From Mesorhizobium tianshanense (GTDB lineage Bacteria > Pseudomonadota > Alphaproteobacteria > Rhizobiales > Rhizobiaceae), in NCBI RefSeq assembly GCF_007830515.1, contig NZ_VLKT01000040.1, positions 1 through 64,000 of the forward strand: a DNA stretch of 64,000 nt, read 5' to 3'. Each line of letters opens with the position of its first letter. Position 1 is the first letter of the stretch. Position numbers and translations under genes: made by a program. Under the pieces are notes generated by a model. It was not told where the DNA came from, ran no database searches, and saw only the letters and a program-made list of their open reading frames with translations. This document shows positions 1 through 64,000 of this stretch, in pieces.

Positions 1-1
1 C

Positions 2-55
2 GAAGCCGAGGAACGCTACTATGCCATGCTGGAAGAACCAGCCATGGCCGCGTGA
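2..55 (+). CDS. Possible C-terminal tail of a gene starting outside the window
   Basis: Seventeen open codons in frame 2 end at TGA (53-55) and would encode a short tail ending in EEPAMAA. The gene would converge on the truncated integrase, whose stop lies one base further on. The codon choice is plausible for this genome, but so short a stretch cannot be identified. It may equally be non-coding sequence at a decayed island edge. Confidence 0.25.
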   Translation, partial: EAEERYYAMLEEPAMAA

Positions 56-56
56 C

Positions 57-1334
57 TCAAACGAAACGGCCTCCGGAAAACCCGGCGCGGTTCAGTTTGT
101 CTTCACCCTCATCATTCAGATCGAAGCACCAAACCCCTTCATGCAGCTTCACATCATCGACTGTAAGCTGGCAAACCTCGTTCAGCCTTGCACCTGTATA
201 GATCGCGATAAGCGATGCCCACTTGTGCGCCTCTTTGGGCTTTCCCTCTGGGTGTTCGCTCAGTAGAGCTGCTTCAATCGTCCGTATCTGGTCGTGGCTG
301 AAAGCCTGCCTTTTTCCGGCCTTCCGCTTGTTCTCGCGGATGAGAGATTTAGCAAAGTGATTGTCATCCACCAGCTTGGCATCCAGTGCCCAAGCGAACA
401 TGCGGCTGTAGGTTTGAAGATAGAAGTTTACCGTACGCACGTTGAGCTTGTCAGGGAGGTCCATCGCTAGTACGTCGTCTAGGGCCTTCCCACGTGTCCT
501 GGGGTTCTTGTTCAAATTCCTTGGTAAGCGAAGCAGCGTATCCTTAATTGAGTGAGCGTGGTCAGCCGTGACGTTGTGCACATCCGTACCCTCGCCAACG
601 AACGCAAGCAGGAAATCAAGATGTTGTCGGTTCTGATCTTCCGACCGCTTAACCCAACGTCCTACTCGTATTTCCTCTGCGGTGTATTTCTCGGCGACCT
701 GCCGCAATGAGGTTGGAGCCCTGGTCCTTAGTCTCGTCGGTGCCGGCGTCTGTCTCTCGCTGTGGAAGTCATATCGACTTAGTGCGCCGTTCTCTTTCAG
801 CACCGTTTCACAGTAGTCGCGATAAGCCTTTTGAAGCTCAACGCCGAACTGGTCGTACTTTGCAGTTCCGGGCTGTAGCGACAGGCTGTAGTGTTCGATG
901 AAGCGACCTAGAAGCTCGGTATCGTCCTTGACCAGGCTTAGCGAATTTTGTCCCATGGCCGCGCCTGCAGCCACGCTTAGACCTGTTTGAAAGGCGGCAA
1001 CGTCCGACTCACTTAACGGGCCATCTTCCTGCATTGTCTGCTTGCGTGATGCGAGCAGCCCCGAGAAGTGCCGATGCAGCAGGTCACGTATCTCTTGGTA
1101 TTGCATACCGTGCTTGGCTCCTTGCCGCTCAACGAGTGGTGCGACGTAGCCGAGATAACGAGATAGGCGCAAGGCTGACTTCGGATCACGGGTGCGAAGA
1201 GAGACCTTGACGCTAGATGCTTGGCCCTTCGGATGTAGCTCCCTCGTCAATGGCCACCGAAAATAGAACACGCCGTTGCGAGAGAGAGAAAGATATGTCG
1301 GCTGGCGCACGAATGTTCCCCTTGGGTGTTCCAC
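57..1334 (-). pseudogene. Tyrosine recombinase (integrase), C-terminally truncated
   Basis: This 425-residue frame reads as a tyrosine site-specific recombinase. It has an N-terminal arm/DUF6538-like region (residues 1-60), a core-binding SAM-like region (about 210-330) and the start of the catalytic domain. The first catalytic arginine is visible in TGARLNE (R383). The frame stops 42 residues later with an unrelated tail (RAGFSGGRFV), so the H-x-x-R box and the catalytic tyrosine are missing. It should therefore be inactive. The start is GTG at 1334 without an obvious Shine-Dalgarno site. It lies 41 bp beyond the 3' end of tRNA-Val and reads away from it, the usual layout for an element inserted in a tRNA gene. 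The rest of the element would lie to the left. Integrase identity is certain; its inactivity follows from the missing residues. Confidence 0.85.
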
Positions 1335-1374
1335 CGCAAGATCGTGCAGGCTAACCTAATGACTTTAAACCGAA

Positions 1375-1449
1375 TGGTGGGCGTGACAGGGATTGAACCT
1401 GTGACCCCTGCAATGTCAATGCAGTGCTCTCCCGCTGAGCTACACGCCC
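1375..1449 (-). tRNA. tRNA-Val (anticodon GAC)
   Basis: The minus strand folds as a complete cloverleaf. The acceptor GGGCGTG (1449-1443) pairs with CACGCCC (1385-1379), the discriminator is A, and CCA is encoded (1377-1375). The anticodon stem CTGCA/TGCAG encloses the loop TTGACAT, giving anticodon GAC for valine. The T arm contains GGTTCAATCC. The gene is intact despite the neighbouring integrase remnant, so any past insertion restored the tRNA 3' end. Confidence 0.96.
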
Positions 1450-1564
1450 ATCCGAAGCCGCGCATACACCATTTTTGCTCCGGCGCGTCAATAGCAGGAA
1501 AAGGGAAAGAAAGGCTCGCCTTGTCGCAGCGCTGAAGGTGCGCCGGAGGCCTGCCAGAATCGGC

Positions 1565-1927
1565 TCAGGCTGCCTGCAGCATCTTTTCGACCTCGTTGAC
1601 GAGATCGCGCAGATGGAATGGCTTCGACAGCACCTTGGCGTCTTTCGGCGCCTTGGAGTCCGGATTGAGCGCAACGGCGGCGAAGCCGGTGATGAACATG
1701 ACCTTGAGGTCGGGATCGATCTCGGTGGCGCGGCGGGCGAGTTCTATGCCGTCCATTTCCGGCATGACGATATCGGTCAACAGCAGCGAGAAAGGCTCCT
1801 CGCGCAGCCGCTCATAGGCGCTGGCGCCATTGTCGAAATCGCTGACCTGGTAGCCGGCACGCTCCAGCGCCTTGACGAGGAACCGGCGCATATCGTCGTC
1901 GTCTTCCGCCAGTAGAATGCGTGCCAT
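1565..1927 (-). CDS. cpdR: Single-domain response regulator CpdR
   Basis: This 120-residue protein is a stand-alone receiver domain. The acidic pocket is E8-D9-D10, the phospho-acceptor is D52 (LLLTDIVMP), T80 lies in FITGF, and the switch lysine is K102 in LSKPF. There is no output domain. In Caulobacter, Sinorhizobium and Brucella the unphosphorylated form delivers substrates to ClpXP and so helps clear CtrA. Length and the start MARILLAEDDDDMRRFL match that family. It stands alone, 115 bp from tRNA-Val and divergent from the amidohydrolase at 2016. A CtrA half-site lies about 50 bp upstream of the ATG, which would fit feedback control (inference). Confidence 0.95.
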   Translation of the reverse strand: MARILLAEDDDDMRRFLVKALERAGYQVSDFDNGASAYERLREEPFSLLLTDIVMPEMDGIELARRATEIDPDLKVMFITGFAAVALNPDSKAPKDAKVLSKPFHLRDLVNEVEKMLQAA

Positions 1928-1975
1928 TTTATCCCGTCCGAATCACCCACCCGAGACTGCCGTGGGGCAAACCCG

Positions 1976-1983
1976 TTAACCAT
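1976..1983. promoter_or_regulatory. CtrA half-site TTAACCAT upstream of cpdR
   Basis: An exact TTAACCAT lies in the divergent gap between cpdR (start 1927) and the gene at 2016. This octamer is a known CtrA recognition form in alphaproteobacteria. CtrA is the protein whose degradation CpdR promotes. Binding is not shown by sequence alone. Confidence 0.4.
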
Positions 1984-2015
1984 CCTGTATATGAGGAGGT
2001 GACGGTAAACATCAA

Positions 2016-3032
2016 GTGAACGATGAAGAGCCCGATCCGTATTTAACGAAGCGGTCCGGGCGCCGAAATGCTGGACATGCGGCTGGTGAGGTGGCACTTT
2101 CCAACGATGATGCATTCGTATTTTCGGGTTCGTTCAAATTGAAAACGGCAGCCGAGGATTTTTCGGTCGTTCCACCCTTCGAAATCCGGTCGGGCGCCGA
2201 ACAGCGCGTCCCCTTCCTCTTCAACTCGCCACATAGCGGCCGCCACTATCCGGACCGGTTTCTGGCCATGGCAAGGCTGGACCGAAACGCCATCCGCCGG
2301 TCCGAGGATTGCTACGTCGACGAATTGTTCGGCGGGGCCGTTGCGCTCGGCGCGCCGATGCTGGCGGCAAACTTTCCGCGCGCCTATCTCGACGTCAACC
2401 GGGAGCCTTGGGAACTCGACCCGCGCATGTTCGCCGAACCCGTGCCGTCCTTCTGCAATATCCGCTCGGCGCGCGTGGCCGGCGGACTTGGCACCGTGCC
2501 CAAGCTGGTGGGAGAGGGACTCGACATCTATTCCGGCCGCTTGCCGCTGGCGGAAGCCATCGCGCGTATCGAGGCTGTCTACAAGCCTTATCACGAGACG
2601 CTGAAAAGGCTTTTGACCAGGACCCATGCGCGGTTCGGCTTTGCCGTGCTGATCGATTGCCACTCAATGCCGGCGAGCATCAGAGTCGGCGACAGCGGTC
2701 TCAGGCCTGACTTCATCATCGGCGACCGGTTCGGCATGTCCGCCTCGGCAGCGTTGACCGAGACGGCGATCGGCCTGCTCATCGGCATGGGCTATACCGT
2801 CGCCCATAACAAGCCCTATGCCGGAGGCTTCATCACCGAGCATTATGGCCGCCCGGTGCGCCATCTCCATGCACTGCAGATCGAGGTCAATCGCGGGCTT
2901 TACATGAACGAGCGGACGTTCCAGAAATCCGCCGGCTTCGATGCGCTCGCCGATGACCTTGCACATTTCGCGGCCGACCTGATGGCGATGCCCCATCAGG
3001 ATTTCATCGATCTGCCGCTTGCCGCAGAATGA
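2016..3032 (+). CDS. N-formylglutamate amidohydrolase family protein
   Basis: The 338-residue product matches the FGase family, which hydrolyses N-formyl-glutamate or a similar N-formyl/acyl amino acid to the free amino acid and formate. Family motifs are NSPHSGRHYP (about 68-77), LDVNREPWELDP and IDCHSMP, which together carry metal-binding His and Glu residues. The annotated GTG at 2016 gives a roughly 55-residue extension before the first conserved block. GAGGAGG at 1995-2001 lies about 14 bases upstream of it, rather far, so the true start may be further in. No hut genes are adjacent, so a role in the five-step histidine pathway is not supported by context. Confidence 0.88.
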   Translation: MNDEEPDPYLTKRSGRRNAGHAAGEVALSNDDAFVFSGSFKLKTAAEDFSVVPPFEIRSGAEQRVPFLFNSPHSGRHYPDRFLAMARLDRNAIRRSEDCYVDELFGGAVALGAPMLAANFPRAYLDVNREPWELDPRMFAEPVPSFCNIRSARVAGGLGTVPKLVGEGLDIYSGRLPLAEAIARIEAVYKPYHETLKRLLTRTHARFGFAVLIDCHSMPASIRVGDSGLRPDFIIGDRFGMSASAALTETAIGLLIGMGYTVAHNKPYAGGFITEHYGRPVRHLHALQIEVNRGLYMNERTFQKSAGFDALADDLAHFAADLMAMPHQDFIDLPLAAE

Positions 3033-3463
3033 CGCCAAAAAGCGGAATCGATTTGGAAGGGGTCTGCGCCGAAGGGATCCTGGGGCGAAGTCGCCAGACA
3101 TGAACTCTTGCGCCGGATAAAGGCGTCGCCGTGCGGGTCGCAAAAGGCGCACCGTCCGCTGAATATCGCGCCGAAAAAAAGACCGCATCGTTTGCACGAC
3201 ACGGTCGAAGTCTAGGGAGGAAACGCCCAAGGAGGGCATGAACAGGAAAACCTGTCCGAGAACAAAACTATTGTGCGCTGCACAAATGTCAAGGCGCCGG
3301 CAGACGTTTTTAATTCACTCTGATGTGGAAATTGCATTTCGAGGGCGCCAGCGTTGCATTTCAGCAACAGTTGCCGCGGCGCAAAAGTTTCCGCGCGCCC
3401 TTGTTTTGGCGGAAAACCACAGGCAAACGACTGTCTCAGCACGCTGCAACGCGGGAGAATCAG
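3033..3463. other. Intergenic gap before hisN
   Basis: I see no credible gene here. The start of the gap (about 3036-3060) has a short stretch resembling one arm of the dispersed repeat found elsewhere in the window (AGCGGAATCGATTT). The rest is probably the hisN promoter region. A frame running through it from 3323 lacks conservation signals before residue 48 and is not used as the start. Confidence 0.5.
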
Positions 3464-4237
3464 GTGGACATCAGCATCGATTTCATGCGGCGCATTGCAC
3501 ATGCCGCCGCGGCCGAAACCTTGCCGCGCTTTCGCAGCCAAGGCGCGGTCGCCAACAAGGAGCAAGGCAGCTTCGACCCGGTCACCGAGGCCGACCGCGA
3601 GGCCGAGCGGGCCATCCGGGCGCTCATATCGGCGAAGTATCCCGATCACGGTATCCTCGGCGAGGAGCATGGCAGCGAGAACATTTCCAGCAGGCATATC
3701 TGGGTGATCGATCCGATCGACGGCACGCGCGCCTTCATTTCGGGCCTGCCGGTGTGGGGAACACTGGTCGGGCTGACGGTCGACGGCGATGCCGTTGCCG
3801 GCATGATGTCGCAGCCGTTCACCGGCGAGCTTTTCTACGCCAACGCTTCCGGCGCCCACTACGAAGGTCCAGGCGGGCCGCGAAGGCTGACGACACGCAA
3901 GACGACGAGCCTCGCCGAGGCGACGCTGTTCACCACCACGCCGGCGCTGTTCAAGGGAGACGCTCGCCTACGCTACGACCTGTTCGAGCAGCAGGTCCAA
4001 CTCGCCCGTTACGGCACCGACTGCTACGCTTTCGCCATGGTCGCGGCGGGAAGCGTCGACATCGTCGCCGACCCCGGATTGAAACCCTACGACATCGTCG
4101 CGCTGATCCCGATCATCGAAAAGGCTGGCGGCGTCATCACCACTTTCGAAGGCGGACCGGCGGAAAAGGGCGGCGACATCCTGGCCGCGGCGACGCCGGA
4201 GCTTCATGCCGCCGCGATGGCCGCGCTGCGCGGCTGA
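3464..4237 (+). CDS. hisN: Histidinol-phosphatase, inositol-monophosphatase type
   Basis: The 257-residue protein belongs to the Mg-dependent inositol-monophosphatase superfamily. Metal-site motifs are GEEHG (66-70) and DPIDGTRAF (83-91). The PIDGTRAF form, rather than the PLDGTTNF of true inositol phosphatases, is typical of HisN, which removes phosphate from histidinol phosphate in histidine synthesis. A third motif, PYDIVALIPI, is near residue 205. I chose GTG 3464 because GGGAGA precedes it at proper spacing, the family begins there, and the product has the usual length. The open frame extends upstream to 3323 without conserved content. It stands alone on the plus strand. Confidence 0.9.
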   Translation: MDISIDFMRRIAHAAAAETLPRFRSQGAVANKEQGSFDPVTEADREAERAIRALISAKYPDHGILGEEHGSENISSRHIWVIDPIDGTRAFISGLPVWGTLVGLTVDGDAVAGMMSQPFTGELFYANASGAHYEGPGGPRRLTTRKTTSLAEATLFTTTPALFKGDARLRYDLFEQQVQLARYGTDCYAFAMVAAGSVDIVADPGLKPYDIVALIPIIEKAGGVITTFEGGPAEKGGDILAAATPELHAAAMAALRG

Positions 4238-4301
4238 CCCACAGCCCCGGGATTGTCCATCCCTCCTGACAGGATGACTTCAGTAGACCTGTGCTAGGGA
4301 G

Positions 4302-4853
4302 GTGATGTCACCGGGGGGATTCATGCCGACGCAGTCAACGACCAGCCGTTCCGAGGATGCTCCGGCCGACGGCCGGGCCGACTTCGATTTCTTCCACGGA
4401 TGCTGGAACGTCAGCCATCGAAGGTTGCGGAAGCGCCTGCAAGGCGACACGAACTGGGAGGTGTTTGGGGGGACATGCGACGTGCGCCCGATCCTTGGTG
4501 GTCTCGGCAATGTCGACGATAACGTCATCGAACTACCCGGCGGCGCCTATCGCGCCGCCACGCTGCGGACGTTCGATCCGGCGGCGAGACAATGGTCGAT
4601 CTGGTGGATCGACGGCCGCAATCCGTCGACAATGGATGTCCCGATGCGTGGCACCTTCGAGGCTGAGGTCGGCACGTTCCTGTGCGAAGACGTCTTCGAC
4701 GGCCGCACGATCCAGGTTCGCTTCCTCTGGTCGCGGATCACTGAAAACTCGGCGCGTTGGGAGCAGGCTTTTTCACCGGATGGCGGCAAGAGCTGGGAAA
4801 CCAACTGGATCATGGATTTCGCCCGGCAAGCCGAGTCAACGGCCAGCGCATGA
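4302..4853 (+). CDS. DUF1579-like hypothetical protein
   Basis: The product of 183 residues (176 from the alternative ATG at 4323) resembles DUF1579-type, lipocalin-like proteins. It has FDFFHGCWNVSHRRL near the start, RTFDPAARQWSIWWIDGRNP in the middle and WEQAFSPDGGKSWETNWIMDF at the end. Alternating hydrophobic strands suggest a small beta-barrel. No signal peptide or membrane segment is visible. GTG 4302 and ATG 4305 overlap a purine-rich AGGGAGG; ATG 4323 has GGGGGG a few bases upstream and may be the real start. The cellular role is unknown. Confidence 0.75.
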   Translation: MMSPGGFMPTQSTTSRSEDAPADGRADFDFFHGCWNVSHRRLRKRLQGDTNWEVFGGTCDVRPILGGLGNVDDNVIELPGGAYRAATLRTFDPAARQWSIWWIDGRNPSTMDVPMRGTFEAEVGTFLCEDVFDGRTIQVRFLWSRITENSARWEQAFSPDGGKSWETNWIMDFARQAESTASA

Positions 4854-4910
4854 CCCAACCATGCCGAAACACGGGATAACGACATGTATAGGAACAAGAA
4901 CTTAAAGCGC

Positions 4911-4941
4911 GGCGCGTGGTTCCTTTCGGATGTGACGCGCC
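4911..4941. terminator. Possible shared terminator between converging genes
   Basis: GGCGCGT (4911-4917) and ACGCGCC (4935-4941) form a perfect 7-bp stem with a 17-base loop between two converging genes. There is no strong T-run, so this is a weak call. Confidence 0.3.
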
Positions 4942-5916
4942 TTAGGCCGTGTCGTCGCTTCCGGGGATGAAGGCATCGAAGGCGGCAAGGAACTGCTCGC
5001 GATAGATGTCGGCTTCCTGCAAAATTTCATGGCGTGCGCCATCGATCGTCAGCAGCGAGCCGAGACGCAGACGTCTGGCATAGGCTTCCACGGCCTTGGT
5101 CGAGACGACCTGATCGGCGCCGGCGGCGATCACCAGCAAGGGGATCCGGATCCTGGCCATGAAGTCGGGATCGCTGATGGTTACCGACGCTTCCGCGGCT
5201 GCTTTCAGCCAGCGGATCGTCGGGCCGCCGAGCGCCAGTTGCGGATAGGTCTCGTAGATCAGCGTGTTGCGCCGATACCGTTCCGGATCTGATGTCACCT
5301 TGTTGGTGGCAAAGAGTGCGGGCTCCTTCGGCCGTGGCCCCCAGGCGGCATAAAGCCGGCCAAGGCCCAGGAAACAGAACAGCGAACAGAGGCGGCGAAC
5401 GGTCTTTATCGAGACCGGCAGGTCGGGCACGGTCAAGAACGGCGCGATCAGCACCATGCGGCGCACGCGGTTCACCATCGAGGGCGCGGCAAGCAGCGTA
5501 ATCACCGCCCCTGCCGAATGGGCCAATATGTAATACGGCCCCCGGCAGTCGGGCAGCACGATCTCCTCGAAGAACTGTTCCAGGTCGCTGGTGTAGTCGA
5601 AGAAGCTTCGGACATAGCCGCGCTGGGGGTCGCCGATCAGCCGGTCGGAACCGCCCTGGCCACGCCAGTCGAGGGTCGCAACGCCGAGGCCGCGGTCGGC
5701 AAGATTGCGGATGGTCTCGAAATATTTCTCGATGCACTCGTTGCGGCCGGTGAGGACGACCACGGTGCCCTTCATCGGGCGGGTAACGGCGGGAAAGAGG
5801 CCGTAGCGGATCTTCTTGCCGTCACGCGTGGTGAAGAAACCGCCGGCCGCATTTTCCGGTGACGGATTGCCCGGAATTTCGTGGAAGAGGGGAACTTCGT
5901 GGAGGAGATCCGTCAT
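4942..5916 (-). CDS. Alpha/beta hydrolase, lysophospholipase-like
   Basis: The 324-residue protein has the alpha/beta-hydrolase fold of the PldB/monoacylglycerol-lipase group. The nucleophile elbow is AHSAGA (S134), a variant of GHSMGG. The acid is probably D in AGADQVVS and the base is H in DGARHEI. DWRGQGGSDR near residue 83 is the usual DxRGxGxS strand of this group. Substrates are probably lysophospholipids or monoglycerides, but specificity cannot be read from sequence. No signal peptide is visible. It is transcribed alone and diverges from the heat-shock gene. Confidence 0.85.
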   Translation of the reverse strand: MTDLLHEVPLFHEIPGNPSPENAAGGFFTTRDGKKIRYGLFPAVTRPMKGTVVVLTGRNECIEKYFETIRNLADRGLGVATLDWRGQGGSDRLIGDPQRGYVRSFFDYTSDLEQFFEEIVLPDCRGPYYILAHSAGAVITLLAAPSMVNRVRRMVLIAPFLTVPDLPVSIKTVRRLCSLFCFLGLGRLYAAWGPRPKEPALFATNKVTSDPERYRRNTLIYETYPQLALGGPTIRWLKAAAEASVTISDPDFMARIRIPLLVIAAGADQVVSTKAVEAYARRLRLGSLLTIDGARHEILQEADIYREQFLAAFDAFIPGSDDTA

Positions 5917-6160
5917 TCGGTACTTCGTTTTCGTGTGTCATTGCCGGTATTGGGGCCTGTGTTGGGGCCGGCATTGAGGCCTGCATCGGATGCAAGCAAG
6001 GGCATGGTGATAGACGCCCATGCACCAAAAGCAAAGGAGTTCCGGGTGGATGGAGCGCAGGCAACGAGCAAGGCCGGAAGCAGCTTGCGACTGCTTCCGG
6101 CCTCTGTCGATCCGGGAGGAAGGGACGTTACACCCGGTCGGCCTCGTCGCGGCACCTCGC

Positions 6161-6260
6161 GCATGACCCCGAAAATCGGACCCGATTTTCGTTGGGGATC
6201 ATGCGCAATCAAAGTGTTACAGCGTCCCTTGCGCGCCCGGCGGACGTGCGGCGCCGTAAC
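6161..6260. repeat. Two-module dispersed palindromic repeat, copy 1
   Basis: Module A (6161-6206) is an imperfect palindrome pairing GCATGACCCCGAAAATCGG with CGATTTTCGTTGGGGATCATGC. Module B (6216-6260) pairs GTTACAGCGTCC with the related end GGCGCCGTAAC. The same A plus B order recurs at 26599-26701 (inverted) and 41721-41840. The element fills part of the gap upstream of the heat-shock gene and has no coding potential. Confidence 0.75.
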
Positions 6261-6351
6261 CGCCGCCTGTTGCTTGATCCTGGAAACAGTCTAGCGCCGC
6301 CAAGCTGAACGTCCGCCGAAGCCCCGGTTCATCTGCCGTTCATCGAGAAAT

Positions 6352-6380
6352 CTTGAAATGCTTTCGGCTACTCCCCAAAT
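6352..6380 (+). promoter_or_regulatory. RpoH (sigma-32) promoter of the small heat-shock gene
   Basis: CTTGAAA (6352-6358) and CCCCAAAT (6373-6380) are separated by 14 bases. They match the heat-shock sigma factor consensus CTTGAAA/CCCCATNT closely. Transcription should begin near 6387, giving a leader of about 100 bases before ATG 6487. Confidence 0.8.
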
Positions 6381-6389
6381 GTTGAGTGC

Positions 6390-6486
6390 GGCCGCCAATG
6401 TCGGGGCCGCTGGCCCATCCGGAACGCCGTCACGGGTTTCGCAGCGGCCATACGCAAACCTTGTTGCTCAACAGGAGAACACATCC
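6390..6486 (+). ncRNA. ROSE-like RNA thermometer leader
   Basis: The leader folds in the way ROSE elements of rhizobial heat-shock genes do. An outer 8-bp stem pairs GGCCGCTG (6405-6412) with CAGCGGCC (6442-6449) and encloses a smaller CCG-TCA-CGG hairpin. A 3'-proximal weak hairpin pairs CTTGTT (6460-6465) with AACAGG (6470-6475) around the loop GCTC, covering part of the Shine-Dalgarno AGGAG (6473-6477). Melting of this last hairpin on heating would free the ribosome site. The TTGCT motif of ROSE is present at 6464-6468. The fold is by eye and not energy-calculated. Confidence 0.65.
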
Positions 6487-6954
6487 ATGCGTCACGTTGA
6501 TTTTTCCCCGCTCTATCGTTCGACCGTCGGTTTCGACCGGCTCTTCACCATGCTCGATTCGCTTGCGCAGCCCGACGGCGCGCAGACCTATCCGCCCTAC
6601 AATATCGAGCGCACCGGCGAGGATGCCTATCGCATCTCGATGGCGATCGCCGGCTTCTCGGAAGACGAGATTTCGATCGAAGCCCACCGCAATGTGCTGA
6701 CCGTCAAGGGTGAGCGCAAGGAAGAGGGCAATGGCGAAGGCTCCGAACTGCTTTATCGCGGTATCGCTTCGCGCGCCTTCGAGCGCCGCTTTCAGCTTGC
6801 CGACCATGTCGACGTCGTCGGCGCCACGCTGAAGAACGGCCTGCTCTTCGTCGACCTCAAGCGGAACATTCCCGAGGAGCTGAAGCCCCGCAAGATCGCG
6901 ATCACCGCGTCTTCGGCGAAGGCCAAGCAGATCGAGGCCAAGAACGCCGCGTAA
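6487..6954 (+). CDS. Small heat-shock protein, Hsp20 family
   Basis: The 155-residue protein is an alpha-crystallin-domain chaperone of the IbpA class that holds unfolding proteins during stress. The domain runs from about residue 33 (PPYNIERTGEDAYRISMAIAGF) to LKRNIPEEL near 140. It is followed by the short basic tail KPRKIAI with the I-x-I motif used for oligomer formation. ATG 6487 was chosen because AGGAG sits 9 bases upstream and MRHVDFSPLYRSTVGFDRLF is the standard rhizobial start; the open frame to 6358 is leader. Control is visible in the sequence: an RpoH promoter and a ROSE-like leader. A strong terminator follows. Confidence 0.95.
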   Translation: MRHVDFSPLYRSTVGFDRLFTMLDSLAQPDGAQTYPPYNIERTGEDAYRISMAIAGFSEDEISIEAHRNVLTVKGERKEEGNGEGSELLYRGIASRAFERRFQLADHVDVVGATLKNGLLFVDLKRNIPEELKPRKIAITASSAKAKQIEAKNAA

Positions 6955-6986
6955 GCTGCGTAACCAAAACGGTCTCCACAGAGACT

Positions 6987-7015
6987 AAGGGCGGCGCCAA
7001 GCGCCGCCCTTTTTA
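6987..7015 (+). terminator. Rho-independent terminator of the Hsp20 gene
   Basis: A perfect 9-bp GC stem, GGGCGGCGC (6989-6997) with GCGCCGCCC (7001-7009) and the loop CAA, is followed by TTTTT. Flanking AA/TT extend the stem. The 3' arm plus T-run is duplicated immediately downstream. Confidence 0.92.
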
Positions 7016-7040
7016 TTGGTGGCCGCCCTTTTTATTGGTG
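7003..7040. repeat. 19-bp tandem duplication of the terminator 3' arm
   Basis: GCCGCCCTTTTTATTGGTG occurs at 7003-7021 and again, identical, at 7022-7040. The first copy forms the 3' side of the Hsp20 terminator. The second copy gives a spare arm and T-run next to the threonine aldolase stop codon. Confidence 0.9.
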
Positions 7041-7051
7041 GACGAGTGCCG

Positions 7052-8104
7052 CTACCCGGCGATCAGGTTGCCGAAACTGTCGATGTCTTCGCCTGTGGTG
7101 GCAAAGCTGGTGACGAAACGGTAGAGCGCCTCGTCCTCGCCTATATGGCCTTCAAAGCCATGCGGCTTGTGCCAGTCATAGAAGGCCGCGCCGGCCACTT
7201 GCGCTCTTCCAGCCTCTGCCTTTTTCATCACCGCGAAGACCTCGTTGGCTTGCGGCAGCCAGGCCAGACGCGCCGACGGGGAATCCTCGATCGCTGCCGC
7301 AAGGCGCGCGGCCATGGCGTTGGCGTGCCGAGCCGTGTCGAGCCATAAGCCCTCCTTGAAATAGGCTTCGAACTGCGCAGCGACGAAGCGCGATTTCGAG
7401 AATAATTGCGCCGCGCGCTTGCGCAGGAAGGCCAGTTCCCCGGCGCGGTCGAGATCGAACAGCACGATAGCCTCGGCGCACCAGCAGCCGTTCTTGGTGC
7501 CGCCGAAGGAGAGGATGTCGATGCCGCGCTTCCAGGTCATCTCCGCCGGCGTTGTGTCGAGCGCGACCAGCGCATTGGCGAAGCGGGCGCCATCCATGTG
7601 CAGCGGCAGTTTGTGATGCTTGGTGACCTCGGAAATCCTGGCGATTTCGTTCAGCGTATAGATGGTGCCGACCTCCGTCGACTGGGTGATCGACACCGCC
7701 ATCGGGCGCCCGGAATGGACGATTTCAGGCGCGAACCGGCCCACTGCCCTTTCCAGCTTGTTCGGATCGATCTTGCCCAGCGCACCGTCGACGGCGTAAA
7801 GCCGTGAGCCGCCGGTAAAGTACTCCGGCGCGCCGCATTCATCCTCGATGACATGCGATTCTCGATGGCAGAAGGAAATGCCGCCGGGCTTGTTATAGGT
7901 GGTCAGCGACAGCGAATTGGCAGCAGTGCCAGTCGCCACGAAAAACACCGCGACCTCGCGCTCGAAGGTTTCGTTGAAGCGCTGGTAGACGGCCTGGTCG
8001 AGGGCGCCGTCGCCATAGGCGGTGGAAAAGCCGCCGGCATGGGCTGACAGGCCCGCGGCGATATCGGGATGGGCGCCTGCCCAATTGTCGGAAGCGAAGA
8101 TCAT
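7052..8104 (-). CDS. ltaE: Low-specificity L-threonine aldolase
   Basis: The 350-residue, fold-type I PLP enzyme cleaves L-threonine or allo-threonine to glycine and acetaldehyde in the cytosol. Motifs are FFVATGTAANSL (54-65), RESHVIEDE, LHMDGARFANAL (168-179) and the PLP-binding lysine in SFGGTKNGC (K204). I chose ATG 8104, where the family starts (MIFASDNWAGAHP); the open frame continues 72 codons further but holds no conserved sequence. It is transcribed alone, convergent with the heat-shock gene and divergent from gltB. Confidence 0.9.
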   Translation of the reverse strand: MIFASDNWAGAHPDIAAGLSAHAGGFSTAYGDGALDQAVYQRFNETFEREVAVFFVATGTAANSLSLTTYNKPGGISFCHRESHVIEDECGAPEYFTGGSRLYAVDGALGKIDPNKLERAVGRFAPEIVHSGRPMAVSITQSTEVGTIYTLNEIARISEVTKHHKLPLHMDGARFANALVALDTTPAEMTWKRGIDILSFGGTKNGCWCAEAIVLFDLDRAGELAFLRKRAAQLFSKSRFVAAQFEAYFKEGLWLDTARHANAMAARLAAAIEDSPSARLAWLPQANEVFAVMKKAEAGRAQVAGAAFYDWHKPHGFEGHIGEDEALYRFVTSFATTGEDIDSFGNLIAG

Positions 8105-8582
8105 GCGTTTGCCTGTTCTGGGAAAGTCGATGCAACCTTGGCCGCTTTCGCATGCCGCTCGCAAGTGCCAAGCGCCGGAAAAGCGGTAAAGCCAGAGAGA
8201 GGCGAGGACAGAGACAAGCGACCGAAGGTTACGTTTTGGCATAGCCGTGCGTAATTTTCTGTCGCCGAATGCCCAAGATTGTTGTGAATCGGTCTTGTGC
8301 GCATCCGCAATTTCTGTCATAAAAATTTAGGACAGTAGTGCTGTCTTATTTTGTCGCGCAAAACAGGCTGGATTGGCGTATCATCGGGCCTCTCCGGCTG
8401 TTGCCGCGAGCGACAGGTAGACAGTCTGGCTCTGGCCTGTACGATTGCCGGATGCGAACCATGTGGAAAGCCACCTGGTTCGGCAAGGATTTCGCAAGAC
8501 GTGCCGCAAGGATGAGAGGGAAGCCCATGCGCTTCCCGATGGAAACCAGCGCCCCTAAGGGCTGGGAATGGAGGATAGGACG
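8105..8582. promoter_or_regulatory. ltaE/gltB divergent region and gltB leader
   Basis: No credible gene lies here. An inverted repeat GACAG-TAGTG-CTGTC (8331-8345) in an A/T-rich stretch could be an operator. Two hairpins stand just before gltB: GGGAAGC/GCTTCCC (8518-8524 with 8531-8537) and CCAGC/GCTGG (8546-8550 with 8561-8565). The second ends three bases before the gltB Shine-Dalgarno GGAGG (8569-8573). This suggests a regulated leader, but no known riboswitch is recognised. Confidence 0.4.
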
Positions 8583-11500
8583 ATGACGGACATGACGCCA
8601 TCTGCGATGAACGGCCCGGCCGCGCAGACGAAAGCGCCAGCCGTCAAAAATCCGTCCCTGACCAATATTGGGCGAACCGATGCCGGTTTCGCCGCGCAAG
8701 GCCTTTACGATCCGCGCAACGAGCACGACGCCTGCGGCGTCGGCTTCATCGTCAACATGAAGGGCGTGAAGTCGCACCAGATAGTCCAGGACGGTCTCGC
8801 CGTGCTCGAAAACCTGACGCATCGCGGCGCCGTCGGCGCCGATCCGCTCGTAGGCGATGGCGCCGGCGTTCTGGTGCGGCTTCCAGACCGTTTTTTCCGC
8901 GAGGAAATGGCAGCCCAGGGCATCGACCTGCCGCCGGCGGGTCAGTACGGCGTCGGACACTGGTTCATGCCGCAGGACGCTACGCTTCGCGCCCATATCG
9001 AGGACATCATCGCCGAATCGGCTCAGTCCGAGGGGCTTCCGTTGATCGGTTTCCGTGACGTTCCCGTCGACAATTCGTCCCTGTCGAAGGCTCCGGACAT
9101 CGTGGCATCCGAGCCGTTCCATCGGCAGGTCTTCATCGGCCGCACGGCAGACATTACCGACGACGAGGAGTATGAGGCCAGGCTTTATTTGCTGCGCAAG
9201 GTCATATCGGGCCGTATCTACGCTGAGAACGACAACAAGGACATCGGTTCCTATTGCGTGTCGCTGTCGGCGCGCACCATCGTCTACAAGGGCATGTTCC
9301 TGGCCTATCAGGTCGGGGCCTACTACAAGGACCTGATCGATCCGCGTTTCGAGACGGCGCTGATCCTCGTCCACCAGCGCTTTTCGACCAACACGTTCCC
9401 GTCGTGGAAGCTGGCGCATCCCTATCGCATGGTCGCCCACAATGGCGAGATCAACACCGTGCGCGGCAACAACAACTGGATGGCGGCGCGACAGGCGTCC
9501 GTCGACTCCGAGCTGTTCGGCAACAATATCTCGAAGCTTTGGCCGATTTCCTACGACGGCCAATCCGACACCGCGTGCTTCGACAATGCGCTCGAATTCC
9601 TGTTTCAGGGCGGGTACAGCCTCAGCCACGCCATGATGATGCTGATCCCGGAAGCCTGGGCCGGCAACAAGCTCATGGATGCCGATCGCAAAGCTTTCTA
9701 TGAGTATCATGCCGCGCTGATGGAACCTTGGGACGGGCCGGCGGCGGTCGTCTTCACCGATGGCCGCCAGATCGGTGCGACGCTCGACCGCAACGGGCTG
9801 CGCCCGGCGCGCTACATCGTCACCGACGACGACCGCGTTATCATGGCCTCCGAGGCCGGCGTGCTGCCGGTTCCGGAGGAGCGGATCGTCAAGAAGTGGC
9901 GGCTGCAGCCCGGTCGCATGCTTTTGATCGACCTGGAGAAGGGCCGCATCATCTCCGACGAGGAGATCAAGTCGGAGATCGCGACCAGGCACCCCTACAA
10001 GAACTGGCTCGCCAACACGCAGTTGATCCTCGAAGACCTGAAGCCGGTCGAACCGCGTGCGCTGCGCAAGGATGTCAGCCTGCTCGATCGCCAGCAGGCT
10101 TTCGGCTACACCCAGGAAGATACCAAGCTCTTGATGTCGCCGATGGCGACCACCGGCCAGGAAGCCGTGGGATCGATGGGCACCGACACGCCGATTTCGG
10201 CGATGTCGGACAGATCGAAGCTGCTCTACACCTATTTCAAGCAGAACTTCGCCCAGGTCACCAACCCGCCGATCGACCCGATCCGCGAGGAGCTGGTGAT
10301 GAGCCTGGTGTCCTTCATCGGGCCGCGGCCCAACATCTTCGACCTCGTCGGCAATTCGCGCCGCAAGCGGCTTGAAGTGCGCCAACCGATCCTGACCAAT
10401 GGCGATCTCGAAAAGATCCGCTCGATCGGCCACACCGAGGACCGTTTCGACACCAAGACGATCGACATCACCTATGGCTCGAACGAGGGCGCCGCCGGCA
10501 TGCAAGGCGCCATCGACCGGCTGTGTGAGCGCTCGGAAGCGGCGGTCGCCGGCGGCTACAACATCATCATCCTGTCCGACCGTCAGCTCGGGCCGGATCG
10601 TATCGCCATACCGGCGCTGCTGGCGACGGCGGCCGTCCACCACCATCTGATCCGCAAGGGACTGCGCACCTCCGTCGGTCTGGTCGTGGAGTCCGGCGAA
10701 CCGCGCGAGGTGCATCATTTCTGCTGTCTTGCCGGCTACGGCGCCGAGGCGATCAATCCTTACCTGGCCTTCGACACATTGCTCGACATGCACAAGCGTG
10801 GTGAGCTGCCGGCGGAGGTCGACGCCTATGAAGTCGTCACCCGCTACATCAAGTCGATCGGCAAGGGTATCCTCAAGGTGATGTCCAAGATGGGCATCTC
10901 AACCTACCAGTCCTATTGCGGCGCGCAGATCTTCGACGCGATCGGGCTGAAGTCGGATTTCGTGCAGCAGTATTTCACCGGCACCGCAACGCTGATCGAA
11001 GGTGTCGGGCTGGACGAGATCGCGACCGAGACAGTCAGCCGCCACACCGACGGCTTCGGCGACGACCCGGTGCTGCGCAACAGCCTCGAGGTGGGCGGTG
11101 AATATATGTTCCGCATGCGCGGCGAGGCGCATATATGGTCGCCCGATGCTGTCGCCACCCTGCAGCACGCCGTGCGCCAGGGCTCATGGGACACCTTCAA
11201 GGACTATTCCGCCCAGATCGACAGCGAGACGGCGCGGGCGCAGACCATTCGCGGCCTGTTCAAGATCAGGCTCGCGGAAGAAACCGGGCGCAAGAAAGTC
11301 GCGCTCGACGAGGTCATGCCGGCGGCCGATATCGTCAAGCGGTTCTCGACCGGAGCGATGTCCTTCGGCTCGATCTCCAGGGAAGCGCACACGACGCTTG
11401 CGCGTGCCATGAACGCCATCGGCGGCAAGTCGAACACCGGCGAGGGCGGCGAAGAGGCCGACCGCTACCTGCCGCTGCCGGGTGGCGGCAAGAACCCCGA

Positions 11501-13319
11501 GCGTTCGGCGATCAAGCAGGTCGCCTCCGGGCGATTCGGCGTGACGGCGGAATATCTGGTCAACTCCGACATGATGCAGATCAAGGTCGCGCAAGGCGCA
11601 AAGCCCGGCGAGGGCGGTCAGCTGCCCGGCCACAAGGTCGACGCCACCATCGCTAAGGTCAGGCACTCGACGCCGGGCGTCGGCCTGATCTCGCCTCCGC
11701 CGCACCATGACATCTATTCGATCGAGGATCTGGCGCAGCTCATCTACGATTTGAAGAACGTCAATCCGGCGGCGGATGTCTCGGTCAAGCTGGTCTCCGA
11801 GGTCGGTGTCGGCACGGTTGCGGCCGGCGTTGCCAAGGCGCGCGCCGACCACATCACCATCTCCGGCTATGACGGGGGCACGGGGGCCTCGCCGCTGACC
11901 TCGCTCAAGCATGCCGGCAGCCCATGGGAAATGGGCCTTGCCGAGACGCATCAGACGCTGGTGCTCAACGGCCTCAGGTCGCGCGTGGCGCTGCAGGTCG
12001 ATGGCGGCCTTCGCACCGGCCGCGACGTCGTCATCGGTGCGCTGCTCGGCGCCGACGAATTCGGCTTCTCGACCGCGCCGCTGATCGCGGCCGGCTGCAT
12101 CATGATGCGCAAATGCCATCTCAACACCTGCCCGGTCGGCGTCGCGACGCAGGACCCGGTATTGCGCAAGCGCTTCAAGGGCACGCCCGAACACGTCATC
12201 AACTTCTTCTTCTATGTGGCGGAAGAGGTCCGGGCATTGCTCGCCGAGATGGGCTGCACCCATCTCGACCAGATCATCGGCGACACCGATCTCCTGGAAA
12301 AGCGGGCGCTGATCCAGCACTGGAAGGCGAACGGGCTCGATTTCAGCAAGATGTTCTTCAAGCCGGACGCCCCGCACAAGGCGGTGCGCTGGACCGAGCG
12401 GCAGAAGCATCCGATCGACGACGTGCTCGACCGCAAGCTGATCGAGCTCGCCAAACCGGCCCTCGAAGCCAGACAGCCGGTCAGCATCGAGCTGCCGATC
12501 CGCAATGTCGACCGTTCGACGGGCGCCATGCTGTCTGGCGAAGTGGCAAAGCGCTTCAAGCACAAGGGCCTGCGCGAGGACACGATCTCGGTGAAGCTCA
12601 CCGGCACCGCCGGCCAGTCCTTCGGCGCCTTCCTGGCGCGCGGGATCTCGTTCGAACTCATCGGCGCCGGCAACGACTATGTCGGCAAGGGCCTGTCGGG
12701 CGGCCGCATCGTCATCCGTCCGCCGGAAGAGGCCAAGATCGTCGCGGCCGAGTCCATTATCGTCGGCAACACCGTGCTTTACGGCGCAACCGAGGGCGAG
12801 GCCTATTTCTGCGGCGTCGCCGGCGAGCGTTTTGCCGTGCGCAACTCCGGCGTCGCCGCCGTCGTCGAGGGTGTCGGCGACCACGGCTGCGAATACATGA
12901 CCGGCGGCATCGTCGTGGTCATCGGCCAGACCGGCCGCAACTTCGCCGCCGGCATGTCGGGCGGCGTCGCCTATGTGCTCGACGAGAAGGGTGATTTCGC
13001 CGAGCGCTGCAACATGGCGATGGTCGAGCTGGAACCCGTTCCGGAAGAGGACGACCTGATGGAAAAACTGCTTCATCATGGTGGCGACCTCGATCACAAA
13101 GGCCGCGTCGACGTGTCCGGCGACATGACCAGCCACGACGAGGAGCGGCTCTATCAGTTGATCTCGAACCACGTCCACTACACTGGTTCGGTACGGGGCC
13201 GCGAGATCCTCGACAACTGGGCGACTTTCCGGCCGAAATTCCGGAAGATCATGCCGGTCGAATACCGTCGCGCGCTGATCGAGATGGAACGCATGCGCAT
13301 GGGCGTGGCGGCGGAATAG
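8583..13319 (+). CDS. gltB: Glutamate synthase (NADPH), large subunit
   Basis: The 1578-residue alpha subunit of GOGAT makes two glutamates from glutamine and 2-oxoglutarate, completing the GS-GOGAT route of ammonium assimilation. A class II glutamine amidotransferase domain begins at C51 (HDACGVGF); the first 50 residues are the usual cleaved propeptide. The central and FMN-binding synthase domains follow ([34 protein letters not shown]). The Fe-S cysteines are in [15 protein letters not shown], and a GXGXG beta-helix domain ends the protein. ATG 8583 is preferred over ATG 8568 because GGAGG lies 9 bases upstream. gltD follows after 144 bp on the same strand. Confidence 0.97.
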
Positions 13320-13463
13320 GCTTTGGGAGTTGCCGGGAAGCCAGGCTTCCCGGTCGACGCCTTCATCAACAATCCTGGCCTCGGACTGAAGGTTGCCATG
13401 GCTGCCTTATGAGGCTAACGGGTGCGTCGTCGAGCGCGCCATCTGGACAGCAGGGACTGGACT

Positions 13464-14918
13464 ATGGGCAAGGTAACAGGGTTTCTCGAAATCGACCGGC
13501 AGGTGCACAAGTACCAGCCGGCTTCCGACCGCATCCGGCATTTCCGCGAATTCACGCTGCCGATGTCGGACAAGGAGGTCGAGAAACAGGCCGCGCGCTG
13601 CATGGATTGCGGTATTCCGTACTGTCACGGGCCGACCGGCTGCCCGGTCCACAACCAGATCCCGGACTGGAACGACCTCGTCTACAATGGCGACTGGGAC
13701 AATGCGATCCGCAACCTGCATTCGACCAACAATTTCCCGGAATTCACTGGCCGCATCTGTCCAGCACCTTGCGAGGAAGCCTGCACGCTGAACCTCGAGG
13801 ACATTCCGGTTGCCATCAAGACGATCGAACAGGCGATCGCCGACAAGGCCTATGAAACCGGTCACATCCGGCCCTATCCGCCGGAAAAGAAGACCGGCAA
13901 GCGCGTCGCGGTCATCGGCTCGGGGCCGGCCGGCATGGCGGCCGCCCAGCAGCTTGGCCGGGCCGGCCACGACGTCCACGTCTATGAGCGCGAGAGCCGG
14001 CCGGGCGGGCTGATGCGTTACGGCATCCCCGACTTCAAGATCGAGAAGCACTATATCGATCGGCGTATCGAGCAGATGCAGGGCGAGGGCGTGAGCTTCC
14101 ATTGCGGCGTCAATGTCGGCGTCGACAAGCCGGTGGCGGAGCTGCTCGCTGAATACGATGCGGTGCTCTATTGCGGCGGTTCGGAAACGCCGCGCCCGGC
14201 CAACATTCCCGGCGACGATCTCGACGGCGTGCATGACGCGATGCCCTATCTGGTACAGCAGAACAAGCGCATCGGTGGCGAGCCGATCCAGTCGGTGGCG
14301 TGGCCCTCGCCGCCGATCGTCGCCGGCGGCCAGCATGTCGTCGTCGTCGGCGGCGGCGACACCGCATCCGATTGCGTTGGCACCGCGTTCCGCCAGGGCG
14401 CCGTGCGTGTCACCCAGCTCGACATCCGGCCGCAGCCGCCGGAAAAGGAAGACAAGCTCACGGTCTGGCCCTACTGGGCAACGAAGATGCGCACCTCGTC
14501 CTCGCAAGCCGAAGGCGCCGAGCGCGAATTCCAGGTGGCGACGCTCGAATTCATCGGCGAGGATGGCCAGTTGACCGGCGTCAAATGCTGCGAGGTCGAT
14601 GAAAAGCGCAAGCCGATCGCCGGCACGGAATTCGTCATCCGCGCGGATCTCGCCTTCATTGCCATCGGCTTTGCCGGACCGGCAATCGTTGGGCCGGTGT
14701 CGGAACTGGACGGCCAGATGAAGACCGCCATCGACAGCCGCCGCTCGAAGAACGTCGAAGCCAACGACCGCGACTACAAGACCAGCGTCGAAAAGCTCTA
14801 TGCGGCGGGCGATGTGCGCCGCGGCCAGTCGCTGGTCGTCTGGGCGATCCGCGAGGGCCGGCAGGCGGCGTGTTCGATCGACGAGGCGCTGATGGGATCG
14901 ACCGTCTTGCCGCGATGA
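13464..14918 (+). CDS. gltD: Glutamate synthase (NADPH), small subunit
   Basis: The 484-residue beta subunit passes electrons from NADPH through FAD to GltB. The N-terminal Fe-S region has the cysteine pattern CMDCGIPYC (about residue 47) with further cysteines at CPAPCEEAC. The FAD site is [14 protein letters not shown] (about 151) and the NADPH site is [12 protein letters not shown] (about 293). A closing FAD motif is [16 protein letters not shown] 13464 gives the family start [12 protein letters not shown] with an AGGGA site upstream; the longer frame from 13422 is not used. It is probably cotranscribed with gltB. Confidence 0.96.
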
Positions 14919-14986
14919 GTCCGTTGCGAAACTCTCGCAGCGATCGTAAGGCGCTTTCTGCCTTTCGGTGCCTGGCCTGGGACAGG

Positions 14987-16210
14987 TTATGGACTGATCG
15001 CCGTGGTCGCTTCGGTTGCAGCTGCCGCCGCTGATTGCGGCCTGGGCGGCCAGGAAAAATCGTCAGCGCGGCCGGGCGATGCATCGGACGCCTTGCCTTC
15101 GACGATGAGCTTTTCGCCGGGCAAATTCCTGTCCGCCTTTGCCGGCGGGGCGGCGCCGAGAAGTTCCGACCCGCCATCGAGCGCCGGATCGCCGAGCAGC
15201 ATCGGTACGGTGCGATCGACGGCGATAGGCGCGGCCGGCGCCTCGACGGGAGCGCCCGCTGGCGCATAGGCTGCCGCTGTGCCCGTGGGCGCAGTTATTC
15301 CCAGGATTTTCAGCAAGGGTTTTTCGGCATAGAAGGCGAGCTTGCGTTTGCCGGCTTTCGACACATAGATGCCGTCGTCGGTGCGCAGGCGCACCGGCTG
15401 GCCGTTGATATCAGGGCCGCTGGTGACGAAGGCGCCATCCTCGTCGACGAACCCGTCCCAGATGTCGACGAATTCGCCCCCATGAGTTTCGGCCGCCGAG
15501 CGGTAGATGTCGTTGAAAGCCAGCATGTCGGAGGTCATCTTCGGCGCCTTGAATGCCGGCATGCCGACCCACAGATAGGGCACTTTGGCCGATGCAATGG
15601 CTTTGCCGAACGCTTCGGTCCGACGTTCGTATTCCTTGGTCCAGGCTTCGGATCGCGGCTGTTCGCGCTCGTCGTTCACGCGCATTTGCTGCCGATCGTT
15701 GGAGCCCATCATGACGATCACGGCCGCGGGTTTTTCGGTCTCGATCAGCGACTTGATCTCTTCGGGCCAGTTGTAGAAATCGTCACGCACGAATCCGGAC
15801 GAACCGTTGCTGCGAGCGACGATCCTGACGCTGGTGCTTTCGGCAAAAGCGATATCCAGACCTTCGGCGAGGCCGCTCGCCATGAAATCGCCGACAACCA
15901 GGACGGTGCGGGCGTCCGGCGCCTTCTCGACTATCGGGGTTGTCGGCTCAGCCGGCCGGCGCGGCGCGGCGCGCGACTTTCTTGCCTTTGCCTTCGGCGG
16001 CCTAGCCCTCTGGATCTCTCGCGGCGGCTCCACCCGCTCGTATCGGCGCGGAAACAACAGGTCGCGCAGCGACCAGCCCCGCCTTTGTTCTTCCTGCGCC
16101 ACGGCCGGCGTGTGAAAGGCGGCGGCAGTGCTGACGGCCAAAACGGCAACGGCCAGAATCAGGATCGGCACGCGGCGAAGGATCACCCGGATACGCGCAG
16201 CCGAAACCAA
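14987..16210 (-). CDS. SGNH-hydrolase-like DUF459 family secreted protein
   Basis: The 407-residue protein has an N-terminal signal or anchor segment (about 12-33), a basic linker and a DUF459 SGNH-type esterase domain. The usual blocks are VLVVGDFMASGLAEGL (block I; here D followed by F-M-A-S) and VIVMMGSNDRQQM (block III, GSND). The C-terminal 80 residues are rich in Ala and Pro. DUF459 proteins are periplasmic and probably act on cell-envelope carbohydrates or acyl groups; the substrate is unknown. The start is TTG 16210 behind GGAGAGGGAGA; no better start is seen. It follows the transglycosylase by 47 bp and probably shares its transcript. Confidence 0.8.
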   Translation of the reverse strand: MVSAARIRVILRRVPILILAVAVLAVSTAAAFHTPAVAQEEQRRGWSLRDLLFPRRYERVEPPREIQRARPPKAKARKSRAAPRRPAEPTTPIVEKAPDARTVLVVGDFMASGLAEGLDIAFAESTSVRIVARSNGSSGFVRDDFYNWPEEIKSLIETEKPAAVIVMMGSNDRQQMRVNDEREQPRSEAWTKEYERRTEAFGKAIASAKVPYLWVGMPAFKAPKMTSDMLAFNDIYRSAAETHGGEFVDIWDGFVDEDGAFVTSGPDINGQPVRLRTDDGIYVSKAGKRKLAFYAEKPLLKILGITAPTGTAAAYAPAGAPVEAPAAPIAVDRTVPMLLGDPALDGGSELLGAAPPAKADRNLPGEKLIVEGKASDASPGRADDFSWPPRPQSAAAAATEATTAISP

Positions 16211-16257
16211 TCTCCCTCTCCATTCCTTGAGCGGCTCTCGGCCTGCCCCTATGAGGG

Positions 16258-17484
16258 CTAATTCTGCCTGAGCGACTTGAGCACTTCCATGCTCGGATGT
16301 CCGTCCTGGGTCAAGCCGGCCTTCGCCTGGAAGGCCTTGATGGCGGCTTTCGATCCCTCGCCGATCTTGCCGTCGAACTTGCCGTCATAGTAGCCGTACT
16401 GGGAAAGCCGCTGCTGAAGCTCCTGCCTCTCCTCGAAGGTGAGCTTCGTGAAAGGCCGCTTCCAGTCCTGCACAAGGCCACCGTAGCCGGCGATTTCGTC
16501 GGCAAGAAGGCCAACGGCAAGCGCGTATTTGTCGGCATTGTTGTAGCGCTTGATGACCGAGAAATTCTTGATCATCAGGAAGGCTGGGCCGCCGCGGCCG
16601 CCCGGCACCTTCAGCGTGGCTTTCTCCGCACCATTCTTGAACGGCTTGCCGTTGACGCGCGTGACACCCAGCGCTTGCCATTGCGACAGTGATTTCGAAC
16701 CCGCCGGGAACTTCCTTCCCTCGGGAAGGCTGACTTCATAGCCCCAGGTCTTGCCGGCCTGCCAGCCGTTCTTTCTGAGCAGGTTGGCGGCCGTTGCCAA
16801 CGCATCGGGGATCGAATTCCAGATGTCGCGCCTGCCGTCGCCGTCCATGTCGACTGCATAGGCCTGATAGCTGGTGGGAATGAATTGGGTATGGCCCATG
16901 GCGCCGGCCCATGAGCCGCTGAGGTGGCTTTTGTCGATGTCGCCCCTTTGCAGGATCTTCAGCGCCGCGATCAACTGGGTGCGGGCGAATTTCGATCGTC
17001 TCGGGTCGGCATAGCCAAGCGTTGCCAGCGAACGCACGACGTTGCGCATGACGTCGTCGCGCTTGAGGATTTCGCCGTAGTTCGATTCCATTGACCAGAT
17101 GGCCAGCAGGATGTAGCGGTCGACGCCGTACTTGGCTTCGATCCTGTCCAGCCACGGCTTCCACTTCCTGGCCATCTGCCGGCCGACGGCGACCGACTCG
17201 TCATGGACGCGGTTGTCGAAATAGTCCCAGGCGGGCGCGGTGAATTCGGGTTGATAACGCGCCTTTTCCAGCACCACCGGGTCGGCATCGCTGATGCCCT
17301 TGAATGCTTGGTCGTAAACGGCGCCGGAAACGCCGTTCTGCACCGCGGTGGCGCGGAAACTCACCACCCATTGCCGGAAACCGGCGTCAGCAAAGGCAGA
17401 TCCGGTGGGCATCAGCAAGGCCAGCGAAAGGCTGGCGGCCGCAACGACGCTTGTGAAGCGCTTTGCGGCATTGCGAACGGACAT
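16258..17484 (-). CDS. Lytic murein transglycosylase, MltB/SLT_2 type, with PG-binding domain
   Basis: The 408-residue periplasmic enzyme cleaves peptidoglycan glycan strands with formation of 1,6-anhydro-muropeptides. A signal peptide (about 1-32, ending GSAFADA) is followed by the SLT_2 catalytic domain with the catalytic glutamate in SMESNYGE and the MltB motifs GAMGHTQFIPTSYQAYAVD and DIWNSIPDALATAANLL. A C-terminal PG_binding_1 domain (about 345-405) contains YYDGKFDGKIGEGSKAAI. ATG 17484 was chosen because AAGGAGG lies just upstream; the frame from 17520 adds only 12 residues. It sits upstream of the SGNH protein in the same direction. Confidence 0.93.
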   Translation of the reverse strand: MSVRNAAKRFTSVVAAASLSLALLMPTGSAFADAGFRQWVVSFRATAVQNGVSGAVYDQAFKGISDADPVVLEKARYQPEFTAPAWDYFDNRVHDESVAVGRQMARKWKPWLDRIEAKYGVDRYILLAIWSMESNYGEILKRDDVMRNVVRSLATLGYADPRRSKFARTQLIAALKILQRGDIDKSHLSGSWAGAMGHTQFIPTSYQAYAVDMDGDGRRDIWNSIPDALATAANLLRKNGWQAGKTWGYEVSLPEGRKFPAGSKSLSQWQALGVTRVNGKPFKNGAEKATLKVPGGRGGPAFLMIKNFSVIKRYNNADKYALAVGLLADEIAGYGGLVQDWKRPFTKLTFEERQELQQRLSQYGYYDGKFDGKIGEGSKAAIKAFQAKAGLTQDGHPSMEVLKSLRQN

Positions 17485-17693
17485 CTTTTCCTCCTTATTG
17501 ATCACAGGAAGATCATTCATCGCCGAACCCGGTTAGCATTTAGTTTACCATAGGTGCCGTTGGGAACGAAAAGACGCGTTCGTGCTTTACGCACTACGGA
17601 AGTTTCTGACCTGTCGTTCCATAATCTTCGATTCCGGCGAAAATGTCTCGTAACGGGATTGCCGAACAGTCTTACAAGCGGATAATTGACAGC

Positions 17694-18599
17694 ATGAAGA
17701 GAGTTCGCAAGGCAGTTTTCCCGGTTGCCGGCCTTGGTACGCGGTTTCTCCCGGCCACCAAGGCCATACCCAAGGAAATGTTGACCGTCGTCGACAGGCC
17801 AGTCATCCAATACGTGGTCGACGAGGCACGCGAAGCCGGCATCGAGCACTTCATCTTCGTGACCGGCCGCAACAAGGCGGTCATCGAGGACCATTTCGAC
17901 GTCCAGTTCGAACTCTATGACACGCTCGCCCAGCGCGGCAAGGACGACGAACTCGCCCGCCTGCAACGGCTGCAACCCTCGCCGGGGCAGACCAGCTTCA
18001 CGCGTCAGCAGGTGCCGCTTGGCCTTGGCCATGCCGTCTGGTGCGCCCGCGAGCTCGTCGGCGACGAGCCCTTCGCGCTGCTTTTGCCCGACATGATCAT
18101 GCAGTCGGAGAAAAGCTGCATGAAGGGCATGGTCGAGCTTTATGCGGAGACCGGCAACAACATCATCTCGGTCCAGGAATGCGACCCCGCCGAGGCCCAT
18201 AAATACGGCATCGTCGGCCGCGGCGAAGATACGCATCACGGCTTCCGCATCACCGGCATGGTGGAGAAGCCGAAGACCGGCACGGCACCCTCAAATCTCT
18301 ACATCAACGGACGCTACATCCTGCAGCCGGAGATATTCAAAATCCTCGAGGATCAGGAAAAGGGTGCCGGCAACGAAATCCAGCTCACCGATGCGATGCT
18401 GAAGCTGAAGCAGCAGCAGCCGTTCTATGGGTACAATTACCGCGGACGCACGTTCGATTGCGGCTCTCCGGAAGGTTTTGTCGAGGCCAATGTCGCTTTC
18501 GCGCTGTGGCGCAAGGACGTGAACGGGAACATGGCAGGCGTCATCCGCAAGCTTCTCGACGAGCTCCAGCCCTCGGAGCAGCAGGGCGCGGCGGTTTAG
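17694..18599 (+). CDS. galU: UTP-glucose-1-phosphate uridylyltransferase
   Basis: The 301-residue enzyme makes UDP-glucose for exopolysaccharide, LPS and cyclic glucan synthesis. The nucleotidyltransferase signature is [21 protein letters not shown] (about 8-28), with [19 protein letters not shown] and [13 protein letters not shown] as further GalU blocks. ATG 17694 matches the family start [13 protein letters not shown]. An earlier ATG at 17643 is in frame but lacks conservation. It is divergent from the transglycosylase gene and convergent with the beta-barrel gene. Confidence 0.95.
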
Positions 18600-18618
18600 G
18601 ATCTATGTATTCAGGGAA

Positions 18619-18676
18619 TGCAGGCCTTGAGCACAATCTCAAGCGATTGTCCTGCACCCAAGCCTTCGACGGCTTG
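18619..18676. terminator. Hairpin pair between converging galU and beta-barrel gene
   Basis: The first hairpin pairs TGCAGG (18619-18624) with CCTGCA (18651-18656) around an inner CTTGAG/CTCAAG stem. The second pairs CAAGCC (18659-18664) with GGCTTG (18671-18676) and is followed by CTTT. This is likely a bidirectional terminator region, although T-runs are short. Confidence 0.45.
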
Positions 18677-18678
18677 CT

Positions 18679-20421
18679 TTACCGCTGCAGCGTCACCCCG
18701 ACGAAGATGCTGTGGGCCGTGTAGTCGCGGCCTTCCAGGTTGCTGGTCTGTTTTTCGGTTCTGGCGCGCGTGGTCAGTCCGGTATACCGGTTCAGCCACC
18801 ATGTCAGCCCGGCCTCGGCGCTCAGCGTCAGATCATGGCCGTCGGACCCGATGTAATCGCGCCAGTCCACGCCCAAAGCCGCGTTCCCGGTCAGGTTGGC
18901 GCGGATTTCCCGCTCGCCGGTGAGGCGACCGGAATAAAGGATGTCGCCGCTTTGTCCAGCGGTCGTCGTGCCCTCGACGGTCGTCTGTCCGGTGAGGCCG
19001 ATCGTGGTGCCGCGTTCCGGCGACCATTTGAGGTCGGCGTTCACCGTGGCGCCTGAAATCGCCGGCAGTCGGTCGTCGTCGATCGCCTCCCGCAGCCAGC
19101 CGGCCGAGAACTCGCCGGCAAGCTTCTCGCCGAGGTCGAGTTCGGCGCCGGCCCGAACGCCAAGCCGCGTCGAGGATCGTTCGAAACCATTGGAGTCGAC
19201 ACGCAAATCATAGACCCGGCGGCCGATTTCGACCTCGGTGAAGGGGGTGATGGCGGGAGAAATCTCATAGCCGGTGCGCAAGGTGGCGGTATAAAGCGTC
19301 GAGTCGCGCTCCTTCTGCGACAGCGATCCGCCCATCGAAAGCTCGGCGTCGCCATAGATGTCGCGTGCGACCGCGCCGATCAGGGCAAAGCGCATCTTGC
19401 CGGCATCCTTCTCGACGGCGAGGCTGCCGTTGATGGTCTGGCGCACCGGCTGCTCGACGGTGCCTTCGATGACGACCGGCGACGAAGCCGATTCCGGCGC
19501 CGCCTCGTAACCGAGCCTGGCGATGGCGCGCAGATCGTTGTCGAGGTCGACATTGAGCGTGCCCTCGACACGGCCCCGCGCCTCCTGAATCTCGTCGCCC
19601 GATATGGTCTTGAGAAAGGTGCCGTAACCGTCGATGACAGCTGAATTTTCTCGCCAGTCTGAGATGGCATTGAAGCGCAGCGTCGTTTCCGACAGCAGGG
19701 CCGGCTTGCCCTCGCTGCTTATATCGGCATTCGACGACGCCGTCAGACCTTGCTCGAACGTCGGCCTGATCACGAAGGAGCCCAGCTTGACGCCGGTTGC
19801 GGCGAACGGGTCGTCCTCGGTCCTCTTGTCCCGACCTTCGATGGCTTCGGTGCGCTCGGCGCCCGGATCGAGCTCTTGCCTGTCAGCGGAATCGATGGTC
19901 ACGGCACGACGATTGATGGCGTCCTGGTCCGTCTCGGCGGTGTCCGTGTCATCCGCCGTGGGTAAAGTCGTGGCGGCATTTTTTTTCTCGACGGCGTCGA
20001 CCTCGTCTTGATCGGCCGTGCGTTGCCTCGCGCTCGCTGGACGGCGCCGCGGGACGGGAGCGGGGGTGTCGGCGAACGGATCGTCGGCGGCTTCCGGCGG
20101 ATCGAAGATGCTGCCGGTCGCGGGCGAGGTGTCGTCATCCAGTCCGGCGCCCGGGCTGGCCGGCTGATAGGCGGGTGCCGGCGCATTGCCCTGGGTGGTT
20201 GCGCCTGCCTGTGCCGTCTGATCCTGAGCCATGCTCAATTGCCTGGTCTTACGCTGCTGGTCGTCCAGAATTGCCGATTCCGAAACCTCGCCGCGCAGCT
20301 CGGTTACCTGGGCGTAGGGCTGCGCTGGCCGCAGCACGGCGAAGACGCTCGTCGCCAGCAGCAAGGCGCAGACCGCCTTGCCGTTTCGCCTTCCGTTCTT
20401 TTCAGGCTGGGCCCCGGACAT
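18679..20421 (-). CDS. Outer-membrane beta-barrel protein
   Basis: The protein of about 580 residues has an N-terminal signal sequence (KAVCALLLATSVFAVLRPAQPYAQ), a disordered acidic/proline-rich region (about 60-200) and a C-terminal half of alternating strands typical of a beta-barrel of the BBP2_2/porin-2 kind. Examples are GTLNVDLDNDLRAIARLGYE, LRTGYEISPAITPFTEVEIGRRVYDLRVD and AGLTWWLNRYTGLTTRARTE. The end HSIFVGVTLQR has the aromatic and hydrophobic alternation of a closing strand. The start may be ATG 20421 or GTG 20430; neither has a strong ribosome site. The neighbours galU and kdsD supply surface sugars, which suits an envelope role. Cargo or pore function is unknown. Confidence 0.75.
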   Translation of the reverse strand: MSGAQPEKNGRRNGKAVCALLLATSVFAVLRPAQPYAQVTELRGEVSESAILDDQQRKTRQLSMAQDQTAQAGATTQGNAPAPAYQPASPGAGLDDDTSPATGSIFDPPEAADDPFADTPAPVPRRRPASARQRTADQDEVDAVEKKNAATTLPTADDTDTAETDQDAINRRAVTIDSADRQELDPGAERTEAIEGRDKRTEDDPFAATGVKLGSFVIRPTFEQGLTASSNADISSEGKPALLSETTLRFNAISDWRENSAVIDGYGTFLKTISGDEIQEARGRVEGTLNVDLDNDLRAIARLGYEAAPESASSPVVIEGTVEQPVRQTINGSLAVEKDAGKMRFALIGAVARDIYGDAELSMGGSLSQKERDSTLYTATLRTGYEISPAITPFTEVEIGRRVYDLRVDSNGFERSSTRLGVRAGAELDLGEKLAGEFSAGWLREAIDDDRLPAISGATVNADLKWSPERGTTIGLTGQTTVEGTTTAGQSGDILYSGRLTGEREIRANLTGNAALGVDWRDYIGSDGHDLTLSAEAGLTWWLNRYTGLTTRARTEKQTSNLEGRDYTAHSIFVGVTLQR

Positions 20422-20477
20422 CGCCACCACTGCTTGCGCGGCGCACGCGCGCCATACTTACCGAACCGTAAATGGGG

Positions 20478-20485
20478 ATGGTTAA
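20478..20485. promoter_or_regulatory. CtrA half-site between the beta-barrel gene and kdsD
   Basis: ATGGTTAA on the plus strand is TTAACCAT on the minus strand, pointing toward the beta-barrel gene, whose start is about 57 bp away. It is an exact match to the CtrA octamer. Function is inferred only. Confidence 0.35.
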
Positions 20486-20572
20486 CGGAGGGTTGAGGCG
20501 GCCGCTTGTCAGCCCTTGCCGGTTGGCAATTCCGTTGGACAGGCGCGCGGCAAAGCGCTAATCGCATCAGCC

Positions 20573-21574
20573 ATGCATGCGGAATCCCCAGACAGGAAGC
20601 GGCCCGACGGGCAGGCTTCGATCGCCTCGGCGCTCAGAACGGTAGCGACCGAGCAGGCCGGTATCGCGGCGCTGGCGGCCGCGCTCGAAAACGGATTGAC
20701 CGAGCCTTTCGCGCACGCCGTCGAGATGGTGTCGCAGATCAAGGGCCGCGTCATCGTCACCGGCGTCGGCAAGAGCGGCCATATCGGCTCGAAGATCGCC
20801 GCGACGCTCGCTTCGACGGGTACGCCGGCTTTCTTCGTCCATCCTGCCGAAGCCAATCATGGCGACCTCGGCATGATCGCCAGGGACGACGCCATCATCG
20901 CCATGTCGTGGTCAGGCGAGAGCCTGGAGCTCAAGGGCATCATCGCCTATTCCAGGCGCTTCTCGATCCCGCTGATCGCGATCACCGCCGGGGAGAAATC
21001 GGCGCTGGCGCGCGAGGCCGATGTGGTGCTTTTGCTGCCGCGCGCGCCGGAAGCCTGCCCGCATGGCCTGGCGCCGACGACATCGACGCTGCTGCAGCTG
21101 GTGATCGGCGATGCGCTGGCCATCGCGCTGCTCGAAGCGCGCGGCTTCACGCCGGATCATTTCCGCACCTTCCATCCGGGCGGGCAGCTTGGCGCCAATC
21201 TGACCCAGATCCGCGACATCATGCATGTCGGCGACAGGCTGCCGCTGGTGCCTTCCGGCACCGGAATGCGCGAGGCGATCCTCGAATTGTCGCGCAAGGG
21301 GTTTGGCTGCGTGGCGATCACCGCCGCGGACGGTGCGCTGATCGGCATCATCACCGACGGCGACATCAGGCGCCACATCGGCAGCAATCTTCTGGCGATG
21401 AGCGTCGATCAGGTCATGACCAAGGAGCCGAAGACGGCCGGGCCGGACACGCTGGTGGCGACGGCGCTGCAGACGATCAACACCTCAGCCATCACCAGTC
21501 TGATGGTGGTCGAGGGCAGACGGCCGATCGGACTTGTCCATCTGCACGACCTGCTGAGGATCGGCGCCGCCTGA
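20573..21574 (+). CDS. kdsD: D-arabinose-5-phosphate isomerase, KpsF/GutQ family
   Basis: The 333-residue enzyme converts ribulose-5-phosphate to arabinose-5-phosphate, the first step toward KDO of LPS or capsule. The SIS domain (about 45-180) has VIVTGVGKSGHIGSKIAATLASTGTPAFFVHPAEA in its first part and MSWSGES further on. HPGG follows (FHPGGQLG), then two CBS repeats (about 205-330) end the protein. ATG 20573 gives the usual length; the open frame reaches back to a TTG at 20516 without conserved sequence. It is transcribed alone, divergent from the beta-barrel gene. Confidence 0.93.
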   Translation: MHAESPDRKRPDGQASIASALRTVATEQAGIAALAAALENGLTEPFAHAVEMVSQIKGRVIVTGVGKSGHIGSKIAATLASTGTPAFFVHPAEANHGDLGMIARDDAIIAMSWSGESLELKGIIAYSRRFSIPLIAITAGEKSALAREADVVLLLPRAPEACPHGLAPTTSTLLQLVIGDALAIALLEARGFTPDHFRTFHPGGQLGANLTQIRDIMHVGDRLPLVPSGTGMREAILELSRKGFGCVAITAADGALIGIITDGDIRRHIGSNLLAMSVDQVMTKEPKTAGPDTLVATALQTINTSAITSLMVVEGRRPIGLVHLHDLLRIGAA

Positions 21575-21599
21575 CGAACCTCAGGTTCTGTTTGAAAGT

Positions 21600-21619
21600 C
21601 ACCCCGCCAGGATGGGGTG
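21600..21619. terminator. Hairpin between converging kdsD and nfeD
   Basis: CACCCC (21600-21605) pairs with GGGGTG (21614-21619) across an 8-base loop. No T-run follows on either strand, so its role as terminator is tentative. Confidence 0.35.
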
Positions 21620-21627
21620 GACCAGTC

Positions 21628-22092
21628 CTAAACCGCCTCGACCGTCAGTTCCAGATCGGTATCGGCCGCGCTCGTGACGCGCACCTGCGTGCCGGCCGGC
21701 AGATCGGGGCCGGAGACGCGCCATATCGTGTCGCCGAGCTTTATACGGCCGCGCCCGTCCTTGATCGGCTCGGCAAGCGTCGCCATTCTGCCGATCATTT
21801 GTGCGCCGCGGCGGTTGAGCAGCGGCTGGTCGGTCGGGTCATGGCGTCCACCCGCCAATCTCTTGCCGACATAGGTTGAAACCAGCGACATCGCGAGGAA
21901 GGCGAGAACCTGAACCTGCCAGGTCCAGAAACCTGCATCCCAGATGAGCAGGGAGACTGCACCGATCAGCAGCGCGGCGATGCCGATCCACAGCATGAAG
22001 ATGCCCGGCGCGATGACTTCCATGACGAGGAGAACGAAGCCGAGAACCATCCAAGTCCAAGGGCCGAGTTCGGAAATGATGCGGTCGAACAT
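21628..22092 (-). CDS. NfeD family membrane protein
   Basis: The 154-residue protein has two to three closely spaced transmembrane segments (about 13-32, 34-52 and 56-74) and a C-terminal OB-fold NfeD domain (about 95-152) with GRIKLGDTIWRVSGPDLPAGTQVRV. NfeD proteins pair with SPFH proteins in membrane microdomains and probably support membrane-protein quality control. The SPFH gene lies 10 bp upstream on the same strand, so the two form an operon. No protease domain is present; this is the short form. Confidence 0.92.
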   Translation of the reverse strand: MFDRIISELGPWTWMVLGFVLLVMEVIAPGIFMLWIGIAALLIGAVSLLIWDAGFWTWQVQVLAFLAMSLVSTYVGKRLAGGRHDPTDQPLLNRRGAQMIGRMATLAEPIKDGRGRIKLGDTIWRVSGPDLPAGTQVRVTSAADTDLELTVEAV

Positions 22093-22102
22093 GGGGTCGA
22101 CC

Positions 22103-23047
22103 TCAGGTCTGGCTGGGGCGAACCACGGGCGGGCGTGAGGCTTGCCGTGCGGCAGCGCCTTCGCTCCCGAAGACTTCCTTGGCGATCTCGCCGATGCCGC
22201 CGAGCGTGCCGATCAGTGATGAAGCTTCCATCGGCATCAGCACGACCTTGCTGTTCGTGGCGGAGCCGATCCTGGTCAGCGCTTCGGTGTATTTCAGCGC
22301 GACGAAGTAGTTGAGCGCCTGCACGTCGCCCTTGGAGATCGCCTCCGACACCACCTGCGTGGCGCGGGCCTCGGCCTCGGCGGAGCGTTCGCGCGCCTCG
22401 GCGTCGCGAAAGGCGGCTTCCTTGCGGCCCTCGGCTTCCAGGATCTGCGACTGCTTGAGGCCTTCGGCGTCGAGGATCTGCGCGCGCTTGTTGCGTTCGG
22501 CCATCATCTGGCGACCCATCGATTCGACAAGATTGGCCGGCGGGTTGATGTCCTTGATCTCGACGCGGGTGATCTTGATGCCCCAGGGATGCGCCGCCTC
22601 GTCGACGACGCGCAGCAGACGCTCGTTGATGGCGTCGCGGTTTGACAAAAGCTCGTCGAGGTCCATCGAGCCCATCACGGTGCGGATGTTGGTCATCGTC
22701 AAATTGAGGATGGCGTTCTCGAGACCGGCGACCTGGTAGGCGGCCTGCGCGGCGTTGAGCACCTGGTAGAAGGCGACGCCGTCGACGCCGACGGTGGCGT
22801 TGTCGCGGGTGATGATCTCCTGGGTCGGGACGTCGAGCACCTGCTCCATCATGTTCAACCGGGCGCCGATGCGGTCGACGAACGGCACGATGAGGTTGAG
22901 GCCGGGGCTCAATGTCCTGGTGTAACGACCAAAGCGTTCGACGGTATGATTGTAGCCTTGCGGGATCGTCCGGATGCCCTTGAAAAGCACGAGCACGACA
23001 AGAGCGGCAAGAACAACAAGCGCGATATCGAAACCACTGAAATCCAT
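22103..23047 (-). CDS. SPFH/Band 7 (stomatin-like) membrane protein
   Basis: The 314-residue protein has one N-terminal transmembrane anchor (about 7-23). A Band 7/SPFH domain follows, with [24 protein letters not shown] at its start and [20 protein letters not shown] near its end. The later half (about 185-255) is an Ala/Glu-rich coiled coil. This order matches the QmcA/stomatin group, which oligomerises at the inner membrane and modulates proteases such as FtsH. The partner nfeD is 10 bp downstream. ATG 23047 is the start. Confidence 0.93.
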
Positions 23048-23130
23048 TTGGCTCTCCCTCAGATGCCGGCCACATTGGAGCGACGGGCGTATACTGGACG
23101 TACAAAGTACGCTCCTACTCTTTATACCTG

Positions 23131-23180
23131 CACATCGTGTTCCCCGAAAATCGATTCCGACTTTCGGGCCGATGCGGTAG
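23131..23180. repeat. Partial module A of the dispersed palindromic repeat
   Basis: CCCCGAAAATCGATTCCGAC followed by TTTCGGG resembles the central palindrome of module A (compare 26653-26700). Flanking parts and module B are missing. It lies in the gap between the SPFH gene and ferrochelatase, which otherwise shows no gene. Confidence 0.6.
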
Positions 23181-23298
23181 ACGTTTCAACGCAACCGACT
23201 TCACCAAACACTTAAGTGTGTTTCAGAAATGTTACAATCAGGTGATTGTGGATTGTCGTGCGTAGACAGCCGGCTAGCGGCGCTTGATTATGACCGCT

Positions 23299-24351
23299 TC
23301 AGATCCAGCCCGAAAGTTCGCGCCGCACCATCGCCTGGATCACCGCCATGCCCTCGGCACTGTCGTTGAGGCAAGGGATGTGCGCGAACTTCTCGCCGCC
23401 GGCATGATGGAAGGTCTCGGCCGCCTCCCTGCCGATCTCGTCCAGCGTCTCGATGCAGTCGACAGAAAAGCCCGGATTGACGATGGCGATCGATCTCACG
23501 CCTTCCCCGGCCAATTTCTCGACCGTCTTGTCGGTGTAGGGCTGCAGCCACTCCTGCGCCCCGAAGCGCGACTGGAACGTGGTGATCAGCTTCTTCTCGT
23601 CCCAGCCGAGCTTTTCGCGCAGCAGCCGGGTCGTCTCCAGGCAATGGGCCTGATAGGGGTCGCCCTTGTCGGAATAGGGTTTCGGAATGCCGTGATAGGA
23701 GGCGATGACCACCTCCGGTTCGAAATCGAGGGTCGCCAGGTGGCGCTCGATCGAACGTGCAAGCGCCTCGATATAAACCGGTTCGGCATAGTAGGGTGGC
23801 ACGCTGCGGATCGCCGGTGCACGCCGCATCTTCATCAGCGCGCGAAACAACTGGTCGTTGGCGGTCGCGGTCGTGGTCGCGGAATATTGCGGATAGAGCG
23901 GAAAGGAAAGAATGCGGTCGCAGCCTTGCGCGACCAGCCCTTTGGCCACGCTCTCGGTCGACGGATTGCCGTAACGCATCGCCCAGTCGACGACGACGTT
24001 GGGCAGGTCGCGCAGCGCCTCGGCGAGTTTTTCGCCCTGGGTGCGGGTGTAGGTGCGCAGCGGCGACTCGTTGCGCTGCCGGTTCCATATCCTGGCATAG
24101 TTGGCGCCGGACTTCTTCGGCCGCGTGGTGAGAACCAGCCCATAGAGGATTGGATACCAGATCGCCTTGTTGAGCTCGATGACGCGCGGATCGGACAGGA
24201 ATTCCCTGAGATAGCGCCACATCGGCTTGAATTCGGTGCCGTCGGGCGTGCCGAGATTGATCAGCAAGACGCCGATCCTGCCCGCCCCGGCCGGCGGCTG
24301 TCCTGGCGGCAGCGGGCCGAGGGCCTTCGCGGCTTTGGGATCGAGGGTCAT
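23299..24351 (-). CDS. hemH: Ferrochelatase
   Basis: The 350-residue enzyme inserts iron into protoporphyrin IX, the last step of heme synthesis. Family blocks include GVLLINLGTPDGTE (about 27-40), LREFLSDPRVIELNK, the conserved metal-site histidine in ASYHGIPKPY, and VNPGFSVDCIETLDEI with C-terminal HIPCLNDS. ATG 24351 was chosen over the upstream frame start at 24465 because conserved sequence begins shortly after MTLDPKAAK. It is transcribed alone on the minus strand. No iron-response box was recognised. Confidence 0.95.
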   Translation of the reverse strand: MTLDPKAAKALGPLPPGQPPAGAGRIGVLLINLGTPDGTEFKPMWRYLREFLSDPRVIELNKAIWYPILYGLVLTTRPKKSGANYARIWNRQRNESPLRTYTRTQGEKLAEALRDLPNVVVDWAMRYGNPSTESVAKGLVAQGCDRILSFPLYPQYSATTTATANDQLFRALMKMRRAPAIRSVPPYYAEPVYIEALARSIERHLATLDFEPEVVIASYHGIPKPYSDKGDPYQAHCLETTRLLREKLGWDEKKLITTFQSRFGAQEWLQPYTDKTVEKLAGEGVRSIAIVNPGFSVDCIETLDEIGREAAETFHHAGGEKFAHIPCLNDSAEGMAVIQAMVRRELSGWI

Positions 24352-24480
24352 AGCGGTTCTCCGGACATCGCGCGAAACTAGCGATGCCGCGCCTGTTTTC
24401 AATGCAGCGTCTGGCCGCACCTTGAAAAAGCTGCACCCGTCCGTTTCTCGGGCGGGTGCTCTCAAATTCCGGCTGCCGGA

Positions 24481-26574
24481 CTAATTCGCGTCGGGCGGTA
24501 TGGTCAAGGTTGCGCCGATGGGCAGCCGGCGTGGCTTATAATCCTTGTTGGCGTCGGAGATCATTTTCCACTTGGCGCCATCGCGGTAGGCTTTTGCCGC
24601 CAGATCCCAATAGGTGTCGCCGGCAACGACCACGTGGCTGCTTCCGGCCGGCGTCATCGCCTCGGCAGGTTCGGCCGGTTCGGGCGCTGCCTCTGCGGGC
24701 TTGGCCGTTTCGGTGGCCGCAGGCGCCGTCTCGGCTGGTTTTGCGGGCTCGGCAGGTGGCGGCGTTGCCGGGGCGGGTTCCGCCGGGACGGTCGGCGGTG
24801 TCGTGGCGATGTCGCCCGAACCCGTCGGCAGTTCGGGCATCACCGGCTCCGCGATTGCGGCTGGAGCCGTCTCGGCCGGCTTTGCCGGCTCGGCCGGGGC
24901 AGGCGCAGCCTCGGTCGGCTTTGCCGGTTCCTGGGCCGGTTCCGCGGCCGGAGCTGCCGGTTCCGCCGCGATCTCGGTTATGCGGCCATCGAGCTTCGGC
25001 GTGTAGGGCCGATGCGCGCCGAGATAATCGGCGACCACCTGTTCGAGGCCCGGACCGTAATCATAGGCGTTCTTGGCCTTCTCGGCGAAGATATTGTAGC
25101 CGTCGCCGCCCTGGCGCACATAGTTGTTGGTGGCGACCAGGTAATCCTTGTCCGGTTTGATGGAGGTCCACGCGCCACCTTCCATGACCTCGACCGACTT
25201 GACGCGCCCGGCATTCGGGGCAACCGATCTGTCGAATGCGTATTTCAGGCCGGCAACCTGCGGAAAGCGTCCCGCGCCGTCCTCGATCTGGCTAAGACCG
25301 CTTTCGAGCGCGGCCACCAGATCCTTGCCGGAAATCTGGAAGGTAGCCAGTGTGTTCTGGAACGGCAGTACGGTCAGCACCTCGCCCATGGTGATAGTGC
25401 CCTGGTCGATCGAGGCGCGCAGCCCGCCGCCATTCGAGATGACGATCTCGACACCCTGACCCTTGACGCGATCGAGGACGGCGTCCGAGACGAGATTGCC
25501 CATCTCGCACTCGCGGGTGCGGCAATTCTCGCGGCTGCCGTCGATCGTCTTGGTGGCTTCGGCGACTTCCTTGTTCTTCAACGCCTCGATCGGTGCGCCG
25601 AGCTCCTTGATCCGGGCAAGCACGGCAGGATCCGGGGTGATCGACTTGTCGAGATAGATCGGGTCGCCGCTGGCTTGCTTGACGATGCCGTCGTCGTCGA
25701 ACACGACCTTGAACTCACCGAGATATTTCGAATAGGAGGCCGCCTGGACGACCGGCACCTGGTAGCCGTCCGGATTGTCGACCATCGTCGGGTAGGGGCC
25801 TTCCGCCTTGGGGTCGGTGTTGGACAGCAGCGAATGGCTGTGACCGCCGACCACCACGTCGACACCCGGAATCTTGGCGATGACGTCGCGCTCGCGCTTA
25901 TAACCGATATGGGTGACCGCGATGATCTTGTTGACGCCTTCTCCCTTCAGCCTCTCGACCTCGGCTGTGATCGACTTGACGTCGTCCTCGATCGTGACGT
26001 TAGGGCCTGGCGAGGCGAGCTCCGGCGTGTCGTTGGTGACCGCGCCGATGATGCCGATCTTCTGGCCGCCGACCTCGACCACGATCGACGGTTTCACGCG
26101 GTCACCGAGCTTGGATTGCGCGTCTGCCTTAACATTGGCGCCGAGCACCGGAAACTGGATCATGTCCAGGAACGGCGCCAGCGCCGCTTCGCCATCGTCG
26201 AACTCGTGATTGCCGAGCTCCATGGCATCGAATTTCATCTGGTTGAGGAATTCGCCTTCGGTCTTGCCCTTGTAGGTCGTGTAGAAGAGCGAACCCTGGA
26301 AATTGTCGCCGGCGCTGAGCAGCAGCACGTTCTGGCCTTCCAGCTTCTTGCGCTCCTGGGCGATCGCCGTTATCAGCCGCGCCGCGCCGCCGATGCACTC
26401 GCCCTTGGTCTCCTCTTCGGCCGAGCAGGTCGATTCATATTTGTTGTTGCTTTCGATGCGGCTGTGCCAGTCGTTGATGTGCAGTATGCTCAGCGTGTAG
26501 TCGGCAAAGGACACGCCGGCCGACAGGCCAAGCGCGGACGCCGACAGGGCGGCAATGGCGGCGATCTTCTTCAT
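24481..26574 (-). CDS. Periplasmic 5'-nucleotidase/UshA-type metallophosphatase with C-terminal LysM
   Basis: The 697-residue protein has a signal peptide (about 1-24, ALGLSAGVSFA). The metallophosphatase domain carries HINDWHSR, AGDNFQGS, LGNHEFD and VVGGHSHS. The 5'-nucleotidase C-terminal domain has NGGGLRASIDQG and NYVRQGGDGYNIFAE. About 110 residues of repeated EPA/KPAE/APA linker (about 530-635) lead to a LysM domain (about 642-692) with VVVAGDTYWDLAAKAYRDGAKW in its first part. It would hydrolyse nucleotides or nucleotide sugars while held on peptidoglycan. ATG 26574 has GGGGAGACGAAG just upstream. It is monocistronic, and a dispersed repeat lies directly upstream. Confidence 0.9.
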   Translation of the reverse strand: MKKIAAIAALSASALGLSAGVSFADYTLSILHINDWHSRIESNNKYESTCSAEEETKGECIGGAARLITAIAQERKKLEGQNVLLLSAGDNFQGSLFYTTYKGKTEGEFLNQMKFDAMELGNHEFDDGEAALAPFLDMIQFPVLGANVKADAQSKLGDRVKPSIVVEVGGQKIGIIGAVTNDTPELASPGPNVTIEDDVKSITAEVERLKGEGVNKIIAVTHIGYKRERDVIAKIPGVDVVVGGHSHSLLSNTDPKAEGPYPTMVDNPDGYQVPVVQAASYSKYLGEFKVVFDDDGIVKQASGDPIYLDKSITPDPAVLARIKELGAPIEALKNKEVAEATKTIDGSRENCRTRECEMGNLVSDAVLDRVKGQGVEIVISNGGGLRASIDQGTITMGEVLTVLPFQNTLATFQISGKDLVAALESGLSQIEDGAGRFPQVAGLKYAFDRSVAPNAGRVKSVEVMEGGAWTSIKPDKDYLVATNNYVRQGGDGYNIFAEKAKNAYDYGPGLEQVVADYLGAHRPYTPKLDGRITEIAAEPAAPAAEPAQEPAKPTEAAPAPAEPAKPAETAPAAIAEPVMPELPTGSGDIATTPPTVPAEPAPATPPPAEPAKPAETAPAATETAKPAEAAPEPAEPAEAMTPAGSSHVVVAGDTYWDLAAKAYRDGAKWKMISDANKDYKPRRLPIGATLTIPPDAN

Positions 26575-26598
26575 CTTCGTCTCCCCGATGACCTGAGT

Positions 26599-26701
26599 AC
26601 AGCGCCGCGCACCATTTAGGACACGCAAAGGACGCTGTGCCAATTTTGATTTTGCGCATGATCCCCAGCGAAAATCGATTCCGATTTTCGGGTCATGCGC
26701 A
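26599..26701. repeat. Two-module dispersed palindromic repeat, copy 2 (inverted)
   Basis: Module B (26599-26640, from ACAGCGCCGCGC to AAAGGACGCTGT) comes first, then module A (26653-26700), in which CGAAAATCG pairs with CGATTTTCG between GCGCATGATC and GGTCATGCGC. This is the same pair as at 6161-6260 read from the other strand. A small AGAGG/CCTCT hairpin follows at about 26700-26718. Confidence 0.78.
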
Positions 26702-26810
26702 GAGGTGTTTAACCCCTCTGCTTGACTGGAGCATAACAGCCAGCTTTTTGTCCATGCTCACATCGCGTGTCGGCTCATGCAAGCGGAATCGGGGTCAGCT
26801 TTGCCGGCGC

Positions 26811-26846
26811 AAAAAAGGCACGGCGGTCTTTAAGCCGCCGTGCCTT
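26811..26846 (-). terminator. Rho-independent terminator of omp10
   Basis: GGCACGGCGG (26817-26826) pairs perfectly with CCGCCGTGCC (26835-26844) around an 8-base loop. On the minus strand the stem is followed by six T (26816-26811), 25 bp after the omp10 stop. This is a textbook terminator. Confidence 0.92.
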
Positions 26847-26868
26847 GCGAAAGCGGTTCAGTATCGGC

Positions 26869-27246
26869 TCAGGTGCGTCGCGTCAGGACAAAGTTCTGCC
26901 CGCTCGCGCTGGTGCAGTTGAGCTGGCTGGTGGATACTAGCAGGCAGTTGAAGCTGATCGGCGTCTGGCGGATCAGCGAGGTGCCATGGATCTCGACCGA
27001 AGTAGCGCCTGTCATGGTGTAGCTGCCGTCGGAAAGTTTCTGGCCGGTGTCGGTGGCGACGGTGTTGAAGCTGCCGGCAGCGAAGGTCGACAGGCCCGTG
27101 CCTTGCGCGTCGATCCACGAGCCTTCGACCGCGTTCCGCGTGGCCACTGGCGGCCCGCCCGGGCCGGCGGTGGTACACGCCGCCAGGACGACGGCAGTGG
27201 TCGCGGCAATGCCGGCCGAAAGCAATTTGCGCGCAATCGTCATCAT
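26869..27246 (-). CDS. omp10: Outer-membrane lipoprotein Omp10
   Basis: The 125-residue precursor has a lipoprotein signal ending in the lipobox VVLAAC, so C24 would be acylated. The mature part follows the Brucella Omp10 pattern block by block: EGSWIDAQG, FAAGSFNTVATDTGQKLSDGSYT, VEIHGTSLIR, FNCLLVSTSQLNCTSASGQNFVLTRR. Omp10 is a small surface lipoprotein of Rhizobiales that affects envelope fitness; its exact function is unknown. Two adjacent ATG codons (27246, 27243) lie behind AGAGGA. The upstream frame to 27303 is not used. Confidence 0.9.
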   Translation of the reverse strand: MMTIARKLLSAGIAATTAVVLAACTTAGPGGPPVATRNAVEGSWIDAQGTGLSTFAAGSFNTVATDTGQKLSDGSYTMTGATSVEIHGTSLIRQTPISFNCLLVSTSQLNCTSASGQNFVLTRRT

Positions 27247-27320
27247 CAAAATCCTCTTATCGGTCCGCCCCCCTTCAATCGCCCGATTTCCGGGCGATTG
27301 CAAGACAGCGAGATATAACG

Positions 27321-27359
27321 ATCGAACGAGGATGTTGCACTATCGAACGAGGATGTTGC
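27321..27359. repeat. 18-bp direct repeat at the 3' end of hss
   Basis: ATCGAACGAGGATGTTGC occurs at 27321-27338 and identically at 27342-27359. The second copy encodes the last residues of homospermidine synthase (NILVR and stop). The first lies just beyond the stop, as a duplicated gene tail. Confidence 0.9.
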
Positions 27360-28785
27360 GGAATTGCCATGGGTCGTTTTTGTCGAGGTCTTCCGGGAAC
27401 AGACCCGGGCGACTGTCGAGCGGCGTCCAGTCAGTGTAGTGGCCCCTGACCGGCCCGAGATAGGGGCTCTGCACGTCCAGGCAGCGCTTATAGTCCATCT
27501 CGTCTGTCTCGACGATGCCGGCCTCGGGATTTTCCAGCGCCCAGACCATGCCGGCCAGCACCGCCGACGTGACCTGCAGGCCGGTGGCGTTCTGATAGGG
27601 TGCCAGCTTGCGCGCTTCCGCCAGCGACAGTTGCGAGCCGTACCAGTAGGCGTTCTTGTCATGGCCGTAGAGCAGCACACCGAGCTCGTCGACACCGTCG
27701 ACCAGTTCGTTTTCATCGAGCACGTGATGCACGGGTTGCGCCTTGCCGGCGGCGCCGAACATCTCGTGAAGCGACAGCACGGCGTCGTTGCAGGGATGAT
27801 AGGCGTAGTGACAGGTCGGGCGGTATTGAACCTTGCCCTTCTTGCCACGCAGGGTGAAGAAGTCGGCGATCGAAATCGACTCGTTGTGCGTCACCAGGAA
27901 GCCGTATTGCGGTCCGGGCGTCGGGCACCAGCTGCGCACACGCGTGTTGGCGCCCGGCTGCTCCAGAAAGATCGCGGCCTTCGAGCCATGCTTGTGCTTC
28001 TTGGCGTTCTTCGGCATCCAGGTCTCATGCGTACCCCAGCCGAGCTCGGCCGGCTGCAGGCCCTCCGAGATGAAGCCTTCGACCGACCAGGTGTTCCAGA
28101 ACACGTCCATCGGCTTCGGCTTCTTGGTGCGCTGTGTGTCGCGCTCGGCGATGTGGATGCCCTTGACGCCGGCCTTGTTCATCAGCTTGGCCCAGCCCTC
28201 GCGATCGTGCTGGGCCGGTTCGGAAAACTCCAGCCCGAGGTCGGTGGCGAGATTGACCAGCGCCTGCTTGACGAACCACGAGACCATGCCTGGATTGGCC
28301 CCGCAGGTGGAGATTGCGGTCGCCCCGCCGGGGTGCGCGTGCTTTTCTTCGATCATGGATTCGCGTAGCGCGTAATTGGTGCGGCTGGCATTGTCGGCCT
28401 TGGTGTCGAAATAGAAGCCGAGCCATGGCTCTACGACGGTGTCGATGTAAAGCACACCCAGCTTGCGACAGAGCCGCATCAAATCCACCGAACCGGTGTC
28501 GACGGAAAGGTTGACGCAAAAGCCCTGGCCGCCACCCTTGGTCAGCAGCGGCGTCAAAAGTTTCTTGTAGTTCTTCCTGGTCACCGCATCCTGCATGAAG
28601 GTGATGCCGCGCTCGTCGAGCAGCCTGCGGTCGGTATCGAGTGGATCGATGACCGTCATGCGCGACTTGTCGAACTTGAAATGGCGCTCGATCAGCGGCA
28701 GCGTTCCCCGTCCGATCGAACCGAAGCCGATCATCACGACAGGGCCGGTGATCTCACCGTAAACGGGCCAGTTTTCATTCGCCAT
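27340..28785 (-). CDS. hss: Homospermidine synthase
   Basis: The 481-residue NAD-dependent enzyme makes sym-homospermidine from putrescine (or spermidine), the typical polyamine of rhizobia. The Rossmann motif VVMIGFGSIGRGTLPLI is near the start. The conserved blocks VDLMRLCRKLGVLYIDTVVEPW, STCGANPGMVSWFVKQAL, VRSWCPTPGPQYGFLVTHNESISIAD and YHPCNDAVLSLHE are typical of bacterial HSS. ATG 28785 lies about 10 bases behind GAGGAG; an in-frame GTG at 28797 would overlap that site. It is monocistronic. Its 3' end carries an 18-bp duplication. Confidence 0.95.
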   Translation of the reverse strand: MANENWPVYGEITGPVVMIGFGSIGRGTLPLIERHFKFDKSRMTVIDPLDTDRRLLDERGITFMQDAVTRKNYKKLLTPLLTKGGGQGFCVNLSVDTGSVDLMRLCRKLGVLYIDTVVEPWLGFYFDTKADNASRTNYALRESMIEEKHAHPGGATAISTCGANPGMVSWFVKQALVNLATDLGLEFSEPAQHDREGWAKLMNKAGVKGIHIAERDTQRTKKPKPMDVFWNTWSVEGFISEGLQPAELGWGTHETWMPKNAKKHKHGSKAAIFLEQPGANTRVRSWCPTPGPQYGFLVTHNESISIADFFTLRGKKGKVQYRPTCHYAYHPCNDAVLSLHEMFGAAGKAQPVHHVLDENELVDGVDELGVLLYGHDKNAYWYGSQLSLAEARKLAPYQNATGLQVTSAVLAGMVWALENPEAGIVETDEMDYKRCLDVQSPYLGPVRGHYTDWTPLDSRPGLFPEDLDKNDPWQFRNILVR

Positions 28786-28895
28786 TTTATCGAACACTCC
28801 TCAAAACAGGCTGGAAAGCCGGGCATTCTCGCCGGACGGCCAAGCGCTACAACCACAGATCATTGTCACAAACCAGCGAAAAGCGCCAACCGCGG

Positions 28896-29836
28896 CTACG
28901 CTGCGTTGGCCATTTGGTTAAGGAAGGCGACCAGCCGATCACGGTCGGCGGTCATGCCCTTGTAGTCGAGTTGGGCAAGGTCGAGCGCCAGCAGTTGCTC
29001 GGCGAAAGACGCGGCTAGCGTTGCCCGCTCGGGATGGCGCGCCAGCACATTGAGCGGGTCGAGATGGACACGGATCGTGAACAGGATGTCACGCGAGACG
29101 GGAAGTTTCCTCAGCGTCTGCCGTTCGACGCGGATGAACGCTTGGGCGTCGATGTCGCCGTCCGGAAATCTGGATGGGCGGTTGGTGGCGCGGTCGATGC
29201 GCTCAAGGTCTGAGAGCGGATGGTAGAGCGCGTCGCCCGACTGGATCGACCAATTGTAGCGCTCGACGGCCTGGCCCTGGAGACCGTCGAACACGCGATT
29301 GATGAGGTCGGTCGGGCGCGTGCCTGGGCCGAAGCCCGCACCGGCGCATGAATCTCCTGCAGCGGTCTGCCGAATTTTTCGATCAGCGACCACGACGAGG
29401 GAAAGCACAGCGAGCCGGCGACAAGACGCCAGCCATTTTCGTCGCGGCGCATCAGGATCAGATCCTCGTGGACAAGCAATGAGGCTGCGACAAGCGGGGC
29501 ATCGTTGAACCCGCCGGCAGTATCGGCACCATCAATGCTGCCTTTGGCGCCGGTCACCTCGATCCCTGCACAGGCAGGCCGGTAGGTTTCGGGAAATTTC
29601 GCCACAAGATGCGCGCCGAGCAGATCGAGCACTTCGCGCTGGGCCTCACGCGTGCCGTCCTCCTCGATGAAGATCCTGTCGGGGATTTCCGCATAGAGCC
29701 GCCGTTTCTCGGGGAGATAGGTCAGCAGATGCCCGTCGATCTCGATCCATTCATCGAGGTCGAGCGGCTTCAGCCCGATGGCGAAGGGTTTTGATGAGCC
29801 GTCATAGGGCGTGTGGGTCGGCTGTCGGGAACGCAT
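28896..29836 (-). pseudogene. DUF3445 heme-dependent oxidative N-demethylase-like gene, frameshifted
   Basis: Two frames together spell one protein of about 313 residues of the DUF3445/HODM family. The N-terminal part (frame from 29836) runs from MRSRQPTHTPYDGSSKPFAIG through SLCFPSSWSLIEKFGRPLQEIHAPV. The C-terminal part (frame ending 28896) continues PGFGPGTRPTDLINRVFDGL, RYNWSIQSGDALYHP and ILFTIRVHLDPL. The break is near 29336-29342, where one G (plus strand) seems lost, changing the expected CCGGGCTTC to CGGGCTTC. Family members bind heme and demethylate small amines. Unless this is a sequencing error, the product ends soon after the break, before the conserved RxNWS region. It lies downstream of pabB/pabC on the same strand. 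Confidence 0.82.
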
Positions 29837-29891
29837 GTTTGTCTAGTGGTCCACTCCGGCGACTATCGTCCGGTGCCTTTTCGGTTGCGTT

Positions 29892-30554
29892 TCAGCCCAG
29901 CCGTGCCGGGATCAATCCGCGTAGCGAATTGCCGACGAACAGCGCTTTGGCCGACTTCAAATCGTCCAAGGTGTAGATTGCTTCGCGGGCGTGGCCTTCA
30001 TCCAGCAATTCGCCGCGCAATACGCCAGGCAGCAGGCCGCAATCGAGCCGCGGCGTGGCCAGCGCGCCGTCTCCGAAATCGGCGAAGAGATTGGTGATCG
30101 TGCCCTCACAGATTTCGCCACGCTCGTTGGCCAGCAGCACCTCGTCGGCCCGGCTGATCAGATATTCGGCTCGCGCCCGCTGATAGATGTCCCGGCGACT
30201 CGTCTTGTGGCGCAACAGCGTGTCGCTCGAATCGAGCCGCACCCGCGCCAGTTGCAGCCTCCACACCTTGTCGGCTGCGTGCGGCTCATAAGGCAGCGCC
30301 GTGGCCGTCACCTTGCCGCTGCGCGACAGGACGAGGCGTGTGCGCAAGGCGATATCGGGCCGGTCGACGGCGTTCCTGAGCGTCTCGCCGACCTTCTGCG
30401 GATCGTAGGCAAAACCCAGTTCTGCTGCCGAGCCATAAAGGCGTGCAAGATGGCGGTCGAAACGAAGGAAGCCCTGGCCCGGCTCCCAGCGCATGGTTTC
30501 GATCAGCTCGAAATCGGCGGTGTTCCCGTCGCGTAGCGCGCTTTCAGCAGGCAC
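29892..30554 (-). CDS. Aminotransferase class IV protein, likely 4-amino-4-deoxychorismate lyase
   Basis: The 220-residue PLP enzyme is of the class IV (PabC/IlvE) fold. It has FELIETMRWEPGQGFLRFDRHLARL near the start, EYLISRADEVLLANERGEICEGTITNLFADF with the typical E-x-T-x-x-N motif, and CGLLPGVLRGELL. The PLP lysine is probably K in RHKTSRRDIY. It would release pyruvate from aminodeoxychorismate to give p-aminobenzoate for folate. I place the start at GTG 30554 because GAGGAG lies 8 bases upstream and family members begin near MPAESALRDG. The gene overlaps the end of pabB by 52 bases in another frame. Confidence 0.85.
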   Translation of the reverse strand: MPAESALRDGNTADFELIETMRWEPGQGFLRFDRHLARLYGSAAELGFAYDPQKVGETLRNAVDRPDIALRTRLVLSRSGKVTATALPYEPHAADKVWRLQLARVRLDSSDTLLRHKTSRRDIYQRARAEYLISRADEVLLANERGEICEGTITNLFADFGDGALATPRLDCGLLPGVLRGELLDEGHAREAIYTLDDLKSAKALFVGNSLRGLIPARLG

Positions 30555-31648
30555 TCCTGATACTCCTCCTCGGCCGTCGAATCGAAGACGACGCCGCCGC
30601 CGACATTGTAGACTGCCTCGCCACTGGAAAAGAGCGAGATGGTGCGGATCGCCACCGAAAAGCGCATCGTACCGCCGGGCGCGATCCAGCCGATGGCGCC
30701 GCAATAGACGTCGCGCGGCGTGGTTTCCAGATCGTGCAGGATTTCCATGGCGCGGATTTTCGGGGCGCCGGTGATCGATCCGCATGGGAACAGCGCAGCG
30801 AAGATCTGGCGGATGGTGAGGTCGGGCAAGAGCCTGGCCCGCACGCGGCTCACCATCTGGTGGACGGTCGGGTAGCTCTCGATGCGGAAAAGCTCCGGCA
30901 CTTCCAGCGTGCCGACCTCGCTGATCAGCGAGATGTCGTTGCGCAGGAGATCGACGATCATCCGGTTCTCGGCCTGGTTCTTCTCGTCATTGAGCAAGAA
31001 TGCCTTCAGCCGCTCGTCCTCCGCCTTGGTCGCGCCGCGCGGGGCGGTGCCCTTCATCGGATGCGTTTCGATCATGCCTTCGGCATCGATCTCGAAGAAC
31101 AGTTCCGGCGAACGCGACAAAACGACCGGATCGCCGAGCGCGATCAGCGCACCGTATTTCACCGGCTGGCGCTCGGTCAGCGCGTCGAAGGCGGCCAACG
31201 GATCGCCCGACCATCTTGCATGAACCGGAAAGGTCAGATTGCCCTGATAGCAATCACCCTTGCGAATGTGATTGTGGAGCCGCGCAAAGCGTTCTGCGTA
31301 CTCTTCTGAAGACCAGGCAGCCCTTGCGTCGAAGATCGGGCCGTTGGTCGCCGGCGCGTTGCCGCGCATGACCGCTTGTTCGACAGGCGCGTCGAAGATC
31401 CCCAGGCAGACAAGCGGGGCGCGGCGTCCGCCCGGCAGCAGCGGAACGAGTTTAGGCTCGAGCAGGTAGCCGGCCTCGTAGGAGAAATATCCGGCCAGCC
31501 ATTTGCCGGCATCATGGGCGGCCTGCGCGATTTCCAGCGCCGGCAGGAAATCCTCCGCCTCATGCGCCACGATGATGCCGGCCGGACGGTCGAAAACGAG
31601 CTGATGCGCGCGCTCGTCATTGCGGAAAATTGCAGAGGGCAGGGACAT
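30503..31648 (-). CDS. pabB: Aminodeoxychorismate synthase component I
   Basis: The 381-residue chorismate-binding enzyme aminates chorismate for p-aminobenzoate synthesis. Conserved blocks are NHIRKGDCYQGNLTFP, LSRSPELFFEI, THPMKGTAPRG, KNQAENRMIVDLLRND, LFPCGSITGAPKIRAMEIL and YCGAIGWIAPGG. PIKGT is here PMKGT, carrying the active-site lysine. The short form lacks the long N-terminal domain of TrpE-like proteins. ATG 31648 is the start. The class IV aminotransferase overlaps its 3' end, so the two are translated together. No glutaminase (PabA) gene is in the window. Confidence 0.93.
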   Translation of the reverse strand: MSLPSAIFRNDERAHQLVFDRPAGIIVAHEAEDFLPALEIAQAAHDAGKWLAGYFSYEAGYLLEPKLVPLLPGGRRAPLVCLGIFDAPVEQAVMRGNAPATNGPIFDARAAWSSEEYAERFARLHNHIRKGDCYQGNLTFPVHARWSGDPLAAFDALTERQPVKYGALIALGDPVVLSRSPELFFEIDAEGMIETHPMKGTAPRGATKAEDERLKAFLLNDEKNQAENRMIVDLLRNDISLISEVGTLEVPELFRIESYPTVHQMVSRVRARLLPDLTIRQIFAALFPCGSITGAPKIRAMEILHDLETTPRDVYCGAIGWIAPGGTMRFSVAIRTISLFSSGEAVYNVGGGVVFDSTAEEEYQECLLKARYATGTPPISS

Positions 31649-31755
31649 GGGACTCGGATGCTGCGATCGATGGCGCCAGCTATCGCTCTATATGGGGGCT
31701 CGATCGCGCGCAATCGAGAGAGCGGCGCCTCAAGGCGCAAAGGCTGACCTGGTCG

Positions 31756-31792
31756 AAAAGCAAACTGGCGGCACCTCGAGGGCACCGCCAGT
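31756..31792 (-). terminator. Terminator after the membrane-anchored HHH protein
   Basis: ACTGGCGG (31764-31771) and CCGCCAGT (31785-31792) form a perfect 8-bp stem with a 13-base loop. On the minus strand TTGCTTTT follows. It lies 30 bp after the stop at 31822. Confidence 0.65.
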
Positions 31793-31821
31793 CTGTCATG
31801 TGCTCGGTGCCGGCAGGCAAT

Positions 31822-32622
31822 TCAGGTGTTGCTCGCGGTCCCCGCGGTCGGGAAGCGGCGCGTGAATTCCTTCTCGTCGCCGGCGGCAAGCAGTTTTGCC
31901 TGCTCGATCCAGTGTTCACGCTCGATGCGGCCGTCGAACTCGAGAACGTCTTCGATCCGCTTGATATCCGCCGCTGTCCAGGCGGCGATCTGCGCGTAGG
32001 TTCTGACTCCAAGCCCGTGCAGCTTCCGCTCGTTGACCGGGCCGATGCCGATCAAGCGACGCAGACTGTCGGCTTTATCAGCTGCCGCCGCTGTTGCCTT
32101 GCCTGCGGCGGCTTTCTTTGCCGCCGGCGCGGCCTTCTTGGCTGTGGCGCTCGTTTTCGACGCAGCCGCTTTCGATGCACTTGCCCTTGGCGCGGCTGCC
32201 GCCGTGACGGCCGCCGGTTTCTTGGGCGCGGTCTTGGCCGGCGTGGACTTGCCCGACCCAGTCTTGGCAGGCGTGGACTTGGCAGGCGTGGACTTGGCAG
32301 GCGTGGACTTGGCCGGCTCGGTCTTGGCCGGCGAGGATGTCGACATCAATGCCGACGGTGCCGGGATTGCTGCCTTTGTCGCGCCGGCCTTGGCGCCTTG
32401 CGCCTCGCCCAGCTGGCGCTCCAGGTCGGCGCGGGCGCCGCGGCATACATCCAGCTCACCGGTCAGGCGGTCGGCGTCGGCGCGCAACCTGTCGCGCTCG
32501 CCGCGCGTGCGGTCCATGTCACCGCGCAAGCTGTCGAGCTCGCCACGCAGGCGTCCCCAGATGAACCAGCCAACCAACACACCTACCAGGAACGCCAGGA
32601 GCATGTAGAAAAAAGTGCCCAT
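31822..32622 (-). CDS. Membrane-anchored protein with Ala/Lys-rich linker and HhH-like C-terminal domain
   Basis: The 266-residue protein has one N-terminal transmembrane helix (about 5-23) and a coiled coil of heptads rich in Arg/Asp/Leu (about 26-75). A low-complexity linker of Ala, Lys, Ser, Thr and Pro with repeated STPAK units fills about 95-190. The C-terminal domain (about 195-260) has LRRLIGIGPVNERKLHGLGV in its first part, then TYAQIAAWTAADIKRIEDVL and GRIEREHWIEQAKLLA. That domain is found at the end of rhizobial NuoE and L21 proteins and resembles helix-hairpin-helix DNA-binding folds. The function is unknown. ATG 32622 follows GGAGAGAG; the frame to 32685 is not used. Confidence 0.8.
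   Translation of the reverse strand: MGTFFYMLLAFLVGVLVGWFIWGRLRGELDSLRGDMDRTRGERDRLRADADRLTGELDVCRGARADLERQLGEAQGAKAGATKAAIPAPSALMSTSSPAKTEPAKSTPAKSTPAKSTPAKTGSGKSTPAKTAPKKPAAVTAAAAPRASASKAAASKTSATAKKAAPAAKKAAAGKATAAAADKADSLRRLIGIGPVNERKLHGLGVRTYAQIAAWTAADIKRIEDVLEFDGRIEREHWIEQAKLLAAGDEKEFTRRFPTAGTASNT
32260..32316. repeat. 15-bp tandem repeats encoding STPAK units
   Basis: The unit TTGGCAGGCGTGGAC repeats three times in a row here, with diverged copies on both sides (from about 32230 to 32330). It lies inside the linker of the membrane-anchored HHH protein. The repeats stay in frame, so length changes would alter linker length only. Confidence 0.8.
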
Positions 32623-32995
32623 TGTCTCTCTCCAGTCCGATCCATCCGCCGTGGCCTGGAGTGGTGACCTTGGCACAAGGACCATTCAATGGTGGCTCCG
32701 CTGTTCGCGGAACAGCCGGCTTAAATCGAGCTGTCGGCGGTCGGCTTTCCCTGCCATGGCCAACGGCCGCTGTCGCATTCGCCGAAGTGTCGTGACCGGC
32801 CTGAGATTTTTTCCTGGCCTGAGCCGCACGCCCCGACTGTGCTTGAGGCGGGACGCTATCATACAGCTTCCGGAAAGCTAACGGAAAAATTCCAGGGAGA
32901 GTTATTCAAGAACAATATTTAAGTGAGGATAGAACGGCCTCAATATGCATTGCGGCTAAACTGTTCTGTTGGCCCGGGACGGTCAGCACTGTGCA
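32623..32995. other. Intergenic gap before oligopeptidase F
   Basis: I see no gene of credible length or composition here. A small AGCTT-CCGGA-AAGCT hairpin lies at 32865-32879 beside an A-rich stretch. The gap holds the promoter of the HHH gene at its left end and the 3' end of pepF at its right end. Confidence 0.5.
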
Positions 32996-34837
32996 TCAAT
33001 TGTCCAGCGCTTCGAGCTCGTCGATCAGACCGCCGATCACGCCAAGCCCGATCTGCCAGAAGGCAGGGTCGGTGGCATCTAGGCCAAAGGGCGCCAGGAG
33101 CTCGGAATGATGCTTGGTGCCGCCCGCGCGCAGCATCGCAAAATATTTCTCCTGAAAGCCACGCTCGGCATTCTGATAGACCGCATAGAGCGAATTCACC
33201 AGGCAGTCGCCGAAAGCATAGGCGTAGACGTAGAAGGGCGAATGGATGAAGTGTGGAATATAGGTCCAGAAGACCTCGTAACCCTCGCGCAGCTTGATCG
33301 CCGGCCCAAGGCTTTCCGCCTGCACCTCCAGCCAGAACTGGCCAAGCTTGTCGGATGTCAACTCGCCGTTCTTGCGCTCGGCATGCACCTTGCGTTCGAA
33401 TTCGTAGAAGGCGATCTGGCGCACAACCGTGTTGATCATGTCCTCAACCTTCTGGGCGAGCATGGCCTTGCGCTCGCGCTTGTCAGTGGTCTGGTCCAGC
33501 AGCGAGCGAAAGGTCAGCATCTCGCCGAAGACGGACGCCGTCTCGGCCAGCGTCAGCGGCGTCGAAGCCATCAGCGCGCCCTGGCCTGCAGCCAGGACCT
33601 GATGCACGCCATGGCCAAGCTCATGCGCCAGCGTCATCACGTCGCGCGGCTTGCCCATGTAGTTGAGCAGAACATAGGGATGCGCCGACGGCACGGTCGG
33701 ATGCGCGAAGGCGCCTGGCGACTTGCCGGGCCTGACAGGCGCATCGATCCAGTTGCGGTCGAAGAAAACCTGGGCGATTTCCGCCATGTCAGGCGAAAAG
33801 CGCCGATAGGCGGAAAGCACCGTGTTCTTGGCCTCGTCCCAACCGATGATCGCTTGCGGGGTATCTGGCAACGGCGCATTGCGGTCCCAGTGGTTCATCA
33901 CCTCCATGCCGAGCCAGCGCGCTTTCATCTGGTAGTAGCGGTGCGACAGGCGCGGATAGGCGTCGCGAACGGCCGAGGCCAGCGCATCCACCACGCTGCG
34001 CTCAACGCGATTGGCGAGATGGCGCGAATCGGCGATGTCCTCGAAGCCGCGCCAGCGGTCGGAAATCTCCTTGTCCTTGGCCAGCGTGTTGGTGACCAGC
34101 GTGAAGGTGCGCAGATTCTTGCGGAAGGTTGCGGCCAGTGCTTCGGAGGCCCGGCGGCGCACCTCGCCATCGGCGTGCTGGAGGCGGTTCAGCGCCGGCT
34201 CCAGGGTCAGCTCCTCGCCATCGACGTCGAAGCGCAGATCGGTCATCGTCTCGTCGAACAGGCGGTTCCAGGCGCCGCGTCCGGTAATAGACTTCTCGTG
34301 GAAAAGCTGCTCGACCCGGTCCTCGAGCTGGTACGGTTTGTCCTTGCGCAGATCGAGCACCCAGGGCCGGTAGTGGGCGAAGGCGGGATCGGCAGCAAGC
34401 GCGGTCTCGATCGCGGCATCGTCGATGAGGTTCAGTTCCAGCGCGAAGAAAAGAAGATGCGCGCTTGCGTCGGTCATCTTCTCCTGAATGTCGCCATAGA
34501 GCTTGGCGCGCTGCGGATCCGTCGTGTTGCCGGCATAGACCAGCCCGGCATAAGAGACGATCCGGCCGATCAGTTCTTCCAGCGCCTCATAGGCGGCAAG
34601 CGCCTCGCCCAGCCTGCCGCCGTCGCCGCGCGCCGCCTCGGCGGCGAGCGTGCCTTTCCAGCGGCTCTCGAAGCTGGTGGCACCGGTCGCCGCCTTGGCG
34701 ATGTCGCGCTTCAGTTCGGGGGCGTCCATGCCCGCATAGAGATCGGCGAGGTTCCATTCCGGAAGGTTGCCAAGCTCCGCCGGACCGGACGATGCCGCCG
34801 CCGCAAGCTGCCGACCAAAAACCATGCGCATTGCCAT
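32996..34837 (-). CDS. pepF: Oligoendopeptidase F, M3 family
   Basis: The protein of about 613 residues is a cytosolic zinc metallopeptidase that degrades short peptides. The zinc motif HELGHGVHQ lies in VMTLAHELGHGVHQVLAAGQ, with the downstream glutamate in LAETASVFGEM. Other M3 blocks are YVLLNYMGKPRDV and HFIHSPFYVYAYAFGDCL. The start is uncertain: ATG 34837 or 34831 (GGAAG upstream fits the second better), while the frame runs to a TTG at 34867. It is transcribed alone, divergent from the response regulator at 35015. Confidence 0.93.
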   Translation of the reverse strand: MAMRMVFGRQLAAAASSGPAELGNLPEWNLADLYAGMDAPELKRDIAKAATGATSFESRWKGTLAAEAARGDGGRLGEALAAYEALEELIGRIVSYAGLVYAGNTTDPQRAKLYGDIQEKMTDASAHLLFFALELNLIDDAAIETALAADPAFAHYRPWVLDLRKDKPYQLEDRVEQLFHEKSITGRGAWNRLFDETMTDLRFDVDGEELTLEPALNRLQHADGEVRRRASEALAATFRKNLRTFTLVTNTLAKDKEISDRWRGFEDIADSRHLANRVERSVVDALASAVRDAYPRLSHRYYQMKARWLGMEVMNHWDRNAPLPDTPQAIIGWDEAKNTVLSAYRRFSPDMAEIAQVFFDRNWIDAPVRPGKSPGAFAHPTVPSAHPYVLLNYMGKPRDVMTLAHELGHGVHQVLAAGQGALMASTPLTLAETASVFGEMLTFRSLLDQTTDKRERKAMLAQKVEDMINTVVRQIAFYEFERKVHAERKNGELTSDKLGQFWLEVQAESLGPAIKLREGYEVFWTYIPHFIHSPFYVYAYAFGDCLVNSLYAVYQNAERGFQEKYFAMLRAGGTKHHSELLAPFGLDATDPAFWQIGLGVIGGLIDELEALDN

Positions 34838-35014
34838 ATCTTCCAGAACCAAGATTCGAGGGGCCAAAATTCGAGGGGAATCAGAGGCCGGTCAAATGCT
34901 AAGGAATTCGTTCACCGGGTTTTTTGAAACCTTGTTTAGAACCCTGTGCCAAGATGATCCATAGAGCAGGTTTTCCCAAGGCGGCCAAAATGGGCGGGCA
35001 TCGTTGAACCAGTC

Positions 35015-36556
35015 ATGACAGGTTCCATACTCATAGTCGATGACGATCCCGTGCAGCGCAGGCTGCTAGAGGCGGCGGTGACGAAATTCGGCCACAGCGC
35101 GATTGTCACGGATGGCGGCGAGGCTGGTCTTGATGTTCTCGACGGGCCCAATGCGAGCGACGTCTCGGTGATCATCCTCGACCTGGTCATGCCGGGCCTC
35201 GACGGCATCGGCGTGCTGAAGGCGATGCGCGAGCGCGGTATCCATGTTCCGGTCATCGTGCAGACCGCCCAGGGTGGCATCGAGACCGTCGTTTCGGCCA
35301 TGCGTCACGGCGCCTTCGATTTCGTCGTCAAGCCGGCTTCTCCCGACAGGCTGCAGGCGTCGATCGGCAATGCGCTCAAGGTCGAGGCGGTCGAGGGCGA
35401 AGTGAAGCGCACGTCGCGGCGTCGCGGCGGCAATCTGACCTTCAAGGACATGATCACGCACAGTCCGGCGATGGACCGGGTGATCCGTCTCGGCCAGAAG
35501 GCGGCCGCGTCCAACATCCCGATCCTTATCGAGGGCGAATCCGGCGTCGGCAAGGAGTTGGTGGCGCGCGCCATCCAGGGCAGCGGCGACCGTCGTTCAA
35601 AACCCTTCGTTACCGTCAATTGCGGCGCCATTCCCGACAATCTGGTCGAATCGATCCTGTTCGGCCACGAGAAGGGCTCGTTCACCGGCGCCACCGACAA
35701 ACACACGGGCAAGTTCGTCGAGGCGCATTCGGGCACGCTCTTCCTCGACGAGATCGGCGATCTGCCGCTCGACGTGCAGGTCAAGCTGTTGCGCGCCGTA
35801 CAGGACGGTGAGGTCGATCCGGTCGGCGGGCGTTCGACCGTCAGGGTCGACATCAGGCTGATCTCGGCGACACACCGCAATCTTCTGCAGCAGGTCAAGG
35901 ACGGCAAGTTCCGCGAGGATCTGTTCTATCGGCTGAACGTCTATCCGATCTTCGTGCCGCCGCTGCGCGATCGTCGCGACGATATCCCGTATTTGGTCGA
36001 GCACTTCATGGAGAAGGTCTCGCCCACCGATACACGTCACCGTCTGCACGGCATTTCGGCCGCGGCGCTCGCCATGCTGCAGGCCTATGACTGGCCGGGA
36101 AACATCCGGCAGCTGGAAAATGCCGTCTTCCGGGCCTCGGTGCTTTGCGAGGGCGACGTGCTGACCGAGGAGGAGTTTCCGCAGATCCGGGCGCAGGTCG
36201 AGGGCACTGTCAATCTCGATGCGCATGGCGCGTTGCCACATCCCGCCTTGCCTTTGGCCGTCGAGCCGCGTGGAGGGGACACGGCGGCCGATGACGGCAT
36301 CGCTGCGGCCGAGCTCGATTCGCCGGCCAGGCCGCAGCCCCGCTTCGGTACGCTGCGGGCGCTCGACGAACGCGGCAATGTACGCGCGCTGGCCGATGTC
36401 GAACTCGAAATGATCAAGCTCGCCATCGACCATTACAACGGCCAGATGAGCGAAGTCGCCCGCCGCCTCGGCATCGGCCGTTCCACGCTTTACAGGAAGC
36501 TCAAGGAGTATGGCATCGACCCGGAAACAGGCCGTGTCGACCGGCTCGCTTCCTGA
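35015..36556 (+). CDS. Sigma-54-dependent response regulator, NtrC family
   Basis: The 513-residue regulator has a receiver domain (phospho-acceptor D56 in IILDLVMPG, switch K106) and an AAA+ sigma-54 activator domain with Walker A GESGVGKE (174-181) and Walker B GTLFLDEIGDLP. A Fis-type helix-turn-helix is at the end (about 465-505, MSEVARRLGIGRSTLYRKLKEYG). The sigma-54 contact loop reads GSFTGA (221-226) instead of GAFTGA. A Pro/Ala-rich linker (about 400-450) separates the AAA+ domain from the HTH. No histidine kinase is adjacent, so its signal is unknown. Ribosome-site support for ATG 35015 is weak. Confidence 0.92.
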   Translation: MTGSILIVDDDPVQRRLLEAAVTKFGHSAIVTDGGEAGLDVLDGPNASDVSVIILDLVMPGLDGIGVLKAMRERGIHVPVIVQTAQGGIETVVSAMRHGAFDFVVKPASPDRLQASIGNALKVEAVEGEVKRTSRRRGGNLTFKDMITHSPAMDRVIRLGQKAAASNIPILIEGESGVGKELVARAIQGSGDRRSKPFVTVNCGAIPDNLVESILFGHEKGSFTGATDKHTGKFVEAHSGTLFLDEIGDLPLDVQVKLLRAVQDGEVDPVGGRSTVRVDIRLISATHRNLLQQVKDGKFREDLFYRLNVYPIFVPPLRDRRDDIPYLVEHFMEKVSPTDTRHRLHGISAAALAMLQAYDWPGNIRQLENAVFRASVLCEGDVLTEEEFPQIRAQVEGTVNLDAHGALPHPALPLAVEPRGGDTAADDGIAAAELDSPARPQPRFGTLRALDERGNVRALADVELEMIKLAIDHYNGQMSEVARRLGIGRSTLYRKLKEYGIDPETGRVDRLAS

Positions 36557-36937
36557 CGAGGCAAGGTCCGGCCAGCTTGCCAGTTTGGCATCAGGACAGA
36601 TTGACAGTCATCGATGGGGCGTGACGCGTGCCGGGGCGAGGCATTTGCGGCAGTGTTCACGCATTGAGGCGTCCGGTAACAGATCGTGTTGCGGGCAAAG
36701 GCCGAAACATGATCTAAACCAGCAGTTTACCAAGAAACCCTGCGTAATATTTTTGACGGGATATCGCCACGGTGTTACCGCATTTCGGCTTCAATAAGCG
36801 ATGATTAACCATTAGGATCGATATTCGGGTGTGAACACCACCGCATCCGTTTGGTCAAATCCGGGGACAAACGGCAGCCTGCAAGGCCTTTTGATTTGAA
36901 CAAAGTCGAACGACACACAGACGTGCGGCACTATCAC
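36557..36937 (+). promoter_or_regulatory. Intergenic region with upstream elements of the DUF882 gene
   Basis: No gene is seen except a possible 29-residue N-terminal extension of the DUF882 frame (from TTG 36851). The region holds a CtrA half-site at 36805-36812 and a palindrome GGTGT-GA-ACACC at 36828-36839, both within 140 bp of the chosen start. Confidence 0.45.
36805..36812. promoter_or_regulatory. CtrA half-site TTAACCAT upstream of the DUF882 gene
   Basis: An exact TTAACCAT occurs 126 bp before ATG 36938. It is the third intergenic copy in this window, here in front of a predicted peptidoglycan-modifying protein. Binding is not demonstrated. Confidence 0.4.
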
Positions 36938-38782
36938 ATGAGCGTCTGGCCGAGATGGCTGGCAGCGGTGATTCTCGCCTTTGGCTTCCTTGCAGCGGCT
37001 GCGACCGGCGCCAGCGCCCAGTCACGCTCACTGAAACTCTACAACCTCCACACGAAGGAGAAGGCGGAAATCGTCTTCAAGCGCGGCGGCCGCTACGACC
37101 AGGCCGGTCTGAAAAAGATCAATGTCTTGCTGCGCGACTGGCGCCGCAACGAGCCGACCAAGATGGATCCGCGCCTGCTGGACCTGGTCTGGGAGGCTTA
37201 TCGGCAGAGCGGCTCCAGAGACTATATCCAGGTCGTGTGCGGTTATCGCTCGCCGTCAACGAACTCGATGCTGCGCGGCCGCAGCAGGGGCGTCGCCAAG
37301 AAAAGCCAGCATATGCTCGGCAAAGCCATGGACTTCTACATTCCCGGCGTGCCGCTTAAGAAACTGCGCGACATCGGCCTCAAGATGCAGGGCGGTGGCG
37401 TCGGTTACTATCCTTCGTCCGGCTCGCCCTTCGTCCACATGGATGTCGGCAATGTGCGCCACTGGCCGGGTATCAGCCGCCGGGAACTGGCGCGCGTGTT
37501 CCCCGATGGCAAGACGCTGCATGTGCCGAGCGACGGCAAGCCGCTGCCCGGCTATTCGCAGGCGCTCGCCTCCTACAAGGCGCGCAAGGGCGCCGGCACT
37601 CCCGCCATCGAACTGGCCAGCGCAGGTGGCGGTTCCAAGAAATCCGGCGGTCTGTTGGCGGCTTTCTTCGGCGGCGGTGAAGACGAGGCGGACGACAGCG
37701 CCGATGTTGCAGCCGCGCCAACGCCGAAGTCAAAGAACGTGAAGATGGCGAGCGCGAAACCGACGCCGGCCGCCAAGAGCAGCCAGCTCCCGGGCATTGC
37801 CATCGTGTCGCCTCAGGATGCGAAGCGCGCCGAGATTCCGCAAATCGCCGATGCGCCTGCTCCGGAACCGGAGGAGGACACGCCGGAAACGATCATCGCC
37901 GCGCTGCCGGCGCGCAGCGTTCCGTTGCCTGATTTCGCCCCGCGTCCGAAGACCGACGTCGGCGCCCAGCCGCCCGAAAACGTGCCGTTCGGCGTGGCGG
38001 ATGCCACCGCCACCACCGAACAGGCTGTGGCGACCGCGCAAGCGCCGGCAGGCGTTCCCTTCGGCATAGCCGACCCGTCCGTTGCCACCGGTCCGACGCA
38101 GGTTGCCGCCACCAACATTCCATTGCCGACCTGGCGTCCCGATCACTCGCTGCCGGCCGACATTGCAGCGGCCGACCTTGCGCCGCAGGACAAGGATGTG
38201 CTTTTGGCGCTGGCTGATACGGCCGGGCATGGCGAGACCGCTACCGATGCATTCTCGGTGCTGCCGTCGGCGCGGCCTGACTTGACGCCGACTGACCAGG
38301 TCCAGCCCGACGAGGTCAAGGCCGTCCTCGAGCGGGTCAGCGCAACCGACGGATACCAGGTCGCTTCGCTCTCCCAGCCGAGCTCGATCTCCATCGATCC
38401 GGCGAACGTCGATGCCGCATCGCCGCGCAAGGCTGTCTTTTCCCGCCCGGCCGGCTCCGATCCGGCCGCAGCGATCGGGGCGGGTGTGAAGACCACCCGC
38501 AAGGAAGCCAGGGCAACCGCCCGTGATCTGAAGCCCGGTCCAAAGGCCGTGGTGATCCCCGCCGAGCCGCAGGCTGCGCGCTGGGCGCTGAACAGCGGCG
38601 AGGAGGTCGCCACCGTTTCCAGCGCAACGACGGCGCCGCGCTATGCCTACAACATCGTGCACACGCCGCCGAGCGAGGTCTACACCGCGGGCTTCCAGCC
38701 GGACGATCAGTCGGCCGACGCCAACCGATTCACCGGCAATGCCGTCAAGTTCCTGTCGGTCGCCCGCTTCCAGACCAAATAG
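36938..38782 (+). CDS. DUF882 (MepK/YcbK-like, M15-type) secreted protein with long C-terminal extension
   Basis: The 614-residue product has a signal peptide (about 1-27, ending TGASAQ) followed by a DUF882 domain (about 30-185). The M15-type metal-site motifs are CGYRSPSTNSML, SQHMLGKAMDFYIPG and GVGYYPSSGSPFVHMDVG. Related enzymes cut peptide cross-links of peptidoglycan. The remaining 400 residues are low-complexity, Ala/Pro-rich and probably disordered, with repeats such as VPFGVAD/VPFGIAD. ATG 36938 starts the signal peptide directly, but no Shine-Dalgarno site is seen and the frame is open to 36851. A strong terminator follows. Confidence 0.85.
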   Translation: MSVWPRWLAAVILAFGFLAAAATGASAQSRSLKLYNLHTKEKAEIVFKRGGRYDQAGLKKINVLLRDWRRNEPTKMDPRLLDLVWEAYRQSGSRDYIQVVCGYRSPSTNSMLRGRSRGVAKKSQHMLGKAMDFYIPGVPLKKLRDIGLKMQGGGVGYYPSSGSPFVHMDVGNVRHWPGISRRELARVFPDGKTLHVPSDGKPLPGYSQALASYKARKGAGTPAIELASAGGGSKKSGGLLAAFFGGGEDEADDSADVAAAPTPKSKNVKMASAKPTPAAKSSQLPGIAIVSPQDAKRAEIPQIADAPAPEPEEDTPETIIAALPARSVPLPDFAPRPKTDVGAQPPENVPFGVADATATTEQAVATAQAPAGVPFGIADPSVATGPTQVAATNIPLPTWRPDHSLPADIAAADLAPQDKDVLLALADTAGHGETATDAFSVLPSARPDLTPTDQVQPDEVKAVLERVSATDGYQVASLSQPSSISIDPANVDAASPRKAVFSRPAGSDPAAAIGAGVKTTRKEARATARDLKPGPKAVVIPAEPQAARWALNSGEEVATVSSATTAPRYAYNIVHTPPSEVYTAGFQPDDQSADANRFTGNAVKFLSVARFQTK

Positions 38783-38801
38783 CGGATCGACCGAGCAATA
38801 C

Positions 38802-38833
38802 AAAGCCGCGCCGGGCAGCCCGCGCGGCTTTTT
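38802..38833 (+). terminator. Rho-independent terminator after the DUF882 gene
   Basis: AAAGCCGCGC (38802-38811) pairs perfectly with GCGCGGCTTT (38822-38831) across a 10-base loop, followed by more T. It lies between converging genes and may also serve eda on the other strand, where a shorter T-run is present. Confidence 0.92.
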
Positions 38834-38895
38834 GTTGTCCGCAGAAAAGAACGTCGGCGATACCGCCAATCTCCCGCTAGTGAGAGAGATTGGCT

Positions 38896-39534
38896 CTACC
38901 GCCCGAGCTTGCTCGCCGCGCGCGCCAAGGCTTCGATTTCGTCCCACTTGCCGGCCTTGACCAGGTCGTCCGGCGCCACCCAGGAGCCGCCGACGCAGAT
39001 GACGTTCGGCAGGCTCAGATAGTCGGCGGCGTTCTTGCCGGTGATGCCGCCGGTCGGGCAGAATTGCACATCGGCGAGCGGCGAGGCGAATGCCTTGAGC
39101 GAGGCGATGCCGCCCGACTGTTCGGCCGGGAAGAACTTCAGGAAACGCAAGCCTGCCTCGCGGGCGGCCATGATCTCGCCGGGCGTGATGGCGCCAGGCA
39201 GCAACGGCACGTCGCTGTCCTTCGCCGCCGCCAGAAGCTCGCGGGTGATGCCGGGGCTGACGATGAACTTCGAGCCGGCTGCCGCCGCCGCGCCGAACTG
39301 GCGGGCGTCCAGAATGGTGCCGGCGCCGACGATGGCGTCCTCGACTTCGCTTGCCACGAGCCGGATCGCCTCCAGCGCGTCGGCGGTCCGCAGCGTGATC
39401 TCGATCGCCGGCAGGCCGCCGCGCGCCAGCGCGCGCGCCAGCGGCACGGCGTCGGCGACATTGGCGATCTTCAGCACCGGGATGACCGGCTGGCCGTTAA
39501 GCAGCGACAGGAGTTTTTGGGTCTTGGCTGACAT
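38896..39534 (-). CDS. eda: 2-dehydro-3-deoxyphosphogluconate aldolase
   Basis: The 212-residue class I aldolase splits KDPG to pyruvate and glyceraldehyde-3-phosphate in the Entner-Doudoroff pathway. The Schiff-base lysine is K133 in FLKFFPAE and the catalytic glutamate is E45 in IEITLRT. The phosphate-binding blocks CPTGGIT and VGGSWV are present. Length and start (ATG 39534) are standard. It stands alone and diverges from trhO; edd and zwf are not in the window. Confidence 0.95.
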
Positions 39535-39732
39535 TCGCTCTGTCTCTCCGGCTGGGCACTGGGGCAGTTCAACCGATTAGCAGAAGGCTGTTTTTCTGTC
39601 CACGAAGGCAAGCGTGTCGCGATGTCACGCACTGCCAGCGGTTCCGTCAGCCCGGCCTTCAAGGCCATCAAAGAGAGGCTCTTACTCGCCCTGCCTTGAA
39701 TCGGCTTTCGTGAGCGTTTAGTGGCTTCAACG

Positions 39733-40656
39733 ATGACACTGCCCAATCAACCTTTCCGCGTCGCCGCGCTCTACAGGTTTGCCCGGCTCGACGACTTCGA
39801 GGCGTTGCGTACCCCGCTCGCCGCCTTCTGCTGCGGACGCGGTATCAAAGGCACGCTGCTTCTGGCGCATGAGGGCATCAACGGCACGGTCGCCGGCAGC
39901 GAAGCGGCGGTCGCCGCGCTTATTGATCATCTCGAATCCATCGAAGGTCTCGCCGGTCTCGAGGTCAAATACAGCAGCGCCGCGCAGATGCCGTTCCATC
40001 GCATGAAGGTGCGGCTGAAGCGCGAGATTGTCACCATGGGCGTCGCGGATCTCGATCCGGCGGCGAGCGCCGGCACCTATGTCGCGCCGGTCGACTGGAA
40101 CGCACTGATCTCGGATGCGGACACTGTCGTCATCGACACGCGCAACGCCTACGAAGTGTCGATCGGCACCTTCAAGGGCGCGGTCGATCCCGCCACGACG
40201 AGCTTTCGCGAATTCCCGGCCTGGGTCGAGCAGCACCGAGCCGATCTGGTCGGCCGGAAGGTGGCCATGTTCTGCACCGGCGGCATACGCTGCGAGAAAG
40301 CAACGGCCTATGTGAAGTCACTCGGCTTCGAGGATGTGTTCCATCTCAAGGGCGGCATACTGAAATATCTCGAAGAGGTGCCCGCCGAACAGAGCCTCTG
40401 GCAGGGCGAGTGCTTCGTCTTCGACGAGCGCGTCTCGGTGTCGCACGGCCTCGCTGAGGGTGAGGCCGAACTGTGCCGCGCCTGCCGGCATCCGCTGACC
40501 GGGCAGGACCGGCTGTCGCCGAAATATGCTGCCGGCGTCTCGTGCCCGCACTGCTTCGACGCCCGTTCAGACGAGGATCGCGCGCGCTACGCCGAGCGCC
40601 AGCGCCAGGTCGAGCTTGCGCAGGCGCAAGGCAGGGGCCCGCATATCGGCCGTTAG
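39733..40656 (+). CDS. trhO: tRNA uridine(34) hydroxylase, rhodanese family
   Basis: The 307-residue protein of the YceA/TrhO family hydroxylates U34 of certain tRNAs. An N-terminal ferredoxin-like domain (about 5-95, with [17 protein letters not shown]) precedes a rhodanese domain with catalytic C181 in [11 protein letters not shown]. The C-terminal tail has two CxxC pairs (CRAC and CPHC) that could bind zinc. ATG 39733 is preferred; GTG 39721 is also in frame. No strong ribosome site is visible for either. It is transcribed alone. Confidence 0.93.
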
Positions 40657-40795
40657 GACACGGCAGGTCCTGACATCACTTCGTTCTGCCATCATTGGCA
40701 AAGCCCGTCATTGTAATGTCAATATGCGGGCCCTACGTCTTCGACGTCCGAAACCTAACCCGGCACGTTCGACCGGGCCAATTCTGGAGGCATTG

Positions 40796-41560
40796 ATGTT
40801 CGATCCCAAGAAGCTCCTCGACGATCTGCTCGGCTCGCAAATCCCCGGAACGGGGTCGACCGTCCGCGACAAAGGGGGTCAGGCGGTGCAGATGGCCAAG
40901 GACAACCCGCTGGCGGCCGGTGCGCTGGCCGCGGTGCTGCTTGGAACCGGCGCTGGCCGTCAAGTCACCGGCACTGCGGTGAAGCTCGGCGGCCTGGCCG
41001 TGATCGGCGGCCTCGCCTACAAGGCCTACCAGAATTACAAGAACGGCAACGCGCCTGCGGAGACGCCCGCAGCCGGCGAACCGGAATTGCTGCCGCCGCC
41101 CGCCGATACCAGCTTCCACCCCTCGCAGGCGCCGCAAGGCGAGGATGAATTCACGCTGACGCTGGTGCGGGCGATGATTTCGGCGGCGAAGGCGGATGGC
41201 CATATCGACGACGACGAGCGGCAAAAGATCGCCGGCAAGCTCAGCGTCGCGGGCATCGGCACCGACGCGGAGAAATTCCTGATGTCGGAGCTGGAAACGC
41301 CGCTCGACCTGGATACGCTGGTCGCCGGCGCCCAAAGCGACGCGCAGAAGCTCGAACTCTATACCGCCTCGCGCCTCACCATCGATCCGGATACGCGTGC
41401 CGAACGCGGCTATCTCGACCTGCTCGCCGGCCGGCTCGGCCTGCCGGACGCGCTGGTCGACCATGTCGAGGCGACAGTGTCGGCGGCAAAGGTGCCGGCG
41501 TCAGGGGTGCCGGCGTCAGGCAAGGCAACCGGCAACGCCGCCGCCAATTCGCGCCGGTAG
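40796..41560 (+). CDS. DUF533/TerB-like protein
   Basis: The 254-residue protein starts at ATG 40796 behind CTGGAGG. A DUF533 N-terminal region contains a hydrophobic, glycine-rich stretch (about 37-75, LAAGALAAVLLGTGAGRQVTG). The C-terminal part (about 115-225) is a TerB-like helical domain with MISAAKADGHIDDDERQKIAGKL, whose acidic motif is typical. A duplicated 15-bp unit at 41491-41520 encodes two VPASG repeats near the end. These proteins are often membrane-associated; the biochemical role is not known. A clear terminator follows at 41679. Confidence 0.85.
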   Translation: MFDPKKLLDDLLGSQIPGTGSTVRDKGGQAVQMAKDNPLAAGALAAVLLGTGAGRQVTGTAVKLGGLAVIGGLAYKAYQNYKNGNAPAETPAAGEPELLPPPADTSFHPSQAPQGEDEFTLTLVRAMISAAKADGHIDDDERQKIAGKLSVAGIGTDAEKFLMSELETPLDLDTLVAGAQSDAQKLELYTASRLTIDPDTRAERGYLDLLAGRLGLPDALVDHVEATVSAAKVPASGVPASGKATGNAAANSRR

Positions 41561-41678
41561 GCTTCAGTTCGGAGAGCGGGAATCCGGCGTCCTTTTGCGT
41601 TAACGTCTCATTTACCCAGGAAGCGCATGATTCTAGACAGTCGGATCGGCTTTCCTCCTCCCAAGCCTGGTTCGGATC

Positions 41679-41706
41679 GGGGCGGCCGCCAATGGCCGCC
41701 CTTTTT
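41679..41706 (+). terminator. Rho-independent terminator after the TerB-like gene
   Basis: GGGCGGCC (41680-41687) pairs with GGCCGCCC (41694-41701) around GCCAAT and is followed by TTTTT. It lies 119 bp after the stop codon. Confidence 0.88.
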
Positions 41707-41720
41707 GTCGGAACTGGCTG

Positions 41721-41840
41721 GCGCATAACCCGAAATCGGAATCGATTTTTTGAAGGGATCATGCGCAAAATCAATTTGCTCAAAAATCGAGGTGCAGTAG
41801 CGTCCTTTGCGCGTCCTAAACGGGCACGCGGCGCTGTAAG
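41721..41840. repeat. Two-module dispersed palindromic repeat, copy 3
   Basis: Module A (41721-41768, GCGCATAACCCGAAATCGG paired with the later CGATTTTTTGAAGGGATCATGCGC) is followed by module B (41794-41840, from AGTAGCGTCC to GGCGCTGTAA). Order and orientation match copy 1 at 6161-6260. It ends 10 bp before the SDR start codon, so it must form part of that gene's leader. Confidence 0.75.
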
Positions 41841-41849
41841 AGGACAGTC

Positions 41850-42605
41850 ATGACAGATTACAGAACCGCCATCGTCACCGGCGCCGGTACAGGTGTCGGC
41901 AAAAGCGTCGCCACGGCGCTGCTCAAGGCTGGCTGGAACACTGTGTTCTGTGGACGCCGCAAGCCGGTTCTGGACAAGGCGATCGCCGAGGCCGGATCGA
42001 CGGAAGCCAAGGCATTGGCGGTCGCCTGCGACATCAGCAAGGCCGACCAGGTCGACGACCTGTTCGAGACGGTGGCGGCGGCTTTCGGCCGTGTCGATCT
42101 GCTCTTCAACAATGCCGGCATGGGCTACAAGTCGACATTGATCGACGAGATCCCGGTCGAGGCATGGAACGACATTGTCGGGGTCAATCTCACCGGCTCG
42201 TTCCTGTGCGCCCGCGCCGCCTTCGGTGCCATGCGCAGGCAGCAGCCGATGGGCGGCCGCATCATCAACAACGGCTCTGTGTCGGCTTACGCGCCGCGGC
42301 CGGGCTCGGTGCCCTATACCGCGACAAAGCATGCAATTACCGGGCTGACCAAGACGCTGGCGCTGGACGGCCGGCCCTATGACATAGCCTGCGGCCAGAT
42401 CGACATCGGCAACGCTTTGACCGACATGGCGCAGGCGATGACGGTCGGAGTGCCGCAGGCCAATGGGTCCATCGCCGCCGAAGCGGTGATGGACGTTCAG
42501 CGCGTCGCCGATGCCGTCGTCCATATGGCCAGCCTGCCGCTTGACGCCAATGTGCTGTTCATGACCGTGATGGCGACAAAGATGCCGTTCGTTGGACGAG
42601 GGTGA
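41850..42605 (+). CDS. SDR family NAD(P)-dependent oxidoreductase
   Basis: The 251-residue classical short-chain dehydrogenase has the cofactor motif TGAGTGVG (10-17), the NNAG motif in LLFNNAGMG, the catalytic serine in NNGSVSAYAPRPG, and YTATK for the Tyr/Lys pair. The C-terminal part MTVGVPQANGSIAAEAVMDV is unusual for fatty-acid reductases and resembles general SDRs of sugar or alcohol metabolism. The substrate cannot be told. The start codon lies just after a dispersed repeat, with AAGAGGA upstream. It is convergent with the YCII gene. Confidence 0.9.
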   Translation: MTDYRTAIVTGAGTGVGKSVATALLKAGWNTVFCGRRKPVLDKAIAEAGSTEAKALAVACDISKADQVDDLFETVAAAFGRVDLLFNNAGMGYKSTLIDEIPVEAWNDIVGVNLTGSFLCARAAFGAMRRQQPMGGRIINNGSVSAYAPRPGSVPYTATKHAITGLTKTLALDGRPYDIACGQIDIGNALTDMAQAMTVGVPQANGSIAAEAVMDVQRVADAVVHMASLPLDANVLFMTVMATKMPFVGRG

Positions 42606-42618
42606 GGGGCCGGCCTCA

Positions 42619-42999
42619 TTAGGATGGTGTGACCGGAAACGGCACGCCGGGAAGATACAGCGAAATGGGACGGATTTCGTAAACGGCGGTCGGATTGACG
42701 CGGCGAAGGTCGCGTGCAATCGCGATCGCGGCATCCCGCGTGGCGCAGTCGACGACGTAGAGACCCAACAATTGCTCCTTGGTCTCGGCGAAGGGTCCGT
42801 CAATGACCATTCCGGCGCCCGGCCCGCGCAAGGTACACGCGTCTTGTGTCGCCCCGAGCCGCGCCGCCGGCCCAAGGGTGCGTTCACGGTAGAGCCGTTC
42901 GTTGATCTGGAGCAGGTCCGTCATCAGCGCTGCATCCTCTTCCGGCGTCAACGCCGCGACCGCTTCTTCCACGTGATAGGCGAGGATGGCATAAAACAT
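42619..42999 (-). CDS. YCII/DGPF-domain protein
   Basis: The 126-residue protein has the YCII-related fold with the signature DGPFAETKEQLLGLYVVDC (about 67-85) and a start MFYAILAYHVEEAV. In many genomes such proteins are encoded near ECF sigma factors, but none is seen here. It lies 54 bp downstream of the aminotransferase on the same strand and may be cotranscribed. The enzymatic role is unknown; a conserved His/Asp pair in YCII relatives suggests catalysis. Confidence 0.88.
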   Translation of the reverse strand: MFYAILAYHVEEAVAALTPEEDAALMTDLLQINERLYRERTLGPAARLGATQDACTLRGPGAGMVIDGPFAETKEQLLGLYVVDCATRDAAIAIARDLRRVNPTAVYEIRPISLYLPGVPFPVTPS

Positions 43000-43053
43000 C
43001 TGATGTCACCTTTCTTCGGTCGTGAATTCTGTCGCCGTCGACAGCGAGCTGCC

Positions 43054-44238
43054 TCACTTGCCCAGAAACGCCTCGATCCGCTCCAGCGCGCGCAGGATGT
43101 TCTCTTCGGAATTGGCGTAGGACAGCCTGATGTAGCCTTCGCCGAGAATGCCGAAATCGGGTCCGCCGATCAGCGCCACGCCGGTGTCCTCGAGCAGGGC
43201 GGACGCCAGTTTCTTGGCCTTCCAGCCAGTTCTGGAGACGTTGGGGAAGGCATAGAACGCGCCCTTCGGCGTGACGCAGGAAACGCCGGGCAAAGCGTTC
43301 AGCCCCTCGACCACGACCTTTCTGCGGCGGTCGAAGGCGCGCATCATCTTGGCGACGTCGTCCTGCGGGCCGTCGATGGCGGCGATGCCGGCATACTGGC
43401 TCGGCGCGTTGACGCAGGACCAGCAATTGACCGCCAGCTTGCGCACCTTGTCGTAGAGGTGGGCGCTCTTGTCGCCGTTCGGCCAGATCGACCAGCCCAT
43501 GCGCCAGCCGGTCATCGCCCAGGTCTTCGACCAGCCGTTGAGGATGATCAGCCGGTCGCGGATTTCGGGAAAGTTGAGCAGCGAGCAATGCGTCTCGCCG
43601 TCGTAGGTCATCACGTCGTAGATCTCGTCGGAGAGGATGGCTACGTCCGGGTGCGCTTCCAGCCCTTTGACCAGCTTCTCGATCTCGGCGCGGGGGGTGA
43701 CTCCGCCGGTCGGGTTGGCCGGCGAGTTGAGGATGAGCAGCCGGGTCTTCGGCGTGATCAGCGCCAGCGTCTCTTCAGCCGAGAAGGCAAAGCCGTTCTC
43801 CTCGCGCATCGGCACCGGCACCGGAGCAGCACCGGTGAACTCGATCATCGAGCGATAGATGGGAAAGCCGGGATCGGGATAGAGGATCTCCGCGCCCGGT
43901 TCGCCGAACATCAGGATCGCGGCGAACATGGTCGGCTTGCCGCCGGGCAGGATCATCACCGCCTCGGGTGACACCTCCACGCCCGTGGTGGTCAGCGTGC
44001 GGCGCACCACCGCTTCGCGTGTCGCCAGCAGGCCGTTGGCCGGCGTGTAGCCGTGGTGGCCGTCGCGCAGCGCCTTGATCGCCGCCTCGACGATGTGCTG
44101 CGGCGTCTTGAAGTCGGGCTGGCCGATGCCGAGATTGACGATATCGCGGCCCTGATGAGCAAGTGCGGTGGCACGAGCCAGCACCGCGAAGGCATTTTCC
44201 TCGCCGAGACGATCGAAGGCCGAAATCGTGTGGAGCAT
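43054..44238 (-). CDS. Class I/II PLP-dependent aminotransferase
   Basis: The 394-residue fold-type I aminotransferase belongs to the aspartate-aminotransferase-like Igamma group. It has LGIGQPDFKTPQHI near the start, GYTPANGLLATREAV, LNSPANPTGGV, LSDEIYDVMTY, and the PLP lysine in LNGWSKTWAMTGWRMGW. RLSYANSEENI near the end contains the carboxylate-binding arginine. The substrate amino acid is undetermined. ATG 44238 is chosen as the family start MLHTISAFDRLGEENAF; upstream codons to 44304 lack conservation. It is divergent from the GNAT gene at 44322. Confidence 0.92.
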   Translation of the reverse strand: MLHTISAFDRLGEENAFAVLARATALAHQGRDIVNLGIGQPDFKTPQHIVEAAIKALRDGHHGYTPANGLLATREAVVRRTLTTTGVEVSPEAVMILPGGKPTMFAAILMFGEPGAEILYPDPGFPIYRSMIEFTGAAPVPVPMREENGFAFSAEETLALITPKTRLLILNSPANPTGGVTPRAEIEKLVKGLEAHPDVAILSDEIYDVMTYDGETHCSLLNFPEIRDRLIILNGWSKTWAMTGWRMGWSIWPNGDKSAHLYDKVRKLAVNCWSCVNAPSQYAGIAAIDGPQDDVAKMMRAFDRRRKVVVEGLNALPGVSCVTPKGAFYAFPNVSRTGWKAKKLASALLEDTGVALIGGPDFGILGEGYIRLSYANSEENILRALERIEAFLGK

Positions 44239-44321
44239 TTTTCCCGTCCGTGTGGTTCTTTCACCGAGCGAGCGTTTTTGTGAGCGTCCTTTCGCAAAAG
44301 TCAAACGGATTGGAGCTTTGG

Positions 44322-45008
44322 GTGACGGAAAATCTCAAGAATTGGCAGCCGCGCCCGCGGCCCGAACGCAAAATCCTGGAGGGGCGCACTGTCAGGCTGG
44401 AACCGCTCAACGCCGAAAAGCACGGTGACGGCTTGTTCGAAGCATCGTCGGTGCCCGACGCCGACGGCCGCTTCGCTTGGCTGCCCGACTATCCGCCGGA
44501 GACCCGCGCTGCCTTCCAGCCGTGGCTGGACAAGGTCGAAGCCAGCGAGGACCCGCTGTTCTTCACCGTCATCGACAAGGCCAGCGGCAAGGTCGCCGGA
44601 CGCCAGACGCTGATGCGCATCGATCCGGCCTATGGCGTGATCGAGATCGGCAACATCTATTGGGGGCCGCTGATCTCGCGCAGGCCGGCGGCGACGGAAG
44701 CGCAGTTTCTGTTCATGAAATACATCTTCGACGAGCTTGGCTATCGCCGCTACGAATGGAAATGCAACAACCGCAACGAGCCGTCGAAGCGCGCGGCGGA
44801 GCGTTTCGGCTTCAAGTTCGAGGGCATTTTCCGCCAGCATCTTGTGGTCAAGGGCGAAAACCGCGATACCGCGTGGTATTCGATCATCGACAAGGAATGG
44901 CCGGCACTGCGCAGAGCCTATGAGGCATGGCTCGATCCGGCAAATTTCGATGGCGACGGCCGGCAGAAGCGACGGCTCGAGGATTTCCGCGCCGAGTTCG
45001 GCGCCTGA
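44322..45008 (+). CDS. GNAT family N-acetyltransferase, RimJ/RimL-like
   Basis: The 228-residue acetyltransferase is of the Acetyltransf_3 group. LEGRTVRLEPLNAEKHGDGL opens the domain, VIEIGNIYWGPLISRRPAATEAQFLFMKY carries the acetyl-CoA-binding part, and YEWKCNNRNEPSKRAAERFGFKFEGIFRQ is the typical end. It probably acetylates an amino group on a small molecule or protein terminus. GTG 44322 is preferred with GGAG 6 bases upstream. A fragment of the dispersed palindrome follows its stop. Confidence 0.88.
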   Translation: MTENLKNWQPRPRPERKILEGRTVRLEPLNAEKHGDGLFEASSVPDADGRFAWLPDYPPETRAAFQPWLDKVEASEDPLFFTVIDKASGKVAGRQTLMRIDPAYGVIEIGNIYWGPLISRRPAATEAQFLFMKYIFDELGYRRYEWKCNNRNEPSKRAAERFGFKFEGIFRQHLVVKGENRDTAWYSIIDKEWPALRRAYEAWLDPANFDGDGRQKRRLEDFRAEFGA

Positions 45009-45053
45009 CCATGATCCCGAAAAGTGGAAGCCAGTTCGGGCAAGATCACGGTC
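45007..45053. repeat. Module A-like palindrome after the GNAT gene
   Basis: TGACCATGATCCCGAAAAGT pairs imperfectly with the later GTTCGGGCAAGATCACGGTCA. The ends match module A of the dispersed repeat, but the centre differs and module B is absent. It may also act as the transcription end of the GNAT gene. Confidence 0.5.
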
Positions 45054-45120
45054 AAACAAGAATATAAGGCCCCCACCCCGATTCTGCCGGGATGGGCCAG
45101 GCTCTGACAGGAGTTCGCAG

Positions 45121-46107
45121 ATGGCGCATAGCCACGACCATGGTTCGCAGGGGCATGACCACAGCCACGGCGCCGGCCATGTGCATGGCTCGACCGACAA
45201 GAAACGGGTGCTGATCGCGGCCTGCCTGACCGCCGGTTTCATGGTCGCCGAAGCGCTCGGCGGTCTCCTCACCGGATCGCTGGCGCTGCTGGCGGATGCC
45301 GGCCACATGCTCGCCGATTCGATCGCGCTCGGCCTTGCCTGGTATGCTTTTCATCTTGCCGGCCGGCCGGCGACCGAACGCCTCACCTACGGCTTCGGCC
45401 GGGTCAAAACGCTGGTCGCCTATACCAACGGCATCGCCATCTTCGCCATTGCGCTGTGGATCATCTATGAGGCTTGGCAACGCCTGCTGACGCCTGCGCC
45501 CGTGCTCGGCGGGCCAATGCTGGTCGTTGCGATCGCTGGCCTGCTGGTCAACATCGCTGCCTTCTTCGTGCTGCATGGCGGCGACCGTGAAAGCCTGAAC
45601 ATGCGCGGCGCCATCCTGCACGTGCTCGGCGATCTGCTCGGCTCGGCGGCAGCGATCATAGCTGCGCTGATCATCCTGGCGACGGGCTGGACGCCTATCG
45701 ATCCGATCCTGTCCGTCCTCGTCTCGCTGCTGATCCTGTCCACGGCCTGGTCGCTGATGCGCGAAGCAGCCCATGTCCTGCTCGAAGGCGTGCCGGCGAG
45801 CCTCGATCGCGACCTGATCGCGAGGGATATAGAGGGGACAGTCAAGGGCGTTTGCGAAGTGCATCACATGCATGTCTGGTCGCTCGACGGGGCCAAGAAC
45901 ATGGCGACGCTGCATGCCTGCCTCAATGATGGCGTCGATGCCCACAAAGCGGTCAGCGCCATCAAGAAGCGGCTTGCCGCCGAACACGGCATCAGCCATG
46001 CCACCGTCGAACCGGAATTCGGACAGTGCGCCGACAGCCACGATGGCCACGATGACGAGCACGATCATGTGCATGACGCGGCTCCGCATCATGGCCACTA
46101 TCACTGA
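45121..46107 (+). CDS. Cation diffusion facilitator, Zn/Co/Cd exporter
   Basis: The 328-residue inner-membrane antiporter has six predicted transmembrane helices (about 30-235) and a cytosolic C-terminal domain. Metal-site motifs are ADAGHMLADS in helix 2 and HVLGDLLGS in helix 5, the HxxxD pattern of zinc-type CDFs (ZitB/CzcD). Histidine-rich ends (residues 1-24, HSHDHGSQGHDHSHGAGHVH, and the last 20) probably bind metal. ATG 45121 lies behind ACAGGAG; the much longer open frame from 44737 overlaps the GNAT gene and is rejected. A small membrane-protein gene follows. Confidence 0.93.
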   Translation: MAHSHDHGSQGHDHSHGAGHVHGSTDKKRVLIAACLTAGFMVAEALGGLLTGSLALLADAGHMLADSIALGLAWYAFHLAGRPATERLTYGFGRVKTLVAYTNGIAIFAIALWIIYEAWQRLLTPAPVLGGPMLVVAIAGLLVNIAAFFVLHGGDRESLNMRGAILHVLGDLLGSAAAIIAALIILATGWTPIDPILSVLVSLLILSTAWSLMREAAHVLLEGVPASLDRDLIARDIEGTVKGVCEVHHMHVWSLDGAKNMATLHACLNDGVDAHKAVSAIKKRLAAEHGISHATVEPEFGQCADSHDGHDDEHDHVHDAAPHHGHYH

Positions 46108-46167
46108 CGCAGGGAACTCCATGGCATTGGCAATGAGCTTGAATTTCCGCCGTGTCGGGGTCGCGTG

Positions 46168-46374
46168 ATGGATCGCGACACGCGCAATGCGGCGATCGGC
46201 GCCTTTTGGGTGCTGCTCGTGTTCGGCATCGCTGCCTATTATTTGCCAACCGTGATGCTGGCGATCGGCAACGTCTCGACCATCCTTGCCGGCGTCGTCG
46301 CCGCTGTCTTCATGGTGGCCATCTTCATCGTGTTCTGGCTGCGTGGCCGCAGCCAACGCAAAAAGGATCATTGA
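46168..46374 (+). CDS. Small two-helix membrane protein, unknown function
   Basis: The 68-residue product has two transmembrane segments (about 9-30 and 34-57) and a basic tail (RGRSQRKKDH). GTG 46165 is immediately upstream and in frame. It ends one base before the ATG of the epimerase gene, so the two are probably cotranslated. I do not recognise the family. The overlap-free packing and clean hydrophobic pattern favour a real gene. Confidence 0.6.
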   Translation: MDRDTRNAAIGAFWVLLVFGIAAYYLPTVMLAIGNVSTILAGVVAAVFMVAIFIVFWLRGRSQRKKDH

Positions 46375-46375
46375 T

Positions 46376-47353
46376 ATGCGTGTTTTGATTACCGGCGCGG
46401 CAGGCATGGTCGGCCGCAAGCTCATCGCTCGGCTGGCGAAGGACGGAACGCTCCGCGGCCAGAAGATCGCCGCGCTCGACCTTCACGATATTGTGCCGCC
46501 ACAGGCACCGGTCATCGAGGGCGTCGATGTCGCCATCCATACCGGCGATCTTGCCGCGGCGGGCGCGACGGAAAGGCTGGTCGCGTCGCGCCCGGACGTG
46601 ATCTTCCATCTCGCCGGCGTCGTGTCGGGCGAGGCGGAAGCCAATTTCGATCTTGGCTACCGCGTCAATCTCGACGGCACACGGGCGCTGTTCGACGCCG
46701 TCCGGCTGGCGTCCTATGCGCCACGCGTCGTGTTCACCTCGTCGATCGCCGTGTTCGGCGCACCGTTCCCGGATGTCATTCCGGACGAATTCCATCCGAC
46801 GCCATTGACCTCCTACGGCACACAGAAGCTGATGGGCGAAGCATTGCTCGCCGACTATACGCGGCGCGGATTCTTCGACGGCATCGGCATCAGGTTGCCG
46901 ACCATCTGTGTGCGGCCCGGAAAACCGAACAAGGCGGCCTCGGGCTTCTTCTCCGGCATCATCCGCGAGCCGTTGAGCGGCCAAGAGGCGATATTGCCGG
47001 TGTCGCGATCGGTGGTGCACACCCATGCCAGCCCGCGCTCGGCGGTGAACTTCCTGATCCATGCCGCCGGGATCGACGGCAGCACCGTGGGGCCGCGCCG
47101 CAATCTGACGATGCCCGGTGTCGGCGTCTCGGTCGGCCAGCAGATCGAGGCGCTGGAACGCGTCGCCGGCTCCAGGGCGGTGGGGCTGATCCGCGAGGTG
47201 CCCGACGACACGATCTGGGCGATCGTCAAGGGCTGGCCGACACGGTTCGAGGCGCGGCGGTCGAGGGAGCTTGGCTTTACCGCCGAAACCAGCTTCGACG
47301 AAATCATCCGCGTCCATATCGAGGATGAGCTGGACGGCAAGGTCGCAAGCTAG
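46376..47353 (+). CDS. denD: NAD-dependent epimerase/dehydratase, D-erythronate dehydrogenase-like
   Basis: The 325-residue extended SDR has the NAD motif ITGAAGMVGRKL (about 5-16), FHLAGVVSGEAE, and SYGTQK carrying the catalytic Tyr/Lys. It matches the DenD type, which oxidises D-erythronate at C2 in four-carbon acid sugar catabolism. The usual partners (DUF1537 kinase, DenK/OtnK and aldolase) are not adjacent, so the exact substrate is less certain. ATG 46376 has AAGGA upstream inside the preceding small gene. Confidence 0.78.
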   Translation: MRVLITGAAGMVGRKLIARLAKDGTLRGQKIAALDLHDIVPPQAPVIEGVDVAIHTGDLAAAGATERLVASRPDVIFHLAGVVSGEAEANFDLGYRVNLDGTRALFDAVRLASYAPRVVFTSSIAVFGAPFPDVIPDEFHPTPLTSYGTQKLMGEALLADYTRRGFFDGIGIRLPTICVRPGKPNKAASGFFSGIIREPLSGQEAILPVSRSVVHTHASPRSAVNFLIHAAGIDGSTVGPRRNLTMPGVGVSVGQQIEALERVAGSRAVGLIREVPDDTIWAIVKGWPTRFEARRSRELGFTAETSFDEIIRVHIEDELDGKVAS

Positions 47354-47359
47354 GGGCGC

Positions 47360-47381
47360 TGCGCGTCCAATCGGACGCGCA
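47360..47381. terminator. Bidirectional hairpin, also a lone module B-like repeat
   Basis: TGCGCGTCC (47360-47368) pairs perfectly with GGACGCGCA (47373-47381) around AATC, between converging denD and the Ni/Co transporter. The flanks (GGCGC on the left, AAGGCGTTA on the right) match module B of the dispersed repeat. It may act as a terminator without a T-run. Confidence 0.55.
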
Positions 47382-47387
47382 AAGGCG

Positions 47388-48515
47388 TTATCCGCCAGCG
47401 CTCAAACTTGCCGACAACAACAGCAGCCCGAACAGGAAGACGAAGGCTGCGCCGCCGATCTCGACGATCGAGTGGATGCGGTTGCCCAAGCGGCCGTCGC
47501 CGGCGAAATAGACCGCCCAGTTCTTGGCCGTCACCGCCAGCGTCGCCAGGGCCGCGACCGTGATCGCGGTGCCGAGCGCCATGGCCAGCACCGACAGAAT
47601 GCCGCCGAACCACAGTCCGTTGAGCAAGGCAAAGCTCAGCACGATCAGCGCGCCAGAGCAGGGCCGGATGCCGACCGCAGCCACTGCCGACCAGGCCGTG
47701 CGCCAGCCGAAGCGGTCGCCGGAAAGCAGCGCCGGGTCGGGCGCGTGTGAATGTCCGCACGTCTCGCAGACTTCGCCTGCCGCATGATGATGATGGTCGT
47801 GCCCGCCATGGCCATGATGGTGGTCGTGCGCGCCATGATCGTGGTCATGGTCGTGAAGCGCGTGGGAATGCGCCGAATGCGCATGCGCGGAATGCGAGGG
47901 CCCTGCGTGCGAATGGCCGGCATTGGCGGCCGACAGGCTGTAGGCGGGGTTTGCACCGAACAGGCGAAGGACGGCGGGGCCGGCCTTGCGCCACAAAAGC
48001 CAGGCGCCGAACAGGGTGATCAAGGCAAAGCTCATGACTTCGAGGAACCATGCCGCGTCGGTCATCGAGATGGCAGTGCCGCGCAGGACGAAATAGGCGA
48101 GTATCATCACGACGATCGCCGTCAGCGCCTGCAACAGGGCCGAGACGAAGGACAGCATGATGCCGCGCCTGAGCGCGACTTCGTTCGCCACCATGTAGGA
48201 CGAGATCACCGCCTTGCCGTGGCCGGGGCCGGCGGCATGGAAAATGCCGTAGGCGAAAGACAGGCCGATGAGCAGCCACAGCTTGCTGCCGTCCTCGCGC
48301 ATCGCCTTCATCGCCGTTGCCAGCGCTCGGTAGAATTCCTGCTGGCGCAGATTGATCCACATCAGGATATGGGCGAACGGGCCGGTGGTGGGCGCTATCC
48401 CGTCATTGGTGCCGATGCCGAGCGAGCTCTGGGCATGGGCGGCACCGAGGAAGTGCGTCATCACAAGGGCGATGCCCAAAAAGCCGAACGCCAAACGCAG
48501 GGACGGTTTCGTCAC
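47388..48515 (-). CDS. Nickel/cobalt transporter, RcnA/NicO type
   Basis: The 375-residue inner-membrane protein has a signal or first helix (about 8-28) and six further helices. Metal motifs are HAAGPGHGKA (93-102, the Hx4DH-like motif of this family) and RPCSGALIVLSF. A cytosolic or periplasmic loop (201-245) is extremely His/Asp-rich and is followed by CETCGH. Such loops gather Ni or Co before transport. The start is GTG 48515, four bases after the DUF1007 stop, so translation is coupled. RcnA is an exporter in E. coli, but the direction here is not proven. Confidence 0.9.
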   Translation of the reverse strand: MTKPSLRLAFGFLGIALVMTHFLGAAHAQSSLGIGTNDGIAPTTGPFAHILMWINLRQQEFYRALATAMKAMREDGSKLWLLIGLSFAYGIFHAAGPGHGKAVISSYMVANEVALRRGIMLSFVSALLQALTAIVVMILAYFVLRGTAISMTDAAWFLEVMSFALITLFGAWLLWRKAGPAVLRLFGANPAYSLSAANAGHSHAGPSHSAHAHSAHSHALHDHDHDHGAHDHHHGHGGHDHHHHAAGEVCETCGHSHAPDPALLSGDRFGWRTAWSAVAAVGIRPCSGALIVLSFALLNGLWFGGILSVLAMALGTAITVAALATLAVTAKNWAVYFAGDGRLGNRIHSIVEIGGAAFVFLFGLLLLSASLSAGG

Positions 48516-48519
48516 CGGA

Positions 48520-49206
48520 TTATCCTTCTGACTGACAGCTCAGTTCGAGCTTGGTCGCAAAGATCTTGCTCATGTCGGTGCCTGTCGGATCGTTGAAGAA
48601 GGCGTCCGTCAAGGTCTTCTGATTCTGGGCGAGCGCCTCGTCGGGGTTCGGACGGACGACCTTGCTCGTGCATGTCGACGGCAAACCATCGACCTGCAGG
48701 TTGGCATCCTCGGTGAAATCGATCGCTGTGTAGAAGGTTGGATCGTAGACGCCGATGTCGATCTTGCCGGCCAGTTTGGTCGGCGCCTTCGGTTCGGATT
48801 CGAACAGGATGATGAGTTGGTCGTTTTCGAAATTTGCCATCAGCTGCGGGGGCGGGTTCATCGCCTCGTCCTTGCCGTCGACGGTGACGAGCTGGAAGTA
48901 ATTGAACTCCGCCAGCGAAGCATGGACGGTGTCGGCGACTTCCTTCAGCTCCTTGTCGTCGAGCTTCAGGTCGGAATTCTTGTCGAACTCCATCATCACC
49001 GTGCTCGAAAACAAATCGTCGAAGCGCCAGAGATGGCGCAATGCCTTCACAGTTTGGTGATCCGGGCTAAGAACCACTTCGAGGCGGGCCTCGGCGAAGA
49101 CGTGGGGATGCACCTCGGCTGGCCCGACCGTGGCAAATATCGCCGCCATGGCCGAAGCCATCATGATTGCTTGCCGTTTCAGGTGCATCCTCGGTCGCGA
49201 TTCCAT
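48520..49206 (-). CDS. DUF1007 family periplasmic protein
   Basis: The product of 222-228 residues has a signal peptide (AIMMASAMAAIFATVGPAEVHPHVF) and a mature DUF1007 domain beginning HPHVFAEARLEVVL, with conserved WRFDDLFSSTVMMEFDKNSD and YDPTFYTAIDF. The family is encoded with NicO-type metal transporters and may present metal ions to them from the periplasm. Two starts are possible, ATG 49206 and ATG 49188; neither has a clear ribosome site. Coupling to the transporter gene supports a joint role. Confidence 0.88.
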   Translation of the reverse strand: MESRPRMHLKRQAIMMASAMAAIFATVGPAEVHPHVFAEARLEVVLSPDHQTVKALRHLWRFDDLFSSTVMMEFDKNSDLKLDDKELKEVADTVHASLAEFNYFQLVTVDGKDEAMNPPPQLMANFENDQLIILFESEPKAPTKLAGKIDIGVYDPTFYTAIDFTEDANLQVDGLPSTCTSKVVRPNPDEALAQNQKTLTDAFFNDPTGTDMSKIFATKLELSCQSEG

Positions 49207-49273
49207 CAGCTTGGGTAAATATCGAGAGTTACCAGAAAGCGGGCGAAAATGGGACCGATAGACGACAGAAGGC

Positions 49274-50173
49274 TCATGCGCTGTCGGTCGTCTTGAACCA
49301 CTGCACCAGGAAATCGACAAAGACGCGAACCTTCGCGGGCAAATAGCGCCGGTGCGGATAGACGGCGAAGATGCCGCCACCCGGCAGGATGCGGTCATCC
49401 AGCGCGGTCACCAGCCGGCCGGTTTCGATGTCGGGCGCGGCGATGAAATCCGGCAGGATCGAAAATCCCAATCCGGCCACGGCGGCGGCCCTTGCGGCCA
49501 TCGGACTGTTGACCTCGATCGGACCGGAGACCGAGACGCTCACCGTATCGCCGCTGTCGCCCTTGAATGGCCAGTTGGTCAGCCAGCGGCCATTGGTGTC
49601 GATGATGCAGGGAACGCGGCTAAGGTCCTGCGGCCGCACCGGCATGCCATGTTTCGCGATCAGTTCGGGAGATGCGCAGAGCCGCACCGAAAACGGCGCC
49701 AGACGCCTGGCGATCAGCGAGGAGTTTTCCAGCCGCGAAATGCGCACGGCGAGATCGAAACCTTCCTCGACCAGGTCGACGAAGCGATCGTCGAGACGAA
49801 TGTCGAGCACGATGTCGGGATGCTGCTTGGCGAAATCGATCAGCGATTGTCCGATCGGTGCGTCAGCGAAGGTGCGCGGCGCCGAAAGCTTGATCCTGCC
49901 GCGCACGTCGCCAGAGGATTCACGCACGGCATCGGCCAGGCTGTCGACCTCGCGCACGATTTCCGAGGCGCGCCGGTAATAGGTGTGGCCGGCCTCTGTC
50001 ATCGAAAACTGCCGCGTGGTGCGGTTGAGCAGCAGCGCGCCGAGCTCGTCCTCCAACTCGCGCACATATTTCGACAGCAGCGCCTTGGAGCGGCCGATCT
50101 TGCGCGCCGCTGCTGAAAAACCTTCGGCCTCGACCACGTCGATGAAGGCGCGCATGCGGGTCAGTGTGTCCAT
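49274..50173 (-). CDS. LysR family transcriptional regulator
   Basis: The 299-residue regulator has an N-terminal winged HTH (about 1-60, MDTLTRMRAFIDVVEAEGFS then AARKIGRSKALLSKYVRELE) and a LysR substrate-binding domain (about 90-295). The HTH carries KALLS rather than the usual QPAVS in the recognition helix. ATG 50173 follows AAGGA and begins one base after the amidase stop, so it is probably translated with the amidase, which it may regulate. The inducer is unknown. Confidence 0.93.
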   Translation of the reverse strand: MDTLTRMRAFIDVVEAEGFSAAARKIGRSKALLSKYVRELEDELGALLLNRTTRQFSMTEAGHTYYRRASEIVREVDSLADAVRESSGDVRGRIKLSAPRTFADAPIGQSLIDFAKQHPDIVLDIRLDDRFVDLVEEGFDLAVRISRLENSSLIARRLAPFSVRLCASPELIAKHGMPVRPQDLSRVPCIIDTNGRWLTNWPFKGDSGDTVSVSVSGPIEVNSPMAARAAAVAGLGFSILPDFIAAPDIETGRLVTALDDRILPGGGIFAVYPHRRYLPAKVRVFVDFLVQWFKTTDSA

Positions 50174-50174
50174 G

Positions 50175-51410
50175 TCATGCGGTCCTTTTTTGATGGGTCG
50201 CAAGGATGCGCGCGGCAAGCGCCATCAGTTGCCGGTCGCTGTTCTTCGGTCCAAGCAGCGAAAGGCCGAAGGGGGCACCGTCGACCTGGCCCAGCGGCAG
50301 CGTGATCTGCGGAAAGCCGGACAGGCCGGAAAGACACAGCAGTCTCAGCGCGCGTTCGCGATACGTCTGCAAATCGTCGAAGGAATCGGCCTTGAGCGGG
50401 GCGGCACCCGGAACGGTCGGCAGCACAAGGACGCCGTCCTCGCCAAGCAGGTCGGCAAGTTCAAGACGAAACGAAACGCGACGTTCCCTTTCATGTTGCG
50501 CGGTTGCCGCGTCGATGGTCGCGCCATGCTCGAAGCGATCCTTGACGCCGGGGCCTAGCATCCGGTCGCTCTGCGAGATCCAGGCGCCATGGCTTTGCCA
50601 GGCCTCGTACCCCTGCAGCTTGCGGAAACACCAGTAGAGATCGTCGGTGGAATGCGAGAGCTGCGCGCTGGTCCGTGGTGTGCCCATTACCGAAGAGACA
50701 TGGCGGACCATGCCGCGATATTCATCGGCTTCCTGCGGGCCGAGCATGAGCCCGTCCAGCGCATCCAGGGTGAGAGGACGCTGCAATTCGTGGCGATGGA
50801 GATCGTCGCCGAGCAACACCGCGCCGACCTTGTCGTAGGTGGCCATGTCCTTGGCAAACCACCCGAACGTGTCGAGGGAGGGGGCGAGCGGCATGGTGCC
50901 GTCGAGCGAAATGCGCCCGTGCGTGATCCTGAGGCCGATCAGACCACAGAAACTCGCAGGCGCGCGAATGGAGCCGCCGGTGTCGGATCCGATGGCGATA
51001 TCGGCGAGCCGGCCGGCGACCGCGGCGGCGGATCCGGATGACGAGCCGCCGGTGATGCGGTCGGGTGCTGCCGGATTGACCGGCGACGGGAAATGCGCGT
51101 TCAGCCCCATCAGGGAGAAGGCCAACTCGTCGGTCTGCGTCTTGCCGACGAAGCGCGCGCCCGAATCAAGCAGCGCCTGGATCGCCGGCGCGGTCGCCGC
51201 GGCGGGCGAAGCCTCCCGATACTTCTGCGGATTGCCGCAACCGGTGCGATAGCCGGCAACGTCGTAAATATCCTTGACGGCCAGCCGCAAGCCGGCAAGC
51301 GGGCCGGATTGCGCGCTGGCGACGGGAATCTGGTCGAGGTCGAGAAAAGCGTTCAGAGGGCCGCGAGTGCCTGTCATGCGTTCGATATCCGGATACAGTC
51401 TGTCCAACAT
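50175..51410 (-). CDS. Amidase signature family protein
   Basis: The 411-residue hydrolase has the Ser-cisSer-Lys triad of the amidase signature family: Lys in LRLAVKDIYDV (K47), the cis-serine in GGSSSGSAAAVA, and the serine nucleophile in GSDTGGSIRAPASFCG. GatA-type proteins are longer and come with GatB/GatC, absent here, so this is a stand-alone amidase acting on a small amide. The start is ATG 51410 without a strong ribosome site; M12 (MTGTRGP) is another choice. A LysR gene follows immediately. Confidence 0.9.
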   Translation of the reverse strand: MLDRLYPDIERMTGTRGPLNAFLDLDQIPVASAQSGPLAGLRLAVKDIYDVAGYRTGCGNPQKYREASPAAATAPAIQALLDSGARFVGKTQTDELAFSLMGLNAHFPSPVNPAAPDRITGGSSSGSAAAVAGRLADIAIGSDTGGSIRAPASFCGLIGLRITHGRISLDGTMPLAPSLDTFGWFAKDMATYDKVGAVLLGDDLHRHELQRPLTLDALDGLMLGPQEADEYRGMVRHVSSVMGTPRTSAQLSHSTDDLYWCFRKLQGYEAWQSHGAWISQSDRMLGPGVKDRFEHGATIDAATAQHERERRVSFRLELADLLGEDGVLVLPTVPGAAPLKADSFDDLQTYRERALRLLCLSGLSGFPQITLPLGQVDGAPFGLSLLGPKNSDRQLMALAARILATHQKRTA

Positions 51411-51452
51411 TGTTCGCCGCTGGAAATTTTACAACCTGGCATACGATTTTTA

Positions 51453-51481
51453 TTGATTGTGAAATCCTTCGCTCTTATATC
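51453..51481 (+). promoter_or_regulatory. Candidate sigma-70 promoter of the decarboxylase leader
   Basis: TTGATT (51453-51458) and TATATC (51476-51481) are separated by 17 bases in the most A/T-rich part of the gap. Transcription would start near 51488 and give a leader of about 430 bases before ATG 51920. Confidence 0.5.
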
Positions 51482-51549
51482 GCGCTTGCCCAAAGTCGCA
51501 CGTGCCTGTGGGTGTCCGCCGATCCTCGAATGGTGAGGGCAATCGGTAA

Positions 51550-51919
51550 GGTAACTGGAGCCAACCCCTCCAGTCGGTTTAGCGGCCAACCGCCAGACCG
51601 AGGACACCTTGAAGCAACGACGGTGCGGGCCTTTCTGGTGTTCTGCCGGTCGTCCAAAGACCGGGGTTACTGAAGAGGCACACCTTCATTGCCGGCAGTG
51701 CGGACGGGTTTCCCATCCAAGCCAAGGCAGACAAAGCGAACCGAGGCCGGGCAAGGCCAAGGTTCACCGCCGCGAGACGGCGCTTCATGGTTCCGGGGTC
51801 TCCACCGGCTGGTTCCATGGATTTGACGTCCCGCCTTTGTCCACCGCGTGTTCGCGAGGCCGACAGCCCGCGTCCCGCAGCCTTTGTGCGCGCCGAACGG
51901 CGCTGATGGAGAGACCCCG
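51550..51919 (+). ncRNA. Structured leader RNA of ornithine/lysine decarboxylase (speF-motif-like)
   Basis: The gap before the decarboxylase contains many exact hairpins: ACTGGAG/CTCCAGT (51554-51560 with 51568-51574), GCGG/CCGC inside CGGT/ACCG (51575-51600), CCGGTC/GACCGG (51646-51651 with 51659-51664) and TGAAG/CTTCA (51671-51675 with 51684-51688). CTGCCGG (51643-51649) can instead pair with CCGGCAG (51692-51698), which excludes the CCGGTC hairpin. GGGGTCTC (51796-51803) can pair with GAGACCCC (51911-51918), covering the end of the ribosome site. A conserved leader called the speF motif is known before ornithine decarboxylase genes in Rhizobiales; I assign this one by position and size, not by alignment. 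Confidence 0.6.
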
Positions 51920-53053
51920 ATGGCTACCCAGCGCATCCTTGACTTCCTCGCCACCCGACGTCCGAACGGCCCTTGCCTCGTCGTCGACCTCGATGTCGTG
52001 CGCGACAATTTCCGTGCCTTCGAGAAGGCGCTTCCCGATTCGAAGATCTACTATGCGGTGAAGGCAAACCCGGCGCCGGAAATCCTGCGCCTCCTTGCTG
52101 CGATGGGCTCGTCCTTCGACACCGCTTCCGTTGCCGAAGTCGAGATGGCGATGGACGCCGGTGCGCCGGCGGACCGCATCTCCTTCGGCAACACCATCAA
52201 GAAGGAGCGCGACATCCAGCGCGCCTATCAGCTCGGCATCCGGCTGTTTGCGGTGGACTGCGTCGAGGAGGTCGAGAAGATCGCCCGCGCAGCACCCGGC
52301 GCCCGTGTGTTCTGCCGCGTGCTGACCGACGGCGAAGGCGCCGAGTGGCCGCTGTCGCGCAAGTTCGGCTGCGTGCCGGCGATGGCGGTCGACGTGCTGC
52401 GCCACGCCAGGACGCTCGGCCTCGACGCGCATGGCGTGTCGTTCCATGTCGGCTCGCAGCAGACCGACCTCGCCGCCTGGGACCGTGCGCTCGGCGATGC
52501 CAAAAAGGTGTTTTCGACGCTCGCCGAAGAAGGCATCGTCCTGAAGATGGTCAATATGGGCGGCGGCTTCCCGACCCGTTACCTCAAGGATGTGCCGGTG
52601 GCGCAGGCCTATGGCCAGGCGATCTTCACGGCGCTGCGCAAGCATTTCGGCAATGCCATCCCGGAAACCATCATCGAGCCGGGCCGCGGCATGGTCGGCA
52701 ATGCCGGCGTCATCAAGTCGGAAGTCGTGCTGATCTCGAAGAAGGCCGACAACGACAATGTGCGTTGGGTGTTCCTCGACATCGGCAAGTTCGGCGGTCT
52801 CGCCGAGACGATGGACGAGGCGATCCGCTACCCGCTCGTGACCGCGCATGACGGCACCGAGACCGCGCCTTGCGTGCTCGCCGGCCCGACCTGCGATTCG
52901 GCCGACGTGATGTACGAGAAGACGCCGTATCCGCTGCCCTTGTCGCTGACCATCGGCGACGAGGTGCTGATCGAGGGCACCGGCGCCTACACGACGACCT
53001 ACGCCTCGGTTGCCTTCAACGGCTTCGAGCCTCTCCGATCCTACGTGATCTGA
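51920..53053 (+). CDS. Ornithine/lysine decarboxylase, alanine-racemase fold
   Basis: The 377-residue PLP enzyme has a group IV decarboxylase (fold III) structure and makes putrescine from ornithine or cadaverine from lysine. The PLP lysine is K48 in YYAVKANPAP. Further motifs are SVAEVEMAMDAG, FHVGSQQ, NMGGGFPTRY, the phosphate-binding EPGRGMVGNAG, and the active-site cysteine in GPTCDSADVM. ATG 51920 lies 8 bases after GGAG; the longer frame from 51848 runs through the structured leader and is rejected. Product putrescine would feed homospermidine synthase (27340). A long structured leader suggests RNA-level control. Confidence 0.92.
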   Translation: MATQRILDFLATRRPNGPCLVVDLDVVRDNFRAFEKALPDSKIYYAVKANPAPEILRLLAAMGSSFDTASVAEVEMAMDAGAPADRISFGNTIKKERDIQRAYQLGIRLFAVDCVEEVEKIARAAPGARVFCRVLTDGEGAEWPLSRKFGCVPAMAVDVLRHARTLGLDAHGVSFHVGSQQTDLAAWDRALGDAKKVFSTLAEEGIVLKMVNMGGGFPTRYLKDVPVAQAYGQAIFTALRKHFGNAIPETIIEPGRGMVGNAGVIKSEVVLISKKADNDNVRWVFLDIGKFGGLAETMDEAIRYPLVTAHDGTETAPCVLAGPTCDSADVMYEKTPYPLPLSLTIGDEVLIEGTGAYTTTYASVAFNGFEPLRSYVI

Positions 53054-53084
53054 CGGCTCGTAAGAGTTGCTCAGATCACCCGAG

Positions 53085-53105
53085 GCGGGCGAAGAGATCG
53101 CCCGC
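53085..53105 (+). terminator. Hairpin after the decarboxylase gene
   Basis: GCGGGCGA (53085-53092) pairs perfectly with TCGCCCGC (53098-53105) around AGAGA, 32 bp after the stop. No T-run follows, so termination is likely but not certain. Confidence 0.5.
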
Positions 53106-53152
53106 TCCGGCTCGCCTGTGGAACAGATCTCCGCTCGCCAGGGATTACGGAA

Positions 53153-53896
53153 ATGGAAATTGCAGATTTCATTGTTGAAGGCGCTGCGCAGCGCGATTGG
53201 CCGATCTCCCCCCTTGAGGGGGAGATGGCCGGCAGGCCAGAGGGGGTCAGTTCGGCTGGCTCGACCTTTCTTGGTCTGTATGGGGCCGGCGCTTCATGCG
53301 CGGCGACCCCCTCTGTCGCCTTCGGCGACATCTCCCCCTCAAGGGGGGAGATTGCCGGCGCTTTCATCATCGTCGCCGAAACCGCTGCCGACGTTCCGGC
53401 GCGCGAAGCTTTGCTCGACCGTGCGATGGGCTTGAGCCGCCGGAAAAAATCATCGGAAAAGCTGCGGCGCGGCCGCCGGCCTTCGGAAGGCCTGGCCTTT
53501 GTCGCACGCGATGCATCGGGCACTGTTACAGGCACCGTGCGGCTGTGGGATGTCGTGCTGGGCGAGGGCGGTCGGGCAGCCCTTCTGCTTGGCCCGCTCG
53601 CCGTCGACCCCACAATCAAGAATGCCGGCATCGGCTCGGCGCTGATGCGCCATGCGGTCACTGAAGCCGCGCGTCTCGGCCACGCCGCGATCCTGCTCGT
53701 CGGCGACGCCCCTTACTATGGGCGTTTCGGGTTCTCGGCCGCCAAGACCGGCGCCCTCTCCATGCCGGGGCCCTATGAGCGGCACCGCCTGCTGGCGCTG
53801 GAACTGGTGGACGGCGCGCTGAGCGGCGCCCAGGGTACGCTGAAGGCCGCGGGGCGCAAGCAGAAGGCGCCGGTGGCTCTGACTTTCGCCGCTTGA
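53153..53896 (+). CDS. GNAT family N-acetyltransferase with in-frame palindromic element
   Basis: The 247-residue product is a YhbS-like acetyltransferase from about residue 70 onward (IIVAETAADVPAREALLDRAMG). The acetyl-CoA site is LLLGPLAVDPTIKNAGIGSALM, followed by GHAAILLVGDAPYYGRFGFSA. Residues 18-67 come from a 149-bp palindromic element that keeps the frame open and yields ISPLEGEMAGRPEG and FGDISPSRGEI. The first 17 residues (MEIADFIVEGAAQ and on) may be the original start of the gene. No conserved residue of the fold is disrupted, so the enzyme may still work with an inserted segment. Alternatively translation begins downstream and the element is leader only. Confidence 0.8.
   Translation: MEIADFIVEGAAQRDWPISPLEGEMAGRPEGVSSAGSTFLGLYGAGASCAATPSVAFGDISPSRGEIAGAFIIVAETAADVPAREALLDRAMGLSRRKKSSEKLRRGRRPSEGLAFVARDASGTVTGTVRLWDVVLGEGGRAALLLGPLAVDPTIKNAGIGSALMRHAVTEAARLGHAAILLVGDAPYYGRFGFSAAKTGALSMPGPYERHRLLALELVDGALSGAQGTLKAAGRKQKAPVALTFAA
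53204..53352. repeat. 149-bp palindromic element with exact 23-bp terminal inverted repeats
   Basis: The ends 53204-53226 and 53330-53352 are exact reverse complements over 23 bp; each is itself nearly palindromic (ATCTCCCCCC-TTG-AGGGGGAGAT). Inside, AGAGGGGGTC (53239-53248) matches GACCCCCTCT (53305-53314). Two mini-hairpins, GGCC-GGCA-GGCC (53227-53238) and GTCGCC-TTC-GGCGAC (53315-53329), sit next to the ends. No transposase is encoded. It resembles small non-autonomous palindromic elements of Rhizobiales and lies inside the GNAT reading frame. Confidence 0.92.
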
Positions 53897-53910
53897 AGAA
53901 TAAATGCAAA

Positions 53911-53940
53911 AACGCCGCCTATCGGGCGGCGTTCTGCTTT
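53911..53940. terminator. Bidirectional terminator between GNAT and SCP2 genes
   Basis: AACGCCGCC (53911-53919) pairs with GGCGGCGTT (53925-53933) around TATCG. The flanking A-run on the left and the T-rich sequence on the right make it usable for both converging genes. Confidence 0.82.
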
Positions 53941-53954
53941 CATCGGTGAGCGGC

Positions 53955-54239
53955 TCAGCCGATCAATTGGCTCAGCGCCATGGCGACGCTCATGTCGCCC
54001 TCGACCTTTATCTTGCCGGTCATGAACGCCATGGTCGGGTTGAGCTCGCCTGATATCAGCGAATCCAGATCGTCGAGCGAAAGCTTTATGGTGCAGTCGG
54101 CCGGCGCGTCGTCGGTCGAGATAGTTGCGCCATCGATGACGATGACGCCGTCAGCGCCGGTATCGAATTTCACGGAACGATCGAACCCGGCACTCGCCAC
54201 GCGCGATCTGATCTTGTCGGCAATTTCCTGAACGCTCAT
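53955..54239 (-). CDS. SCP2 sterol-carrier domain protein
   Basis: The 94-residue protein is a single SCP2 domain. It has VKFDTGADGVIVIDGATIST in the strand region, CTIKLSLDDLDSLISGELNPTMAFMTGKIKVEGDM as the family core, and an amphipathic C-terminal helix (AMALSQLIG). SCP2 domains form a hydrophobic tunnel that binds lipids or acyl-CoA; the bacterial role is unclear. ATG 54239 follows GAGGAG. The longer frame to 54485 lacks conservation. It is divergent from the ClC gene. Confidence 0.92.
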   Translation of the reverse strand: MSVQEIADKIRSRVASAGFDRSVKFDTGADGVIVIDGATISTDDAPADCTIKLSLDDLDSLISGELNPTMAFMTGKIKVEGDMSVAMALSQLIG

Positions 54240-54361
54240 GCCGTTCTCCTCGTCTCGTTGCGTTTGTCGCGCATTGGCGCTGGGCGCATATAGCTTTGGG
54301 TTGACGTTTACGTCAACGCGGTTCGACGTGACGAAGACGGTCTTATCGCCGCATCGAAGCC

Positions 54362-56245
54362 GTGCTTTCCACACTTGCTGCCGGGGCCGGCATCGCGGTT
54401 GCCATGCGATGTCGCCGGGCGTATCAGGCACCACCCCCCTTTGAATATCGGCGAGCCGCTCCGGTGCTTTCCAAAAACGAACCACAAGTCTATGCCCGCC
54501 GGCTGCGCGCGGTGCTGATCCGATCGCTGCCGCTGCTTGAGGCGCGCGGCATCGTCGTCGTCGTTCTGGCCGGCGTGGTCGGGGTGATGGCGGGCGTGCT
54601 GGTCACGGGAATGAGCGAGCTGGTGTTGTACCTGCACGAACTACTATTCGACGTTCAGCCCGGCGGGCGACTTTCAGCGATGTTTTCGCTGGAGAAACCG
54701 GTGCAGGCGCTGATACCGGCGATCGGCGGCATCCTGCTCGGGCTGACGGTGATCTGGCTGAGAGTGCGCAAGTTCCGCACCCCGGTCGATCCGATCGAAG
54801 CCAATGCGCTCTATGGCGGGCGCATGTCGCTGACCGACACCTTCATCATTGCCGGGCAGACGATGATCTCGAGCGGCTTCGGTGCTTCGGTCGGGCTGGA
54901 GGCCGGCTACACGCAAGTCGGTTCCGGCCTGGCATCGCGGCTGGCGCGCTTCTTCAGGCTGCGCCGCAACGATGTCCGCATCCTGGTCGGCTGCGGCGCA
55001 GCCGGCGCGATCGCCGCCGCCTTCGACGCGCCGCTGACCGGTGCCTTCTATGGTTTCGAACTGGTCATCGGCATCTACTCGGTCGCCAATGTCGCGCCAG
55101 TCATGGCCGCCGCGATCTGCGCCTCGTTGACCGCCGAGGTCTTCGGCGGCGTTCCGTTTCCGTTGGAGCTCTCCGGTCTGCCGGAGCTCACCCTCAGCCA
55201 GTATTTGCCGTTCCTGCTGCTCGGGCTGTTGGGTGGCGGCGCTTCCATTGCCGTCATGCATCTGGTGAGCCTGGTCGAGCGCGGTTTCGCACGGCTTGCG
55301 GTCGATGCCTCGCTGCGCCCCTTCATCGGCGGCTGCATCGTCGGGCTCTTGGGGCTGATCACGCCGCAGGTCCTGTCCAGCGGCCACGGCGCGCTGCATC
55401 GCGAATTCGCGATGAATTACGGGCTCGCCGTGGTGGCCAGCGTTTTCGTGCTCAAGCTCGCCGCGTCGGCAATCTCGCTGGGCTCCGGCTTTCGCGGTGG
55501 ATTGTTCTTCGCCTCGCTGTTCCTCGGTGCTCTGCTCGGCAAGATGTTCGCCGAAATCATGGCTTTCGTCTCGCCGGCGACCGGCATCGATTCCGCGGTC
55601 GCGGCTGTCGTCGGCATGACGTCGCTGGCCGTCGGCGTCGTCGGCGGCCCGCTGACGATGACGTTCCTGGCGCTGGAATCGACCCGTGACCTGACACTCA
55701 CCGGAGTGGTGCTGGCGGCCTCGATCATGGCGGCGATCCTGGTGCGCGAAACCTTCGGCTATTCCTTCTCGACATGGCGTTTCCATCTGCGCGGCGAGAC
55801 GATCCGCAGCGCGCATGATGTCGGCTGGATGCGCAGCCTGACGGTCGGAAGCATGATGCGAAAGGACGTCCGCACCATCGATGCCTCGAAAACGCTTGCG
55901 GCCTTTCGCCAGGAAGTGCCGCTCGGTTCGGCCCAGCGCGTCGTCGCGGTGGATGCCGACCGGCACTATATGGGCGTGCTGATCGTCGTGGAGTTGCACA
56001 GCGATCTGTCCGACGGCGAGACGCCGGTGGTGTCGCTGGCCAGGTTCAAGGACGCCGTTCTGGTACCGACCATGAACGTTCAGTCCGCGGCCGAGACCTT
56101 TCAGCGCGCCGGCGCCGAGGAACTGGCGGTCGTGGAGGATTTCACGAACCGCGTCGTCGTCGGGCTTCTGACCGAAGGCCATCTGATGCGGCGCTACGCC
56201 GAGGAGCTCGACAAGGCGCGGCGGGATTTGTCGGGCGAGGGGTAG
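54362..56245 (+). CDS. ClC family chloride channel/antiporter with CBS domain
   Basis: The 627-residue membrane protein has the ClC core (about 60-480). Ion-path motifs are SSGFGASVGLEAGYTQ (GxxxGxE-like; the usual GSGIP region is changed), GCGAAGAIAAAFDAPLTGAFYGFE and GSGFRGGLFFASLFLGALLGKMFAE. A C-terminal CBS pair (about 500-620) probably binds nucleotides. The gating glutamate site is GLEAGY. Such proteins move chloride, nitrate or fluoride. The first 60 residues are not conserved, and GTG 54362 may be too early; GTG at residue 36 (VLSKNEP) is an alternative. It is convergent with the MFS gene. Confidence 0.9.
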   Translation: MLSTLAAGAGIAVAMRCRRAYQAPPPFEYRRAAPVLSKNEPQVYARRLRAVLIRSLPLLEARGIVVVVLAGVVGVMAGVLVTGMSELVLYLHELLFDVQPGGRLSAMFSLEKPVQALIPAIGGILLGLTVIWLRVRKFRTPVDPIEANALYGGRMSLTDTFIIAGQTMISSGFGASVGLEAGYTQVGSGLASRLARFFRLRRNDVRILVGCGAAGAIAAAFDAPLTGAFYGFELVIGIYSVANVAPVMAAAICASLTAEVFGGVPFPLELSGLPELTLSQYLPFLLLGLLGGGASIAVMHLVSLVERGFARLAVDASLRPFIGGCIVGLLGLITPQVLSSGHGALHREFAMNYGLAVVASVFVLKLAASAISLGSGFRGGLFFASLFLGALLGKMFAEIMAFVSPATGIDSAVAAVVGMTSLAVGVVGGPLTMTFLALESTRDLTLTGVVLAASIMAAILVRETFGYSFSTWRFHLRGETIRSAHDVGWMRSLTVGSMMRKDVRTIDASKTLAAFRQEVPLGSAQRVVAVDADRHYMGVLIVVELHSDLSDGETPVVSLARFKDAVLVPTMNVQSAAETFQRAGAEELAVVEDFTNRVVVGLLTEGHLMRRYAEELDKARRDLSGEG

Positions 56246-56261
56246 GACGGCAGACTACTGC

Positions 56262-57905
56262 CTAATGTTCGATCGGTCCTTTCGGCATGACGATCGCCGT
56301 GCCGGCGGTGGTCGGGCGCTCGATCATGCGGCGGACGCGGGGCGGCTCGTCGCCGCTGTGTAGCGCCCGTATACGCTCGCCGATGACGGCGTCGGCATGG
56401 GTGGCCCGCTTGTTGTGGCGGATGTATTCGAGCCATGTCGGCGTGTGATAGTGCTCGATCCATATTGCGGGATTTTCGAGATCGCGCGCCAGCGTCCAGT
56501 TGCGGGCGCCGTCGCGGCGACGGATGCGGCCGCGTTCGGCCATGGTGGCGAGGAATTCGGGCACGTCCTCCTCACGGATGATGTACTCGATCATGATGGC
56601 GATGGGGCCGCTGCGCAGCTTGAGGTCGAGGCCGAGATGCGGCTCCTTAAAGCGGTTCAGCGGATCGAGGTTGAGCACCGCCTGCTGCGGCAAGGGCAGC
56701 AAGAGGCCGATCGCGCCGCCCGCCAGCATCGCGACACTGGCCGCGATCAGCGCGAGTTCGGCGCCATGCGCATCGGCGACGACACCCCAGATCCAGCTGC
56801 CGAGCGCGATGCCGCCGAAGGTCGCCGTCTGATAGACCGAGAGCACCCGGCCGACGACCCAGCGCGGCGTCGACATCTGCACCGTGACGTTGAAATGCGA
56901 CAGTGCGATCACCCAGCAGGCGCCGCCGATGAGCAGCCCGAGCGACGTCTGCCAGGCGTGGTCGCTGACGGCGGCATTGAAGGCGCAGAGCGCGAAGCCG
57001 GCGAAGGCCATGCGCACCATCGTCTCGCTGGACAGCATCTGCCTCAGCCGGACGCTGATCAGCGCGCCGCCGACGGCGCCGATGCCAAAAGCGCCGAGCA
57101 TGACGCCGTAGGTCAAGGCATCGCCTCTGACGACGTCGCGCGCCACCAGCGGCAACAGCGCCAGAACCGCGCCGGCGCTGAAGCCGAAGGCCGCGCCCCT
57201 GACCAGCACCTTGCCGATGTTGGGCGACATGGCGACGTAGCGCAGGCCGGCGCCCATCGCCGCGCCCAGCGTCTCGCGCGGCAGCGTCGAGGCCGGCAGG
57301 TCCGGCTTCCAGCGAGCCAGCACGATGATGAGCCCGACATAGCTCAGCGCGTTGGCGGCAAAGGCCGCCGCAGCACCCGCGGCGGCAACGATGATGCCGC
57401 CGATCGCCGGGCCGACGCTGCGCGTCAGGTTGAAGCCCAAGGAGTTGAGCGCGACGGCAGCCGGCAGCTTGGCACGCGGCACCATGTCGCCGACAGAGGC
57501 CTGCCATGACGGGTTGTTGAGCGCCGTGCCGCTGTCGATCAGGAAGGTGAAGGCGAGCAACGTCCAGGGCGTTATCAGGCCAAGGTAGGTGAAGACGGTC
57601 AGCAGAACCGAGACGACCAGCATGAAGGTCTGGGCAATCAGCATGACCTTGCGCCGGTTGAAGCTGTCGGCGATGGCGCCGGCGACGAGCGCAAACAGCA
57701 TGATCGGCAAGGTGGTCGAGGCCTGGACCAGCGCAACCTGATAGGACGAGGTGGCAATCGTCGTCATCATCCAGGCTGCGCCGACGCCCTGGATCAGGCC
57801 GCCGAAATTCGACACCAGACTGGCGGACCATACGGCGCGGAAGATGCCGTGCCGGAACGGCGCCAGCGCCGAGACGCGTTCGCTGTCCGGCTCGTCGTCG
57901 ATCAT
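56262..57905 (-). CDS. MFS transporter (EntS-like) with C-terminal ABM-like domain
   Basis: The 547-residue protein has about twelve transmembrane helices in residues 20-420, with the MFS_3 pattern seen in enterobactin exporter EntS (loop motif GAIADSFNRRKVMLIAQ). The C-terminal 100 residues are soluble: IMIEYIIREEDVPEFLATMAERGRIRRRDGARNW, WIEHYHTPTWLEYIRHNKRAT. They resemble an antibiotic-biosynthesis-monooxygenase (ferredoxin-like) domain fused to this MFS subfamily. The substrate is unknown. ATG 57905 follows GGGGAAG; the frame to TTG 57971 is not used. Confidence 0.88.
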   Translation of the reverse strand: MIDDEPDSERVSALAPFRHGIFRAVWSASLVSNFGGLIQGVGAAWMMTTIATSSYQVALVQASTTLPIMLFALVAGAIADSFNRRKVMLIAQTFMLVVSVLLTVFTYLGLITPWTLLAFTFLIDSGTALNNPSWQASVGDMVPRAKLPAAVALNSLGFNLTRSVGPAIGGIIVAAAGAAAAFAANALSYVGLIIVLARWKPDLPASTLPRETLGAAMGAGLRYVAMSPNIGKVLVRGAAFGFSAGAVLALLPLVARDVVRGDALTYGVMLGAFGIGAVGGALISVRLRQMLSSETMVRMAFAGFALCAFNAAVSDHAWQTSLGLLIGGACWVIALSHFNVTVQMSTPRWVVGRVLSVYQTATFGGIALGSWIWGVVADAHGAELALIAASVAMLAGGAIGLLLPLPQQAVLNLDPLNRFKEPHLGLDLKLRSGPIAIMIEYIIREEDVPEFLATMAERGRIRRRDGARNWTLARDLENPAIWIEHYHTPTWLEYIRHNKRATHADAVIGERIRALHSGDEPPRVRRMIERPTTAGTAIVMPKGPIEH

Positions 57906-58192
57906 GGATGCTTCCCCGCCTTCAAAAGCTGTCTTCTTCCAGTGAATCGGTCCCTCATACCGTTCCTTCAAAGTAGAACATCACATCGCTAAGGGCGAAG
58001 GCCTTTTCGAAAAAGATCATGGTCCAACAACAGGATAGCGGAGGCAAAAATATGCCCGGGCGATAATCTCCTGCACATCGCAAAGCCGTATTGCTGCGGC
58101 CGACTCCACGTCAGCCTGCGCCTTACCTGCGGTATGGGTCGCCTCCAAAGACCGTCTGTCGGCGATCCCTGACCGGTTCGGTTGGCTGCCTC

Positions 58193-59224
58193 CTACCGAT
58201 CCTCGAATCCGGTCAGGACGCCGACGGCGTTGACGCCGATCTCTTCGACGGCATAGCCGCCTTCCATGACGAACAGCGTCGGCAGGCCGAGCTTGGCGAT
58301 GCGGCGGCCGATCTTGGGATAATCGGCGCTTTTCAGCTTGAACTGGCTGATCGGGTCCTTCTCGAACGTGTCGACGCCGAGCGAGACGACGACGACATCG
58401 GGGGCGTAAGCCGCAAGTTTCACGCAGGCGTCTTCCAGCGAGGCATTCCAGGCGTCCCATGTGGTGCCGAACGGCATCGGATAGTTGAGGTTGAAGCCTT
58501 GGCCCGGCCCGGCGCCGCGCTCGTCGGCATGGCCGAGGAAGAACGGATATTCGGTCATCGGGTCGCCGTGCAGGTTCAGCACCTGCACGTCGTCGCGGCT
58601 GTAGAAGATCTCCTGCGTGCCGTTGCCGTGATGGTAGTCGACATCGAGGATCGAGACGCGTTTGGCGCCCTGGTCGCGGAACCACCGCGCGGCGACGGCG
58701 GCGTTGTTGATGTAGCAATAGCCGCCCATGAAGGCGGCGCCGGCGTGATGGCCGGGCGGGCGGCAGAGCGCGAAGGCGGACGTCTCGCCGCCCTTGACCA
58801 GGGCGGCCGCGGTCAGCGCCACGTCATAGGACGACTTGATCGCCTCCCAGGTGCCTTTGACGAAGGTGGCGCCGCCGTCGAAGGAGTAAAAACCAAGCAG
58901 CGCATCGATGGTTCTGGGGCGCACATCGCCGCGCAGGCCGCGCGTCGGCCAGGTGAAGGGGAGGGCCGAACCCGTCCGTCCGGACGCCTCCCAGAGCGGC
59001 CACACGGTCGGCAGGAAATCGATGTAGTCGCTGGCATGCACTTTCCTGGCGGCAGCGAGATCGTGGGTCTCTGGTGGCAGGATCGGGCCGAGCTTTTCGC
59101 TCTCCACCCTCGCCTTGATGAACTCGGCGCGCGAGGGCTTCTCGAAGGCCGGAACTATGGCGCCTGAAATGAGCTCGAAATTGCCGGCATGGCCGGCGTG
59201 GAGAGGAGAGAAAACAGTCTTCAT
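58193..59224 (-). CDS. Histone-deacetylase family protein, acetylpolyamine amidohydrolase-like
   Basis: The 343-residue zinc hydrolase of the arginase/deacetylase fold removes acetyl groups from acetylated amines. Active-site motifs are LCRPPGHHAGAAFMGGYCYIN (paired histidines), ILDVDYHHGNGTQEIF (zinc aspartate and histidine) and SLGVDTFEKDPISQF. Bacterial members of this type act on acetylated polyamines. ATG 59224 (MKTVFSPLHAGHAG) is the family start; the upstream frame to 59359 is not conserved. It is divergent from the amidohydrolase and close to a polyamine-type ABC transporter, which supports that substrate. Confidence 0.9.
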   Translation of the reverse strand: MKTVFSPLHAGHAGNFELISGAIVPAFEKPSRAEFIKARVESEKLGPILPPETHDLAAARKVHASDYIDFLPTVWPLWEASGRTGSALPFTWPTRGLRGDVRPRTIDALLGFYSFDGGATFVKGTWEAIKSSYDVALTAAALVKGGETSAFALCRPPGHHAGAAFMGGYCYINNAAVAARWFRDQGAKRVSILDVDYHHGNGTQEIFYSRDDVQVLNLHGDPMTEYPFFLGHADERGAGPGQGFNLNYPMPFGTTWDAWNASLEDACVKLAAYAPDVVVVSLGVDTFEKDPISQFKLKSADYPKIGRRIAKLGLPTLFVMEGGYAVEEIGVNAVGVLTGFEDR

Positions 59225-59394
59225 TTTTTGGGGCCGGCTCGCTCTTCGAGTTGCGCATCTGTCATTGATAGACTGCTTTGTGGCAGAGAGTTTCAGCGCC
59301 GCCAAGGGGCATTCCAGAGTGTTGTTCCAGGTGGCAGCAGACGGCTTGCCAGACGCCAATACTCTGCTAGCCTAAGCTCAAACGGGAGAAAATT

Positions 59395-61062
59395 ATGCCG
59401 CTATCGGCCGATCTGATCGTCGAGAACGCCAGCATATTGACGATGGATCCCGATACGCCCCGCGCCGAAGCCATAGCCGTCAAGGGTGGTGAGATCATTG
59501 CGATCGCAGATCGCGCAACAGTGCTGGAGCACAAAGGTCCCGGCACGCGCGTCATCGACGCTGGGCGCGGCTCCGTGGTGCCCGGCTTCATCGAAGCGCA
59601 TATGCATCTTTTCGCCGGCGCGGCCGAGCTCGATCATCTCCAGCTGATGGGCGTCCACGGTTTTGAGGCGCTTTGCGACGCCGTGCGCCATTATGCCGCA
59701 AAGCGCCCGGATCTGCCCGTTCTGCAGGCGCAAGGCGCCGACTACACCATCCTGTCGGCGGCCGAGCGGGTCAGCCGCCACCACCTGGACCGCATCCTGC
59801 CGGACCGGCCCTTCGTCATGGCGGCGCCGGACCACCACACGATGTGGGCCAACACCAAGGCGCTGGAAATGGCCGGCCTGCTCAAGGGCAAGCAGCTTGG
59901 CCCGGGCAATGAGATCGTCATGGGCGCCGATGGGCTGGCCAGCGGCGAATTGCGCGAGGGCGAGGCTTTTGGGCCGCTGATCGCGCTGGCCGGCGAGGGT
60001 CGCGTGCGGCTCGGCCTGGCCACCGGCGGCGAGCCGGATCCGAAGCCGACGCCGGCGCAGCAGGCTTCCGACCGGGCGATCATGCGCCGCGGACTGGAAT
60101 GGTGTGCCAGGCACGGCATCACATCGATCCACAACATGGACGGCAATCTGCACCAGCTCGAACTCCTGTCCGAGATCGAGGCCGAAGGCGGATTGCTCTG
60201 CCGGGTGCAGGTGCCGTTCCACTACAAGAATTTCATGACGCTCGACATGCTCGACAAGGCGTCGACGATGGCTGAGCGCTACAATGGCGAATGGCTGTCA
60301 TCGGGCATGGTCAAGGTGTTCTACGATGGCGTGCTCGATTCATGGACGGCGGTGATGGTCGAGCCTTATGCGGATCGTCGCGATTGGTTGGGCGAGCCGC
60401 TTTTCACACCGCAGCAGTTCATCGACCTTGCGGTGGCCGTCGACCGGCGCGGGCTGCAGATGGCGGTGCACTCGATCGGCGACGGCGCCGTGCGCGCTGT
60501 CCTCGACGGCTACGAGGCGGCGCAGAAACAAAACGGCAGGCGCGACAGCCGGCATCGGGTCGAGCATATCGAGGTGGTCACCGCCGCCGACGTGCCGCGC
60601 TTCGCAAAGCTTGGCGTCATTGCCTCGATGCAGCCGCCGCATCCGCCGGGCAGCATGGGCTTGCCGCTGGAGCCGACGGTGTCGCGCATCGGACCCGCCC
60701 GCTGGCCGCTGAGCTATGCGTGGCGGACGCTGAAGAATGCCGGCGCGCGCGTCGTCTTCGCCTCCGACTGGCCGGTGTCACCGATCGATCCGATCCTGGG
60801 CATTCAGGCGGCAGTGCTGCGCAAACCATGGGCAGACAGCGATCCCGACCAGAGCTTCTCGCTGCATGAATCGCTCGGTGGCTACACGGTGGAAGGCGCC
60901 TATGCCGAGTTCATGGAACATCGCAAAGGCCGCCTGAAGACCGGCTTCATGGCCGATCTCGTGGTGCTCTCAGCCGATATCGAGGCGACCGCGCCGGAAG
61001 CGCTGCACACGGTGCGGCCGGTGACGACGATCTGCGGCGGCAAGGTCACCTATCAGGCATGA
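59395..61062 (+). CDS. Amidohydrolase family protein, YtcJ-like
   Basis: The 555-residue metal-dependent hydrolase is of the amidohydrolase_3 group. The N-terminal metal motif is GFIEAHMHLF (HxH form), later metal or active-site blocks are AVHSIGDGAVR, HRVEHIEVV and FASDWPVSPIDP, and the C-terminal beta-sandwich strand is GFMADLVVLSADI. The cytosolic enzyme probably opens an amide or cyclic amide; the substrate is unknown. It lies between the deacetylase-like gene and the polyamine ABC operon on the plus strand, which suggests amine-related catabolism (inference). Confidence 0.88.
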   Translation: MPLSADLIVENASILTMDPDTPRAEAIAVKGGEIIAIADRATVLEHKGPGTRVIDAGRGSVVPGFIEAHMHLFAGAAELDHLQLMGVHGFEALCDAVRHYAAKRPDLPVLQAQGADYTILSAAERVSRHHLDRILPDRPFVMAAPDHHTMWANTKALEMAGLLKGKQLGPGNEIVMGADGLASGELREGEAFGPLIALAGEGRVRLGLATGGEPDPKPTPAQQASDRAIMRRGLEWCARHGITSIHNMDGNLHQLELLSEIEAEGGLLCRVQVPFHYKNFMTLDMLDKASTMAERYNGEWLSSGMVKVFYDGVLDSWTAVMVEPYADRRDWLGEPLFTPQQFIDLAVAVDRRGLQMAVHSIGDGAVRAVLDGYEAAQKQNGRRDSRHRVEHIEVVTAADVPRFAKLGVIASMQPPHPPGSMGLPLEPTVSRIGPARWPLSYAWRTLKNAGARVVFASDWPVSPIDPILGIQAAVLRKPWADSDPDQSFSLHESLGGYTVEGAYAEFMEHRKGRLKTGFMADLVVLSADIEATAPEALHTVRPVTTICGGKVTYQA

Positions 61063-61076
61063 CGGTGGCAAGGGAA

Positions 61077-61108
61077 TTGCGTTCTGAATCGGGATTCAGA
61101 TGTATACT
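61077..61108 (+). promoter_or_regulatory. Candidate promoter and operator of the ABC transporter operon
   Basis: A perfect 7-2-7 palindrome CTGAATC-GG-GATTCAG (61084-61099) sits directly upstream of a -10-like TATACT (61103-61108). TTGCGT (61077-61082) could be the -35 box, although the 20-base spacing is long. A repressor bound between the boxes would block transcription. The regulator is unidentified. Confidence 0.5.
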
Positions 61109-61190
61109 TGCCAAGCCACACGCCGTGTGCTGACAATCGAGTGGGAACTGGATCCGCCATGAAGAGCGGACACAAGAAAATGGGGTAATC

Positions 61191-62285
61191 GTGCCGGAAC
61201 AACCGGGTAGAAATGCAATTGAAGTTCGTGGCGTCCGCAAGGTATTCGGTACCGGGGAGTCACAGGTTGCCGCTCTCGACACGGTCTCGGTGTCGATCCG
61301 CGAAAATGAGTTCTTCACGCTGCTTGGTCCGTCCGGCTGCGGAAAGACGACGCTTCTGCGGCTGATCGCCGGCTTCGACTTTCCGAGCGCCGGCGAGATC
61401 CTGCTGCATGGCCAGGACATCGCACCGCTGCCGCCGTTCAAGCGGCCGGTCAACACCGTGTTCCAGAACTATGCGCTGTTCCCGCATATGACGGTGGCCG
61501 AGAACATCGGCTTCGGCCTCGAAATGCTTGGCAAGCCCAAGACCGAAGTGAAGGCGCGGGTCGCCGAGATGCTGAAGCTGGTCAAGATGGAGGCGCTCAG
61601 CAACCGCCGCACCAGCCAGATTTCCGGCGGCCAGCAACAGCGCGTGGCACTGGCGCGGGCACTGGCGCCGCAGCCGAAAGTGCTGTTGCTCGACGAGCCG
61701 CTGTCGGCGCTCGACTTCAAGCTGCGCAAGGAGATGCAGATCGAACTGAAGCGGCTGCAGCACGAGACCGGCATCACCTTCATCTTCGTCACCCACGACC
61801 AGGAAGAAGCGCTGACCATGTCGGACCGCATCGCGGTGATGTCGTCGGGCAAGATCCTGCAGGTCGGCTCGCCCTGGGACATCTATGACAAGCCGGCGGA
61901 GCGCTTCGTCGCCGACTTCATCGGCGAAACCAATTTCCTGACCGCAGCCATCACCGGCATGGGCAACGGCAAGGCACGCGCAACGCTAAAGTCCGGCGTG
62001 ACGATCGACGCGACCGTGGCTGAGGGCTTCCAGCCGAAGGATATCGCCACAGTGGTGGTCAGACCGGAGCATGCCAAGCTGACCAGCGGCAAGGGCGACC
62101 TGTCGGGAACGGTCGAGAACATCGTCTATTTCGGTACCGACACGCATATTCATGTTCGTCTGGACAGCAGCGAGGCCTTCACCGTGCGCCAGCAGAACAC
62201 GCGCAGCGCCGGCTGCGGTTTCGAGTTGGGAGACAAAGTCGGCATTTCGATCGGCAACGACGCCGCACAAATACTGAGGGACTGA
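61191..62285 (+). CDS. ABC transporter ATP-binding protein, PotA/spermidine-putrescine type
   Basis: The 364-residue ATPase powers an importer of the PotABCD class. Walker A is GPSGCGKTT (46-54), the signature is [15 protein letters not shown], Walker B is [13 protein letters not shown], and the switch histidine is in [12 protein letters not shown]-terminal TOBE_2 domain (about 285-360) is present. The start GTG 61191 is preceded by GGGG. The next gene begins with ATG overlapping the stop (TGATG), so the operon is translationally coupled. The binding protein must lie outside the window. Confidence 0.93.
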
Positions 62286-63205
62286 TGGCGAGCGCGGAAG
62301 AAGTCGCCAAGCAAGCCGAACGGCGTGAGATCCGCGGTCGCTGGCTTCTGTCGGCGCCGGCACTGATCATCATCTTGCTGGCGGCCACCGGCCCGCTGCT
62401 GATCGTCGTGATCTACTCGTTCCTGACGCCGGGGCCCTATGGCGACGTGGTGTGGAAATTCTCCACGGACGGCTGGCTGTCGGTGGTCATGCAGCGCGAC
62501 ATCTTTGACGACACGCTCGCCTTCGCGGACGCGCATCTGTCGATCTTCTGGCGCTCGGCCAAACTGTCGTTTCTGACGACGATCTTCACGCTGCTCTTTG
62601 GCTTCCCGACCGCCTATTTCATCGCCACCCGGCCGGCGCGGCAGCGCGACATCTGGCTGTTCCTGATCACCATCCCCTTCTGGACCAATCTGCTGATCCG
62701 CACCTTCGCCATCCAGGAGGTGATCCGCAACGAGGGCATCGTCAACACGGTGCTCATCAAGCTCGGCATCATCAGCCAGCCGATCCAGATGATGTTCACC
62801 GATTTCGCGCTGATGGTCGGCATGACGTATGTCTATCTGCCGCTGATGGTGCTGCCGCTCTATGCCAGCATGGAGAAGATCGACTTCCGGTTGGTCGAGG
62901 CGGGTTACGACCTCTACGCCAACCGGTTCCAGGTGCTGAGGCGAGTCATCATTCCGCTGGTCAAGCCTGGCATCGTCGCCGGCTCGATCCTCGTCTTCAT
63001 CCCGGCGCTGGGCGCCTATGTCACCCCGCGCGTGCTCGGCGGGACGAAGAATATGATGCTTGGCAATCTCATCGAGCTGCAGTTCGGGCAAGGCCGTAAC
63101 TGGCCGCTCGGCTCGGCGCTGTCGATCTCGCTGATGGCGATCGTGATGGTCGCGCTGCTCTTCTATGTCCGCTCCGCCGGGCGTCAGGGCGGCACGCATG
63201 GCTAG
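62285..63205 (+). CDS. ABC transporter permease, PotB-like
   Basis: The 306-residue inner-membrane protein has six transmembrane helices and the binding-protein-dependent permease (EAA) motif in VEAGYDLYANRFQVLRRVIIPLVKPGI, which contacts the ATPase. An N-terminal cytosolic tail ([20 protein letters not shown]) precedes helix 1. The periplasmic segment between helices 1 and 2 is typical for PotB. Its ATG overlaps the stop of the ATPase gene, and the next permease overlaps its 3' end by 8 bases. Confidence 0.93.
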   Translation: MASAEEVAKQAERREIRGRWLLSAPALIIILLAATGPLLIVVIYSFLTPGPYGDVVWKFSTDGWLSVVMQRDIFDDTLAFADAHLSIFWRSAKLSFLTTIFTLLFGFPTAYFIATRPARQRDIWLFLITIPFWTNLLIRTFAIQEVIRNEGIVNTVLIKLGIISQPIQMMFTDFALMVGMTYVYLPLMVLPLYASMEKIDFRLVEAGYDLYANRFQVLRRVIIPLVKPGIVAGSILVFIPALGAYVTPRVLGGTKNMMLGNLIELQFGQGRNWPLGSALSISLMAIVMVALLFYVRSAGRQGGTHG

Positions 63206-64000
63206 CCGCTTCGATATCCGCCGGCAGACCGGCTTCGCAACCATCGCGATGATCTGCTTTTTCGCGCTGTACCTGCCGATCGTCACGCTTGTCGTCTATG
63301 CCTTTAACGCCGGCAGTTCGATCGCGATCTGGGAAGGTGTGTCGCTGCGCTGGTTCTACCAGGCCTGGAACAACAACCAAGTCGTCGACGCCTCTATCCG
63401 ATCGCTGCAGATCAGTTCCGTCGCGGCGGTCGTTTCGACCATCGTCGCCACCATGGCCGCGCTTGCCACGACCCGGACGAAGCCATATCCCGGCCTCGGC
63501 TTCAAATACGCCTTCATCAACCAACCGCTGATGGTGCCGGAAATCGTCACCGCGGTGGCGCTGCTGATCTTCTTCTCGCGCATCAAGATCTGGACCGGCT
63601 ATTCGGGGCTGGGCTACCTGATGGTCGCGCATACGGCCTTTTGCATTCCCTTTGCCTATCTGCCGATCCGGGCGCGGCTCGAGAACATGGATCTGACGTT
63701 GGAGGTCGCTGCGGCCGACCTCTACGCGACGCCCTGGAAGGCTTTTCGGCGCGTCACCTTTCCGCTGCTCTGGCCAGGCATCCTTGCCGGGCTGATGCTG
63801 GCCTTCGTCATCTCGCTGGACGACGTCGTCATCACGGAGTTCGTCAAGTCCGGCGGCCAAGACACGTTGCCGACTTACATGCTCGGCCAGTTCCGGCGCT
63901 TTATCACGCCGGAAATCAACGCGATTTCGACGGTGTTCCTGCTGATCTCGATATTGATCGTCACCGTCTTCTTTTTCATCAGCAGGAAAAAAGATCAGGA
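63198..64000 (+). CDS. ABC transporter permease, PotC-like (cut by the window end)
   Basis: The frame from ATG 63198 is open for 267 codons to the window edge. It encodes the second permease (MASRFDIRRQTGFATIAMIC at the start). Several transmembrane helices are visible, with the EAA loop LEVAAADLYATPWKAFRRVTFPLLWPGI and the PotC-typical VISLDDVVITEFVKSGGQDTLP. The C-terminus is nearly complete (FFFISRKKDQ). It overlaps the PotB-like gene by 8 bases in the same operon. It is listed as partial because no stop codon lies within the window. Confidence 0.93.
   Translation, partial: MASRFDIRRQTGFATIAMICFFALYLPIVTLVVYAFNAGSSIAIWEGVSLRWFYQAWNNNQVVDASIRSLQISSVAAVVSTIVATMAALATTRTKPYPGLGFKYAFINQPLMVPEIVTAVALLIFFSRIKIWTGYSGLGYLMVAHTAFCIPFAYLPIRARLENMDLTLEVAAADLYATPWKAFRRVTFPLLWPGILAGLMLAFVISLDDVVITEFVKSGGQDTLPTYMLGQFRRFITPEINAISTVFLLISILIVTVFFFISRKKDQ

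Follow-up and report, generated by a model that had tools for sequence, protein, structure and literature searches.

A non-autonomous palindromic repeat of Mesorhizobium has very probably entered a gene for a YhbS-like GNAT acetyltransferase, in the part that codes for the N-terminal tail, where it appears to give rise to about 50 disordered residues; its translation is inferred. The gene lies in the window, the whole stretch of 64,000 nucleotides of Mesorhizobium tianshanense DNA that was analysed. Orthologues with and without the repeat share one upstream start codon, and further copies of the same family lie in frame in two other conserved proteins, the β subunit of glycyl-tRNA synthetase (GlyS) and UvrD.

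The palindromic element and the frame that crosses it

The features of the region, all on the forward strand, are as follows.

51848-53053, + strand: upstream neighbour, a gene for a PLP-dependent decarboxylase of the ornithine/lysine/DAP type (Pfam PF02784, PF00278)
53140-53144, + strand: Shine-Dalgarno-like AGGGA 5' of the start codon (sequence)
53153-53896, + strand: GNAT acetyltransferase ORF with the element, 247 aa, ATG start (ORF listing and Pfam)
53153-53203, + strand: N-terminal tail ahead of the element, residues 1-17, similar across element-bearing alleles
53204-53352, + strand: palindromic element, 149 bp, residues 18-67 (sequence, inverted repeats, fold)
53204-53227, + strand: left terminal inverted repeat, 24 nt, near-palindromic in itself (inverted-repeat comparison)
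53204-53233, + strand: left copy of a 30-nt direct repeat (partner at 53330-53359, spacing 126 nt, that is, 42 codons)
53225-53227, + strand: in-frame ATG within the element (codon 25), preceded by GAGGGGGAG; could serve as an alternative start (sequence)
53329-53352, + strand: right terminal inverted repeat, 24 nt (inverted-repeat comparison)
53330-53359, + strand: right copy of the 30-nt direct repeat, 80% identical to the left copy
53366-53893, + strand: GNAT catalytic domain region, from residue 72 (Pfam, AlphaFold model, fold match to 4rs2 YhbS)

The terminal arms (53204-53227 and 53329-53352) are 100% complementary over 24 nt. The 149-bp length and the exact inversion given in the earlier note are thus confirmed, and only its arm length of 23 bp needs correction, by one base. 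Because each terminus is nearly a palindrome in its own right, the two ends double as direct repeats 126 nt apart. With up to three mismatches allowed, the terminus motif occurs nowhere in the whole window but at these two ends (0 of 100 shuffles), and the element stretch folds at -111 kcal/mol, compared with -69.3 (sd 4.6) in 200 shuffles (z -9.1). The element fits the description of repeats like the Rickettsia palindromic elements (RPE), namely palindromes with inverted termini of 100-150 bp, as well as that of MITEs, which have terminal inverted repeats. An Rfam identity was rejected: none of the 10 matches obtained at a permissive threshold reached the gathering score, and microRNA models headed the list, as long hairpins are expected to match them.

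The reading frame had been predicted to run without a stop through the element and into a GNAT domain. The ORF at 53153-53896 is indeed present, and its product exceeds the Pfam cut-off for both Acetyltransf_7 (residues 114-195) and Acetyltransf_1 (108-194), with Acetyltransf_9 (80-196) scoring slightly under its own. The best solved relative, both by sequence and by fold, is YhbS (4rs2), and the assignment to the YhbS-like GNAT acetyltransferases is met on profile and on fold. In the AlphaFold model, residues 1-68 have pLDDT values below 50 and are disordered, the GNAT fold begins at about residue 70, and the prediction is confident over about residues 70-234, except 98-108. The segment derived from the element is therefore one that is predicted to be disordered. 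Judging from the model, the insert precedes the first strand of the fold, where extra chain should do little harm.

Element-free, filled and remnant alleles of the GNAT gene

A genus search recovered a strong GNAT orthologue in 138 of 146 genomes. Orthologous loci were taken from 139 genomes (the window aside, 137 of the 138 strong ones, and also G019 and G024, where the match is partial), and 140 loci, the window included, were classed by tail length and sequence patterns; six of the 146 genomes were left out. The relatives carry Mesorhizobium names, and a few of the 80 named loci belong to Aminobacter, Oryzicola and other Hyphomicrobiales. Matches over residues 1-239, full element included, were obtained for M. 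temperatum and M. mediterraneum. The classes comprise 56 empty alleles with a short tail, 36 with a full element, one with half an element (G135), 15 remnants, 31 with an S tail and one truncated copy (G080). A comparison with related strains had been proposed as a way to find the empty site, and the 56 element-free loci supply it. Their tails are exactly 17 residues long in 49 of 56 cases; one allele classed as empty, that of G154, has a tail of 24 residues and is perhaps a degraded remnant. The tail ahead of the GNAT core is 74 codons long in the window gene versus 17 in most empty orthologues, so 57 codons have been added in the former.

Empty, filled and single-terminus remnant alleles have a common leader and a common upstream ATG, and the frame of this ATG is kept in 36 of the 37 alleles that bear an element (36 full and one half). 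An in-frame stop lies no more than five codons 5' of it in 92 of 138 genomes, and an SD-like trimer is present within 15 nt upstream in all 138 orthologues, by a permissive test without a control. According to the earlier note, orthologues starting downstream of 53352 would have reduced the element to leader DNA; this is not what is found, as element-free orthologues use the same upstream ATG. When filled and empty GNAT and glyS alleles were inspected by eye, no convincing target-site duplication could be discerned.

Copies in other genes and fate of the inserts

In the window genome (G000; 7.86 Mb, 159 contigs), at least 111 element matches were obtained (best 40 of 99 candidates scored), which were merged by hand into 40 places. 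Five of these lie in frame in genes recognisable by Pfam: the GNAT gene, glyS, and the genes for UvrD, hydantoinase A (HyuA) and XdhC. The positions of the last four, in residues of each product, are given below.

450-500 of the glyS ORF: element; PF02092 spans 45-716
367-415 of UvrD: element, between PF00580 and PF13361
241-258 of hydantoinase A: element piece, between domains
77-94 of XdhC: element piece, between domains

The search for further intragenic copies suggested by the earlier note was thus rewarded by members of the same family in frame in GlyS and UvrD, and, together with GNAT, these are the conserved proteins in which an in-frame element is matched by empty orthologues. The insert maps before residue 384 of 7yse in GlyS, and between residues 237 and 242 of 3lfu in UvrD. 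An AlphaFold model of GlyS with its inserts was discarded (mean pLDDT 35.8).

For the glycyl-tRNA synthetase β subunit, the element-bearing query has an unbroken match without stops in 38 of 146 genomes. At the element site, 41 loci were read (the best 30 of the 38 filled matches and 11 others that were chosen), of which 30 are filled, five empty and three reduced to a single terminus, and three hold a different insert of 21 codons (L313-L315, in G120, G087 and G092). The empty alleles read ELAPIVGADPALARRAAV, except that one has T in place of P and S in place of R, and another TN in place of AD. Further copies occupy a second glyS site, between DLIDAV and DDLLQIVR, in several species. A third variable place, after LVENxxRL, contains unrelated stretches of very different lengths, and the length of the β subunit ranges from 768 to 935 residues in 29 element-bearing species (L003 of the window genome and L249-L276). 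In the uvrD sample of 39 loci (the best 30 matches and nine chosen), 38 were resolved: both termini are present in frame in 20, a remnant in three and other stretches in 14, and one is empty, with 11 codons between the motifs. Six of the 14 other stretches (L300-L302, L305-L307) resemble another repeat, SPLEGEV...PLKGEG (SPLEGEVPAKRAEGV..PLKGEG).

Matches to HyuA were found in 32 of 37 genomes, eight of them end to end, and matches to XdhC in 24 of 37, 12 of them nearly end to end. The inserts of HyuA (L438-L442) and XdhC (L450-L459) share only the left end with the window element and then differ (SPLEGEM..TPPGGFAATLPSRGR); thus, they represent a related repeat at best. Stops were seen in insert-bearing relatives of XdhC (G021 and G012) and UvrD (G018), and may reflect broken genes or assembly errors. 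In UvrB of the window genome an element piece lies 3' of the last domain and is ambiguous, and in an HpcH/HpaI aldolase of G011 the element lies ahead of the domain. ORFs spanning an element and having any Pfam family numbered 4/10, 0/10, 5/10, 1/10 and 2/10 in five batches. The TPM, SLT_2, two BPD transport, TonB plug and HTH proteins were not counted, because their element is confined to the part ahead of the domain, possibly even 5' of the start codon.

The element is dispersed in many copies, most of them outside recognised genes, though their intergenic placing rests only on missing Pfam hits. In G011, at least 91 matches were obtained (best 40 of 242 candidates scored), and the spacing of the termini is divisible by three in 22 of the 30 best-scoring copies. 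When the three known gene copies are removed, it is a multiple of three in 19 of 27, and all 19 are open on at least one strand (binomial P 9e-5). These copies were picked by their likeness to an in-gene copy, and some perhaps lie in unrecognised genes, so the bias is suggestive only. In G000, where 11 of the 40 places had no measurable pair of termini, spacing modulo 3 is split 7/6/13 among 26 non-gene copies, and 19 of the 26 are out of frame between the termini. A shorter subfamily, with termini spaced 88-90 nt apart, accounts for 19 of the 26 non-gene copies in this genome. Members of this subfamily with a spacing of 89 nt, frame-incompatible between the termini, were noted at L018, L023, L030, L231-L233, L237-L239, L242, L243 and L246.

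Some inserts also appear to have been turned around within their genes. In nine of ten comparisons each, the GNAT inserts of G016 and G103 resemble related inserts more closely when these are reverse-complemented (0.86-0.96) than on the same strand (0.75-0.84); in the tenth, with G017, apparently only the loop of G017 is turned. Both inverted inserts stay in frame. The best outside match of the G016 insert is the antisense of the GNAT insert of its sister G020 (93%), followed by another scored G016 copy at 85% (best 40 of 229 candidates scored). This points to inversion in place, which is how the G016 insert appears, from these comparisons, to have been turned. The turned form is also present at glyS in G027. 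As the 126 nt between the terminal direct repeats equal 42 codons, a deletion between them would leave an in-frame remnant, and remnants consistent with such a deletion were found at 15 GNAT and three glyS loci.

The S tails derive from a different repeat. Pieces of the G115 tail recur elsewhere in G109, G153 and G000, though G115 itself yielded only its own copy. At the second glyS site of the window genome lies a clear palindrome, in frame there too, with which the S tail aligns at 73-76% over a stretch of about 130 bp (12 rows viewed). The frame used is open in 31 of 31 S tails; the other two forward frames are open in one and none. Two repeat families occupy the same two genes, GNAT and glyS, in frame, in different species. 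The second repeat may resemble RIME. In 11 of the 31 S-class GNAT loci (e.g., L170:818-1060, - strand), the tail is 54-57 nt longer than the commonest form.

On a tree of 139 tips built from the GNAT core and upstream DNA, the distribution of alleles with the element or a remnant requires at least 18 changes at GNAT and at least 25 at glyS. A single insertion event at either gene is accordingly not demonstrated. Either recurrent gain and loss or the passing of N-terminal haplotypes from species to species would account for such changes; the consistent tail sequences of full (F) and empty (E) alleles favour exchange at GNAT, an inference from sequence. The earlier note's reading, a mobile repeat that adds a protein segment, is largely upheld by the empty alleles, the shared ATG, the frame kept in 36 of 37 alleles and the GlyS and UvrD copies; what it still lacks is a target duplication or a single insertion event. 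A wider generalisation can be offered only tentatively, as somewhat less probable than its opposite: that the repeats are coding-compatible cassettes, with lengths that remain divisible by three and in many cases no stop on either strand, which repeatedly enter, invert in and collapse out of core (GlyS β, UvrD) and accessory proteins, inversion swapping peptides of 40-50 residues with the protein unbroken.

Inferred translation of the insert and comparison with known systems

The frame was examined in 33 full GNAT inserts, that is, the 36 without G099, which is off the frame of the upstream ATG, and without the two inverted ones. The frame used is open in all 33; of the two remaining forward frames, one is open in 13 inserts and the other in a single insert. 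The inserts have eight different lengths between 195 and 225 nt, every one a multiple of three. Among 582 substitutions counted by parsimony, a number somewhat inflated by differences in loop orientation, about 11 stops would be expected without constraint and none was seen (P about 2e-5). In three hand-picked clades (11, 8 and 8 genomes), dN/dS of the tail plus insert is 0.49, 0.49 and 0.47, versus 0.14, 0.14 and 0.18 for the core; pooled over the 27 genomes, the values are 0.54 and 0.19. The dN/dS of 19 G011 copies outside known genes, all open and in frame, is 0.88, a value inflated by those among them that have the other orientation. A Fisher test pooling orthologous alleles was set aside, the alleles being related. 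These findings make it most likely that repetitive DNA is read as part of working proteins in Mesorhizobium, with translation inferred in the absence of expression, protein or ribosome data.

The pS of the insert is lower than that of the core in clades A and B, and slightly so in C; thus, conservation of the DNA itself or conversion between copies is at work as well, and the dN/dS argument is weakened. Low synonymous divergence, together with the very stable fold, is what would be seen if the hairpin (-111 kcal/mol) just 3' of the start codon were kept for the control of translation or mRNA decay and its reading were incidental. Such an RNA-level role is unlikely: one hairpin is not what is preserved by frame retention, by single-terminus remnants or by a tail derived from another repeat elsewhere, and the glyS and UvrD copies sit in mid-gene.

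It is rather less probable that translation begins at the in-element ATG (53225), the first 24 codons being leader and the later part of the element protein. Of the 36 element alleles whose upstream ATG is still in frame, 33 have an in-frame ATG of this kind as well; in the window gene it follows GAGGGGGAG. In G099 (L149), the left terminus is frameshifted and the GNAT frame is still open from the in-element ATG, so the protein can start only there or later; an internal start is therefore possible in full alleles. However, the upstream ATG is the one used by empty alleles, all 15 remnants keep it in frame, 14 of them without an ATG inside the remnant (several have GTG), and the first 17 codons retain frame and sequence type. 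Even an internal start would leave the remainder of the element translated.

The frameshifted insert of G099 and the truncated copy of G080 could hint at a dying ORF in which the insertion is open by chance, but core dN/dS of 0.14-0.19 in element-bearing species and a strong orthologue kept in 138 of 146 genomes make such decay very improbable. Least tenable of all is a protein beginning 3' of the element: start-like codons lie past the right terminus and before LLDRAM in 27 of 36 element alleles, as ATG in four (G011, G164, G117 and G019) but mostly as TTG in the first GNAT helix, which is also where the sole such codon of the window gene is found (TTG, helix residues 78-92) and where a start would cut the first strand, and empty orthologues begin at the upstream ATG.

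Under the preferred reading, that of a translated insert, a short palindromic repeat would enter the N-terminal tail of the GNAT gene and be read through as a disordered stretch of about 50 residues. It would owe its survival to a length divisible by three, a stop-free register and a site at which the fold tolerates extra chain. The insert is inferred, from sequence alone, to be neutral or nearly so for the enzyme. Remnants would have arisen by deletion between the terminal repeats, and mobility is inferred to depend on an enzyme encoded elsewhere and acting in trans.

Bacterial MITEs fused in frame, such as the 107-bp Correia/NEMIS element and ERIC, are likewise short non-autonomous repeats with open frames in genes, as far as the accessible part of the source goes (PMC2229807); other MITE fusions are also described in the portions available (PMC2229807, PMC10969869). 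The Mesorhizobium element differs in that no target-site duplication can be assigned. Multi-copy repeats of the Rhizobiales offer a second parallel: in the available parts of the respective papers, the Bru-RS palindromes of Brucella are marked intergenic (PMC2267715) and RIMEs are called intergenic (PMC2573895), whereas the Mesorhizobium copies are intragenic and in frame. The available text on Bradyrhizobium repeats (PMC5082802) makes no mention of in-frame insertion. Among the literature matches listed (titles and abstract openings, with most subscription journals outside the scope), no title concerned protein-coding palindromes in Mesorhizobium.

A further likeness is to the RPE, described in the accessible portions of three sources as in-frame insertions in Rickettsia protein genes (PMC2229807, PMC10969869, PMC3733652). 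To judge from those portions, both are palindromes of about 100-150 bp with inverted termini, dispersed, in frame in conserved proteins and tolerated. The comparison with Rickettsia drawn in advance is apt for this way of working, sequence homology aside. The differences are that the present host is a GC-rich, multi-megabase rhizobial genus and that its sites are empty, filled, remnant, inverted or occupied by another repeat across many species. Mesorhizobium is free-living. Protein-coding palindromes have reportedly been found in Wolbachia as well. These earlier hosts, Rickettsia and Wolbachia, are obligate intracellular, and drift could explain tolerance there. Here the repeats reside in core genes of a large-genome genus, and empty, filled, remnant and inverted alleles at one site in more than 100 species constitute a natural experiment that bears on how small repeats create protein segments and on whether selection keeps such segments or merely tolerates them.
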